Notes under the pieces: generated by a model
The model's database searches: none
Told to the model about the DNA's origin: nothing
What the model saw: the letters and a program-made list of their open reading frames with translations, nothing else
Source of the DNA: a virus
Reading direction: 5' to 3' (one strand)
DNA length: 24,516 bases
IMG/VR virus record: IMGVR_UViG_3300025131_000407
Span: 1 to 24,516 of that record
Part shown: positions 1 to 24,516 of the stretch, piece after piece
Layout of the letters: the number at the start of each line of letters is the position of its first letter
Position numbering within the stretch: position 1 is the first letter of the stretch
Program-made: the position numbers and the translations under genes

Positions 1-182
1 TGGCAGGACTCAGGACAGGTAACGCGCTCCACTAATGTAAGGGAGAACATACGCTTACCAGTCCATTTTTTAGCAGTAACAATATTTCCTAATTTCTTGT
101 TATTGCTTCCAGGCTTTAGCAGCTTGAGTTTATGGCTTACAGGGGTCTTGATGCTCTTAGGGTATATAGTTGTCGTTTTCAT
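1..182 (-). CDS. partial hypothetical phage protein with C-terminal-going Cys motif (runs off window)
   Basis: The frame opens at ATG (180-182) and continues to the window edge, so only 60 residues are visible. The start overlaps the TAA of the upstream gene by one base (TAATG), which argues for translational coupling. The visible end reads LTLVERVTCPESC, after a basic N-terminus rich in Lys and Thr. A Leu-Thr-Leu-x-Glu-Arg-x-Thr-Cys-Pro-x-x-Cys stretch is something I associate with a recurrent uncharacterised phage protein family with a Cys cluster, but the decisive downstream residues are outside the window. No function is claimed. The gene is the last visible one of the leftmost minus-strand operon. 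Confidence 0.6.
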   Translation of the reverse strand, partial: MKTTTIYPKSIKTPVSHKLKLLKPGSNNKKLGNIVTAKKWTGKRMFSLTLVERVTCPESC

Positions 183-376
183 TATTCCCCCATCATATTA
201 TCCCACTCTTCATCAATCATACCCGTCATAATAAACTCACGTTGTGATGGTGTGAGTTCGGGCATCACTTTTTGAATGAGGGTGCCACTCTCCCACTCGT
301 TTAGTTGTTCTTGGGTGACAGGGATGTCCTGAGTGCGCTCAATCCCTGTGACGATGCTAGTTCGTGTGATTTTCAT
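182..376 (-). CDS. small conserved phage protein, 64 aa, unknown function
   Basis: The ATG is preceded by AGGA four bases upstream, a usable Shine-Dalgarno sequence. The protein has no Cys, no membrane segment and an acidic C-terminus. Its second half reads LTPSQREFIMTG followed by an acidic EEWD segment. That pattern (proline, Leu-Thr, a hydrophobic helix, then an EEWD-type acidic tail) recalls small phage proteins of unknown function. It is the first gene downstream of repeat copy A, with about 75 nt between the repeat core and the ATG, and is coupled to the gene that runs off the left edge. Function unknown. Confidence 0.7.
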   Translation of the reverse strand: MKITRTSIVTGIERTQDIPVTQEQLNEWESGTLIQKVMPELTPSQREFIMTGMIDEEWDNMMGE

Positions 377-424
377 TATCCTATTCTACATATCTAGCTG
401 TGAGAATAAAGACCTTTTTGAGAA

Positions 425-495
425 AAATTTCGTTCGTAACATGCTGTCAGGGCTAGCTTTATGGGCATCGCGCCGGGCGCAGCCGCCCTAACTCA
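425..495 (-). repeat. operon-boundary repeat, copy A
   Basis: The core CCATAAAGCTAG (minus strand; plus-strand positions 453-464) is preceded by a GC-rich block containing a 5-bp hairpin GGGCG-GCTG-CGCCC. It is followed by a TTACGAACGAAA stretch and an A/T tract. Copies B, C and D carry the same 12-nt core; copy E carries AAAGCTAG. It lies between the 35-aa membrane gene and the 64-aa gene. Role unknown: a terminator, a regulator-binding site or an RNA processing signal are all possible. Confidence 0.75.
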
Positions 496-510
496 TGTTG
501 TAGCCTTGAT

Positions 511-618
511 TTATGCCATTCCCAGGAACCACATTATCCACGCGCAGGACATCATAGTAAATAGACTGCCGCCTGTAAGGAAAAAGAATAACGCCGCTGT
601 TTCTAGTTTTTTATTCAT
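511..618 (-). CDS. 35-residue single-span membrane protein
   Basis: A short frame that starts at ATG (616-618), 13 bases downstream of the CCA end of the tRNA-like RNA, with an AGGT Shine-Dalgarno sequence about 7 bases before the start. The N-terminus is MNKKLETAALFF, followed by a hydrophobic segment of roughly 22 residues with several Met and Trp and one Cys, ending FLGMA. It is probably an inner-membrane peptide. Holin, superinfection exclusion and host-membrane modification are all possible; nothing in the sequence chooses between them. It is cotranscribed with the RNA element upstream and sits just before repeat copy A. Confidence 0.55.
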   Translation of the reverse strand: MNKKLETAALFFFLTGGSLFTMMSCAWIMWFLGMA

Positions 619-631
619 AATAATACCTAAT

Positions 632-716
632 TGGTGGAGACGGTGGGAATCGAACCCACGTCCTAGACAATCCTAAATCTATGAGGGTGTTTGTCTAGTC
701 TAAACCTTTCGTCCCC
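632..716 (-). ncRNA. tmRNA-like tRNA-like domain without an mRNA-like domain
   Basis: On the minus strand, GGGGACG (710-716) pairs with CGTCTCC (636-642) over 7 bp. The third pair is G-U, the identity element for alanyl-tRNA synthetase. A73 and an encoded CCA (632-634) follow. The T arm is canonical: GTGGG, loop TTCGATT, CCCAC (643-659). There is no D stem. Instead GGTTTAGAC follows the acceptor strand, close to the GG(A/T)TTCGAC conserved in tmRNA. A helix CTAGACAA/TTGTCTAG (691-698 with 663-670), equivalent to tmRNA helix 2, is closed by only 20 nt, so no tag frame or pseudoknots fit. No 7-nt anticodon loop on a 5-bp stem can be drawn. It could be a degenerate tmRNA, an alanylated decoy, or an odd tRNA. 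Confidence 0.6.
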
Positions 717-721
717 AAAAC

Positions 722-777
722 GGGGCTATTAGGGGAGGCTGGTCTATGCCATCTGCCTGATTGATCCTAATAGCCCC
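722..777 (-). other. 12-bp perfect RNA hairpin immediately upstream of the tRNA-like domain
   Basis: GGGGCTATTAGG (766-777 read on minus) pairs perfectly with CCTAATAGCCCC (722-733). The 32-nt loop can fold further as AGGC/GCCT and TGG/CCA. The hairpin starts 8 bases after the stop of the 66-aa gene and ends 5 bases (GTTTT) before the acceptor stem of the tRNA-like RNA. It may define the 5' end of that RNA by processing, be part of one larger RNA fold, or act as a weak terminator. Confidence 0.6.
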
Positions 778-785
778 TATGAATA

Positions 786-986
786 CTAGTTTTCCGCGTT
801 ATAAGTGCGCGTAGAATTGTAATCATAGCGCGTATTCCATACCTCAACGATATGCTTACGCTTGCCTTCATTGGTTATTTCACCCTTACGAGTGTCATAA
901 ATGAAGTAAGAGGGGGTAGAACCATTGCCCACCCTTCCCATGATAGCGCGACCATTTACGCGCAAGATGTTGGTGAAATCAAACAT
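786..986 (-). CDS. hypothetical basic phage protein, 66 aa
   Basis: The ATG is preceded by AAGGAG with good spacing, and the gene begins 9 bases after the upstream 105-aa gene. The sequence is polar and slightly basic, with a central run of Lys/Arg (EGKRKHIVEVW) and a Tyr/Asn/Thr-rich C-terminus. The alternation of beta-branched residues suggests a small beta fold. No motif is recognised. It is the second gene of the operon driven by the consensus promoter at 1343-1371, and is followed directly by the structured RNA region. Confidence 0.7.
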   Translation of the reverse strand: MFDFTNILRVNGRAIMGRVGNGSTPSYFIYDTRKGEITNEGKRKHIVEVWNTRYDYNSTRTYNAEN

Positions 987-995
987 ATTTTCTCC

Positions 996-1313
996 TTAGA
1001 GGGTATATGCCAAGTCTTCAATTTTCTTGGCAAGTTTGTTATTAGAGTTGTTTTGACGCACGAAATTCTTGGCTTCCTGCGTAGAATGCCATGCTTGAGA
1101 ATATCCCTTATGCAGGTTATTCCCATTTTCATCCTCACCAACGATGGGCAAGGCTCGCCTCAATTCCTTGTAGGCTTCTAACAGATGCAGCGTTACATCC
1201 GATTCTGCGCCCCTATCAAAATAGGAGCGAGAGAATAGCTGACCCACGATAATCGAGGTAGCCTGAATCCCGAGATCAGTATTTCTCAGGGGTGGACAAA
1301 GGTTGTGTTCCAT
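996..1313 (-). CDS. hypothetical phage protein, 105 aa (Acb2/Tad1-sized, helical)
   Basis: The ATG at 1313 is preceded by AGGAGA and a 30-nt leader from a consensus sigma70 promoter, so this is one of the few early genes here with a conventional leader. N-terminal MEHNLCPPLRN is followed by an Ile/Val-rich segment, then a mostly helical region with LLEAYKELRRALPI and a C-terminal EEAKNFVRQNN-like basic helix. The size and the pattern of short helices recall small phage proteins of the anti-CBASS nucleotide-sponge type, but I see no residue pattern that establishes this and treat it only as a guess. Function unknown. Confidence 0.7.
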   Translation of the reverse strand: MEHNLCPPLRNTDLGIQATSIIVGQLFSRSYFDRGAESDVTLHLLEAYKELRRALPIVGEDENGNNLHKGYSQAWHSTQEAKNFVRQNNSNNKLAKKIEDLAYTL

Positions 1314-1342
1314 ACACAGTTCTCCTGTAAAAGTAAAAGGAT

Positions 1343-1371
1343 ATTATAGCATGTCTGGGGGTGGCTGTCAA
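1343..1371 (-). promoter_or_regulatory. consensus sigma70 promoter
   Basis: The minus strand reads TTGACA (1366-1371), a 17-nt spacer, then TATAAT (1343-1348), with TG one base before the -10. This matches consensus at all twelve positions and should be a very strong early promoter for the 105-aa and 66-aa genes and the RNA element. Unlike the other early promoters here, it leaves a leader of about 24-30 nt with a Shine-Dalgarno sequence. Confidence 0.9.
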
Positions 1372-1394
1372 GCATACGTTCCATTTTTTTTATT

Positions 1395-1447
1395 TTCGTT
1401 GTAAGTGGTTGTGGTTACTAGCTTTGCAGCGGTCGCCCCGGCCCGCC
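1395..1447 (-). repeat. operon-boundary repeat, copy E (divergent copy)
   Basis: The minus strand carries a GC-rich block with a GCCGGGGCGACC stretch, then GCAAAGCTAGTAA, then TTACAACGAAAA and an A tract. The core is shortened to AAAGCTAG (1418-1425), lacking the CCAT of copies A-D, but order and spacing of the parts are the same. GCGG/CCGC can close a 4-bp stem around the GC block. It lies between the 29-aa membrane gene and the consensus promoter. Confidence 0.65.
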
Positions 1448-1537
1448 TTACTTCAGGATAGCCACCGTCCAGGAAGCGATAACGAGAACCCATAGCGCGA
1501 AGCTACTAAGGAAGCGATCTATTTCTTTATTGCTCAT
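1448..1537 (-). CDS. 29-residue membrane peptide
   Basis: Starts at ATG 1535-1537, overlapping the TAA of the upstream 96-aa gene by one base (TAATG). The N-terminus MSNKEIDRFLSSF is amphipathic, followed by about 16 hydrophobic residues with two Trp and a C-terminal Lys, consistent with one N-in membrane span. The tight coupling and membrane profile support expression. Function unknown. Confidence 0.5.
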   Translation of the reverse strand: MSNKEIDRFLSSFALWVLVIASWTVAILK

Positions 1538-1827
1538 TATTCCTCGAACCATGGAGTCTGTCCATGATCATAACACCATTGCAGATAATCCACAGAGGGA
1601 TATCCCAAATGGTAACGAGTATTTGCTGTTTCTACAAAACGCCCATTACGCTCACAGATAACAGAGGTAGTAACACTCTCACCATCCTCGAATCCAGGGT
1701 GACCATGAACCTCACCACGGATCTTATACGTTTGGAGTTCTGGAGCTTGATATGGGGTAAGCTGATTACCCGCAACAATACTCCAGTTCTCAATACCAAC
1801 AACGCCAGAACCAGTATAGACACTCAT
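1537..1827 (-). CDS. hypothetical phage protein, 96 aa
   Basis: Start and stop are both locked by overlaps: its ATG overlaps the stop of the 160-aa gene (ATGA) and its TAA overlaps the ATG of the 29-aa peptide. The sequence is rich in beta-formers with Gly turns. It contains the phrases YKIRGEVHGHPGFEDGE and VICERNGRFVETANTRYHLG, suggesting a small beta-barrel or beta-sandwich, and ends in an acidic Trp-containing tail (QTPWFEE). I do not recognise a named family. It is the second gene of the operon started by the promoter at 2317-2344. Confidence 0.75.
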   Translation of the reverse strand: MSVYTGSGVVGIENWSIVAGNQLTPYQAPELQTYKIRGEVHGHPGFEDGESVTTSVICERNGRFVETANTRYHLGYPSVDYLQWCYDHGQTPWFEE

Positions 1828-2309
1828 CAGTTCGCCTCCATTTCCTTGTATTCATCCCAATCGTTTTCACTCAAGCGAGGATCAAGACCACATTGTTTTC
1901 GCATGGTTTCCGCTTCATCCAATTCCATCTCCCCATTAGCCATGCAAACAGCCTCAACCCATGGAAGAACAACTTGCATACCCCAGCGAGCTTTCTTATG
2001 CGCCATCTCATCCTCAGGGAAATCCTGTGCCGCATCCATCAAATGAGTGTGGATCTTGATTGCAGCCTTAGAAATTTGCTCTGCCATCGCAAAATCGACA
2101 ACGGTGATTTGATCTTTGTTGCTGGTATAATCCTCATTAGGAATTTGAGGGAGAATAGCCTCAACAACCCAATCAAAAATGGCATCTGTAAACTGCTTTG
2201 GGTCAACGTTGAACCCAGGGCAGTTTGGGCCTTCAATACTCAGCATCCCGAAAAACAGGTGCATATCATGTGGGGACTGGTGAATTTGGATTGTATTAGG
2301 TGTCTTCAT
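1827..2309 (-). CDS. hypothetical acidic phage protein, 160 aa
   Basis: The frame is open further upstream to 2381, but the sigma70 promoter TTGACA-N16-TATGAT lies inside that extension. The start is therefore taken at the ATG 7 bases below the -10 (MKTPNTIQIH). The protein has an N-terminal beta/hydrophobic part containing MHLFFGMLSIEG, then a helical acidic C-terminal half with EMELDEAETMRKQ and an acidic end. One Cys-Pro and scattered Cys do not form a metal-site pattern. Function unknown. It is first gene of a three-gene operon with the 96-aa and 29-aa genes. Confidence 0.75.
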   Translation of the reverse strand: MKTPNTIQIHQSPHDMHLFFGMLSIEGPNCPGFNVDPKQFTDAIFDWVVEAILPQIPNEDYTSNKDQITVVDFAMAEQISKAAIKIHTHLMDAAQDFPEDEMAHKKARWGMQVVLPWVEAVCMANGEMELDEAETMRKQCGLDPRLSENDWDEYKEMEAN

Positions 2310-2316
2310 GCCCCCT

Positions 2317-2344
2317 ATCATAAAGCATTTGCGGACCCTGTCAA
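2317..2344 (-). promoter_or_regulatory. early sigma70 promoter with start codon 7 nt below the -10
   Basis: The minus strand reads TTGACA (2339-2344), 16-nt spacer, TATGAT (2317-2322), then 7 bases to the ATG of the 160-aa gene. Transcription would begin at or within a base or two of the ATG, giving a leaderless or nearly leaderless mRNA. Repeat copy B lies just upstream. Confidence 0.8.
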
Positions 2345-2437
2345 GCAAGGGATCTATATTTTTGAAAAAACTTTGGTTCATAAGGTGTTGTTATCACTAG
2401 CTTTATGGGCCTCGCCCCGGCGCGACCCGCTCTAAAT
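2345..2437 (-). repeat. operon-boundary repeat, copy B
   Basis: Core CCATAAAGCTAG at 2397-2408, preceded on the minus strand by a GC block containing GTCGCGCCGGGGCGAGG. It is followed by GATAACAAC, AAAGTTTTTTCAAAAA and then the TTGACA of the next promoter. It is the clearest example of the whole module: GC block, core, ACAAC, A/T tract, promoter. Confidence 0.8.
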
Positions 2438-2463
2438 ACCTGTCCAGAAACGACTTGAGCCTA

Positions 2464-2751
2464 TCACATTTCCGAATATGTGCCACCATAGGGGGAGGGA
2501 TCATCGTCCCACTGCGAGAAATAATCCTCGCATCCTAATTCCATAGCATCAGCCATAGGATCATCATGCTCAGGGTAAATATGATCATCCTCGTGGAAAT
2601 GGCAAACCTCATCCTCCTCGTTATCAGTAAAGTAGAAATAAGCTGTATCATCCACCACTGATTTATCAACGCCAATCGTATCAGCGATTTCAGAGTAAGT
2701 GAGGTTTGAGCTTTCTAAGAGAGCGATGATAACTTGTTTTTGGTTCTTCAT
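2464..2751 (-). CDS. small HTH-like protein with strongly acidic His/Asp tail, 95 aa
   Basis: A TTG 12 bases further upstream could serve as start, but the ATG right after the upstream TAA (TAATATG) is preferred. Residues 1-45 contain a plausible helix-turn-helix: LESSNLTYSEIADTIGVDKS, the pattern of a short DNA-reading domain. The rest is dominated by Asp, Glu and His (EEDEVCHFHEDDHIYPEHDD), ending in a Pro/Gly-Tyr-rich segment. The acidic half could mimic DNA or bind divalent metals; both are inference. The start MKNQKQVI shares NQKQVI with the 66-aa protein at 3264-3464, hinting at a common N-terminal module. Last gene of its operon, followed by repeat B. Confidence 0.7.
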   Translation of the reverse strand: MKNQKQVIIALLESSNLTYSEIADTIGVDKSVVDDTAYFYFTDNEEDEVCHFHEDDHIYPEHDDPMADAMELGCEDYFSQWDDDPSPYGGTYSEM

Positions 2752-2752
2752 A

Positions 2753-2848
2753 TTAGGTTCCAATTATAGCGCAGAGAGCGAGCAAGAGCAACAGTGTGAT
2801 CCCAAGAAATTTCAATTCGTCCACAGATCTCCACTCATGCAATGGCAT
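2753..2848 (-). CDS. 31-residue membrane peptide
   Basis: The ATG (2846-2848) overlaps the TGA of the 45-aa gene (TGATG), so coupling sets the start. The peptide is MPLHEWRSVDELKF followed by a run of Leu/Ile/Ala (LGITLLLLLALCAIIG), one membrane span with N-terminal charge. The same frame is open upstream as far as a TTG, but that extension would overlap most of the 45-aa gene and is not favoured. Function unknown. Confidence 0.55.
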   Translation of the reverse strand: MPLHEWRSVDELKFLGITLLLLLALCAIIGT

Positions 2849-2985
2849 CAATTCACCACCCGCATAATCATGGCTACCGCAGCAAAAATACAAAGGCCCG
2901 AGAGGATTATCAGAGTAGTGCCTACCACTAATTCCTTCCACATCGTAGGCTCGCAAACGTTGTAACGCTTGTATGGGTTATGCAT
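2848..2985 (-). CDS. 45-residue membrane protein
   Basis: Starts at ATG 2983-2985, overlapping the end of the DUF2958 gene by 8 bases; ends TGATG with the next gene. The N-terminal 18 residues are basic and polar (MHNPYKRYNVCEPTMWKE), followed by about 22 hydrophobic residues (LVVGTTLIILSGLCIFAAVA) and a short basic tail (MRVVN). This is a single membrane span. The neat double overlap and the membrane profile make this frame more believable than the overlapping longer frame that starts at TTG. Function unknown. Confidence 0.6.
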   Translation of the reverse strand: MHNPYKRYNVCEPTMWKELVVGTTLIILSGLCIFAAVAMIMRVVN

Positions 2986-3280
2986 ACTTCACAATCTCCT
3001 CATTCTCAAAAAAGATGTCGCGCTCAATACCTATGCCAAGCGGACCCTTGACAGACTCAAGTTCAGAGAGCCAGAAATAGCCCCATTCCTTTTCATGACC
3101 ATCGACCAAGCCATAAAACAGCCAGTCTCCGCTTCCCTTCTCTTCGCCTTCCATGACATACCAAGTCCATGATCCGCAAGGATCAAAGAACTTGCAAACA
3201 AACTTTTGTGGTCCTTCTTGCTCTTGTGAGGTATACAGAGCGGGGATTTTCTTTTTGAGTGCTTCAGTTAGAAGTTTCAT
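2978..3280 (-). CDS. DUF2958-type protein, 100 aa
   Basis: I take the start at the ATG giving MKLLTEALKKKIPALY, which matches the usual beginning of DUF2958 proteins; an open extension to 3334 runs through the upstream gene and is unlikely. Further family features are visible: KFFDPCGSWTWYVMEGE, LFYGLVDGHEKEWGYF and LSELESVKGPLGIGIERDIFF. DUF2958 proteins occur in phages, plasmids and conjugative elements and their biochemical role is unknown. The gene overlaps the 66-aa gene upstream by 17 bases and the 45-aa gene downstream by 8 bases, so it is embedded in a five-gene operon. Confidence 0.9.
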   Translation of the reverse strand: MKLLTEALKKKIPALYTSQEQEGPQKFVCKFFDPCGSWTWYVMEGEEKGSGDWLFYGLVDGHEKEWGYFWLSELESVKGPLGIGIERDIFFENEEIVKYA

Positions 3281-3464
3281 AGTTCGCCTCTTCAATTGGC
3301 TCATGCCTACCCATGAAACCTTCTGCCATCCCAAAAAGCAATTCGTGGTGATCCTCTTGGCAATTTAGGCCACTAAGATATCCCTTGATATAATAAATGA
3401 ACAGAGGGTTCTCACACGCCTCAGCGATAACTTGTTTTTGGTTGCTGATTTCTTCGATTTCCAT
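3264..3464 (-). CDS. hypothetical phage protein, 66 aa
   Basis: Start set by the promoter TGGACA-N17-TAAGAT, whose -10 ends 7 bases before this ATG; the frame is open upstream but that part would not be transcribed from this promoter. There is no Shine-Dalgarno sequence, in line with a leaderless mRNA. The protein is mixed helix, with EEISNQKQVIAEACENP near the N-terminus, a FIYYIKGYLSGL hydrophobic segment and an acidic Met/Gly/His tail. NQKQVI recurs in the last gene of the same operon. Function unknown. Confidence 0.7.
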   Translation of the reverse strand: MEIEEISNQKQVIAEACENPLFIYYIKGYLSGLNCQEDHHELLFGMAEGFMGRHEPIEEANYETSN

Positions 3465-3471
3465 GGTGTAT

Positions 3472-3500
3472 ATCTTAGCAGGTTTCGATGGCCTTGTCCA
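3472..3500 (-). promoter_or_regulatory. early sigma70 promoter embedded in the upstream gene end (leaderless start)
   Basis: The minus strand reads TGGACA (3495-3500), 17-nt spacer, TAAGAT (3472-3477), 7 bases, ATG. The stop codon of the 81-aa gene (TAA) forms the first three bases of the -10. The final stretch before the ATG (ATACACC) matches the one at two other early promoters (ATACAC). Confidence 0.7.
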
Positions 3501-3720
3501 GTTGTTTTCCAAAAGATTTGTTCGCTTCTGCGAGCGTATCATGGGTAGACACGAACTCCCACATTGCACCACGAAGGATCTCTACATCGTAGATCTCACG
3601 CGCAGTTCTCGTTTCGCTATCCCAAGCAGTATGATGCTTGATTGCGAGCATGGGAGGAACTAGCCCCCCGAGGCACAAGGCTTTTATGATTTTTTTATTC
3701 TTCAACTTCTGGATCTCCAT
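3475..3720 (-). CDS. hypothetical phage protein, 81 aa
   Basis: Starts at an ATG inside the 27-residue gene in another frame (26-base overlap), so translation is probably coupled to it. The N-terminus is basic (MEIQKLKNKKIIKALCLGG), followed by AIKHHTAWDSETR and a helical C-terminal half (STHDTLAEANKSFGKQLDKA). The WDSETR stretch is preceded by His-His but does not form a recognised catalytic pattern. It shares the promoter at 3785-3813. Function unknown. Confidence 0.65.
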   Translation of the reverse strand: MEIQKLKNKKIIKALCLGGLVPPMLAIKHHTAWDSETRTAREIYDVEILRGAMWEFVSTHDTLAEANKSFGKQLDKAIETC

Positions 3721-3778
3721 GCATGAAATCTTCCCACCAATTTTCTTCGAACCATTCCCAAACTTCGTCTTCGTTCAT
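3695..3778 (-). CDS. 27-residue Trp-rich, highly acidic peptide
   Basis: Starts 6 bases below the -10 of an early promoter, with no Shine-Dalgarno sequence. The sequence begins MNEDEVWEWFEENWWEDF and has 12 acidic residues and 4 Trp in 27, with no Lys or Arg. Its position as the first gene on a strong early promoter suggests a real product rather than a leader. Acidic aromatic peptides can act by DNA mimicry or by occupying a basic groove of a host protein; this is inference. Overlaps the 81-aa gene. Confidence 0.55.
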   Translation of the reverse strand: MNEDEVWEWFEENWWEDFMHGDPEVEE

Positions 3779-3784
3779 GTGTAT

Positions 3785-3813
3785 ATTAGAGCGTATCAGC
3801 CTGATACTTTCAA
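3785..3813 (-). promoter_or_regulatory. early sigma70 promoter (leaderless start)
   Basis: The minus strand reads TTGAAA (3808-3813), 17-nt spacer, TCTAAT (3785-3790), then ATACAC and the ATG of the 27-aa gene. The spacer holds the inverted repeat GTATCAG-GCT-GATAC-like (GTATCAGGCTGATAC), a possible operator. Confidence 0.8.
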
Positions 3814-3893
3814 GGGTTTTTTTAAAATAGTTTTCGGTCGTAAGATACTAAGACTACTAGCTTTATGGAGGTTGCCGCCGGGGATCAAGGAAA
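3814..3893 (-). repeat. operon-boundary repeat, copy C
   Basis: Core CCATAAAGCTAG at 3857-3868, preceded on the minus strand by a GC block (GATCCCCGGCGGCAACC) and followed by TAGTCTTAG, TTACGACCGAAAA, an A/T tract and then the TTGAAA promoter. It starts a few bases after the stop of the 167-aa nuclease-like gene. Confidence 0.8.
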
Positions 3894-3899
3894 AATTCC

Positions 3900-4403
3900 C
3901 TAAATAGCAGCAGTAACCCAAATCGACCACGTAGGATAAATGCGAGAAACAGCCTCGTTAAAGAAATCTTGCAAGTTACAGATTTTATGTTTCTTAGTTT
4001 TTAAGTTTAAGAACAAAAACTTGTAATTGCTTTTAAGTGTTTCTGCGTTTTCCTTTTCTTTTTGTGTTAAGGTAAAGCCTAGCCCCGTAAAATCCTCTCC
4101 GATATTTTTTCGTCTATCCTTTCCCGCTGTTTTTAGCTCAAACAACGTGGGGCATCCCTTGGTTGGGATAGATTTGATTAACTCACTTCGGTTGTTGAGC
4201 AGCCCCTCCTCTCCCTTTTTGATCAGATCAAACGCTCTATGATTAACAATTTTCCCATGATGAGCGAAAGCGGAAACAATGTTATCCCTCTGTTTTGGGG
4301 TAGGTCGGATGTATCCTAGATCACAAAGAACCTCCCAAGAGTCTTGCTCGCCTTGCTTCCCAGCTTCGTAACCCGTAACTGCTTTTGTCCTGGTCTTTTC
4401 CAT
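3900..4403 (-). CDS. putative nuclease-like protein with E-x-K motif, 167 aa
   Basis: Start taken at MEKTRTKAVTGYEAG because the ATG falls 6 bases below the -10, exactly as at two other early promoters; a frame-compatible ATG 18 bases upstream lies inside the promoter. The middle contains LFELKTAGKDRRKN, in which E-x-K followed by basic residues resembles the active-site strand of PD-(D/E)xK nucleases; an upstream acidic partner could be the Glu or Asp of RAFDLIKKGEEG. The C-terminal part contains GLGFTLTQKEKENAE, a FLFLNLKTKKHK strand and a YPTWSIW end. The family may be related to restriction-type nucleases, but I cannot name it. The only gene between repeats C and D. Confidence 0.7.
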   Translation of the reverse strand: MEKTRTKAVTGYEAGKQGEQDSWEVLCDLGYIRPTPKQRDNIVSAFAHHGKIVNHRAFDLIKKGEEGLLNNRSELIKSIPTKGCPTLFELKTAGKDRRKNIGEDFTGLGFTLTQKEKENAETLKSNYKFLFLNLKTKKHKICNLQDFFNEAVSRIYPTWSIWVTAAI

Positions 4404-4409
4404 GTGTAT

Positions 4410-4438
4410 ATGATCAGGCATTTGGCGTAGAGTTTCAA
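4410..4438 (-). promoter_or_regulatory. early promoter, weak -10 (leaderless start)
   Basis: The minus strand reads TTGAAA (4433-4438), 17-nt spacer, GATCAT (4410-4415), ATACAC, ATG. Spacing is identical to the promoters at 3785 and 5214, and ATACAC is shared, but the hexamer matches TATAAT at only four positions, so this may need an activator. Confidence 0.6.
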
Positions 4439-4518
4439 GCCTTTTTACAAAAAACTTTGAAGCTTAAGTTGTTAGTATTACTAGCTTTATGGTGAAATTC
4501 CCGGCGACCCCCCGCTAT
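4439..4518 (-). repeat. operon-boundary repeat, copy D
   Basis: Core CCATAAAGCTAG at 4481-4492, followed on the minus strand by TAATACTAACAAC, AAAGTTTTTTGTAAAAAGG and TTGAAA. It is preceded by a GC block containing GGGGGGTCGCCGGG directly after the stop of the 35-aa gene. Confidence 0.8.
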
Positions 4519-4626
4519 TCAGTCCGCAAGTACCCTATTGATGAGCCTACGCAAACCCTTGGAGATGCCAGGGCGAGCGAGCATTTTCTTGAGAGCTGCA
4601 ACCAACTTTTCGTCTTTAGTCTTCAT
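4519..4626 (-). CDS. 35-residue basic helical peptide
   Basis: ATG at 4624-4626, downstream of the terminator-like hairpin; an AAAGGG about 15 bases upstream is too far to be a convincing Shine-Dalgarno sequence. The sequence starts MKTKDEKLVAALKKMLARP and ends LRRLINRVLAD. It is basic, Leu-rich and probably helical. KLVAA superficially resembles a tmRNA proteolysis tag, but the frame continues 25 residues beyond it. Function unknown; it could be spurious. Confidence 0.4.
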   Translation of the reverse strand: MKTKDEKLVAALKKMLARPGISKGLRRLINRVLAD

Positions 4627-4650
4627 GCTAGTATTAAACACCCTTTGAAA

Positions 4651-4733
4651 GAAAAAAGCAAGATAAAACATCGAATCCTGTCGTGATTCCTAGCTGGCCA
4701 AGCTAGACAACAGCAGCAGATGTTTTATCTTGC
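4651..4733 (-). terminator. long-stem Rho-independent terminator after the second tRNA-like RNA
   Basis: The minus strand carries a perfect 15-bp inverted repeat: GCAAGATAAAACATC (4719-4733) and its complement (4658-4672), immediately followed by a run of six T. The 46-nt loop can fold further by CTGTTGT/ACGACAG and CTAGCT/AGCTAG, or alternatively by GAATC/GATTC. The repeat begins 5-6 bases after the 3' end of the tRNA-like RNA, so it probably ends that transcript. The stem is AT-rich and unusually long, and may also be processed. Confidence 0.65.
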
Positions 4734-4738
4734 AGTAA

Positions 4739-4852
4739 TGAAGAAGCAGCGGGGATTCGAACCCCGTGCTATGCCAACCCTCACTTGCGTCCCCCTGTGC
4801 GAACAGGTTCGGTGTGGATTGTCGCAGTGCATAGCAAAGCCATATCTGCAAC
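4739..4852 (-). ncRNA. second tRNA-like RNA with possible pseudoknot
   Basis: The minus strand holds a canonical T arm CGGGG-TTCGAAT-CCCCG (4750-4766), followed by acceptor strand CTGCTTC (4743-4749) and TTCA, not CCA. Directly before the T arm, GCATAGCA (4767-4774) pairs with TGCTATGC (4829-4836), as tmRNA helix 2 does. A GGCTTTGC stretch and GTTGCAG (4846-4852) precede this helix in the order expected for a D-like region and acceptor strand, but GTTGCAG pairs with CTGCTTC at only 5 of 7 positions. The 54 nt inside the helix fold a perfect hairpin CCTGT-TCGC-ACAGG, and CAATCC/GGGTTG and TGCG/CGCA would cross as a pseudoknot. No cloverleaf fits. It is layout-equivalent to the RNA at 632-716. 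Confidence 0.45.
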
Positions 4853-4857
4853 CTACG

Positions 4858-5121
4858 TTAGCTGTCTCTCAAGTGGTCGTATCGGTCGTATTCATCTACA
4901 ACGTTATCAGGTTCATCATCCATGAAAAGTTCGCCTACCAAACCGTGGCTCTCAGCCATGTCCTCTAGTTCTTGGTCAGAAGGTAGGTCTTTTGGTGGAG
5001 CATCTACAAGGTGAGCATGATGATCATCATAGACCCAAACCATATTGGGCTCGCAGAACTCACAATACTCTGTGAACTGAAGCGCACCACAGCGGAGACA
5101 AGCGTTGTTTTGAATTTTCAT
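4858..5121 (-). CDS. Zn-ribbon acidic protein, 87 aa
   Basis: The ATG overlaps the TGA of the upstream 29-aa gene (ATGA). The N-terminus holds two Cys pairs, CLRCGALQFTEYCEFC (residues 9-24), a compact zinc-ribbon or zinc-knuckle arrangement. The rest is acidic, with DDHHAHLVDAPP and a C-terminus rich in Asp/Glu. Metal binding by the four Cys is likely from pattern; the partner is unknown. The tRNA-like RNA starts a few bases after its stop, so both are on one transcript from the promoter at 5214-5242. Confidence 0.75.
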   Translation of the reverse strand: MKIQNNACLRCGALQFTEYCEFCEPNMVWVYDDHHAHLVDAPPKDLPSDQELEDMAESHGLVGELFMDDEPDNVVDEYDRYDHLRDS

Positions 5122-5207
5122 CTTGAGAGTGCTTCTCCGATCTTGTAGATACAGACAAACATGAAAAGGCCAAAGAGTCCGTAGCAGATGTAAGCTATAA
5201 TTTCCAT
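5118..5207 (-). CDS. 29-residue membrane peptide at the head of the early operon
   Basis: The ATG lies 6 bases below the -10 of a promoter with no room for a Shine-Dalgarno sequence. MEIIAYICYGLFGLFMFVCI is one hydrophobic span, followed by a short charged tail (YKIGEALSR). The ATGA overlap with the Zn-ribbon gene indicates coupling. Probably an inner-membrane peptide expressed at the onset of infection; function unknown. Confidence 0.55.
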   Translation of the reverse strand: MEIIAYICYGLFGLFMFVCIYKIGEALSR

Positions 5208-5213
5208 TTGTAT

Positions 5214-5242
5214 ATTAGAGCATATTCGGAAAACATTTTCAA
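5214..5242 (-). promoter_or_regulatory. leftward early promoter (leaderless start)
   Basis: The minus strand reads TTGAAA (5237-5242), 17-nt spacer, TCTAAT (5214-5219), ATACAA, ATG. It has the same geometry and nearly the same -10 to ATG sequence as the promoter at 3785. It is the rightmost early promoter and faces away from the repeat arrays. Confidence 0.8.
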
Positions 5243-5281
5243 GCCTTATCAAAGTTTTTTATGTCTCATTGGTGTCCCAAC

Positions 5282-5326
5282 GATGTAACGCCCCAGGATG
5301 TAACATGATGTAACATGATGTAACAA
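5282..5326. repeat. tandem 10-nt repeat array in the divergent control region
   Basis: GATGTAAC occurs at 5282, 5297, 5307 and 5317; the last three are head-to-tail copies of GATGTAACAT, so they recur on one face of the helix. The array lies about 40-110 bp upstream of the leftward promoter. It could be an operator or an origin iteron set; the sequence does not decide. Confidence 0.7.
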
Positions 5327-5565
5327 TGTTGTCGGAAACTTTCGCGTAAATGAGCCTCTGCCATATTGGCACCCGAGCCACGTCCTGTAAAGAATATTAT
5401 TATTAGGGACTCCTAAAAATTTTGAGACTCCTATTAAATTTGGGACTCCTAAATAATAAAGGGACCAAAAAATGAGAACACTCTTCTTGCTGTGGCTATA
5501 ATAGAAATTAAGAACAGAAAGCTTAGTAAAGTTATCTGGACCTACGATCCCTAAATAATATTGAT
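5327..5565 (+). promoter_or_regulatory. divergent control region, rightward side
   Basis: Together with 5208-5326 this is the longest gene-free stretch (about 360 bp). Besides the two arrays it holds GCCA-TAT-TGGC (small inverted repeat) near 5363 and TATAATAG at 5497-5504 without a credible -35. CTAAATAATATTGATATG runs into the first rightward start. The motif TATAATA also stands before several other rightward genes, so this is a candidate rightward start site. No RNA gene seen. Confidence 0.45.
5406..5466. repeat. 18-nt tandem repeat array
   Basis: GRGACTCCT begins at 5406, 5424 and 5442, exactly 18 bases apart, each followed by an A/T-rich half containing TAAA. A fourth partial unit GGGACC starts at 5461. 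CTAAATAATA from the last unit reappears directly before the 216-aa gene. Possible operator or origin element. Confidence 0.7.
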
Positions 5566-6216
5566 ATGAATAAAACTTACGAAAAAATAACCGAATTGCT
5601 TTTATCAGAAGTTAAGAGATCTTTCCAATCAACACAGCAAAAGAAGACAGCACGAGAGAGGAAAAGAGCAGCAACAGCGCAAAAACTAATAAAAAAAGGT
5701 GGTCATGTTGGTGGAGTCCATGTAAGTCCAGAAGCAATGAAGCATCTTACAACTAGAGGGCAAGGGTCTCAATCTACAGAAGCTCCAGGTGTAGGGGTTG
5801 TAAGACAACTAAAATTAGCAGGCAAGAAACATAGAAAAGATCAAGTTTCTGTAACTGCTCCTCATCGTAAACCTGTAGGGCATGAATTGGTTAGACCTAA
5901 ATCTGAGATTCCCTCATCTGACGTAACTAAAACCACTACTACAACAAAACCTGAAAGGGGAGAGGATATTTCTGTTCCTAAAGTTCATACTGATAAACCT
6001 TTATCTCATTATGCTACTACTAAAGGAACTTCGATTGCAGTAAAGAAGGATCCTAAATTTATGGCTCCAAGAGGACGTAAGGAAAGGAAAAGAGCTTACA
6101 AAAAAAGAACTACGGGGCATACTTTAATAACTCAGTTCCCTGGTAGGTCTGCACCTCCTGCATCTCAATGGGGAAAATCAGGTCACGTTGTTATAAAGCC
6201 TAAAGGCACTCCGTAG
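5566..6216 (+). CDS. basic putative internal head protein with capsid-targeting-like N-terminus, 216 aa
   Basis: The N-terminus MNKTYEKITELLLSEVKRS matches the shared leader of the genes at 6713 and 7266, and resembles the capsid-targeting peptide of T4 internal proteins (MKTYQEFIAE type), which the head protease cuts after L/I-x-E. The body is strongly basic and low in hydrophobics, with KKTARERKRAATAQ, RGRKERKRAYKKRT and a Thr run (residues ~125-131). It looks disordered and suited to packing with DNA. No Shine-Dalgarno sequence precedes the ATG. First gene of the rightward set. Inferred role: packaged into the head and possibly injected with DNA; the enzyme activity, if any, is unknown. 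Confidence 0.7.
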   Translation: MNKTYEKITELLLSEVKRSFQSTQQKKTARERKRAATAQKLIKKGGHVGGVHVSPEAMKHLTTRGQGSQSTEAPGVGVVRQLKLAGKKHRKDQVSVTAPHRKPVGHELVRPKSEIPSSDVTKTTTTTKPERGEDISVPKVHTDKPLSHYATTKGTSIAVKKDPKFMAPRGRKERKRAYKKRTTGHTLITQFPGRSAPPASQWGKSGHVVIKPKGTP

Positions 6217-6218
6217 AT

Positions 6219-6692
6219 ATGAAATTTAAATTTTTGACCGCCGCCTTATTGATTCTGACCTCTTGTGGAGGAAAATCCAACAGTAAGCCTAAAACTCCCC
6301 TTCCACCAGTGTCAGAAGTAGTATTAGTTGACTATAAGCCACTGAAAGGTCTTCACATGCCCCTGACGCACTTTCTAAGGCACGATAATTTAAAAAGGGT
6401 ATCTAAGGTCTATTATTTACAGGAGCTTGTAGACACCTCTTCTTGGCTCTCCTTCAAGAATTCTCGTTTAGGTAAGAACTTGATCGGAGCTATGTTCAAA
6501 AATAATGACATGAACAAAGATTTGTATCTATGGTTTGTCCTGCAAATGACACCTACCGAGCAAGTTGAATACAGCCTGGAATTGACTCAACAAGGTCTTC
6601 GTTACGTTGGGTACGAGACTTTGAAGATAGGGGATGAGGAAGAAACCAAGCTTGGTGTTACTTTTAAAAAATATGAGTCTGGGGATAGTTAA
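6219..6692 (+). CDS. lipoprotein, 157 aa
   Basis: Begins MKFKFLTAALLILTSCGGKS: a basic n-region, a short hydrophobic core and a lipobox LTSC with Cys16, so it should be lipidated and membrane anchored. A Pro/Lys-rich linker (KPKTPLPPVS) precedes a soluble domain with mixed helix/strand that has no recognised motif. It starts two bases after the stop of the 216-aa gene, between putative internal head protein genes. Phage lipoproteins often block superinfection, which fits but is not demonstrated here. Confidence 0.8.
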   Translation: MKFKFLTAALLILTSCGGKSNSKPKTPLPPVSEVVLVDYKPLKGLHMPLTHFLRHDNLKRVSKVYYLQELVDTSSWLSFKNSRLGKNLIGAMFKNNDMNKDLYLWFVLQMTPTEQVEYSLELTQQGLRYVGYETLKIGDEEETKLGVTFKKYESGDS

Positions 6693-6712
6693 TAAAACTA
6701 TATAATTGTACT

Positions 6713-7264
6713 ATGAATGAAACCTACGGAAGAATAGCGGAAGTGATGTTAGAAGCTAAAAAGCTTGAACCATTTAATCCTTATAAAAGAGAGGAACGTG
6801 GTAGCGATTGGGGGAAAGATCCATGGATTAGCATCCCTCCAACAAAATCAAATCCAACAACAGCAAAACCAAAACCAAAACCAAAAAGAGGCTCTATAGT
6901 AAAAAGGCTATTTAGAATCCTAAAATCAAAAATAAAATCAAAAAATGAGAATAGCACCTATCCTACTTACAGTAGATTGGCGGAGTTGATGTTTGAGGCC
7001 ACTTTAGTGGAAGGTAAGAAGTATCCTGGTGCTGATTCCGACTTGAGTCGATTCCCAGTTCATCCTAGAAAAATCGCCCAGGCGATTGAGCAAGGGTGGA
7101 AGAAGAAAGCTACGAAGAAGAAAGCTAAGAAGAAGAAAGCTAAGAAGAAGACAGCGAAGAGAGTCAGAAAGGGGAGGGATCCAACGGGGATCGATGATTC
7201 GGGGAGTAAGCGAACGCAAGGTGGCGAAGCTCCGACTGGGGAAGACTATAGCGTAGGGATTTGA
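6713..7264 (+). CDS. basic putative internal head protein with two targeting-like segments, 183 aa
   Basis: N-terminus MNETYGRIAEVMLEAKKLE is the shared leader. A second related segment, TYPTYSRLAELMFEATLVEG, occurs at about residues 82-101, where the DNA also resembles the start of the 7266 gene (a shared GGCGGAGTTG and TTTGAGGC). The gene therefore looks like two head-protein genes fused in frame. The C-terminal part has an H1-like tail of KKKAKKKK type, encoded by 15-nt DNA repeats around 7105-7160. TATATAATTG stands just before the ATG without a Shine-Dalgarno sequence. DNA-binding inside the capsid is inferred from the charge. Confidence 0.7.
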   Translation: MNETYGRIAEVMLEAKKLEPFNPYKREERGSDWGKDPWISIPPTKSNPTTAKPKPKPKRGSIVKRLFRILKSKIKSKNENSTYPTYSRLAELMFEATLVEGKKYPGADSDLSRFPVHPRKIAQAIEQGWKKKATKKKAKKKKAKKKTAKRVRKGRDPTGIDDSGSKRTQGGEAPTGEDYSVGI

Positions 7265-7265
7265 T

Positions 7266-7958
7266 ATGAACGAAACCTACGAAAGAATGGCGGAGTTGTT
7301 ATTTGAGGCAGAACTTCTAGCTGAAGGTAGAAGGTGGGAAGCGGTTAAGAAGTTTGGTAGAGGGGTAAAGAAAAAGGTAGGAAAAGTTGCCCGCGCAGCG
7401 GCTGTAACTGGTGCTGTTGCTCTTGGTACGGGAGGAGAGGGGACGGCTCAAGACATTAAGCCAAAATCTCGGGATCCTTGGACTCCAACTACGACTAAGA
7501 AAACGGTACAACAAGAAAAGAAACCCGCCGAGTTTCGTGGTCTTGGACGCACGTTTAAGACTCATGCTGAAAGAAGTGCTGCGGGAAAAGCTAAACTAAA
7601 AACAGATTTGGCAAAAGTTGATAAGGCTCACGATGTTAAAGACGCAGCGCAGGAGGCCGAATTCGATAAAGCTCATGCGAAGGCAAAAAAACAGCAAAGC
7701 CAAATACCCGAGCCTCTAAAGAAGACTGGCAAGGAAATTGATGTCACCACAATGGACCCTGAAAAATACCTTAAGACTAGAAAGAAGTCGAGTACGGAGG
7801 AATTGCTTGATACAACGCTCAAAAACGTTCCGGTGTCACTGCGGAAAAGTAAAGAGAAACCTACTATAAAGCTTCCAAAGAAAGCAAGCGGTCCAAAAAC
7901 GCCCCCGGCAGGCGAAGGAAAGCCCCCACGGGGTGGCGGATGGAAATTGCAGAAATAA
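7266..7958 (+). CDS. basic putative internal head protein, 230 aa
   Basis: The leader MNETYERMAELLFEAELLAE is followed by a basic helix (FGRGVKKKVGKVARAA), a short Ala/Gly/Val-rich segment (residues ~42-58) and a long Lys-rich, probably disordered body with several DPxxY-type and PKK repeats, ending GGGWKLQK. LLAEG would fit a T4-type L-x-E cleavage site. It starts one base after the stop of the previous gene. The Ala/Gly/Val stretch could be a membrane-inserting or amphipathic helix used on ejection; this is speculation. Confidence 0.7.
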   Translation: MNETYERMAELLFEAELLAEGRRWEAVKKFGRGVKKKVGKVARAAAVTGAVALGTGGEGTAQDIKPKSRDPWTPTTTKKTVQQEKKPAEFRGLGRTFKTHAERSAAGKAKLKTDLAKVDKAHDVKDAAQEAEFDKAHAKAKKQQSQIPEPLKKTGKEIDVTTMDPEKYLKTRKKSSTEELLDTTLKNVPVSLRKSKEKPTIKLPKKASGPKTPPAGEGKPPRGGGWKLQK

Positions 7959-7963
7959 CTAAT

Positions 7964-8041
7964 GTGAACGAAACCTACGGAGGTGAAACCTACGGAGGTT
8001 TGTTATTTTTCTCTTTCCACTTTTCTAACTCATCCTCGTGA
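7964..8041 (+). pseudogene. remnant of a fourth capsid-targeting leader
   Basis: GTGAACGAAACCTACGGAGG repeats the start of the 6713 and 7266 genes at DNA level, then a 15-nt unit (GAAACCTACGGAGGT, 7970-7984) is duplicated exactly (7985-7999). The frame loses similarity afterwards and stops at 8041, running antisense into the minus-strand 72-aa gene, whose stop codon lies in the duplicated unit. It looks like the scar of a deleted or recombined head-protein gene. Confidence 0.55.
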
Positions 8042-8208
8042 TAGCGAGAGAGAAAATCGTACGCTACATCTTCCAAGCAAAATTTATGTAGATTGGTTTC
8101 TTCATCAAGAGATTTCTCCCACCATCTAAGAGCACCAAATAAATAGGATAGAAAGGTTTTCGGATCAATACTCGCTGCAAGATCTGAAAGTTTCTGATGG
8201 TCACTCAT
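7990..8208 (-). CDS. hypothetical phage protein, 72 aa
   Basis: Small, helical and Trp/Leu-rich: it has DLAASIDPKTFLSYLFGALRW and a long charged C-terminal helix (DELEKWKEK) ending Asn/Lys/Pro. No membrane segment or Cys pattern. It lies 16 bases downstream of the exported 159-aa gene, probably as the third gene of that minus-strand operon. The last codons overlap the 15-nt duplication of the head-protein leader remnant, so its C-terminus may have been altered by the rearrangement. Confidence 0.65.
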   Translation of the reverse strand: MSDHQKLSDLAASIDPKTFLSYLFGALRWWEKSLDEETNLHKFCLEDVAYDFLSRYHEDELEKWKEKNNKPP

Positions 8209-8224
8209 ATTTTCTATCCTCTAG

Positions 8225-8704
8225 TTAGTACATAAACTGAACTCTCAAGGCATTAGTTCCACGAAGCCTATCACACATAGAACCAGATCCAGGTTGTATT
8301 AACCTGAATACTTGGAGTCTTACTGCTTCCCCCACAAGAATAGGATCAATAGGAATGTGAAAACTATAAGGAGGACCAGTATTTCGGGTATTGAAAATTG
8401 GGAGCATCACGATGGGTGGGACTAGTAACCATCTATCTAATAGATGTGCAGGGTGATTTGAATACCAACAAATATTCGCACGAACTGCTACATCAGGTCC
8501 GAAAACTACAATCTCTTCCCCCCTCTCACCTACATCCCAATGCCACATTACAGTAATACGAGATCCTAATTTAGGAGGGGGTTGCTCTGGGACGGTGTTG
8601 AGCTGTCCTCCAGGGTTCTTAGTATATCCGAAAAGAGTTATTTGTGAAGCTAACCCTGTGCTAAGGAGAACAACTGCCAATGTGTTTCTAAACCAATTCA
8701 TCAT
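8225..8704 (-). CDS. exported protein of unknown function, 159 aa
   Basis: N-terminus MMNWFRNTLAVVLLSTGLAS is a signal peptide with a cleavage-like LAS end or an uncleaved anchor. The mature part has several Pro-rich loops, short beta strands (ITVMWHWDVGERGEEIVVF) and two separated Cys, likely a disulfide in the periplasm. Its ATG overlaps the TGA of the protease gene (ATGA), so the two are coupled and may work together, for instance as protease partner or substrate. No family recognised. Confidence 0.7.
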   Translation of the reverse strand: MMNWFRNTLAVVLLSTGLASQITLFGYTKNPGGQLNTVPEQPPPKLGSRITVMWHWDVGERGEEIVVFGPDVAVRANICWYSNHPAHLLDRWLLVPPIVMLPIFNTRNTGPPYSFHIPIDPILVGEAVRLQVFRLIQPGSGSMCDRLRGTNALRVQFMY

Positions 8705-9447
8705 CTTCTCCAGTTGTTACTAACAGAAAGATCTTCCGATATAGTATTTACTACTGTATGACGGAAAATATTTGATGGAACTATTTCGTGCATATGCCCA
8801 ATATATGACGAGGATAATCCATTGTTAATAACGTAAACTCTACTTGTTATCCCTACGACTTTTCCAGTCCTCAATGAGATAACAGGTCCACCCGAATTAC
8901 CTGGAACGGCGGGAGCGGTTATTAGCCACAAACCTTTAAATAATGATTGCCTGATAACCTTCCCCTCAGTAATCATTAAGGGTTCCCCAAAGGGGCATCC
9001 AACTGATACCACCTCTTCCATAAATTTAGGCGGATTTTTAGATATTTCTATAAATGGGATGTAAACAGAAGATCTAGCTTTTACCACCGCAAAGTCGATG
9101 GAAGCGTCTATATAAACTGTTTTCACTTTAGTAAGGGTTAAAGTTACAGTACGTGATATCTCCCAGTTATTCTCTGGGCGGGAATAAAACTCTATTTTTT
9201 TGGGAGTTGCGTCTCTTACTACGTGAGCAGCAGTGACGAAATAATTTATATAGAGATTCCCTTTTACCTCTTCTGCATACACTGGGAAGACTGTTCCAAG
9301 GATCTCTCTTCCCGTATAATCTTCAAGAGATATTTTAGCTGCTGAAGTTAAAACTCGATTCGAGATATCGAGCTTTTGTTCTCCCCCTGCATTCGGATGA
9401 AGGCAAGAGGCTAGAAAAACCAGCGCAAGGCTTGCTAAGTATTTCAT
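8701..9447 (-). CDS. membrane-anchored trypsin-like serine protease (lipoprotein), 248 aa
   Basis: Lipobox LASC with Cys15 after MKYLASLALVF indicates a lipoprotein. The chymotrypsin/Deg-type catalytic triad is visible: His75 in FVTAAHVV, Asp118 in SIDFAVV, and Ser185 in PGNSGGPV, with normal spacing. There is no PDZ domain: the protein ends about 60 residues after the Ser. It should sit in the periplasm on a membrane. Phage-encoded lipoprotein proteases are unusual; a role in host envelope modification, superinfection exclusion or host-factor degradation is possible. No Shine-Dalgarno sequence; TAAATACTTATAG directly precedes the ATG, as at other start-adjacent promoters here. Confidence 0.88.
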   Translation of the reverse strand: MKYLASLALVFLASCLHPNAGGEQKLDISNRVLTSAAKISLEDYTGREILGTVFPVYAEEVKGNLYINYFVTAAHVVRDATPKKIEFYSRPENNWEISRTVTLTLTKVKTVYIDASIDFAVVKARSSVYIPFIEISKNPPKFMEEVVSVGCPFGEPLMITEGKVIRQSLFKGLWLITAPAVPGNSGGPVISLRTGKVVGITSRVYVINNGLSSSYIGHMHEIVPSNIFRHTVVNTISEDLSVSNNWRR

Positions 9448-9572
9448 CTATAAGTATTTACGTTAGAAAGTAATAAAAACGATTTTATTTTTTCCTAAAA
9501 TAATATTCACATAGAACATGCAGCCCTAGATATTAGTGATTGGTTTGCCTATAATAACCTAGGAATAACATT
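9448..9572. promoter_or_regulatory. divergent promoter region between protease and virion-type genes
   Basis: Leftward, TAAATACTTATAG abuts the protease ATG. Rightward, TATAATAACC stands near 9550 and AGGA about 12 bases before the 9573 start. The intervening bases are AT-rich with no further repeat seen. The -35 regions are not recognisable, which fits a phage late-type promoter rather than sigma70. Confidence 0.4.
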
Positions 9573-10073
9573 ATGTCCGAAAGAAATACGTTAAGAAGTT
9601 TTTGCAAGTTAGCTGCTGTACCTAACGGGGCTTATGTTGATATGGATTTTAGGGATACAGCAGGAAGCATAATTAATTGCAACTGGTTTCGTGTTGATTG
9701 TAGTGCTGCTCCTGTAAAAGATGTTGCTTATTATATTGTCTCACCTTCGGCACTCAGTGGTCACGGTGGAGAGAACATTGAGCAAATGTATCAACAAGGT
9801 ACATCATCAATAAGTGTTGTTTCTGCTGCTTCTGCTGGCCCTACCAAGCGCGATCACACTTCTTCGGGGATTGGCGGTTTAATAGGTATACCAGGAAGAG
9901 ATCCTGTAGAGATGAATGTGAGGTCTAGGGATAGAGCAGCGGTTAGGGGAGTAAGGATTTGGAACCTTACAAACTCGCATCCCCATGCGTTATTCACTCT
10001 TACTTACGGCAATATTAAGCATGCTAACAGACTCAAAGACAACGATGATATTTTTTGGCCTCCAGGTGTTTAA
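9573..10073 (+). CDS. probable virion/decoration protein, paralogue 1, 166 aa
   Basis: Starts MSERNTLRSFCKLAAVPNG and is clearly related to the next gene throughout, including AYVDMDFRDTAG, CSAAPVKDVAYYIV, IGIPGRDPVEMN and the near-identical end (TYGNIKHANRLKDNDD, then WPPG). It is beta-rich with no signal peptide and few charged clusters, as in small phage capsid-decoration or tail proteins. It lacks the roughly 30-residue insert seen in its neighbour between GGxxxE and SGIGG. Function inferred from neighbourhood and beta character only. Confidence 0.7.
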   Translation: MSERNTLRSFCKLAAVPNGAYVDMDFRDTAGSIINCNWFRVDCSAAPVKDVAYYIVSPSALSGHGGENIEQMYQQGTSSISVVSAASAGPTKRDHTSSGIGGLIGIPGRDPVEMNVRSRDRAAVRGVRIWNLTNSHPHALFTLTYGNIKHANRLKDNDDIFWPPGV

Positions 10074-10075
10074 TT

Positions 10076-10675
10076 ATGGTTGAAAGAAATACGTTAAGAT
10101 CTTATTGTAAACTTGCTACTGTATCTAACGGGGCTTATGTTGATATAGAGTTTACAGACACAGCAGGTAACAAGCTTAGATGTAATTGGTTTAGTGTCGA
10201 TTGCAGTGCTGCTCCTGTAGCAGATGTTGCTTATTATATTGTTACTCCTTCTGGCAGTGGTGACAGGAATCTTTCGGCAGATAAACCAGGGGACTCACTT
10301 TATACTGGGTTTGCTTCGGCAATAGACGTTATTGCTAATGCCTCTTCTGGCCCTACTTACACTGATGATGGGATGGGGAATATTACTGTTTCTTATTTAC
10401 TTCAGAATACTGCCTCTGGTATTGGCGGGGTAATAGGCATACCAGGAAGAGATCCTGTAGAAATGAATTGGTATAGGAAGGCGGCGACCGATTCTGTGGT
10501 GGCGGAGGTTGAGGGCGATGTAGCGGCAAAGCGATCAGGGGTGCCTATAGGAGTGAGAATTTGGAACCTTACAAAATCTCATCCTCACGCTTTATTCACT
10601 GTTACATACGGCAATATTAAGCATGCTAACAGACTCAAAGACAATGATGACACTTATTGGCCCCCTGGAGATTAG
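10076..10675 (+). CDS. probable virion/decoration protein, paralogue 2, 199 aa
   Basis: ATG at 10076, two bases after the stop of paralogue 1; this start aligns its MVERNTLRSYCKLATV with the neighbour's N-terminus, whereas an open extension to 10055 does not. Compared with paralogue 1 it has extra segments around TYTDDGMGNITVSYLLQ and after DPVEMN (a polar, Ala/Val-rich loop). The C-terminus is nearly the same (TYGNIKHANRLKDNDD). The DNA also remains similar at both ends, indicating a fairly recent tandem duplication or strong selection. Confidence 0.7.
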   Translation: MVERNTLRSYCKLATVSNGAYVDIEFTDTAGNKLRCNWFSVDCSAAPVADVAYYIVTPSGSGDRNLSADKPGDSLYTGFASAIDVIANASSGPTYTDDGMGNITVSYLLQNTASGIGGVIGIPGRDPVEMNWYRKAATDSVVAEVEGDVAAKRSGVPIGVRIWNLTKSHPHALFTVTYGNIKHANRLKDNDDTYWPPGD

Positions 10676-10681
10676 AAAATT

Positions 10682-10738
10682 ATGTTAAAAAAACGTTGGA
10701 TGATTAGACCAGTTGCTAACTGCGCTGGCGGATGTTGA
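10682..10738 (+). CDS. possible 18-residue Cys-ended peptide
   Basis: MLKKRWMIRPVANCAGGC followed by TGA. It starts 6 bases after the stop of paralogue 2, with no clear Shine-Dalgarno sequence. The basic N-terminus and C-x-x-C end could suit a small bioactive peptide, but an 18-codon frame can arise by chance. A GTTGAC-TTAGC-GTCAAC hairpin overlaps its stop. Confidence 0.25.
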   Translation: MLKKRWMIRPVANCAGGC

Positions 10739-10745
10739 CTTAGCG

Positions 10746-11036
10746 TCAACCCCCTGTTGAAAATTGTCTTGGAGAAAGAAAGATATAGATTATCCAAGAT
10801 ACACTACTTCCTAGGAAGCAATCCATCAATAAACTTCCTGTAGGAGAAGATGCTAGTAATGAAGCTAGCCCCCCAAACCAAAAACCTAAACACATAGGGC
10901 AATAAACTAGCTTACCGAAAAAAGGCCAATTTACTACTAATTCTCTAAGAGGTTGACATAAATTAGATATCGCAACCCCATTTGCAGCCCCAAAGACTGC
11001 TAAACTCCAAACTAAAAAATCTACTACGCTTTGCAT
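10746..11036 (-). CDS. membrane protein with CPxCxGFW motif (DUF1360-like), 96 aa
   Basis: Three hydrophobic stretches: residues ~4-25, ~45-68 and ~70-88. Between the first two lies YCPMCLGFWFGG, the C-P-x-C-x-G-F/W pattern typical of small membrane proteins of the DUF1360 type found in phages and bacteria; their function is unknown. The gene overlaps the glycosyltransferase gene by 13 bases, so the two are probably coupled. It could be a membrane partner of the transferase, though nothing in the sequence proves it. Confidence 0.75.
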   Translation of the reverse strand: MQSVVDFLVWSLAVFGAANGVAISNLCQPLRELVVNWPFFGKLVYCPMCLGFWFGGLASLLASSPTGSLLMDCFLGSSVSWIIYIFLSPRQFSTGG

Positions 11037-11713
11037 TTTACAGGTAAATCCGTGTTTTTTATAAAAGCTTCTCTATTTTTGTGCCAAGACTCTCTTCCTG
11101 CCAAGTTACCGAAAGAATTATGTAGCACAATTATTGGTACAACTTTATTTATTAAGCCCGTTTGATGGGCTTTCATAGTATAGTGAATATCGTAGAAGTC
11201 CCACTCTCCTTCAAAATATTCAGGTTTATCTAATCCTATCTCTTTTAAAGTTTTTGCTTTTGCAGCTAGAAAAAGACCATCCATAACTACTACTTGATCA
11301 GGGGGGCCGTAGTAAGTATTGTCGTATTCATAGTTGCTTTTGCCGTGAAAAACGTGCCCCCTATGTAATCCTGCCTTCCATCGTGTGTGGTCCCACCATA
11401 CTGCATCCTTGTCTAGGTGGGTGGTTCCAGCTATTCCTGCGAAACCAGCTTTATGTTGGCTTAGGTGAGTTTCTAAGGCATTTTTAAATATCTTAATATC
11501 AGATAAAATTTCTATATCATCGTGACATAGGATTATTGTATCTGTAGGATCAGGATCCGTTAACTCGAAGGCTTTTTTATATCCAGAAAAGATAGAATCT
11601 TGACCAACCAAAAGTTTAACCTGTATTCCAGCCCTAGATAAATATTGGGTAAGGTTATTTCTTGTGACTGTTGGACTTTTTTCTCTGGTACAGATAAAAG
11701 CATATGTATTCAT
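11024..11713 (-). CDS. glycosyltransferase, GT2-like / Glyco_tranf_2_5 type, 229 aa
   Basis: N-terminal strand MNTYAFICTREKS, then a Rossmann-like core with DTIILCHDDIEIL (residues ~58-70), where HDD sits where the DxD metal/nucleotide-sugar site of small GT-A enzymes lies. Later come MDGLFLAAKA and FEGEWDFYDIHYTMKA with an acidic catalytic-region pattern, then IIVLHNSFGN. This order matches the StrF-like small glycosyltransferase group. In a phage it may glucosylate phage DNA, virion or host surface; the sequence does not decide. Its ATG is only 15 bases from the divergent terminase ATG, with a shared TTATAA between them. Confidence 0.8.
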   Translation of the reverse strand: MNTYAFICTREKSPTVTRNNLTQYLSRAGIQVKLLVGQDSIFSGYKKAFELTDPDPTDTIILCHDDIEILSDIKIFKNALETHLSQHKAGFAGIAGTTHLDKDAVWWDHTRWKAGLHRGHVFHGKSNYEYDNTYYGPPDQVVVMDGLFLAAKAKTLKEIGLDKPEYFEGEWDFYDIHYTMKAHQTGLINKVVPIIVLHNSFGNLAGRESWHKNREAFIKNTDLPVKCKA

Positions 11714-11728
11714 GCATTATAATAGAGT
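11714..11728. promoter_or_regulatory. 15-bp divergent start-adjacent promoter
   Basis: The bases between the two start codons contain TATAAT in both directions: TATAATAGAGT-ATG rightward for the terminase, TATAATGC-ATG leftward for the glycosyltransferase. Neither gene has a Shine-Dalgarno sequence. If used, both mRNAs would be leaderless. Confidence 0.5.
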
Positions 11729-13276
11729 ATGGACCAAAAAAAGATAATTGAAGAATTCAAAAAGTGTAGCAGGGATCCTGTTCATTTTATTTGTAATTAT
11801 ATTAAAGTTACTCACCCCGTTCGCGGGTTAGTAAAATTTGATCTATATCCTTTCCAGAAGAGGATTATAAAGAACCTAGGTGAGCATAGATTTAATATGC
11901 TCAGGAAATTTAGGCAAGCAGGATGCACTACAATAGCCTCTGCTTATGCTCTGTGGACAGGCGTTTTTAATAAGTATCAAACTATACCTATCATCTCCAA
12001 AGGCGATCAGGAGTCCACTGAAGTCCTAGAAAGAATAAAGCTTATGTACGATGAGCTTCCTGAGTTTTTAAAGCCAGGGATTGAGGAGGATAATAAACAT
12101 ACTTTGAAGCTAAAGAATGGTTCCGTAATTAGATCTAGAGCCTCAGGAAAACAATCTGGTAGATCTCTTGCTGGTTCTCTTTTAATAGTAGATGAGGCTG
12201 CATTTATTGAGAATATTGAAACTATTTGGGCTGCTGTGTATCCAGTTATCTCCACTGGAGGTAGAGCCTTCATTCTCTCTACAGTCAACGGCATTGGTAA
12301 TTGGTTCCATGACATGTATCAGGGAGCAATTAATAAGGAGAATTCTTTCAACCCTATTGACATTAGGTGGAAGGAACATCCTGAATATATGAGACAAGAA
12401 GGTTACGATAACTTGTATGAGTTTATGAGTAGTCTCGATACTCCGCTTAATGTGGACGAATGGGAAGATATTACGAAATCTAATATATCTCCTAGAAAAT
12501 GGCTTCAGGAATATGAATGTGAATTTTTAGGTACTGGTGAAACCTATATCGACGGTGAGATTTTGACCAACGCTAAGAACAATACCAGTGAGGATTTTTA
12601 TATAAAATACAATAATAGGATGCGGGTGTGGAAAGATCCCTTCCCTGCTTATGATTATGTATTAGCTGCTGATGTATCTCTAGGGAGAGGTCGAGATTAC
12701 TCAGCATTCCAGGTTATAAACATGTATAATGGGGAGCAGGTTGCAGAGTTCTACTCAAATAGTACCCCAATCAACGAATTTGCAAAAATTATAGCAACTG
12801 AGGGGAGCTTGTACAATACTGCACATGTGATAACCGAAAGAAATACCATTGGAAATAATTTAATCGATTGGCTGTTCAACTCTCTAGAATATGAAAATCT
12901 TTGGTCTGATGATAAGGGTGTCGCGGGATATCAAGTTACCCATACAAACAGAGAAGTTCTTTTGGCTGATCTGGAGGAGTCCGTTCGCACTGCCATAATT
13001 AAAATAAATTCAGAGAGGACGATTGATGAATTATTTACTTTTGTTGTAAAAGAAAATGGGAAAGCGGAGGCTGAAGAGGGGCATCATGATGATCTCGTTA
13101 TGAGTTTGGCATTAGCTGTCCACGGTCTTAACTCTATAATGGATAAGACTACTATAGAACATATAAGAGCTACTAATATTAATAAGCCGTTGGCCCCTGT
13201 TAGCACAACTAAATATAGAGTGAAGACAAGCTTTGATGGTATGACTGAGGAAGACATAAGATGGTTGATGAAATAG
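11729..13276 (+). CDS. terL: terminase large subunit (T4 gp17-like), 515 aa
   Basis: The DNA-packaging motor: ATPase plus headful nuclease. A Walker A-type segment RKFRQAGCTT (59-68) replaces the classical GxGKT, as in T4 gp17-like enzymes. Walker B LLIVDEAAF carries D155 and E156, and a coupling motif STVNG lies at 184-188. The RNase H-like nuclease domain shows D315 (LAADVSLG), E370 (VITERN) and D454/D455 (HHDDLVMS), the usual acidic metal site. At 515 residues it is somewhat shorter than T4 gp17. No small terminase gene is recognised in the window. It overlaps the portal gene by 16 bases and lacks a Shine-Dalgarno sequence. Confidence 0.97.
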   Translation: MDQKKIIEEFKKCSRDPVHFICNYIKVTHPVRGLVKFDLYPFQKRIIKNLGEHRFNMLRKFRQAGCTTIASAYALWTGVFNKYQTIPIISKGDQESTEVLERIKLMYDELPEFLKPGIEEDNKHTLKLKNGSVIRSRASGKQSGRSLAGSLLIVDEAAFIENIETIWAAVYPVISTGGRAFILSTVNGIGNWFHDMYQGAINKENSFNPIDIRWKEHPEYMRQEGYDNLYEFMSSLDTPLNVDEWEDITKSNISPRKWLQEYECEFLGTGETYIDGEILTNAKNNTSEDFYIKYNNRMRVWKDPFPAYDYVLAADVSLGRGRDYSAFQVINMYNGEQVAEFYSNSTPINEFAKIIATEGSLYNTAHVITERNTIGNNLIDWLFNSLEYENLWSDDKGVAGYQVTHTNREVLLADLEESVRTAIIKINSERTIDELFTFVVKENGKAEAEEGHHDDLVMSLALAVHGLNSIMDKTTIEHIRATNINKPLAPVSTTKYRVKTSFDGMTEEDIRWLMK

Positions 13277-15120
13277 ACAAGAATAACATAATTGAAGAAG
13301 GTTACACCGAATTCGGTGGCGGATCTAGTAGAGGATCCTGGTTCTTCTATCCAGTGGGAAGGCTAGGGAGATTCTTCGCTAAATTCTTTGCTACTAAAGC
13401 CCAACCTGAGGTTGCGCGACAATTTTCAGATGATCCTGATACCCTTGAAAGACCTCTCAGCGGTGATACGGTTGTAAGTAACGAAGTTATTAAGTTACAA
13501 AAACCCGAAACAGATCCTGCTGCATTTTCCGTATCCAGAGGCAGTCTTCCTATTTTACCTGAAATTGAGGTCAACAGAAAAAGAAGGTATAAAGAGTATG
13601 AGGGTATGGATGAATACCCTGAAGTTGGAGCTGCATTTGACATCTATTCTGATGATAGCTCTCAAAAGAATATAGACAATAAAAGATGGGAAGTCGTAAC
13701 GGACGATGAGCTGGCCAAGAAAGAGGTCGAAAAGCTATTTACCAATATAAAATTGGATAGATTTTACTGGGATATCATACGAAATACAGTTAAGTACGGA
13801 GACTGTTTTATTGAGCTAATTGTTGACTTGGATAACCCTAAGGCGGGTGTCAACAGAATAAAAATTCTTAACCCTAATTATATCCTCAGGGTAGAGAATG
13901 AATATGGGTATCTCACTGATTTCCTTCAAGAAATTCCAGATAAGACTGATTGGGATACCTATGGGGTTCAAGGCGAATTTATGAAGGGGAGAAAGTATAT
14001 CGAGCTTGATAGGAATCAAATCGTTCATTTCAGGCTTCATACTTCTGATCCCCTATACTATCCTTACGGCAAATCTATCGCTGCCCTGGCAAGACAGATC
14101 TTCAGGTCTCTAAAATTGATGGAAGATGCTATGTTGATTTACCGTCTAACAAGAGCCCCAGAGAGGCGGATATTTTATATTGACGTTGGTCAGCTTCCTT
14201 CTACTAAAGCAGAAATGTTTATTGAGAGGCTTAAAGAAAAGTTTAAGAAAGAAAAATTCTTTGATGCCAACAAAGGGCAAATCGATGCAAGATATAATCC
14301 TCTCAGTGCTGATGAGGATTTCTTTGTTCCCAGTAGGGGTGGCAGTGGTACGAAGATCGAAACCCTTCCTGGTGCTCAGAACTTGGGAGAGGTTGACGAT
14401 GTTAAATATTTCAGGGATAAGCTCCTTGCGGCTCTAAAGATTCCAAAAGACTACATTGTGGAGAAAGAGCAGTCCCCAGAAAGAAAAGCCAATCTTTCAC
14501 AGTTGGATGTTAAGTTTGCAAGAACAATCGCTAGAATTCAACACAGTATAGAGGTTGGCTTAGAGTCTGCCGCGAAAAGGCATCTGAAGATCAAGGGTTT
14601 TTCTGATTCTGTAATAAAGGATCTTAGAATTGAGCTTCCCGATCCATCTGATATGTTTACCAAAAGAAAGCTAGATGTTGACGAACAGAAGGCTAGAGTG
14701 GTACAGGCAATCTTAGGACTTCAAATATTCTCTAAAAAGAAAATTTACAGAGATTACTATAATTTAAATGAGAATGAGATTAAAGAAATCGAGAAGGAAT
14801 TGGAAGAAGAGATGAAGGAACAGATGGATCAACAAATGGAACAACAGCAAGCTATGATGGATCCAATGGGCGGTGGAGCACCTATGGGTGGAGCACCTAT
14901 GCCCCCTGGAGGGGGAGGGCAACCAATGGCAGGCCCAGGGCCTATGGAAGCAGGAGGTCAGGAGCCAGCGGAGAATGTTCCCCCTACAGCAGAGGCGACA
15001 TCCAGGGTGGAGACTTTGAAAAAGCTTCGAGATAAATTAATTTTAGATAACAGAAATGGTGAAGTGGCTAAGGTTACAAAGATGATCTTAAGAGAAGAAA
15101 ATAAGAATAATAACATTTAG
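13261..15120 (+). CDS. portal protein (T4 gp20-like), 619 aa
   Basis: Forms the ring at the head vertex through which DNA is packaged. Family features: YPEVGAAFDIYSDDSS (~115-130), KYGDCFIELI, a long wing/stem region with RAPERRIFYIDVG (~295-308), GGSGTKIETLPGAQNLG (~360-376) and KIPKDYIVEKEQSPE. The C-terminus (about 500-619) is an unusual Met/Gln/Gly/Pro-rich low-complexity stretch followed by a short charged helix (TLKKLRDKLI), a feature the T4 portal lacks. It starts inside the end of the terminase gene, so the two are translationally linked. Confidence 0.92.
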   Translation: MVDEIDKNNIIEEGYTEFGGGSSRGSWFFYPVGRLGRFFAKFFATKAQPEVARQFSDDPDTLERPLSGDTVVSNEVIKLQKPETDPAAFSVSRGSLPILPEIEVNRKRRYKEYEGMDEYPEVGAAFDIYSDDSSQKNIDNKRWEVVTDDELAKKEVEKLFTNIKLDRFYWDIIRNTVKYGDCFIELIVDLDNPKAGVNRIKILNPNYILRVENEYGYLTDFLQEIPDKTDWDTYGVQGEFMKGRKYIELDRNQIVHFRLHTSDPLYYPYGKSIAALARQIFRSLKLMEDAMLIYRLTRAPERRIFYIDVGQLPSTKAEMFIERLKEKFKKEKFFDANKGQIDARYNPLSADEDFFVPSRGGSGTKIETLPGAQNLGEVDDVKYFRDKLLAALKIPKDYIVEKEQSPERKANLSQLDVKFARTIARIQHSIEVGLESAAKRHLKIKGFSDSVIKDLRIELPDPSDMFTKRKLDVDEQKARVVQAILGLQIFSKKKIYRDYYNLNENEIKEIEKELEEEMKEQMDQQMEQQQAMMDPMGGGAPMGGAPMPPGGGGQPMAGPGPMEAGGQEPAENVPPTAEATSRVETLKKLRDKLILDNRNGEVAKVTKMILREENKNNNI

Positions 15121-15164
15121 GGAGTTGTTAATCGCATATATAAAAAATAGTAGGAGTATCACTA

Positions 15165-17060
15165 ATGTTGACACACGTTTTGCATGGCAGAAATAATAAA
15201 CTATCTCTTTTGTTAAAGCTAGGCGACTGCCTAGGAAGGTCGTTGAGGGAAAACATAGAGATGTTCTCCGTAGATGACTCTAAAGTTACCTATCTTAGCG
15301 AGTCTGGTAAGCTTATTCGAGGCTCTTATTCCCTAGGGAATGATGTTATCTTAGAGAATATTGAACTAGAAGACTCTGATCTTTTCGAAAATCATAAGAA
15401 ATACAATGATTTTGTAAGCAGTAACGTAACTAATCTAGTAAGAGATCTTTACGGAAATGATTACTCTAAGGCTGAATCTGATTTTTCTGACCTGTTGTCA
15501 ATTTGGGAGCAACGTCTTAAGTTTGACAAGATAAAGAAGAAACTTCATGAGAAGCAAGATAAATTTAATGAGACTATAAAGATTATTGATACTCCTGAAT
15601 TCTCCCGTCTTTTGGAGTCCACAAAGAATATTGCAGACCATCTGAAGGCTAACTTTGAAAAGATTGAAAACATTCAAGAGATCAAAAATGCTGTAAAATT
15701 GTCTAATACCGTGTCTACAGCTTTTGATTTCCCAAGATTATCATATAAGTCTTTGGCGGAAGGAGGGAGCTACAAGCTGAAGGATGGGAACCAGAAATCC
15801 ATATACGATATGGTCTGTCAGCAAGAGTTAATCCAAAAAGAGCTTCTAGAAGCTAGGGACAATTTTGAAGTTATTTGGGCTTCTAATAATAAAGTTAATG
15901 AGCTTTGCGGATACCTGTTCAATCCAGATGAGAAAAGCCTTATGAAGGCTATGAGTGAGGCTATTAGTGAGATTCCTTATTTGGCCTTAGCTTCCAAGAA
16001 GCAACTAGCTAAGGTTGTCAATAACTCCCTGGCTCTGAATGAATCAGTTGCCATTACTGATAAGGAGCTTAGAAGCTTTGTTTCCAAACTCTTCGAAATG
16101 AAGAAGCCCATAAAAGAATCTATTATTAAGGTTCTTAATGAGAAGTATGGAATTAATGTTAATACTTTAAAGGATACCCCTTCATTTAAGAATCTGCTTA
16201 ATACTCAAGTCGTGATCTTTGAGTCTCTCGCTAGAGTTTGCCCCAAGAACTCTGTAAACCGAAACGTCTTGTCTGAGATGTCTACAATGCTGAAGAATAA
16301 GAACGGTGTTGAGGCAATTGATGTTAATGATTATCTTTGTGCTGTTTTTGGGAGCATTGGATTTACAGACATGATCTCTGAGGCTAACATGCTGAGATAT
16401 TTGGATACCTCCAAGTTAGGTGACGAACTTAAGCAGGTTGGGGATTTGTTATCGCAAATGGGTGGAGGCGGAGCGGGTGATCCTATGGCTGGTGGCGGCG
16501 CGGGTGATCCTATGGCTGGTCAACCCCCTAACGCCGAAGATCAATACCCATCTGACGAAACTTTAGGTGGAGAAGGGTCTATGGATGCTCAAGGTGCTGC
16601 TGATGCTGCGAATGCAGAGTTTGATCAGGAAGCCGAGGAGGCACAACTGGGCCAAGGTGATCAACAAGGTGCTGATCTCCCACCAGATGGTGCTCCTCCT
16701 GAGGAGGGGATGCCTCCAGAAGAAGAGGAGGCCCCTGCTGAGGAAGTCCCTCAAGATGAGCTAGTGGCAAATATTGATAAACTCCACGATCTGTTAGCTG
16801 ATTTGACTGGAGAGATTGCCGCTGCAAAGGAAGCTGCTGGGGAAGAGGGGATGGAAGAAGAGGTTCCTGAGGAAGAGGGGATGGAAGAAGAGGTTCCTGA
16901 GGAAGAAGCTCCTGAGGAGGAGCTTGATCCCGTAGGTCAAGAAGATGAGGATGTTGATAACGATGGGGATGTAGATGATAATGATTCTTATCTCAAGAAT
17001 CGTCGAGACACAAGATCGAAAGCGATAAAAGGTAAGAAAAAAGGGAACCCCCACTACTGA
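15165..17060 (+). CDS. putative head scaffold/core protein with acidic Ca-binding-like tail, 631 aa
   Basis: Preceded by TAGGAG and by TATATAAAAAATA. N-terminal ~420 residues are mainly helical and charged with no recognised enzyme motif. Residues ~430-600 are low complexity: GGGAGDPMAG repeats, then Glu/Pro-rich repeats (EEGMEEEVPE) encoded by an exact 30-nt tandem duplication (16841-16870 and 16871-16900). The tail has DEDVDNDGDVDDNDSY, an EF-hand/dockerin-like loop, then a basic end (RDTRSKAIKGKKKG). In T4 the gene after the portal encodes core components; acidic repeats and position make a scaffold or prohead core role plausible, but homology is not established. Confidence 0.6.
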   Translation: MLTHVLHGRNNKLSLLLKLGDCLGRSLRENIEMFSVDDSKVTYLSESGKLIRGSYSLGNDVILENIELEDSDLFENHKKYNDFVSSNVTNLVRDLYGNDYSKAESDFSDLLSIWEQRLKFDKIKKKLHEKQDKFNETIKIIDTPEFSRLLESTKNIADHLKANFEKIENIQEIKNAVKLSNTVSTAFDFPRLSYKSLAEGGSYKLKDGNQKSIYDMVCQQELIQKELLEARDNFEVIWASNNKVNELCGYLFNPDEKSLMKAMSEAISEIPYLALASKKQLAKVVNNSLALNESVAITDKELRSFVSKLFEMKKPIKESIIKVLNEKYGINVNTLKDTPSFKNLLNTQVVIFESLARVCPKNSVNRNVLSEMSTMLKNKNGVEAIDVNDYLCAVFGSIGFTDMISEANMLRYLDTSKLGDELKQVGDLLSQMGGGGAGDPMAGGGAGDPMAGQPPNAEDQYPSDETLGGEGSMDAQGAADAANAEFDQEAEEAQLGQGDQQGADLPPDGAPPEEGMPPEEEEAPAEEVPQDELVANIDKLHDLLADLTGEIAAAKEAAGEEGMEEEVPEEEGMEEEVPEEEAPEEELDPVGQEDEDVDNDGDVDDNDSYLKNRRDTRSKAIKGKKKGNPHY

Positions 17061-17070
17061 GCAATGACTT

Positions 17071-17613
17071 ATGGCGTTGGATCCAAATTTAAAGTTTCGC
17101 CCCTTAACTGCTCAATTTAAGCAGGATACTCAGGGAAATTATATTGTTGATCATCTAACTGCTAGTTGTGAGGTTTCTGCTACCTGTGTTTCTGCTGTTT
17201 GTGTTTCTGCCATTAGTGCAACAGTTAGTGGTCTGAAGCTAAAAGAGCTTTATACCCATGAGGGTAAGAAGATAGATTTTGATGCCATCGATTCCTGCTC
17301 AATTAACATTAATGCCTTAGATATTGATGGGGGCACTGATGTTGGAGCAGCTCTTGTTGACGCTGACTTAGTTATTGTTGACGATGGAGCAGGAGGTACC
17401 AATAGGAAGTCCGCAGTATCTAGATTGAAGACGTATGTTCTTGCTGGGTCTGGGCTTATACCTACATCAAAATTGGAGCCTTCTGGACTGCTACCCCATA
17501 CTAAAGTTACTGGTGGGCTTGCGAGTCAAACCGTAACAATTAATGATGCTGACGGGTTCACCACACATACACTTGTCTTTACAAATGGCATCCTAACTTC
17601 GTATAGTTCATAA
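17071..17613 (+). CDS. probable virion structural protein, 180 aa
   Basis: Starts 10 bases after the putative scaffold gene. Residues ~28-58 form short repeats of Ser-Ala-x-Cys/Ile (VSATCVSAVCVSAISATVSG), which recall a beta-solenoid stem of fibre-like proteins. The middle has LVDADLVIVDDGAGGTNRKS, a phrase I associate with phage fibre or collar proteins, followed by a Pro/Leu-rich segment and a beta-rich end (LVFTNGILTSYSS). Four Cys within 20 residues are unusual for a virion protein. Probably a tail-fibre-like or head-fibre component. Confidence 0.6.
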   Translation: MALDPNLKFRPLTAQFKQDTQGNYIVDHLTASCEVSATCVSAVCVSAISATVSGLKLKELYTHEGKKIDFDAIDSCSININALDIDGGTDVGAALVDADLVIVDDGAGGTNRKSAVSRLKTYVLAGSGLIPTSKLEPSGLLPHTKVTGGLASQTVTINDADGFTTHTLVFTNGILTSYSS

Positions 17614-17652
17614 GAGGAATTATAACAAGTAAAAATATTTACTGTTCACCTT

Positions 17653-17660
17653 TATAAATA
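17653..17660 (+). promoter_or_regulatory. T4-type late promoter TATAAATA
   Basis: The exact T4 late consensus TATAAATA stands 25 bases before the ATG of the 67-aa gene, followed by CTAG and a Shine-Dalgarno GGGAG. T4 late promoters need gp55/gp33/gp45; none of their genes is firmly identified in the window. Presence of this exact octamer in an intergenic gap of a T4-like phage is good evidence. Confidence 0.7.
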
Positions 17661-17685
17661 CTAGTGAGAGAAAGGGAGATATATT

Positions 17686-17889
17686 ATGACAGCAGGGGAA
17701 GACTGGAACGCTTACAAGAAATTAGTTATGAGCGAGCTTGATAGGATTTCTAGTAGAATCGGTCTTCTAGAGAAGAAGATTGATCTCCTTCGAGGAGATG
17801 TCATAATGTTAAAGATTAAATCAGGTGTATGGGGACTTATGGCAGGGCTGATACCTGTGACCATCGCTATGATTGCTAAGGCTATCTAG
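17686..17889 (+). CDS. small coiled-coil/membrane protein (XhlA-like), 67 aa
   Basis: Has a Shine-Dalgarno sequence GGGAG and a T4-type late promoter. Residues ~8-45 form an amphipathic helix (DRISSRIGLLEKKIDLLRGD), followed by a single hydrophobic span (SGVWGLMAGLIPVTIAMIA) and a terminal Lys. This layout (coiled coil, then C-terminal anchor) matches small phage proteins of the XhlA/holin-accessory type. A late promoter suits a lysis or membrane function, but no endolysin lies beside it. Ends overlap convergently with the next gene by 4 bases. Confidence 0.6.
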   Translation: MTAGEDWNAYKKLVMSELDRISSRIGLLEKKIDLLRGDVIMLKIKSGVWGLMAGLIPVTIAMIAKAI

Positions 17890-18113
17890 TCAACCAAGTG
17901 ATTCTGCTTTAGAAGCTTGACCAGTCTCCAGTAAAAAACCTCTTTTAACGTCTCTAGCTCTCTGTAACAATTAGATAAGGCTCTTAGGGTATCCTCATTA
18001 ATAGTCTTTTTCTTCTTAAGCTTGTTTAATTCTTCGACTATGAATGTAATCTTTTTGATCTCTTCAGAGTGAAGAACCCCAATATCTTTTTTTAGTGTTT
18101 CTGCTGATTTCAT
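17886..18113 (-). CDS. small helical Lys-rich protein downstream of uvsW, 75 aa
   Basis: Its ATG overlaps the stop of the helicase gene (ATGA), so it is expressed with it. The sequence is almost wholly helical and charged: ETLKKDIGVL, EELNKLKKKKTINEDTL and ETLKEVFYWRLVKLLK. In T4 a similar-sized gene (uvsW.1) lies directly after uvsW; position is the same, but I cannot align sequences with confidence. It may be a helicase accessory protein. Confidence 0.65.
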   Translation of the reverse strand: MKSAETLKKDIGVLHSEEIKKITFIVEELNKLKKKKTINEDTLRALSNCYRELETLKEVFYWRLVKLLKQNHLVD

Positions 18114-19474
18114 ACTTCCTCTACTGTGTGCTTTTCTTTTAGATAATATTTCTTTCTAGCTTTCGCATGGTTATCGAGGTATTTAGCCTTGTCCATGAAA
18201 TCGTAGATATAAACCTGCTGCTTACTCTCATGCTTCCTTATAGCTCTCCCTAAGGCTTGGATGGTAGCTATTTCAGACCTAAGTCCTCTGGCATTTATAA
18301 AGTGGGTAATCTCTTGTATGTTAACTCCTGTCTGTAGAATCTTTGTTCCTATTAGTACAGAGTTTCCATCGTTGCTCAGAAATGATGAAATTGTTTCATA
18401 TCTTTTCACCATCTCATCCTCTCCTTGTAATTTAAGCGATCCCTCTATTTCTTCATGAAGCAGAGATGCGTGTTCTAGGCTCAGTGTGAGGATTAGAATT
18501 CTTGCTCTGTCATTAACTTGTTTTATTTTATCAACTACGGATTTAATGAGACTGTTTCTATGCTCATTGTTAATGATATATTTTTCGTATATTTCTTCAT
18601 AGGATAGGTCATAATCATCCCCATTAAATTGTTCAGTAGGCAGGAGTTGGATGACAGGTCTAGTGAGCTTCCCAGATTCTATTAGAGATATGGTGGTTGC
18701 CTCTTCCCAAATTGGTCCTATTGCGCCTTCCAAATTGTATCTAGGTATTTTATCCGTAGGTGGTGTGGCTGTTAGCCCTACTCTAAATATTGCGTTAGGG
18801 AAACTTTCAATAGCTGCGAGCGTGGTCTTACCTCTGCAAAATTCGTGGACTTCATCAATGATGAGGACCTCTGTTTCATCTAGGTGAGTGTCTAAAATTT
18901 TCTCAATACTCTGTACCGTACACAGCATAATATTGCCAGGAATAAAGCCTTCTCCGAAGCACACCCCTAGGTCTTCTATATTACAAGTTTTAGACAGGAA
19001 CTCATAGGTTTGTGATAATAGCTGCTTTGCGTTAAATAGTATTACCATTTTTTTATGCTTTTTTGCTAGGGATTTGATTATCCCTGCCATTATGAGCGTC
19101 TTCCCTGAGCCTGTTGGGGATTTTATCACTCCCCTACGTTCGCATAAAACCTTTTGTATTAATGATTTCTGAAAAGAGTAATATTTTAAGTTATCTATAT
19201 TCTCTAATTTATACGAATCAGAGGTTTGTAAATTCTTTAGGTTTGGATCACACCCTGCCTTTCTAAGATCTTCTAAAACTTTAGGGAGAAGTCCTGTGGC
19301 AAAAGTTCCGTTTGGGGATATATAATGCTTTTTCCCATCCCACCTTTTTCTTTTATAGCTTGGTGAGAATTCTGCTCCTGGAACCCTAAAACTGTAAAGC
19401 TTATCCAAGGCTTTAATTACTTTCGGGTTGTCCGTAACAATTTTGGACTTGAGGTTGCCAATTACTATATCCAT
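18110..19474 (-). CDS. uvsW: UvsW-type superfamily 2 DNA/RNA helicase, 454 aa
   Basis: Start taken at MDIVIGNLKSKIV (19474), because the open extension to 19576 runs through the opposite gene's leader and is not related to helicases. Motifs, in numbering from this start: Walker A PTGSGKT (120-126), DEVH box LIIDEVHEF (204-212), TATPP (235-239), and motif VI QALGRAIRKHES near residue ~420. T4 UvsW unwinds branched recombination and R-loop DNA and helps switch origin replication off. The N-terminal ~100 residues match the substrate-binding part of the UvsW type. TATAATAG precedes the ATG by 6 bases, no Shine-Dalgarno sequence. Confidence 0.93.
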   Translation of the reverse strand: MDIVIGNLKSKIVTDNPKVIKALDKLYSFRVPGAEFSPSYKRKRWDGKKHYISPNGTFATGLLPKVLEDLRKAGCDPNLKNLQTSDSYKLENIDNLKYYSFQKSLIQKVLCERRGVIKSPTGSGKTLIMAGIIKSLAKKHKKMVILFNAKQLLSQTYEFLSKTCNIEDLGVCFGEGFIPGNIMLCTVQSIEKILDTHLDETEVLIIDEVHEFCRGKTTLAAIESFPNAIFRVGLTATPPTDKIPRYNLEGAIGPIWEEATTISLIESGKLTRPVIQLLPTEQFNGDDYDLSYEEIYEKYIINNEHRNSLIKSVVDKIKQVNDRARILILTLSLEHASLLHEEIEGSLKLQGEDEMVKRYETISSFLSNDGNSVLIGTKILQTGVNIQEITHFINARGLRSEIATIQALGRAIRKHESKQQVYIYDFMDKAKYLDNHAKARKKYYLKEKHTVEEV

Positions 19475-19523
19475 TAGTACTATTATAGTGAGTAAAGTTT
19501 TTAGAGAAAAAAAGGATATTTGT
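19475..19523. promoter_or_regulatory. divergent promoter between uvsW and the gp26-like gene
   Basis: Leftward, TATAATAGTACTA-ATG gives a leaderless-type start for uvsW. Rightward, TATTATAGTGAG is followed by AAAAGGATATTTGT-ATG, a proper Shine-Dalgarno start for the baseplate gene. No -35 seen in either direction. Confidence 0.5.
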
Positions 19524-20276
19524 ATGACTAATGATCTACCAAAGGTATCAGAAGATAAATTAGAAGCTATTGACAAGATATTAGAGTATTTGCCTCCCGA
19601 AGTAGAGATTCCAGTAAGTTTGCCTTCTAGAGGTAAGTTTTATAATTTATTAGAGCCTTCTGAGCCCATAACGGTTAGACCCATGACTTTTGATGATGAA
19701 AAAGCAATCGCTAATACCAAGAGGGGGAAGGTAGATCCTATAAATCTCCTTCTTAGCCGATGTGTAAATAATTTATCTATTGGGGAAATAATACTCATGG
19801 ATAAAATATACCTTCTTTATAAGATAAGAGAAGCATCTTACGGATCTGATTATAGAGCACTAGTGACCTGTCCTAAATGTGACGCTGAATCTGAAGTGAC
19901 AGTAGATTTGTCCAAATTAAATGTGAATGAAGTTCCAGAGGATATGGAGAATCCTAGGGAGATAAAGCTTAAGAAAATAAAAAAGAAGGCTAAAGTTCGA
20001 TTTCCTAGATTATCTGAAGAAAAATATTTTTCATTAACGGAAGATACAAATACTCAATTTTGGAGATTTGTAGAAGAAGTTGATGGCTGCACGGATAAGC
20101 AGGTAATATCAGAGGTGATAAAAAAATTACCTTTGGCGGATATTCATACAATTATTGAAGAAATAACCCAAATAAACTATGGGGTGGATCCTAAAATTAA
20201 TTTTATATGCTCTGAGTGCGAAGGGGAATCGGTTGTCGATGTCCAGGTAGGTGAGAATTTTTTTACCGAGAGCTAG
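19524..20276 (+). CDS. T4 gp26-like baseplate hub protein with Zn-ribbon Cys pairs, 250 aa
   Basis: Start at MTNDLPKVSE with AAGGA upstream; the open extension before it overlaps the helicase promoter. The first half resembles the T4 baseplate family: PVSLPSRGKFY, ITVRPMTFDDEKAIANTK and DPINLLLSRC, matching T4 baseplate-hub proteins of gp26 type. Two Cys pairs, CPKC (116-119) and CSEC (229-232), 110 residues apart, form a probable Zn ribbon. It ends GENFFTES: the FF codons form a T_TTT_TTT slippery site (20258-20264), discussed separately. It stands 1 gene plus the shifted frame upstream of another virion gene. Confidence 0.8.
   Translation: MTNDLPKVSEDKLEAIDKILEYLPPEVEIPVSLPSRGKFYNLLEPSEPITVRPMTFDDEKAIANTKRGKVDPINLLLSRCVNNLSIGEIILMDKIYLLYKIREASYGSDYRALVTCPKCDAESEVTVDLSKLNVNEVPEDMENPREIKLKKIKKKAKVRFPRLSEEKYFSLTEDTNTQFWRFVEEVDGCTDKQVISEVIKKLPLADIHTIIEEITQINYGVDPKINFICSECEGESVVDVQVGENFFTES
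20258..20264 (+). promoter_or_regulatory. candidate -1 ribosomal frameshift site
   Basis: The reading frame is GAG-AAT-TTT-TTT-ACC, so seven T form a T_TTT_TTT heptamer in the right register for a -1 shift. An SD-like AGGTGA (20249-20254) is close upstream. No strong downstream stem is visible. Confidence 0.6.
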
Positions 20277-20458
20277 AAGAATTTTTAAAGTTAGATGATC
20301 TATTTCATGAGGCCTATATACTTGTAAAAGAAGTTGGGCTCTCATATTCTGATGTAAGGTCTATGACTAGAATTGAGAGGACTAGCTTTTTAACAATATA
20401 TAAAGAGGATTTGGAGAGACAAAGGGATGCAGTTAAACGGGAAACAGGTCATAGATAG
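20264..20458 (+). CDS. -1 frame extension of the gp26-like gene (gp51-like?), 64 codons without a start codon
   Basis: The frame reads YRELEEFLKLDDLFHEAYIL and continues to KRETGHR, then TAG. It opens after TGA at 20252-20254 and contains no ATG, GTG or TTG before SMTRIERT (codon 34), so normal initiation is unlikely. Expression by -1 shift would give a 311-residue gp26-extension fusion. In T4, gene 51 (baseplate hub chaperone) follows gene 26; the helical, charged pattern with a central VGLSYSDVRSM is reminiscent of gp51-like segments in other T4-like phages. It overlaps the next gene's start by 32 bases. Confidence 0.6.
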   Translation, partial: YRELEEFLKLDDLFHEAYILVKEVGLSYSDVRSMTRIERTSFLTIYKEDLERQRDAVKRETGHR

Positions 20459-21368
20459 ACATAACAGGCCAAACGTAATGCAGGCTGTTGCACTTAAAGC
20501 TTTCTTTATAAACGATGGGGTTTACCAAGATCCTTACGATATAAGCAGTGTAACCATATTTAAGGAAGAGGAGAACCTCCCGCCGAGTGGTATCCTAGGA
20601 TCCAACGGCTTGCTCTCCAGTAGCCTGAATAGCAAGTCCATCTTAATGACTTTTGGGTGTTCTGCGACTGCTGTGGGCGATGTAGAAACCGCCTATACTG
20701 GTGGGGCTGATGCTAGTGGTATCTATAAAATTAATGACGGAGAATATGTTGTAGTTTTAAATGGCAATCAAGCAGACCTAAGAGGATTCTACAATCACCA
20801 TGGATCGGGCTTAGTTGTAACAAATTCTGCTTCAGCCACAGGCAACTACATCGATGCTTGGACTGTCAAATTTGCTTCTAATTCTGAGTACCAGACCATA
20901 ATCAATCGCTTCACCCTGCATAGAGATAAGTTCTTTGCGGTCACAGAGCCTCTCAGATTCAAGGCTGCAAATAAGCTTTTAAATAAGAGGATTACTTTTG
21001 GGTCTCAGATAGATTTGAAGATTGCAACAGAAGTATCTCTAGAAAATAAAAATATCGACAGCTCAGTCCATAATGTCTTTAAAGACTCCATTATTGCTAG
21101 TGCCATGGTAGAAATAAAGAAGGTAAATGAGAATCCATCCCTACCTTCCCGTGTAACAGTATCAGCTTTCTCTGACACCTCTTCGGTGGTCAATATTGCA
21201 GCAGATAATACCATCCTCTTTAACTGGCAGACGGAAAGGTTGAAGACTCATTCCAAGACCTCAAGCGGGGATATGGGGAGCCTAACTGGTCCCTATACTG
21301 TTCAGGTTAAATACACCTTACTAGATCAGACCATATACAGTCCACTAATGCATCTTATAGTGACTTGA
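20427..21368 (+). CDS. virion structural protein, 313 aa
   Basis: N-terminus MQLNGKQVIDRHNRPNVMQ is followed by VALKAFFINDGVYQDPYDIS and a beta-rich body with Ser/Ala/Gly loops, as in baseplate or tail proteins of marine T4-like phages. It ends in a beta-sandwich-like region (PYTVQVKYTLLDQTIYSP). No enzyme motifs or signal peptide. Begins inside the -1 frame extension, so the three segments are an overlapping translation unit, and its stop overlaps the primase stop convergently by 14 bases. Role as a tail/baseplate component is inferred. Confidence 0.65.
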   Translation: MQLNGKQVIDRHNRPNVMQAVALKAFFINDGVYQDPYDISSVTIFKEEENLPPSGILGSNGLLSSSLNSKSILMTFGCSATAVGDVETAYTGGADASGIYKINDGEYVVVLNGNQADLRGFYNHHGSGLVVTNSASATGNYIDAWTVKFASNSEYQTIINRFTLHRDKFFAVTEPLRFKAANKLLNKRITFGSQIDLKIATEVSLENKNIDSSVHNVFKDSIIASAMVEIKKVNENPSLPSRVTVSAFSDTSSVVNIAADNTILFNWQTERLKTHSKTSSGDMGSLTGPYTVQVKYTLLDQTIYSPLMHLIVT

Positions 21369-22314
21369 TTTCTTTATCTATTTTATACTCGAAATCAAAA
21401 AGCTTGCTATTCTTGGAAACGTATGCAGATAGATCATAGTCTGCAACATGAGCCTCGTTCCAATCTTTGTGACCTTTAGGGGGAGGGCAGATGTATAAAT
21501 TATCCATCCTCTTTACTTTTCGCATTTCTTCGAAGTAATTAACCCCGTTTTCGCCAGCCCCATCGTTGTCGTAACCTAGGATTACTTTGCCTTTAAATTC
21601 CGAGAGAACGTTTACTTGCCACAGTGAAGCTGTGCTTCCCATCGTAGCTGTAGCATTCACTCCCTGTATCTGTAGAGAGATTGCGTCCAGAGGCCCCTCA
21701 CAGACCACCAGATGGTCTTGCTCATGGTCATAGGGGTAAAGTATATGAGCTTTTTTGATGCCCTTAAAATTCAAATACTTGGGTTGTGTGGCATTGTCTA
21801 AAGCACGAGCCTGGAAGAAGACAATCTTTTCAAGGTAGAAAAATGGGATGATAAGCCTGTCTCTATAATCCCCATCCTTGGCAACAAAATATTCGGTGCT
21901 TCCCCATAACTTTCTATGGTTTATAAATAACCAAGCTTTGGAAGTTAATGGGCTTTCTGGGGTCATATCTTTAGTAATGGGGATAAGATTTTTTACCCCC
22001 TGAGGAGGGGGTTTGGGTTCAGCAAGTTTTGGGGTAACCTCACCCTCCTCCAAGAGGTCCTTCAGCATGAATTTAGATTCAGCTTGGTTGTAAGAGGTTT
22101 TATCTATAATCGCTACCAAGTGGAAAAAATTCCCCTTCTCACCTGATTTGAAGCATTGCCATAGCCCTGTATGAGTGTTTACGCTCATGTGGCGTTTGTA
22201 ATCATCTCTCGCAAAAAGAGATGGAACCATCATTTCTTCACTATCTGAAGAAAGCTTATAATTATTCTTAAATTTTTCCAGCAAATATTCTTTAATAAGG
22301 TTAGGAGATATCAT
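21355..22314 (-). CDS. DnaG/T4 gp61-type primase with TOPRIM domain, 319 aa
   Basis: Lays RNA primers for lagging-strand synthesis. The TOPRIM domain is clear: LVVCEGPLDAISL with E206, then VILGYDNDGAG with D249 and D251. The N-terminal zinc-finger region is recognisable by GLWQCFKSGEKGNFFHLV (~50-67), but only C54 remains; the second Cys of the usual C-x-x-C is Ser, and no His/Cys pair is seen upstream. It thus seems to lack zinc. The RLIIPFFYLEKIVFFQARAL strand also fits the family. The ATG shares the palindrome CATG with the divergent nuclease start. Confidence 0.88.
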   Translation of the reverse strand: MISPNLIKEYLLEKFKNNYKLSSDSEEMMVPSLFARDDYKRHMSVNTHTGLWQCFKSGEKGNFFHLVAIIDKTSYNQAESKFMLKDLLEEGEVTPKLAEPKPPPQGVKNLIPITKDMTPESPLTSKAWLFINHRKLWGSTEYFVAKDGDYRDRLIIPFFYLEKIVFFQARALDNATQPKYLNFKGIKKAHILYPYDHEQDHLVVCEGPLDAISLQIQGVNATATMGSTASLWQVNVLSEFKGKVILGYDNDGAGENGVNYFEEMRKVKRMDNLYICPPPKGHKDWNEAHVADYDLSAYVSKNSKLFDFEYKIDKEIKSL

Positions 22315-23110
22315 GTTTATAAATACAATTAGTCATTCAAAAAGTGAACTTTTTAGTCAGTGTGGTCTGAAGTACAAGTATAAATATATTGAAAGGCTTT
22401 CTGGAGATAAACCACGGAATGAGGACGCTTTGAATTTCGGGTCTTACATTCATAAGATCCTAGAAGACGGTGTTGAGGCTAAAGACTTGAAACAGCTTCA
22501 GGTTTTGGCAGAACAACATAAAGACTCCTATAAGATACCATATACTTATAGGGATAAAGTGGGTCGTTGTCTAACTAATTTTCTATCTTTTAATCAAAAA
22601 TTAGGCGAGACTGTGGCGACTGAATTGGTCTACGAGGTGAATCTAGACAAGACTAGGGATATCAAGCAGAATGGGGTGATTGACCGTGTTATCAAGGGTA
22701 GAGAAGGCGGATTCTTGATAATCGACTATAAGACCTCAAAAAGAGAAAAGAATAAATATACCTTGTTTAAGGATCGTCAGCTACAGGCTTATTGTTATGC
22801 CATCAGTGAGATGTATAAGGTCCCGATAGATAAGATTACCTGTGCTCATTATTACCCTCTAACAAACAACTTTGTGGATGTGAAGTATTCTAGAGCAGCT
22901 ATCGCATCTTGGAAAAGGACTGAGTTGGATAAGGTGTGGAAGATTCGCAAGAAGAAGCTAAATGAGTTCAAGGCTTCAGAAAATACTTTCTGCAACTGGT
23001 GCGAGTATATTGATATGTGCCCACTGTTCGAGCCCCCCATTCATGTGGAGAAGAGGCTCACAGAGCAGAGAGAGCTTGCGAAAAGCAGGAAAAAGCAGAA
23101 GCGGGTCTAA
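22313..23110 (+). CDS. PD-(D/E)xK nuclease with Fe-S Cys cluster (Cas4/RecB-like), 265 aa
   Basis: Nuclease core: H47 in GSYIHKIL, D124 in GVIDRV, D138-x-K140 in LIIDYKTS, then Q157-x-x-Y160 (QLQAYCY), the classic RecB/Cas4 order. Cys17 near the N-terminus and C227-x-x-C230-x5-C236 at the C-terminus form the four-Cys cluster of AddB/Cas4-type iron-sulfur nucleases. The substrate is probably DNA ends or single strands; in a phage it may serve recombination, host DNA degradation or packaging. Strong SD (AGGAGA). The start codon overlaps that of the primase on the other strand. Confidence 0.88.
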   Translation: MFINTISHSKSELFSQCGLKYKYKYIERLSGDKPRNEDALNFGSYIHKILEDGVEAKDLKQLQVLAEQHKDSYKIPYTYRDKVGRCLTNFLSFNQKLGETVATELVYEVNLDKTRDIKQNGVIDRVIKGREGGFLIIDYKTSKREKNKYTLFKDRQLQAYCYAISEMYKVPIDKITCAHYYPLTNNFVDVKYSRAAIASWKRTELDKVWKIRKKKLNEFKASENTFCNWCEYIDMCPLFEPPIHVEKRLTEQRELAKSRKKQKRV

Positions 23111-23409
23111 TCTTTATGCTTCGTTAGCTTACCCTGAATCAGGGGCCTGTAGATATTAATATCTACAGAGGAAAAGAAGTTGAGGACCTGATCCTTGGAA
23201 TACTTACATTTTTTAGTAAGGAACAGGAAAAGGCTATCTATCTTCAGAGGTTTGCTATTGGTTAATGAGGATAGCACCTTGAACTGAAACTGCTTAATAA
23301 ACCTTTCTGAATATTTGTATCTCCACTTTTCCACAAATGATGCATTCAGCGTCTCGTCAATCAGGTCTATGAAATCAATAATATTGATATCTAAATTACT
23401 TTTATCCAT
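23107..23409 (-). CDS. hypothetical phage protein, 100 aa (late-transcription-coactivator-like?)
   Basis: Shine-Dalgarno GAGG precedes the ATG closely. The N-terminus is acidic (MDKSNLDINIIDFIDLIDET), the middle aromatic/basic (KWRYKYSERFIKQFQF), and the end contains FFSSVDINIYRPLIQGK. The size and alternating acidic/basic composition are compatible with a gp33-like late-transcription accessory protein, but I cannot align it and rate this low. Stop overlaps the nuclease stop by 4 bases. Confidence 0.6.
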   Translation of the reverse strand: MDKSNLDINIIDFIDLIDETLNASFVEKWRYKYSERFIKQFQFKVLSSLTNSKPLKIDSLFLFLTKKCKYSKDQVLNFFSSVDINIYRPLIQGKLTKHKD

Positions 23410-23441
23410 CTATCCTCATAAGTATACTATGTAATAGAGTT
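23410..23441. promoter_or_regulatory. short divergent promoter region
   Basis: Only 32 bases separate two divergent starts. A palindrome ATAGTATACTAT-like sequence (CATAGTATACTTATG on minus) lies in the centre. Rightward, TGTAATAGAGTT-ATG matches the start-adjacent TATAATAGAGT before the terminase; leftward there is a Shine-Dalgarno sequence. Confidence 0.4.
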
Positions 23442-23870
23442 ATGAGTGCAATTAGAAAAATATTAAACTTTTTTTCTTTTGATGGAGCCCTTAAAAAGGC
23501 GGGGAAGATCCCCAGATCAGCAGGATACTTACAGCCAGGGGATGTAGTAACATTTCAGTATAAGAATTATAACAATTTATCGGTAGATCAAGTTGTTGTT
23601 CTCGTCGTAGCCACAAAAACGGGTCGAGGTGTGAGGGTAGCCAAGACGGGGAACAAGCTAATTACTTGTTTTAAGCTTCCAGGAGATGGGCTAGTTACTA
23701 GGGAAATCCTCAAACGACTATATAAGGATAGGTCAGAAGCTACTTTTTTATCTGCCTCACGGACATTTGGTGGACTTAAAGCTCTTCTAGGGCCTGATAA
23801 CTTTAGGACATATATTTTGAATCAAGTATACGATATGCATGAGCTTCTGATAGATAAGGGAGAATTGTAA
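23442..23870 (+). CDS. hypothetical phage protein, probable virion or tail-assembly gene, 142 aa
   Basis: Start without a Shine-Dalgarno sequence. N-terminus is basic and helical (MSAIRKILNFFSFDGALKK), then a beta-rich core with LQPGDVVTFQYKNYNN and QVVVLVVATKTGRG, resembling a small SH3- or OB-type barrel, and a helical end (FRTYILNQVYDMHELLID). TAATG overlap with the tape-measure-like gene indicates coupling, so it probably belongs to tail assembly. No family recognised. Confidence 0.65.
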   Translation: MSAIRKILNFFSFDGALKKAGKIPRSAGYLQPGDVVTFQYKNYNNLSVDQVVVLVVATKTGRGVRVAKTGNKLITCFKLPGDGLVTREILKRLYKDRSEATFLSASRTFGGLKALLGPDNFRTYILNQVYDMHELLIDKGEL

Positions 23871-24516
23871 TGGCTGGTGGAGGAGTACCGCCAACCCAGC
23901 CCCAGGCCCAACCCCAACTTTCGAGAGCAATGGATGCTCTTGGTCTGAAAATGAGCCTGGGTTATCGGGTAGCAGATAAATTAATTGCCGCTTTTACGTC
24001 TCTAGAAGCTACTCAAACTCAAGCTTTGGGCCTTGGCACTACCGCAAATGTAGCCTTCGCTAACTTAACCAAATCTATAGATCATGTCCCAGGAGGTATG
24101 GGGTTAGCCCTGGAACATGCTATGTCGTTCACGCGAGCAGGCATGAAGACTGTTAACAAGAGTATGCTCGATATGGCAGCGCAAGCAAAGTTAACGGGGC
24201 AAGATACGCAAAAACTAATTAAAGGGTTAACGTCCGTATACTCTATCCTTGCATTGTCTGATAAAGAAATGACCAGCTTAGGTGAGACCTTGCAACAAAC
24301 CTCGAATGATTATCAGGTGACTACAACCGATCTTGTAGGGGCTCTTGAAGCAAACTCTAAGATATTAAAAGACGTTGCGGCAGTTTCTCCAGAAGCATCA
24401 AAACAAGTTCGAGATGTGATAATAGAGATGACAGGCAAATTAGGAGTGGGCCAACAGGATAATATTCGAGCGGTGATGAGCGTGTTAACCGCTCCAGGAG
24501 GTATAAAAGACTTGGG
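23870..24516 (+). CDS. tape-measure-like large structural protein, N-terminal part (runs off window)
   Basis: The first 215 codons are visible. ATG overlaps the stop of the 142-aa gene (TAATG). Starts MAGGGVPPTQPQAQPQLSRA, then a long mostly helical, Ala/Leu/Thr-rich region with repeated patterns such as LTKSIDHVPGGMGLALEHAM and LGETLQQTSNDYQVTTTDLV, and low charge density. That composition (long amphipathic helices with Gly breaks) and the position after baseplate-type genes match a tail tape measure or similar long tail/head protein. The C-terminal part, including any peptidase domain, lies outside the window. Confidence 0.5.
   Translation, partial: MAGGGVPPTQPQAQPQLSRAMDALGLKMSLGYRVADKLIAAFTSLEATQTQALGLGTTANVAFANLTKSIDHVPGGMGLALEHAMSFTRAGMKTVNKSMLDMAAQAKLTGQDTQKLIKGLTSVYSILALSDKEMTSLGETLQQTSNDYQVTTTDLVGALEANSKILKDVAAVSPEASKQVRDVIIEMTGKLGVGQQDNIRAVMSVLTAPGGIKDL

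Follow-up and report, generated by a model that had tools for sequence, protein, structure and literature searches.

The minus strand of the window, by which we mean the whole 24,516-base virus record analysed here, encodes at positions 716-632 a complete tRNA-like domain (TLD) of tmRNA, the RNA with which bacteria release stalled ribosomes, without the tag region. The RNA is 85 nt long, from its 5' end at 716 to a CCA encoded at 634-632, and it is recovered both by the Rfam tmRNA model RF00023 (67.4 bits, E 1.6e-24, cutoff 47; E 3.8e-28 in a one-record search) and by R1, a covariance model made from 24 family members from other phages with the window left out (66.9 bits, E 2.8e-15). The RF00023 alignment spans the full model, with about 300 positions deleted that correspond to the messenger part and the pseudoknots, and it is the only match above an Rfam cutoff in the window. 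A TLD without a tag region is what the original prediction had proposed, and the architecture that it described is present throughout. All seven pairs of the acceptor stem are formed, between a 5' strand containing G3 (GGGGACG, 716-710; pair probability 0.95-0.97) and a 3' strand containing U70 (CGTCTCC, 642-636), followed by the discriminator A73 and the CCA tail (635-632). The D arm is replaced by a stemless, reduced D-loop segment, GGTTTAGAC (706-698), which fits the tmRNA consensus GGaUUCGAC; helix 2 consists of 8 bp (CTAGACAA, 698-691, with TTGTCTAG, 670-663; pair probability 0.82-1.0), covaries in the family and is closed by a 20-nt loop; and the T arm is canonical (GTGGG-TTCGATT-CCCAC, 659-643; 0.98-1.0). 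In the predicted fold, pair probabilities thus reach 0.95-1.0 in the acceptor and T-arm stems and over most of helix 2. A detail missed by the prediction is a weak terminal hairpin within the 20-nt loop (CCU-9 nt-AGG, 686-672, probability about 0.6), at a position where the TLD family has a conserved hairpin of 3 bp. Since the folding energy of the RNA is by itself only moderately unusual (z -2.07), the identification draws its strength from the covariance models together with conservation. The covariance score, the AlaRS identity (G3.U70, A73, CCA), the reduced D-loop and the T arm all place the RNA with the TLD of RF00023, and as a phage-encoded complete TLD without a messenger part it belongs to the TLD-only phage tmRNAs.

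The comparison of tmRNA and tRNA covariance models that the prediction had called for excludes an ordinary tRNA: against the tmRNA score given above, the tRNA model reached 16.1 bits for a cutoff of 29, and ARAGORN called neither a tRNA nor a tmRNA in the window. On the family members tested, ARAGORN returned either no call or an implausibly long tmRNA. Neither of the alternatives that the prediction had weighed against itself was therefore encountered, be it a good tRNA score with an anticodon or a tmRNA whose 5' part lies elsewhere, as no other Rfam tmRNA match was found within the window. Two-piece (permuted) tmRNA, which also occurs in marine phages such as Melnitz, was likewise rejected (RF04321, 27.3 bits, cutoff 47); in the genes of both, the TLD is separate from the messenger part, but the TLD halves of the window RNA stand in the normal order, with 20 nt joining them. 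The RNA shares with bacterial tmRNA (SsrA, RF00023) the acceptor with G3.U70, the reduced D-loop GGnUUnGAC, helix 2, the T arm and the CCA, whereas it lacks the messenger-like domain and a short loop closes its helix 2. No resume codon, tag reading frame or stop codon is found in the frames read through the 85 nt, for which the messenger positions of the model are deleted, and the RNA has no pseudoknots, merely the 20-nt loop. Because the resume codon is missing, no tag can be added.

The helices covary strongly in the family. Across the 91 distinct members of an alignment that was fitted to the model, and is therefore biased toward structure, standard pairs fill 96.5% of pair cells as against 67.4% in shuffles, changes on both sides affect 607 cells as against 184, and pairing collapses to 43-53% in slid controls; the unfitted, gap-free set A3 agrees, with 94.7% paired and 123 double changes against 41. 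The acceptor pairs 4-69, 5-68 and 6-67 vary freely with compensation, and G3.U70 is invariant (91/91). Together with A73, this pair is the AlaRS recognition signal (PMC3968760), and its invariance is the best evidence in the sequences that alanylation may be under selection. It also suggests, as it is the charging pair that is invariant, that more than titration of SmpB is selected. The same covariation disfavours the view that the RNA is what is left of a host tmRNA gene, or a copy of an attachment site from an integrating element, which we regard as hardly tenable. It is usually the 3' part that an attachment core duplicates, while here both halves and the closed helix 2 are kept and covarying. 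It is true that integration at tmRNA genes is common and that ssrA fragments are found in prophages (PMC9004378); however, integrases occur in 3 of 40 family contigs and none within the window, the position of the TLD is conserved in relatives, and mycobacteriophage DS6A, whose tmRNA is discussed below, integrates at tRNA-Lys and not at tmRNA (PMC10865867).

The RNA of the window belongs to a large family. Viral sequences were searched with a pattern in which the tmRNA D-loop and a GGAC/T-arm block are separated by a gap that leaves no space for a messenger part; it matched 21 contigs when a 5' GGGG was required and at least 120 stretches (in about 120 contigs) when the acceptor letters were left unconstrained. 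Among 129 pattern hits examined, a count in which some sequences are duplicated and the window figures twice, 124 have all seven acceptor pairs, with G3.U70 in 123 of these; the invariance of the D-loop, GGAC and T arm in pattern-derived members is uninformative, since the patterns fixed those letters. Under R1, the clear members of a mixed set of loci score at least 52 bits, and the other matches, mostly tRNAs where checked, about 28 bits or less. Run on bacteria and archaea (84,980 genomes), the identical pattern found 30 stretches, only four of which have family-like scores (63-81 bits, the others at most 33 bits). All four lie near phage-family genes, namely terminase and portal genes in Parafrankia and a head morphogenesis gene in an Acidimicrobiales MAG; for the remaining two, the neighbouring phage families are metabolic or of unknown function. 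TLD-only RNAs are thus strongly enriched in viruses. Plasmid searches gave short partial matches only.

Cultured phages are also represented, with unannotated TLD-only RNAs inside the tRNA clusters of Streptomyces phages BRock, LuckySocke and pSt2308. This location is relevant to the proposal that the RNA is a decoy for some other host enzyme or defence, whether as a sink for AlaRS or EF-Tu or for a toxin acting on charged tRNA or tmRNA by modification or cleavage, as tRNA-directed defence is a plausible pressure on the members within such clusters. We consider this proposal distinctly improbable: the tmRNA-specific D-loop and helix 2, needless for a general Ala-tRNA decoy, have been retained, and anticodon nucleases cannot be baited by a TLD, since the anticodon is absent. 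Streptomyces phage Riptide carries a drifted TLD-only copy (L255, 1977-2056; 53.9 bits), in which GGTTAGA replaces GGTTTCGAC, alongside a full tmRNA elsewhere in its genome. Other BLAST matches were not retained, being full or permuted tmRNAs (Pseudomonas SM1, Synechococcus S-CAM1, Gordonia GodonK) or an ordinary tRNA (Aeromonas AhSzq-1).

The window itself encodes a T4-like head and tail (terminase, portal, baseplate hub), a UvsW-type helicase and a primase, and its terminase is about 31-34% identical to those of the top-listed named phages. From the terminase relatives 33 contigs were picked, often short ones; eight of these contain a TLD RNA detected by R1 homology, with no fixed letters, and all eight have seven acceptor pairs, G3.U70 and an encoded ACCA. 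In each of the eight the TLD is on the strand opposite the terminase, and in seven it is 4.5-9 kb to the upstream side, the eighth conforming only if its 130-kb contig is circular. Some long related contigs are devoid of the TLD, which is thus an accessory gene. It adjoins a GP88-family gene in the relatives of the window, and clustering of neighbours revealed several unrelated settings: directly upstream of the major capsid gene, beside DnaB-like helicase and primase genes, near an HNH nuclease gene and adjoining an exonuclease gene. In several lineages the TLD is close to terminase, portal, protease and capsid genes, and expression near such head and terminase genes could be high. Across 21 capsid-lineage loci, the capsid ORF lies on the same strand 30-296 nt downstream, mostly at 100-120 nt. 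Such spacing would suit an RNase P processing tag in polycistronic phage mRNA, cut just before highly expressed genes, one form of a non-messenger role for an alanyl-RNA (the other being an alanine donor for a transferase). We find a role of this kind very improbable, given that other lineages have their TLDs next to replication genes or within tRNA clusters and that any tRNA would do for processing, with no need for tmRNA-specific features or for G3.U70. Other structured RNAs were noticed around the family. Pistol ribozymes (RF02679) lie on the TLD strand about 0.1-1.3 kb from the TLD-only gene in four contigs (L070, 6093-6154; L004, 3130-3201; L210, 2834-2897; L212, 167-217; all minus strand), and in L115 a DUF3800-IX RNA motif (RF02968; 1150-1211, minus strand) ends 2 nt before it; the TLD can therefore directly follow another structured RNA.

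Partner genes were sought in the same contigs. Searches for SmpB in the window, four cultured phages and 39 family contigs were negative, as was a search for AlaRS in 19 records, the contigs often being fragments; host factors would therefore be needed. A release factor-type gene (RF-1, PF00472) is present in one of 40 family contigs. In Tunturiibacter phage Tunturi_4 (L224, 2618-3379), a tmRNA directly adjoins an annotated RF-1 domain peptide chain release factor, and the two are possibly a phage ribosome-rescue pair; that tmRNA is permuted, however, and a phage release factor was not retained as a partner of the TLD-only RNA.

Upstream of the TLD, the perfect 12-bp hairpin reported by the original prediction is indeed found (777-722, minus strand; arms 777-766 and 733-722), with a structured 32-nt loop, ending 5 nt before the RNA; a stem of this length was reached in none of 300 shuffles. 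Hairpins of different sequence, of at least 9 bp in predicted folds, end 3-11 nt before the TLD RNA in L210, L211, L212, L215, L216 and L217. When perfect stems alone are counted, chance is exceeded in just L216, L217 and the window (0/300 each), so that conservation of a leader hairpin among relatives is suggestive. Farther upstream, a promoter-like motif of the sigma-70 type (TTGACA-17-TATAAT, with TG before the -10; 1371-1343, minus strand), matching the consensus at 12 of 12 positions, points toward the TLD through two small genes: an ORF of 105 aa without a Pfam match (1313-996, minus strand), the first past the motif, and one of 66 aa, with AAGGAGAA before its start, between the former and the hairpin (986-786, minus strand).

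The prediction had seen in such an RNA a novel phage strategy. On this point it was anticipated, as mycobacteriophage DS6A is already described as having a 'TLD only' tmRNA (Mao 2009, as presented in PMC4131195 and PMC11915505). Both RNAs are phage-encoded, comprise little beyond the TLD and have no tag frame, a likeness drawn from the description of the DS6A molecule; DS6A is a single mycobacteriophage, whereas the window RNA belongs to a lineage with a T4-like head and its family to several unrelated phage contexts. In the accessible text of a 2025 tmRNA database paper covering 79 phage sequences, DS6A is the sole phage mentioned without a tag frame (PMC11915505). The literature searched, with most subscription papers outside it, yielded no report of a wide TLD-only family. 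What seems new is thus the breadth of the family, its restriction to viruses, its conserved architecture and the invariant G3.U70: from the one TLD-only phage tmRNA on record in these sources (DS6A), the count rises to at least 120 viral matches in addition to cultured Streptomyces phages. Tagless forms are also described for organelles, in mitochondria and, as a tmRNA of about 65 bp, in Mallomonadaceae plastids (passages in PMC11915505); compared by description only, these resemble the window RNA in being cut to or near the TLD, with the tag frame gone, but are organellar and not viral.

As to function, we favour, with rather more belief than doubt, a stand-alone, alanine-chargeable TLD acting as a decoy that engages the SmpB and EF-Tu of the host and competes with its trans-translation. 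The tagless, alanylatable SmpB competitor of the original prediction would accordingly remain the best explanation, shorn of its novelty. The RNA would be transcribed together with the two small genes, if the consensus sigma-70-type motif is a promoter, and trimmed by host tRNA-processing enzymes, perhaps with help from the upstream hairpin. Host AlaRS would charge it through G3.U70 and A73, a signal that it carries, and host SmpB and EF-Tu would bind the reduced D-loop, the T-loop and the elbow, features that are likewise present. Ala-TLD-SmpB could then take the place of the host tmRNA in stalled ribosomes and, with SmpB and stalled ribosomes occupied, host trans-translation would be lowered. 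SmpB is known to bind the TLD elbow and to stabilise the extended D-loop (PMC3968760), and an engineered alanyl-TLD has been crystallised with SmpB and EF-Tu on a stalled ribosome (Neubauer 2012, as cited in PMC3968760), from which a free TLD should suffice for entry. The decoy is favoured because a molecule similar to the DS6A TLD strongly inhibits E. coli tmRNA, perhaps by titrating SmpB (as summarised in PMC4131195). Judging by its conserved features, the RNA appears to keep the requirements of AlaRS, SmpB and EF-Tu and to drop those of tagging. One observation counters the decoy: the full tmRNA of Riptide, accompanying its drifted TLD, fits poorly with simple tmRNA suppression.

According to PMC4131195, which cites Mao 2009, inhibition was seen with chargeable and non-chargeable RNA alike; a plain SmpB sponge would therefore not need an invariant G3.U70, and the constancy of this pair hints at a use for the alanine. 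Such use is expected if the charged TLD takes the nascent chain and helps ribosome release or recycling without tagging, so that the phage keeps translation capacity and its proteins are spared tag-directed proteolysis. Mitochondrial tmRNAs, which appear to lack a tag frame, are nonetheless retained along with SmpB (as given in PMC11915505), and lambda-immP22 depends for its growth in E. coli on charged tmRNA and on the rescue of ribosomes, tag-directed proteolysis being dispensable or of marginal importance (PMC2862035). Still, tagless rescue seems unlikely to us: the RNA offers neither a resume nor a stop codon for termination, the PF00472 gene is present in just one of the 40 family contigs, and the effect published for the similar molecule, in the account available, is inhibition. 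A broader formulation, that these RNAs are virus-restricted tagless mini-tmRNAs, distributed among many unrelated phages, which require alanylation to work and accept nascent chains on stalled ribosomes, providing phages with a non-tagging rescue or trap of their own and not a mere SmpB sponge, is put forward tentatively, as we doubt it more than we believe it. Returning to the favoured decoy and the readings around it, many phages probably interfere with or bypass host ribosome rescue by means of a TLD-only RNA. If these RNAs are active, interference with ribosome rescue or its takeover would be a common phage tactic missed by standard gene finders, and the invariant G3.U70 sharpens the question of whether they are SmpB sponges only or use their alanine on the ribosome.

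Other elements of the window deserve mention. A recurring intergenic element with ACTAGCTTTATGG or a variant is found at 415-491, 1402-1425, 2359-2435, 3819-3868 and 4443-4492, one copy overlapping the start of a minus-strand ORF, and these repeats are likely a shared regulatory sequence of small early genes. A long inverted repeat at 4658-4733 (minus strand), with 15 perfect end pairs, 27-nt arms that are 81% complementary, and a structured loop, then a T run (z -4.64), resembles in style the hairpin preceding the TLD and may be a terminator or another small RNA. Next to it, at 4739-4852 (minus strand), the TLD model has another match, a weak one (17.3 bits, E 0.017). Its T-arm-like hairpin is perfect and it has a helix of 7 bp (GCTATGC/GCATAGC), but its acceptor is poor (5/7 pairs), it measures 114 nt and, when folded freely, it does not prefer the form of a TLD; it is possibly a decayed tRNA-like RNA.

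Follow-up and report, generated by a model that had tools for sequence, protein, structure and literature searches.

Among the closest described systems are the internal proteins (IPs) of phage T4 and the ejection proteins and prohead protease of the giant phages SPN3US and phiKZ. T4 propeptides are 10–20 residues long (PMC5694885). In the T4 capsid-targeting leader (CTS), targeting involves Tyr4 and Phe7, and processing involves residues 8 and 10 (PMC9026906). Once injected, the T4 IPs inhibit restriction enzymes of type IV (PMC3012670, PMC12373910), and mature IPI has a compact fold (PMC3012670). In the giant phages, the propeptides of head proteins are cut after Glu, often exceed 100 residues, and can contain several sites, and the prohead protease cleaves its own C-terminus, as in SPN3US (PMC5694885, PMC9026906).

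The stretch of DNA considered here (the window) is a virus record of 24,516 bases, a fragment of a T4-like phage. The phage is placed among the T4-like phages because of its gp17-type terminase large subunit, and family searches also identified a gp20-type portal (PF07230, 9.1e-81; phrog_213, 3.3e-84):

11729 to 13276, + strand: terminase large subunit, gp17-type (family matches)
13261 to 15120, + strand: portal, gp20-type (family matches), used as the anchor for finding relatives

The window encodes in addition a DNA helicase, a baseplate-hub-like protein, a primase, and an exonuclease. No gp21 was found in a search of the 24.5-kb window, nor was a protease or capsid gene seen on reading the list of its ORFs by eye. 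The top-ranked annotated portals, from Microcystis phage Mel-JY01 and Flavobacterium phage immuto, are less than 40% identical to that of the window. Relatives are encoded in 177 IMG/VR stretches, of which the best 80 (L001–L080, identity up to 98%) were kept.

The genes of interest lie in a run of four same-strand ORFs separated by gaps of 2, 20, and 1 bases:

5566 to 6216, + strand: candidate cargo protein 1, 216 aa, starting MNKTYEKITELLLSEV; leader MNKTYEKITELLLSE, one residue longer than the others, then a basic body predicted to be disordered
6219 to 6692, + strand: lipoprotein-like ORF of 157 aa in the same run, without leader (LTSC lipobox, by eye)
6713 to 7264, + strand: candidate cargo protein 2, 183 aa, starting MNETYGRIAEVMLEAK; two leader copies, a putative small cargo polyprotein
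6956 to 7003, + strand: internal second leader TYPTYSRLAELMFEAT, then LVEG, inside cargo protein 2 (profile match)
7266 to 7958, + strand: candidate cargo protein 3, 230 aa, starting MNETYERMAELLFEAE; leader MNETYERMAELLFE, then a second candidate site, LLAE/G
7963 to 8010, + strand: decayed fourth leader (GTG AAC GAA ACC TAC ..), an internal repeat, with a stop after about 25 codons

A Lys-rich tandem stretch lies near 7100–7160.

A sequence-only reading had described three genes here whose common leader gives way to diverging bodies, rich in Lys and Arg and apparently disordered. The analysis confirmed this, with coordinates that proved exact: the ORFs at 5566–6216, 6713–7264, and 7266–7958 share the N-terminal leader MN[KE]TY..[IM].E...E and continue into unrelated Lys/Arg-rich bodies. 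Pairwise scores among the three proteins are 51, 40, and 37 for the leaders versus 34, 23, and 20 for the bodies. By the same measure, the positive control T4 IPII/IPIII scores 54 (leader) and 20 (body), and both T4 pairs that include IPI reach leader scores of only 25 and 27. A null distribution from random pairs (30 of 60,000 pairs reach 37) is contaminated by true short-bodied orthologues and is therefore not used as a p-value. At the DNA level, none of 1000 shuffles scored as high as the leaders for any of the pairs 6713/7266, 5566/6713, and 5566/7266, and since this match beats the shuffles, the three leaders are taken to be related copies.

Like T4-type internal head proteins, the three products are small and basic (pI 10.8, 10.2, and 10.0; net charge +31, +25, and +23, for proteins 1, 2, and 3), with K/R contents of 21.8, 25.1, and 23.0 percent, and all three are among the 40 that passed a filter for basic, disordered composition out of 881 ORFs (at least 100 aa, from 20 contigs). 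As with T4 IPI, IPII, and IPIII, there are several such genes per phage, and otherwise unrelated bodies follow a common leader within the 10–20-residue range. The injected GmrSD type IV restriction inhibitors Ip1–Ip3 are likewise known by a common leader, with bodies that are otherwise unrelated (PMC12373910). The leaders have an aromatic residue (Tyr5) with a hydrophobic residue three further on (Ile/Met8) and a hydrophobic-x-Glu end, and the lineage has gp21, as is the case for the T4 CTS (PMC9026906). They differ from the leader of T4 IPIII in sequence and in length (14–15 residues versus 10). The compact fold of T4 IPI (PMC3012670) likewise differs from the bodies here, which are predicted to be disordered.

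An AlphaFold single-sequence model of the 183-aa protein places helices at residues 3–16 and 86–99, i.e., at both leader copies, at low confidence; this model and one of gp21 (mean pLDDT 58.7 and 66.0, pTM 0.27 and 0.36) were used solely for helix at leaders. The hydrophobic moments of the leaders are unexceptional (97 to 1305 of 5000 shuffles as high).

Searches for similar proteins gave little. Family matches at E values up to 0.1 were weak (PF14376, 0.056, below its cut-off; phrog_27321, 0.076), and no similarity of note to T4 IPI, IPII, or IPIII appeared in family models or phage records. Close homologues of proteins 1 and 3 were not found in viral_contigs, the cargo region and protein 3 matched none of 50,697 phage records, and DNA patterns of the window-type leader had no match in viral_contigs or genome_contigs. 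Nor did inspection by eye of 70-base upstream stretches disclose a late-promoter motif common to the capsid gene and the cargo genes. Of the likeness to T4 internal proteins proposed earlier, what stands is probable membership in the kind, internal head proteins addressed by a leader; an effector function gained no support, as no target was indicated by the sequences, and no sequence homology with a T4 IP was found.

The region also holds more than the three leaders described at the outset. The internal leader at 6956–7003 scored 24.0 bits against a profile made from the three N-terminal leaders alone, with the internal copy left out; the next match in the window scored 10.3 bits and the best elsewhere 19.3. 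The decayed leader at 7963 matched the leader at 7266 better than any of 1000 shuffles. The earlier description was thus right as to three N-terminal leaders but missed the internal copy, the decayed one, and the leaderless ORF at 6219–6692.

The leader is one instance of a motif, [YW]xx[IM][GA]xx[LI]xE, that is widespread in this phage lineage, where it starts other cargo clusters and also recurs inside variable basic proteins whose genes lie between those for the head. One relative (G003) has three adjacent ORFs with leaders IGESIWDTYKNMAYLLSE, IAESMWNTYKGLASFIYE, and IGESIWNIYRSMAYVIAE and unrelated basic bodies. Near the terminase, L049 has one leader-bearing ORF and G002 has two; in G002, helices of a related kind occur also in two proteins next to gp21. 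A profile built from the copies of the window, G003, L049, and G002 brought out further motif-bearing proteins beyond the window: in L119 and L125, variable basic proteins whose genes lie between those named gp24-like and neck, and in G031 a protein with two copies. The weakest of these, L125, scored 16.6 bits, below the best match in reversed sequence (19.0). In relatives, the motif is carried as well by variable basic proteins whose genes lie between gp21 and gp22. One protein of L195 has three copies. The variable head genes of the lineage had no family match in family scans.

In the window, G003, and G031, leader genes lie outside the head cluster. Pairs of ORFs sharing a leader were found, at the cut used, in three of 20 contigs (the window, G002, and G003); not every member therefore has the clustered form, and no such cluster was seen in the other 17, most contigs being incomplete. 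A DNA pattern of the GESIW[DN]TY form occurs in eight viral_contigs stretches, all in this lineage by gene order, three of them being G031, G003, and L049. The pattern TEY..IG..AE occurs in six, all of them head clusters of the lineage and one of them G003, and has no match in genome_contigs.

Some apparent matches were rejected. In some relatives, a protein encoded next to the portal gave profile matches (TNPTIRKLAALVFED and the like). These fall in a conserved domain and were put down to chance, since by eye the window's own version does not show the pattern. Also set aside were the MKFGDID array of L032 and L034, N-terminal repeats of low complexity, and the weak phrog_8742 match (0.0024) of a basic protein of G001.

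How closely are the window leaders tied to the motif copies elsewhere in the lineage? A profile of 43 copies, made without window sequences, ranked the positions 6719, 7272, and the internal 6962 first to third over all six frames (16.3, 14.7, and 11.2 bits; next 7.3). In reversed sequence of the loci (2.32 Mb), 0.07 matches of at least 14 bits are expected per window, and the best null score was 17.3. The profile missed the leader at 5566 because of its one extra residue, and it had no match of at least 14 bits in 50-kb stretches of T4, immuto, and Mel-JY01 (L188–L190). In the 43 copies, the aromatic position is Y/W/F in 43 and the hydrophobic one I/M/L/V/F in 42, the copies having been picked partly for that pattern; because the regular expression used in picking also required (I/L/M)xE, this profile says nothing independent about how the motif ends. 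A profile made from gp21 tails only gave no significant match in the window (best two 9.9 and 9.1 bits, versus 14.6 in the reversed window). The bridge from the window type of motif to the gp21-tail type is the form found in G003 and G031, and the link runs through such intermediates. Both forms occur within single proteins of L191 and L193.

The head genes themselves are available in relatives. When 30 portal-bearing records were searched, an S77 prohead protease (gp21) and a gp23 capsid protein were found in all four of those longer than 60 kb (G001–G004) and neither was found in the 26 shorter ones (<36 kb). The protease that the earlier reading called for is thus absent from the window as searched but present in four of four long relatives, and it follows that the lineage does not lack a prohead protease. 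A scan for gp21 yielded 32 loci. The usual order of genes is an acidic protein, a protein of ~165 aa, a basic protein of ~140 aa, gp21, often a variable basic gene, a gp22-like scaffold, and gp23 (the names gp22, gp24-like, and neck being assigned from position).

In this lineage, gp21 ends in a basic C-terminal tail, hypervariable in length, that often contains one to three copies of the motif (compare STSYQRIGDLMAEALGL, from L121, with NETYERMAELLFEAELL, from the window). Of the 32 loci, 19 entered the count of tails, the remainder (L110, L111, L116, L123, L128, L129, L132–L135, L137, L139, and L140) being near-copies, truncated, or distant. The 19 tails (4268 aa) contain 18 matches, spread over 11 of them; eight have none. 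Shuffled tails gave 0.045 matches on average and at most one in 2000 runs. The density, 4.2 per 1000 aa, compares with 0.15 in the 881 ORFs of the 20 contigs.

Candidate cut sites recur among the head proteins. By reading, a conserved stretch of the capsid protein that is expected to contain the mature start is directly preceded by (L/I/M/V)xE in all 20 of the distinct sequences (L, I, or M in 19, V in one). We take the position to be where T4 gp23 is cut. The 140-aa protein has (L/I/M)xE/(A/G) at an aligned place in 15 of 17 sequences (one with F, one shifted; again by reading). An N-terminal (L/I)xE/(G/S) pattern in gp21 was rejected as a cut site and not counted because it falls in a predicted beta strand of the model.

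The window leaders, ending in (L/I/M)xE, resemble the capsid protein of relatives in this respect. Among matches to the first half of the motif alone ([YFW]..[ILM][GA]), 18 of 26 within gp21 tails and 22 of 29 within other cargo continue to (L/I/M/V)xE, compared with 46 of 577 in the ORFs of the 20 contigs; part of the 29 belong to loci that a DNA pattern already requiring AE had turned up. In a count that does not depend on the motif, at residues 7–28, (L/I/M)xE[AGSK] is present in 22 of 35 basic-disordered proteins (20 of 32 excluding the window, the 5566 protein scoring as a miss) versus 103 of 745 others; the p value, 1.4e-10, is too small because some of the 35 are orthologues. This enrichment suits processing by an enzyme like gp21, and in the window proteins the cut would be expected after residue 14 or 15.

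Taken as they stand, the sequences make it probable that the products of the three genes are internal head proteins of a T4-like phage, targeted by their leaders, cut by a gp21-type protease, and delivered with the DNA. The leader, about 14–15 residues forming a short helix with Tyr and then Ile/Met three on, would bind the prohead core, and the precursor would by that binding be built into the prohead. A gp21-type protease would next cleave behind the leader's terminal (L/I/M)xE, and what remains, the basic and disordered mature protein, would stay with the packaged DNA and be delivered together with it. Since the leader is present twice in the 6713–7264 precursor, at least two mature peptides would be cut from it. 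Core binding, cleavage, packaging, and injection are steps that we infer. Among them, capsid targeting and processing are well supported by inference because of the motif's presence in gp21 tails and head-gene context, the gp21 and gp23 of relatives, and the (L/I/M/V)xE site. To that extent the earlier view of the leader as a gp21-processed signal for the head survives, but without the T4 length. As for what the mature proteins may do, DNA packing or charge neutralisation is the simplest role, and counter-defence is possible; given that T4 IPI has a compact fold and the bodies here are predicted to be disordered, proteins that pack DNA are as plausible as effectors.

Several results weigh against this account: no protease or capsid gene in the window, a gp21-tail profile that does not pick out its leaders, the 5566 leader missed by the 43-copy profile, 17 contigs without a leader-sharing cluster, and upstream stretches in which no common promoter was seen by eye. 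Other readings were also weighed. If the motif were a helix for core assembly or scaffold binding, whether cut or uncut, the basic proteins would be structural parts of the prohead core, like T4 gp67 and gp68, degraded and expelled at maturation rather than carried as cargo. Motif copies within gp21 tails and at C-termini speak for such a role, and the C-terminal ones (in the gp21 of L113 and a 248-aa protein of G003) count against the cargo reading, since a cut there would free no cargo. In addition, the T4 core proteins gp22, gp67, and gp68 are degraded to short pieces that are lost from the head (PMC5694885), and, as with these core proteins and gp21, genes of the relatives lie beside gp21 and gp23 and contain candidate (L/I)xE sites. 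The window genes, however, stand apart from the head cluster, and their bodies are variable, with no relatives found and no similarity in family searches; this fits accessory cargo better than conserved parts of a core, and a place in the core seems unlikely. A regulatory role is conceivable for the copies repeated ahead of Glu sites in gp21 tails: they might be docking or pseudo-substrate elements that the cargo mimics only in order to be cut, and the SPN3US prohead protease does cut its own C-terminus (PMC5694885). Against this, the motif is missing from eight of the 19 tails, and the arrangement is judged quite unlikely.

The position of the leader genes in the window, G003, and G031, together with the high K/R content, would also suit basic nucleic-acid-binding proteins acting in the infected cell, with a leader that serves as a helix for oligomerisation or localisation and has nothing to do with the head. 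That is very unlikely, considering that the motif is found as well in the tails of gp21 and in genes flanked by head genes, and that its association with a subsequent (L/I/M/V)xE is strong. Finally, the three ORFs might be chance open frames in repetitive, A-rich DNA, as the Lys-rich tandem stretch and the bodies of proteins 1 and 3, without homologue in viral_contigs and phage-record searches, could lead one to suppose. Chance would scarcely produce four successive ORFs on one strand with such short gaps, or leaders related to motifs in other phages at three start codons, and the idea is barely credible.

Within the reading as delivered head cargo, the leader may be a repeatable module. Perhaps some cargo genes encode polyproteins of two or three leader–peptide units, and perhaps the leader-studded tail of gp21 is itself cargo, the protease bringing substrates of its own into the prohead and freeing them by cutting itself; we hold this extension tentatively, as more doubtful than not. 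What is new relative to the T4 internal-protein system is the presence of tandem leaders, internal leaders, and leaders on the protease itself. The several sites per propeptide and the autocleavage of SPN3US and phiKZ offer a likeness, but in place of their propeptides, often more than 100 residues long and with another cleavage motif, there is here a 14-residue helix motif distributed along basic tails (PMC5694885, PMC9026906). No title concerning tandem leaders or such gp21 tails was found in the portion of the open-licence literature available, in which the motif is not text-searchable.

The leader motif allows head cargo to be sought by sequence in a group of uncultured phages, and it gives a testable account of the variable basic genes that lie between head genes and of the odd tails of gp21. 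If the account is true, then the cargo-loading signal of T4-like phages would be a repeatable linear motif, able to stand internally and carried even on the protease, and this would bear on how sets of injected proteins evolve in phages.

In three relatives of the window's phage, the leader motif of the proposed internal head proteins is not at the extreme N-terminus. The cargo proteins concerned, all encoded in head clusters, are:

L119, 5849
L125, 16215
L193, 4473-5438

They begin with a common domain, MPLT.KG.KIMA.M..QYG..KG..VFYASKNKG.I.GV, and the leader motif follows it. A separate family of ORFs is defined by a shared N-terminus that bears no sequence relation to the leader, the bodies of its members having partly diverged:

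L034, 1451-3870: four ORFs in a row, starting MKFG[DN][IV]....
L032: two such ORFs in a row, with the same start

The leader motif also occurs, in up to three copies per tail, in the C-terminal tail of gp21, the prohead protease of this phage lineage (ORFs in L113, L115, L117-L122, L125-L127 and L131). The tail is basic and hypervariable, and its length ranges from almost nothing to about 650 amino acids.

Within the window, several other genes were noted:

6219-6692, + strand: ORF of 157 amino acids, with a signal peptide and a lipobox-like LTSC
8701-9447, - strand: trypsin-like serine protease (phrog_9683, 3.3e-11)
9573-10073 and 10055-10675, + strand: two tandem paralogous ORFs that resemble each other from end to end

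The first sits amid the cargo genes and has neither the leader nor a family. The protease gene lies about 750 bases downstream of them, on the opposite strand, and the two paralogs share the pattern [SV]ERNTLRS[FY]CKLA...

Cargo genes were also located in two relatives:

G003, 4262-5443 (stretch L098)
G031, 15174-16166 (stretch L141)

In both phages they lie between the two fragments of an apparently split DNA polymerase gene. Since the cargo genes occupy the same place in the two phages, it is a preferred site of insertion.

Follow-up and report, generated by a model that had tools for sequence, protein, structure and literature searches.

The DNA analyzed here is a 24,516-base IMG/VR virus record (IMGVR_UViG_3300025131_000407), hereafter "the window", from a distant T4-like phage with genes for a terminase, a portal, a DNA helicase, a primase, and an exonuclease. 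The locus of interest falls within a block of genes ordered as helicase (- strand), chaperone (+), conserved 313-aa protein (+), primase (-), exonuclease (+), small gene (-), 142-aa protein (+), and candidate tape measure (+), and the same helicase-to-candidate-tape-measure block is also present in relatives. The candidate tape measure (23870–24516, + strand, cut by the window end) lies 3.6 kb downstream of the chaperone gene and is proposed from position and size only: its counterparts in relatives are 537–594 aa long and have Phage_base_V and gp25 genes downstream, while comparison with protein families, including tape measure families, yielded no match (weak scores to TMP_3, E 0.12, and phrog_167, E 0.35). 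Elsewhere in the window, two adjacent ORFs at 9573–10675 (166 and 206 aa) have very similar starts and ends and look like tandem paralogues, possibly duplicated virion proteins. Separately, three ORFs in the region 5566–7958 (at 5566, 6713, and 7266) resemble one another at the N-terminus (MNxTYxxI/MxELLxEA), have lysine-rich, low-complexity bodies, and apparently form a diverged gene family.

The upstream gene at the locus (19524–20276, + strand) encodes a 250-aa gp26-like protein, denoted TAC-N or "G", which matches Pfam PF12322 (T4_baseplate) with E 4e-18 and 66.3 bits against a cut-off of 24.5, covering profile positions 9–218 of 219, and also matches phrog_150 ("baseplate hub", E 2.3e-22). 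It contains two CxxC pairs, the cysteines of which (C116, C119, C229, and C232) are invariant in relatives, and its AlphaFold2 model has a mean pLDDT of 90.7. The frame opens with an ATG at 19524 and its last codons read AAT TTT TTT ACC GAG AGC TAG, which places a T_TTT_TTT heptamer with exactly seven T (20258–20264, + strand) in register with the X_XXY_YYZ rule, shortly before the 0-frame TAG that ends the unshifted product (20274–20276, + strand). The -1 frame is open from 20255, directly after a TGA at 20252–20254, to a TAG at 20456–20458. Within it, the extension that follows the heptamer (20264–20458, + strand; TAC-C or "T" domain) comprises 64 codons plus the stop, resembles the C-terminus of T4 gp51, and has a predicted fold of helix, short helix, and helix (mean pLDDT of 86.4). 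An earlier note on this DNA had claimed a correctly registered heptamer near the gp26-like stop and a -1 frame open for 64 codons, the first 33 of them free of ATG, GTG, or TTG; direct reading of the window bears out each of these points, and the length computed for the predicted fusion, 311 aa, agrees with the product that the note had described.

Next, we evaluated whether homologues carry the same arrangement, as the earlier note had proposed. A first scan of viral contigs recovered 19 relatives at 38–50% identity, all of which had the heptamer and the extension, and two further scans brought the set to 97 sequences including the window; the gp26 open frame could be analyzed in 95 of these IMG/VR loci, which form 52 clusters at 80% identity. 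A T_TTT_TTY heptamer stood in register before the gp26 stop in 95/95 loci (52 clusters), and in 81 of the 95 the stop came 16 nt after the first base of the heptamer. In each case, at least 45 residues of -1 extension followed, and the extensions of relatives were 56–70 residues long. At one locus (L013:4791), the extension stops early (56 aa) and conserved sequence resumes in a different frame, as if through an indel or a sequencing error. The codon ahead of the Phe-Phe pair always ended in T and the first Phe was always encoded by TTT, for which log10 P is about -16.5 under background codon usage, if the 52 clusters are taken as independent, which they are not fully. Differences within the extension, counted by -1-frame codon position, were 0.42/0.29/0.58, i.e., least at the second position and most at the third, and invariant alignment columns included AYIL and Y.DV. 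Such a pattern is that of a protein under selection; the earlier note had read the -1 frame as protein rather than noise. Finally, exactly one PF12322 gene was found in each of eight long related records (none rated complete), compared to two in T4. Overall, the sequence comparisons point to a real and deeply conserved -1 frameshift arrangement in this T4-like clade.

Folding z-scores and covariation were used to assess a hairpin region downstream of the heptamer (20272–20309, + strand). In most relatives, the hairpin begins 8 nt past the heptamer and opens at the 0-frame stop codon (e.g., arms CTAAGTACAGG/CCTGTACTTAG in L007), and the mean z-score across 46 clusters was lowest exactly at this place (-1.38 at +15). 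Covariation between the arms reached 0.231 compared to 0.173 for shuffled data, with 0 of 500 shuffles attaining the observed value and every slid register scoring lower, these figures referring to a hairpin that was spotted by eye in single sequences and to a register chosen from the same data that were later counted. An RNAalifold consensus structure for a 37-sequence alignment contained no consensus pairs, and the hairpin of the window itself is weak (-4.7 kcal/mol; 81-nt z-score of -1.56).

Explanations other than ribosomal frameshifting can be weighed against these patterns. The alternative offered by the earlier note was a sequencing or assembly error in the T run that split one ordinary reading frame, as might befall an error-prone homopolymer. 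This is excluded by the relatives, because the stop, the heptamer, and the -1 extension recur in 95/95 independently assembled loci from 52 clusters, with the 16-nt distance kept in most, and we give it practically no credence; moreover, the T run consists of only six T followed by C in half of the clusters (26/52), with an identical frame arrangement. The six-T clusters also bear on transcriptional slippage, whereby the fusion would arise from RNA polymerase adding or losing a T. Homopolymer slippage is a known process and the window does have seven T, but six T plus C is a short run for polymerase slippage, and the clusters concerned nonetheless retain the exact tandem X_XXY_YYZ register that a ribosome needs. 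The hairpin 8 nt downstream in most relatives likewise fits ribosomal -1 shifting, and polymerase slippage appears unlikely.

Alternatively, the downstream frame could be a separate small gene with its own start, equivalent to the short "gp51" of cyanophage annotation, as suggested by a 35-aa "baseplate hub assembly catalyst" annotated in the cyanophage-like C48C1 and by a conserved ATG at extension codon 35. However, conservation begins at the heptamer, well upstream of this ATG, and homologues do not generally provide the downstream frame with a normal start, the presence of which, together with a lack of the conserved heptamer, the earlier note would have counted against frameshifting: ATG, GTG, and TTG are all absent from the first 20 extension codons in 45/52 clusters, and a Shine-Dalgarno-like match precedes any start in the first 40 codons in few clusters only. 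In addition, the same segment occurs in T4 gp51 fused to a gp26-like domain. Based on the start codons and on the point where conservation begins, we rejected a separate gene as very improbable.

The two parts of the predicted fusion can be related to T4 proteins through shared family profiles. T4 gp26 and T4 gp51 both match PF12322 (E 9e-64 and E 4e-52, respectively) and are therefore paralogues. They differ in extent: along phrog_150 (282 positions), gp26 spans positions 14–235 and gp51 positions 13–280, and along a model built from the frameshifted fusions (309 positions), gp26 is matched at 45–246 only while gp51 is matched through to 294. For the extension, phrog_634 ("baseplate hub assembly catalyst", the gp51 C-terminal family) was matched by 12/17 relatives, whereas the extension of the window alone had no match in the Pfam or PHROG comparison, phrog_634 included. 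A larger T alignment recovered the T4 gp51 C-terminus with HMMER at E 5e-4, third best of 1281 open frames, and a direct hhalign comparison of the T alignment with T4 gp51 was weak (E 0.053). These similarities indicate homology between the extension and the C-terminal part of T4 gp51. They uphold the earlier description of the downstream segment as gp51-like with regard to this C-terminus, but not as an equivalent of the whole of gp51, which also includes a gp26-like domain.

Since T4 gp51 consists of a whole gp26-like domain plus the extension segment, these alignments designate T4 gp26 as the counterpart of the unshifted product and T4 gp51 as the counterpart of the shifted fusion. Hence, the short and long forms that are two genes in T4 would both be encoded by one gene here. 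The T4 genes and the window gene have in common their PF12322/phrog_150 membership, the T segment (at the C-terminus of gp51), and a helicase gene nearby (uvsW in T4), but in T4 the two genes lie on opposite strands without any frameshift, where the window has a single gene with a predicted frameshift. A frameshift is reportedly conserved in several T4-like groups, T4 itself being said to have separate genes 26 and 51.

Other phages display variants of this arrangement. In C48C1 (L026:5962–6848), the annotated 35-aa gp51 corresponds to the final stretch of a -1 frame that continues gp26 from GAT TTT TTT TAA. The extension of the window clade matches this C48C1 extension (E 3.5e-6), although the two are distant in sequence and the C48C1 slip site lies 7 nt from the stop. 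Cyanophage gp51 was described as ~20% of its usual length and devoid of the first ~200 residues (Sullivan et al. 2010, PMC3037559), and, judging from C48C1, such short genes resemble the last part of a protein made by frameshifting. In Bacillus phage SP-15, Listeria phage LIS04, Streptococcus phage GXN1, and contig L118 (loci L020, L021, L022, and L118), the extension is instead in the +1 frame, with a conserved NCC-(C/A)GA-TTY directly before the gp26-like stop. In Lak megaphages (L027, L028, and L119–L121), a gp51-like extension likewise lies at +1 relative to the gp26-like gene, and in some members it is open only when TAG is read as an amino acid. Among these +1 extensions, the T model recognized those of Lak phages (E 7e-9), weakly that of L118 (E 0.006), and not clearly the SP-15 type. 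The distribution of frames suggests that a single gene family has switched between shift directions; a -2 shift, which would reach the same frame as +1, is an alternative reading.

Frameshifting in the tail-assembly chaperone (TAC) genes of T4-like viruses is already published, and the window locus extends a known system. Vladimirov, Gautam & Davidson (Virology 2022, 566:9-15) identified TAC genes of T4-like phages, and as relayed by papers citing that study, poly-T sequences act as -1 slippery signals in T4-like TAC-N genes (phage Adele, PMC12846349), and some T4-like phages have two genes, one short and one a longer fusion (PRFect, PMC10885494). The window gene is of the same family as these TACs. 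The suggestion of the earlier note that the locus would show G/GT-type frameshifting in a T4-like baseplate module needs correction: the strategy is not a new one there, the gp26/gp51 family being that of T4-like tail-assembly chaperones, with poly-T shifting previously described. For lambda, a review (PMC5009743) describes gpG and gpGT, the short and long products, as both binding the tape measure, the T part as contacting the tail tube subunit, and the frameshift as widely conserved, T4 excepted. The window gene resembles lambda G/GT (PMC5009743) in being one gene with a predicted -1 shift near its 3' end, predicted short and C-terminally extended forms, and a probable link to tail assembly. 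Compared by protein family and gene arrangement, it differs in that the G part is a CxxC protein of PF12322, and that several conserved genes, some of them on the opposite strand and of replication type, separate the chaperone from the candidate tape measure.

Since the candidate tape measure has no family match, we infer the chaperone role of the gp26-like product from homology and from the literature. In the LIS04 annotation, tail tube and tape measure enclose the PF12322 gene; in SP-15, it sits between the tail tube and what is annotated as a large putative tail protein. Structure models of G and T had no match in the PDB at E ≤ 0.001, and YqbN (3klu), a TAC-related protein, appeared at E 6.6 only.

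Given the conservation of heptamer and extension and the homology to gp51, the central claim of the earlier note, i.e., a programmed -1 frameshift with a gp26-like segment upstream and a gp51-like segment downstream, is well supported, and we consider it very likely that both forms of a T4-like tail-assembly chaperone come from a single gene via a -1 slip on T_TTT_TTT. Slippage itself and its rate we infer from sequence. Specifically, most ribosomes would stop at 20276 and release the 250-aa gp26-like protein (TAC-N, like lambda gpG), while a minority would slip back one base at 20258–20264 and produce the 311-aa protein, a predicted TAC-NC with an added helical C-terminal domain, like lambda gpGT and T4 gp51. 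It is probable that the short form coats the tape measure protein and that tail-tube subunits are recruited by the added domain.

A further nucleotide element within the extension (GAGGCCTATATA in the window, consensus GAAGCCTATATA; 20309–20320, + strand, +51 to +62 from the heptamer) stood out through synonymous conservation. Its GCC codon was retained in 42/45 clusters (P 3e-30) and its ATA codon in 44/44 (P 1e-28), a stronger synonymous conservation than at any of 58 conserved codons of the upstream gene, slip site included, and its offset was constant (+54 in 42/46 clusters). An overlap with another gene was rejected, with no other frame consistently open, as was a general promoter, with 5 other occurrences of the element compared to ~7 expected in 393 kb of related loci. 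Because its conservation exceeds that of the slip site, a covarying hairpin precedes it, no other frame is conserved, and it is not repeated, we tentatively propose, as one possibility and not the favored expectation, that the element could be a new cis-acting RNA signal setting the frameshift rate or otherwise controlling the TAC-N:TAC-NC ratio in this clade. We found no published description of the hairpin, the element, or the apparent +1 shifts, the study of Vladimirov et al. being represented in this survey by the papers citing it, and the hairpin and the element may be new.

Taken together, these observations add a large uncultivated far-T4 clade to the phages with tail chaperones made by frameshifting, and one gene of this clade would correspond to two paralogous genes of T4. 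The conserved element, in turn, poses a specific and testable question, i.e., how the balance between the short and long forms is set in phages.
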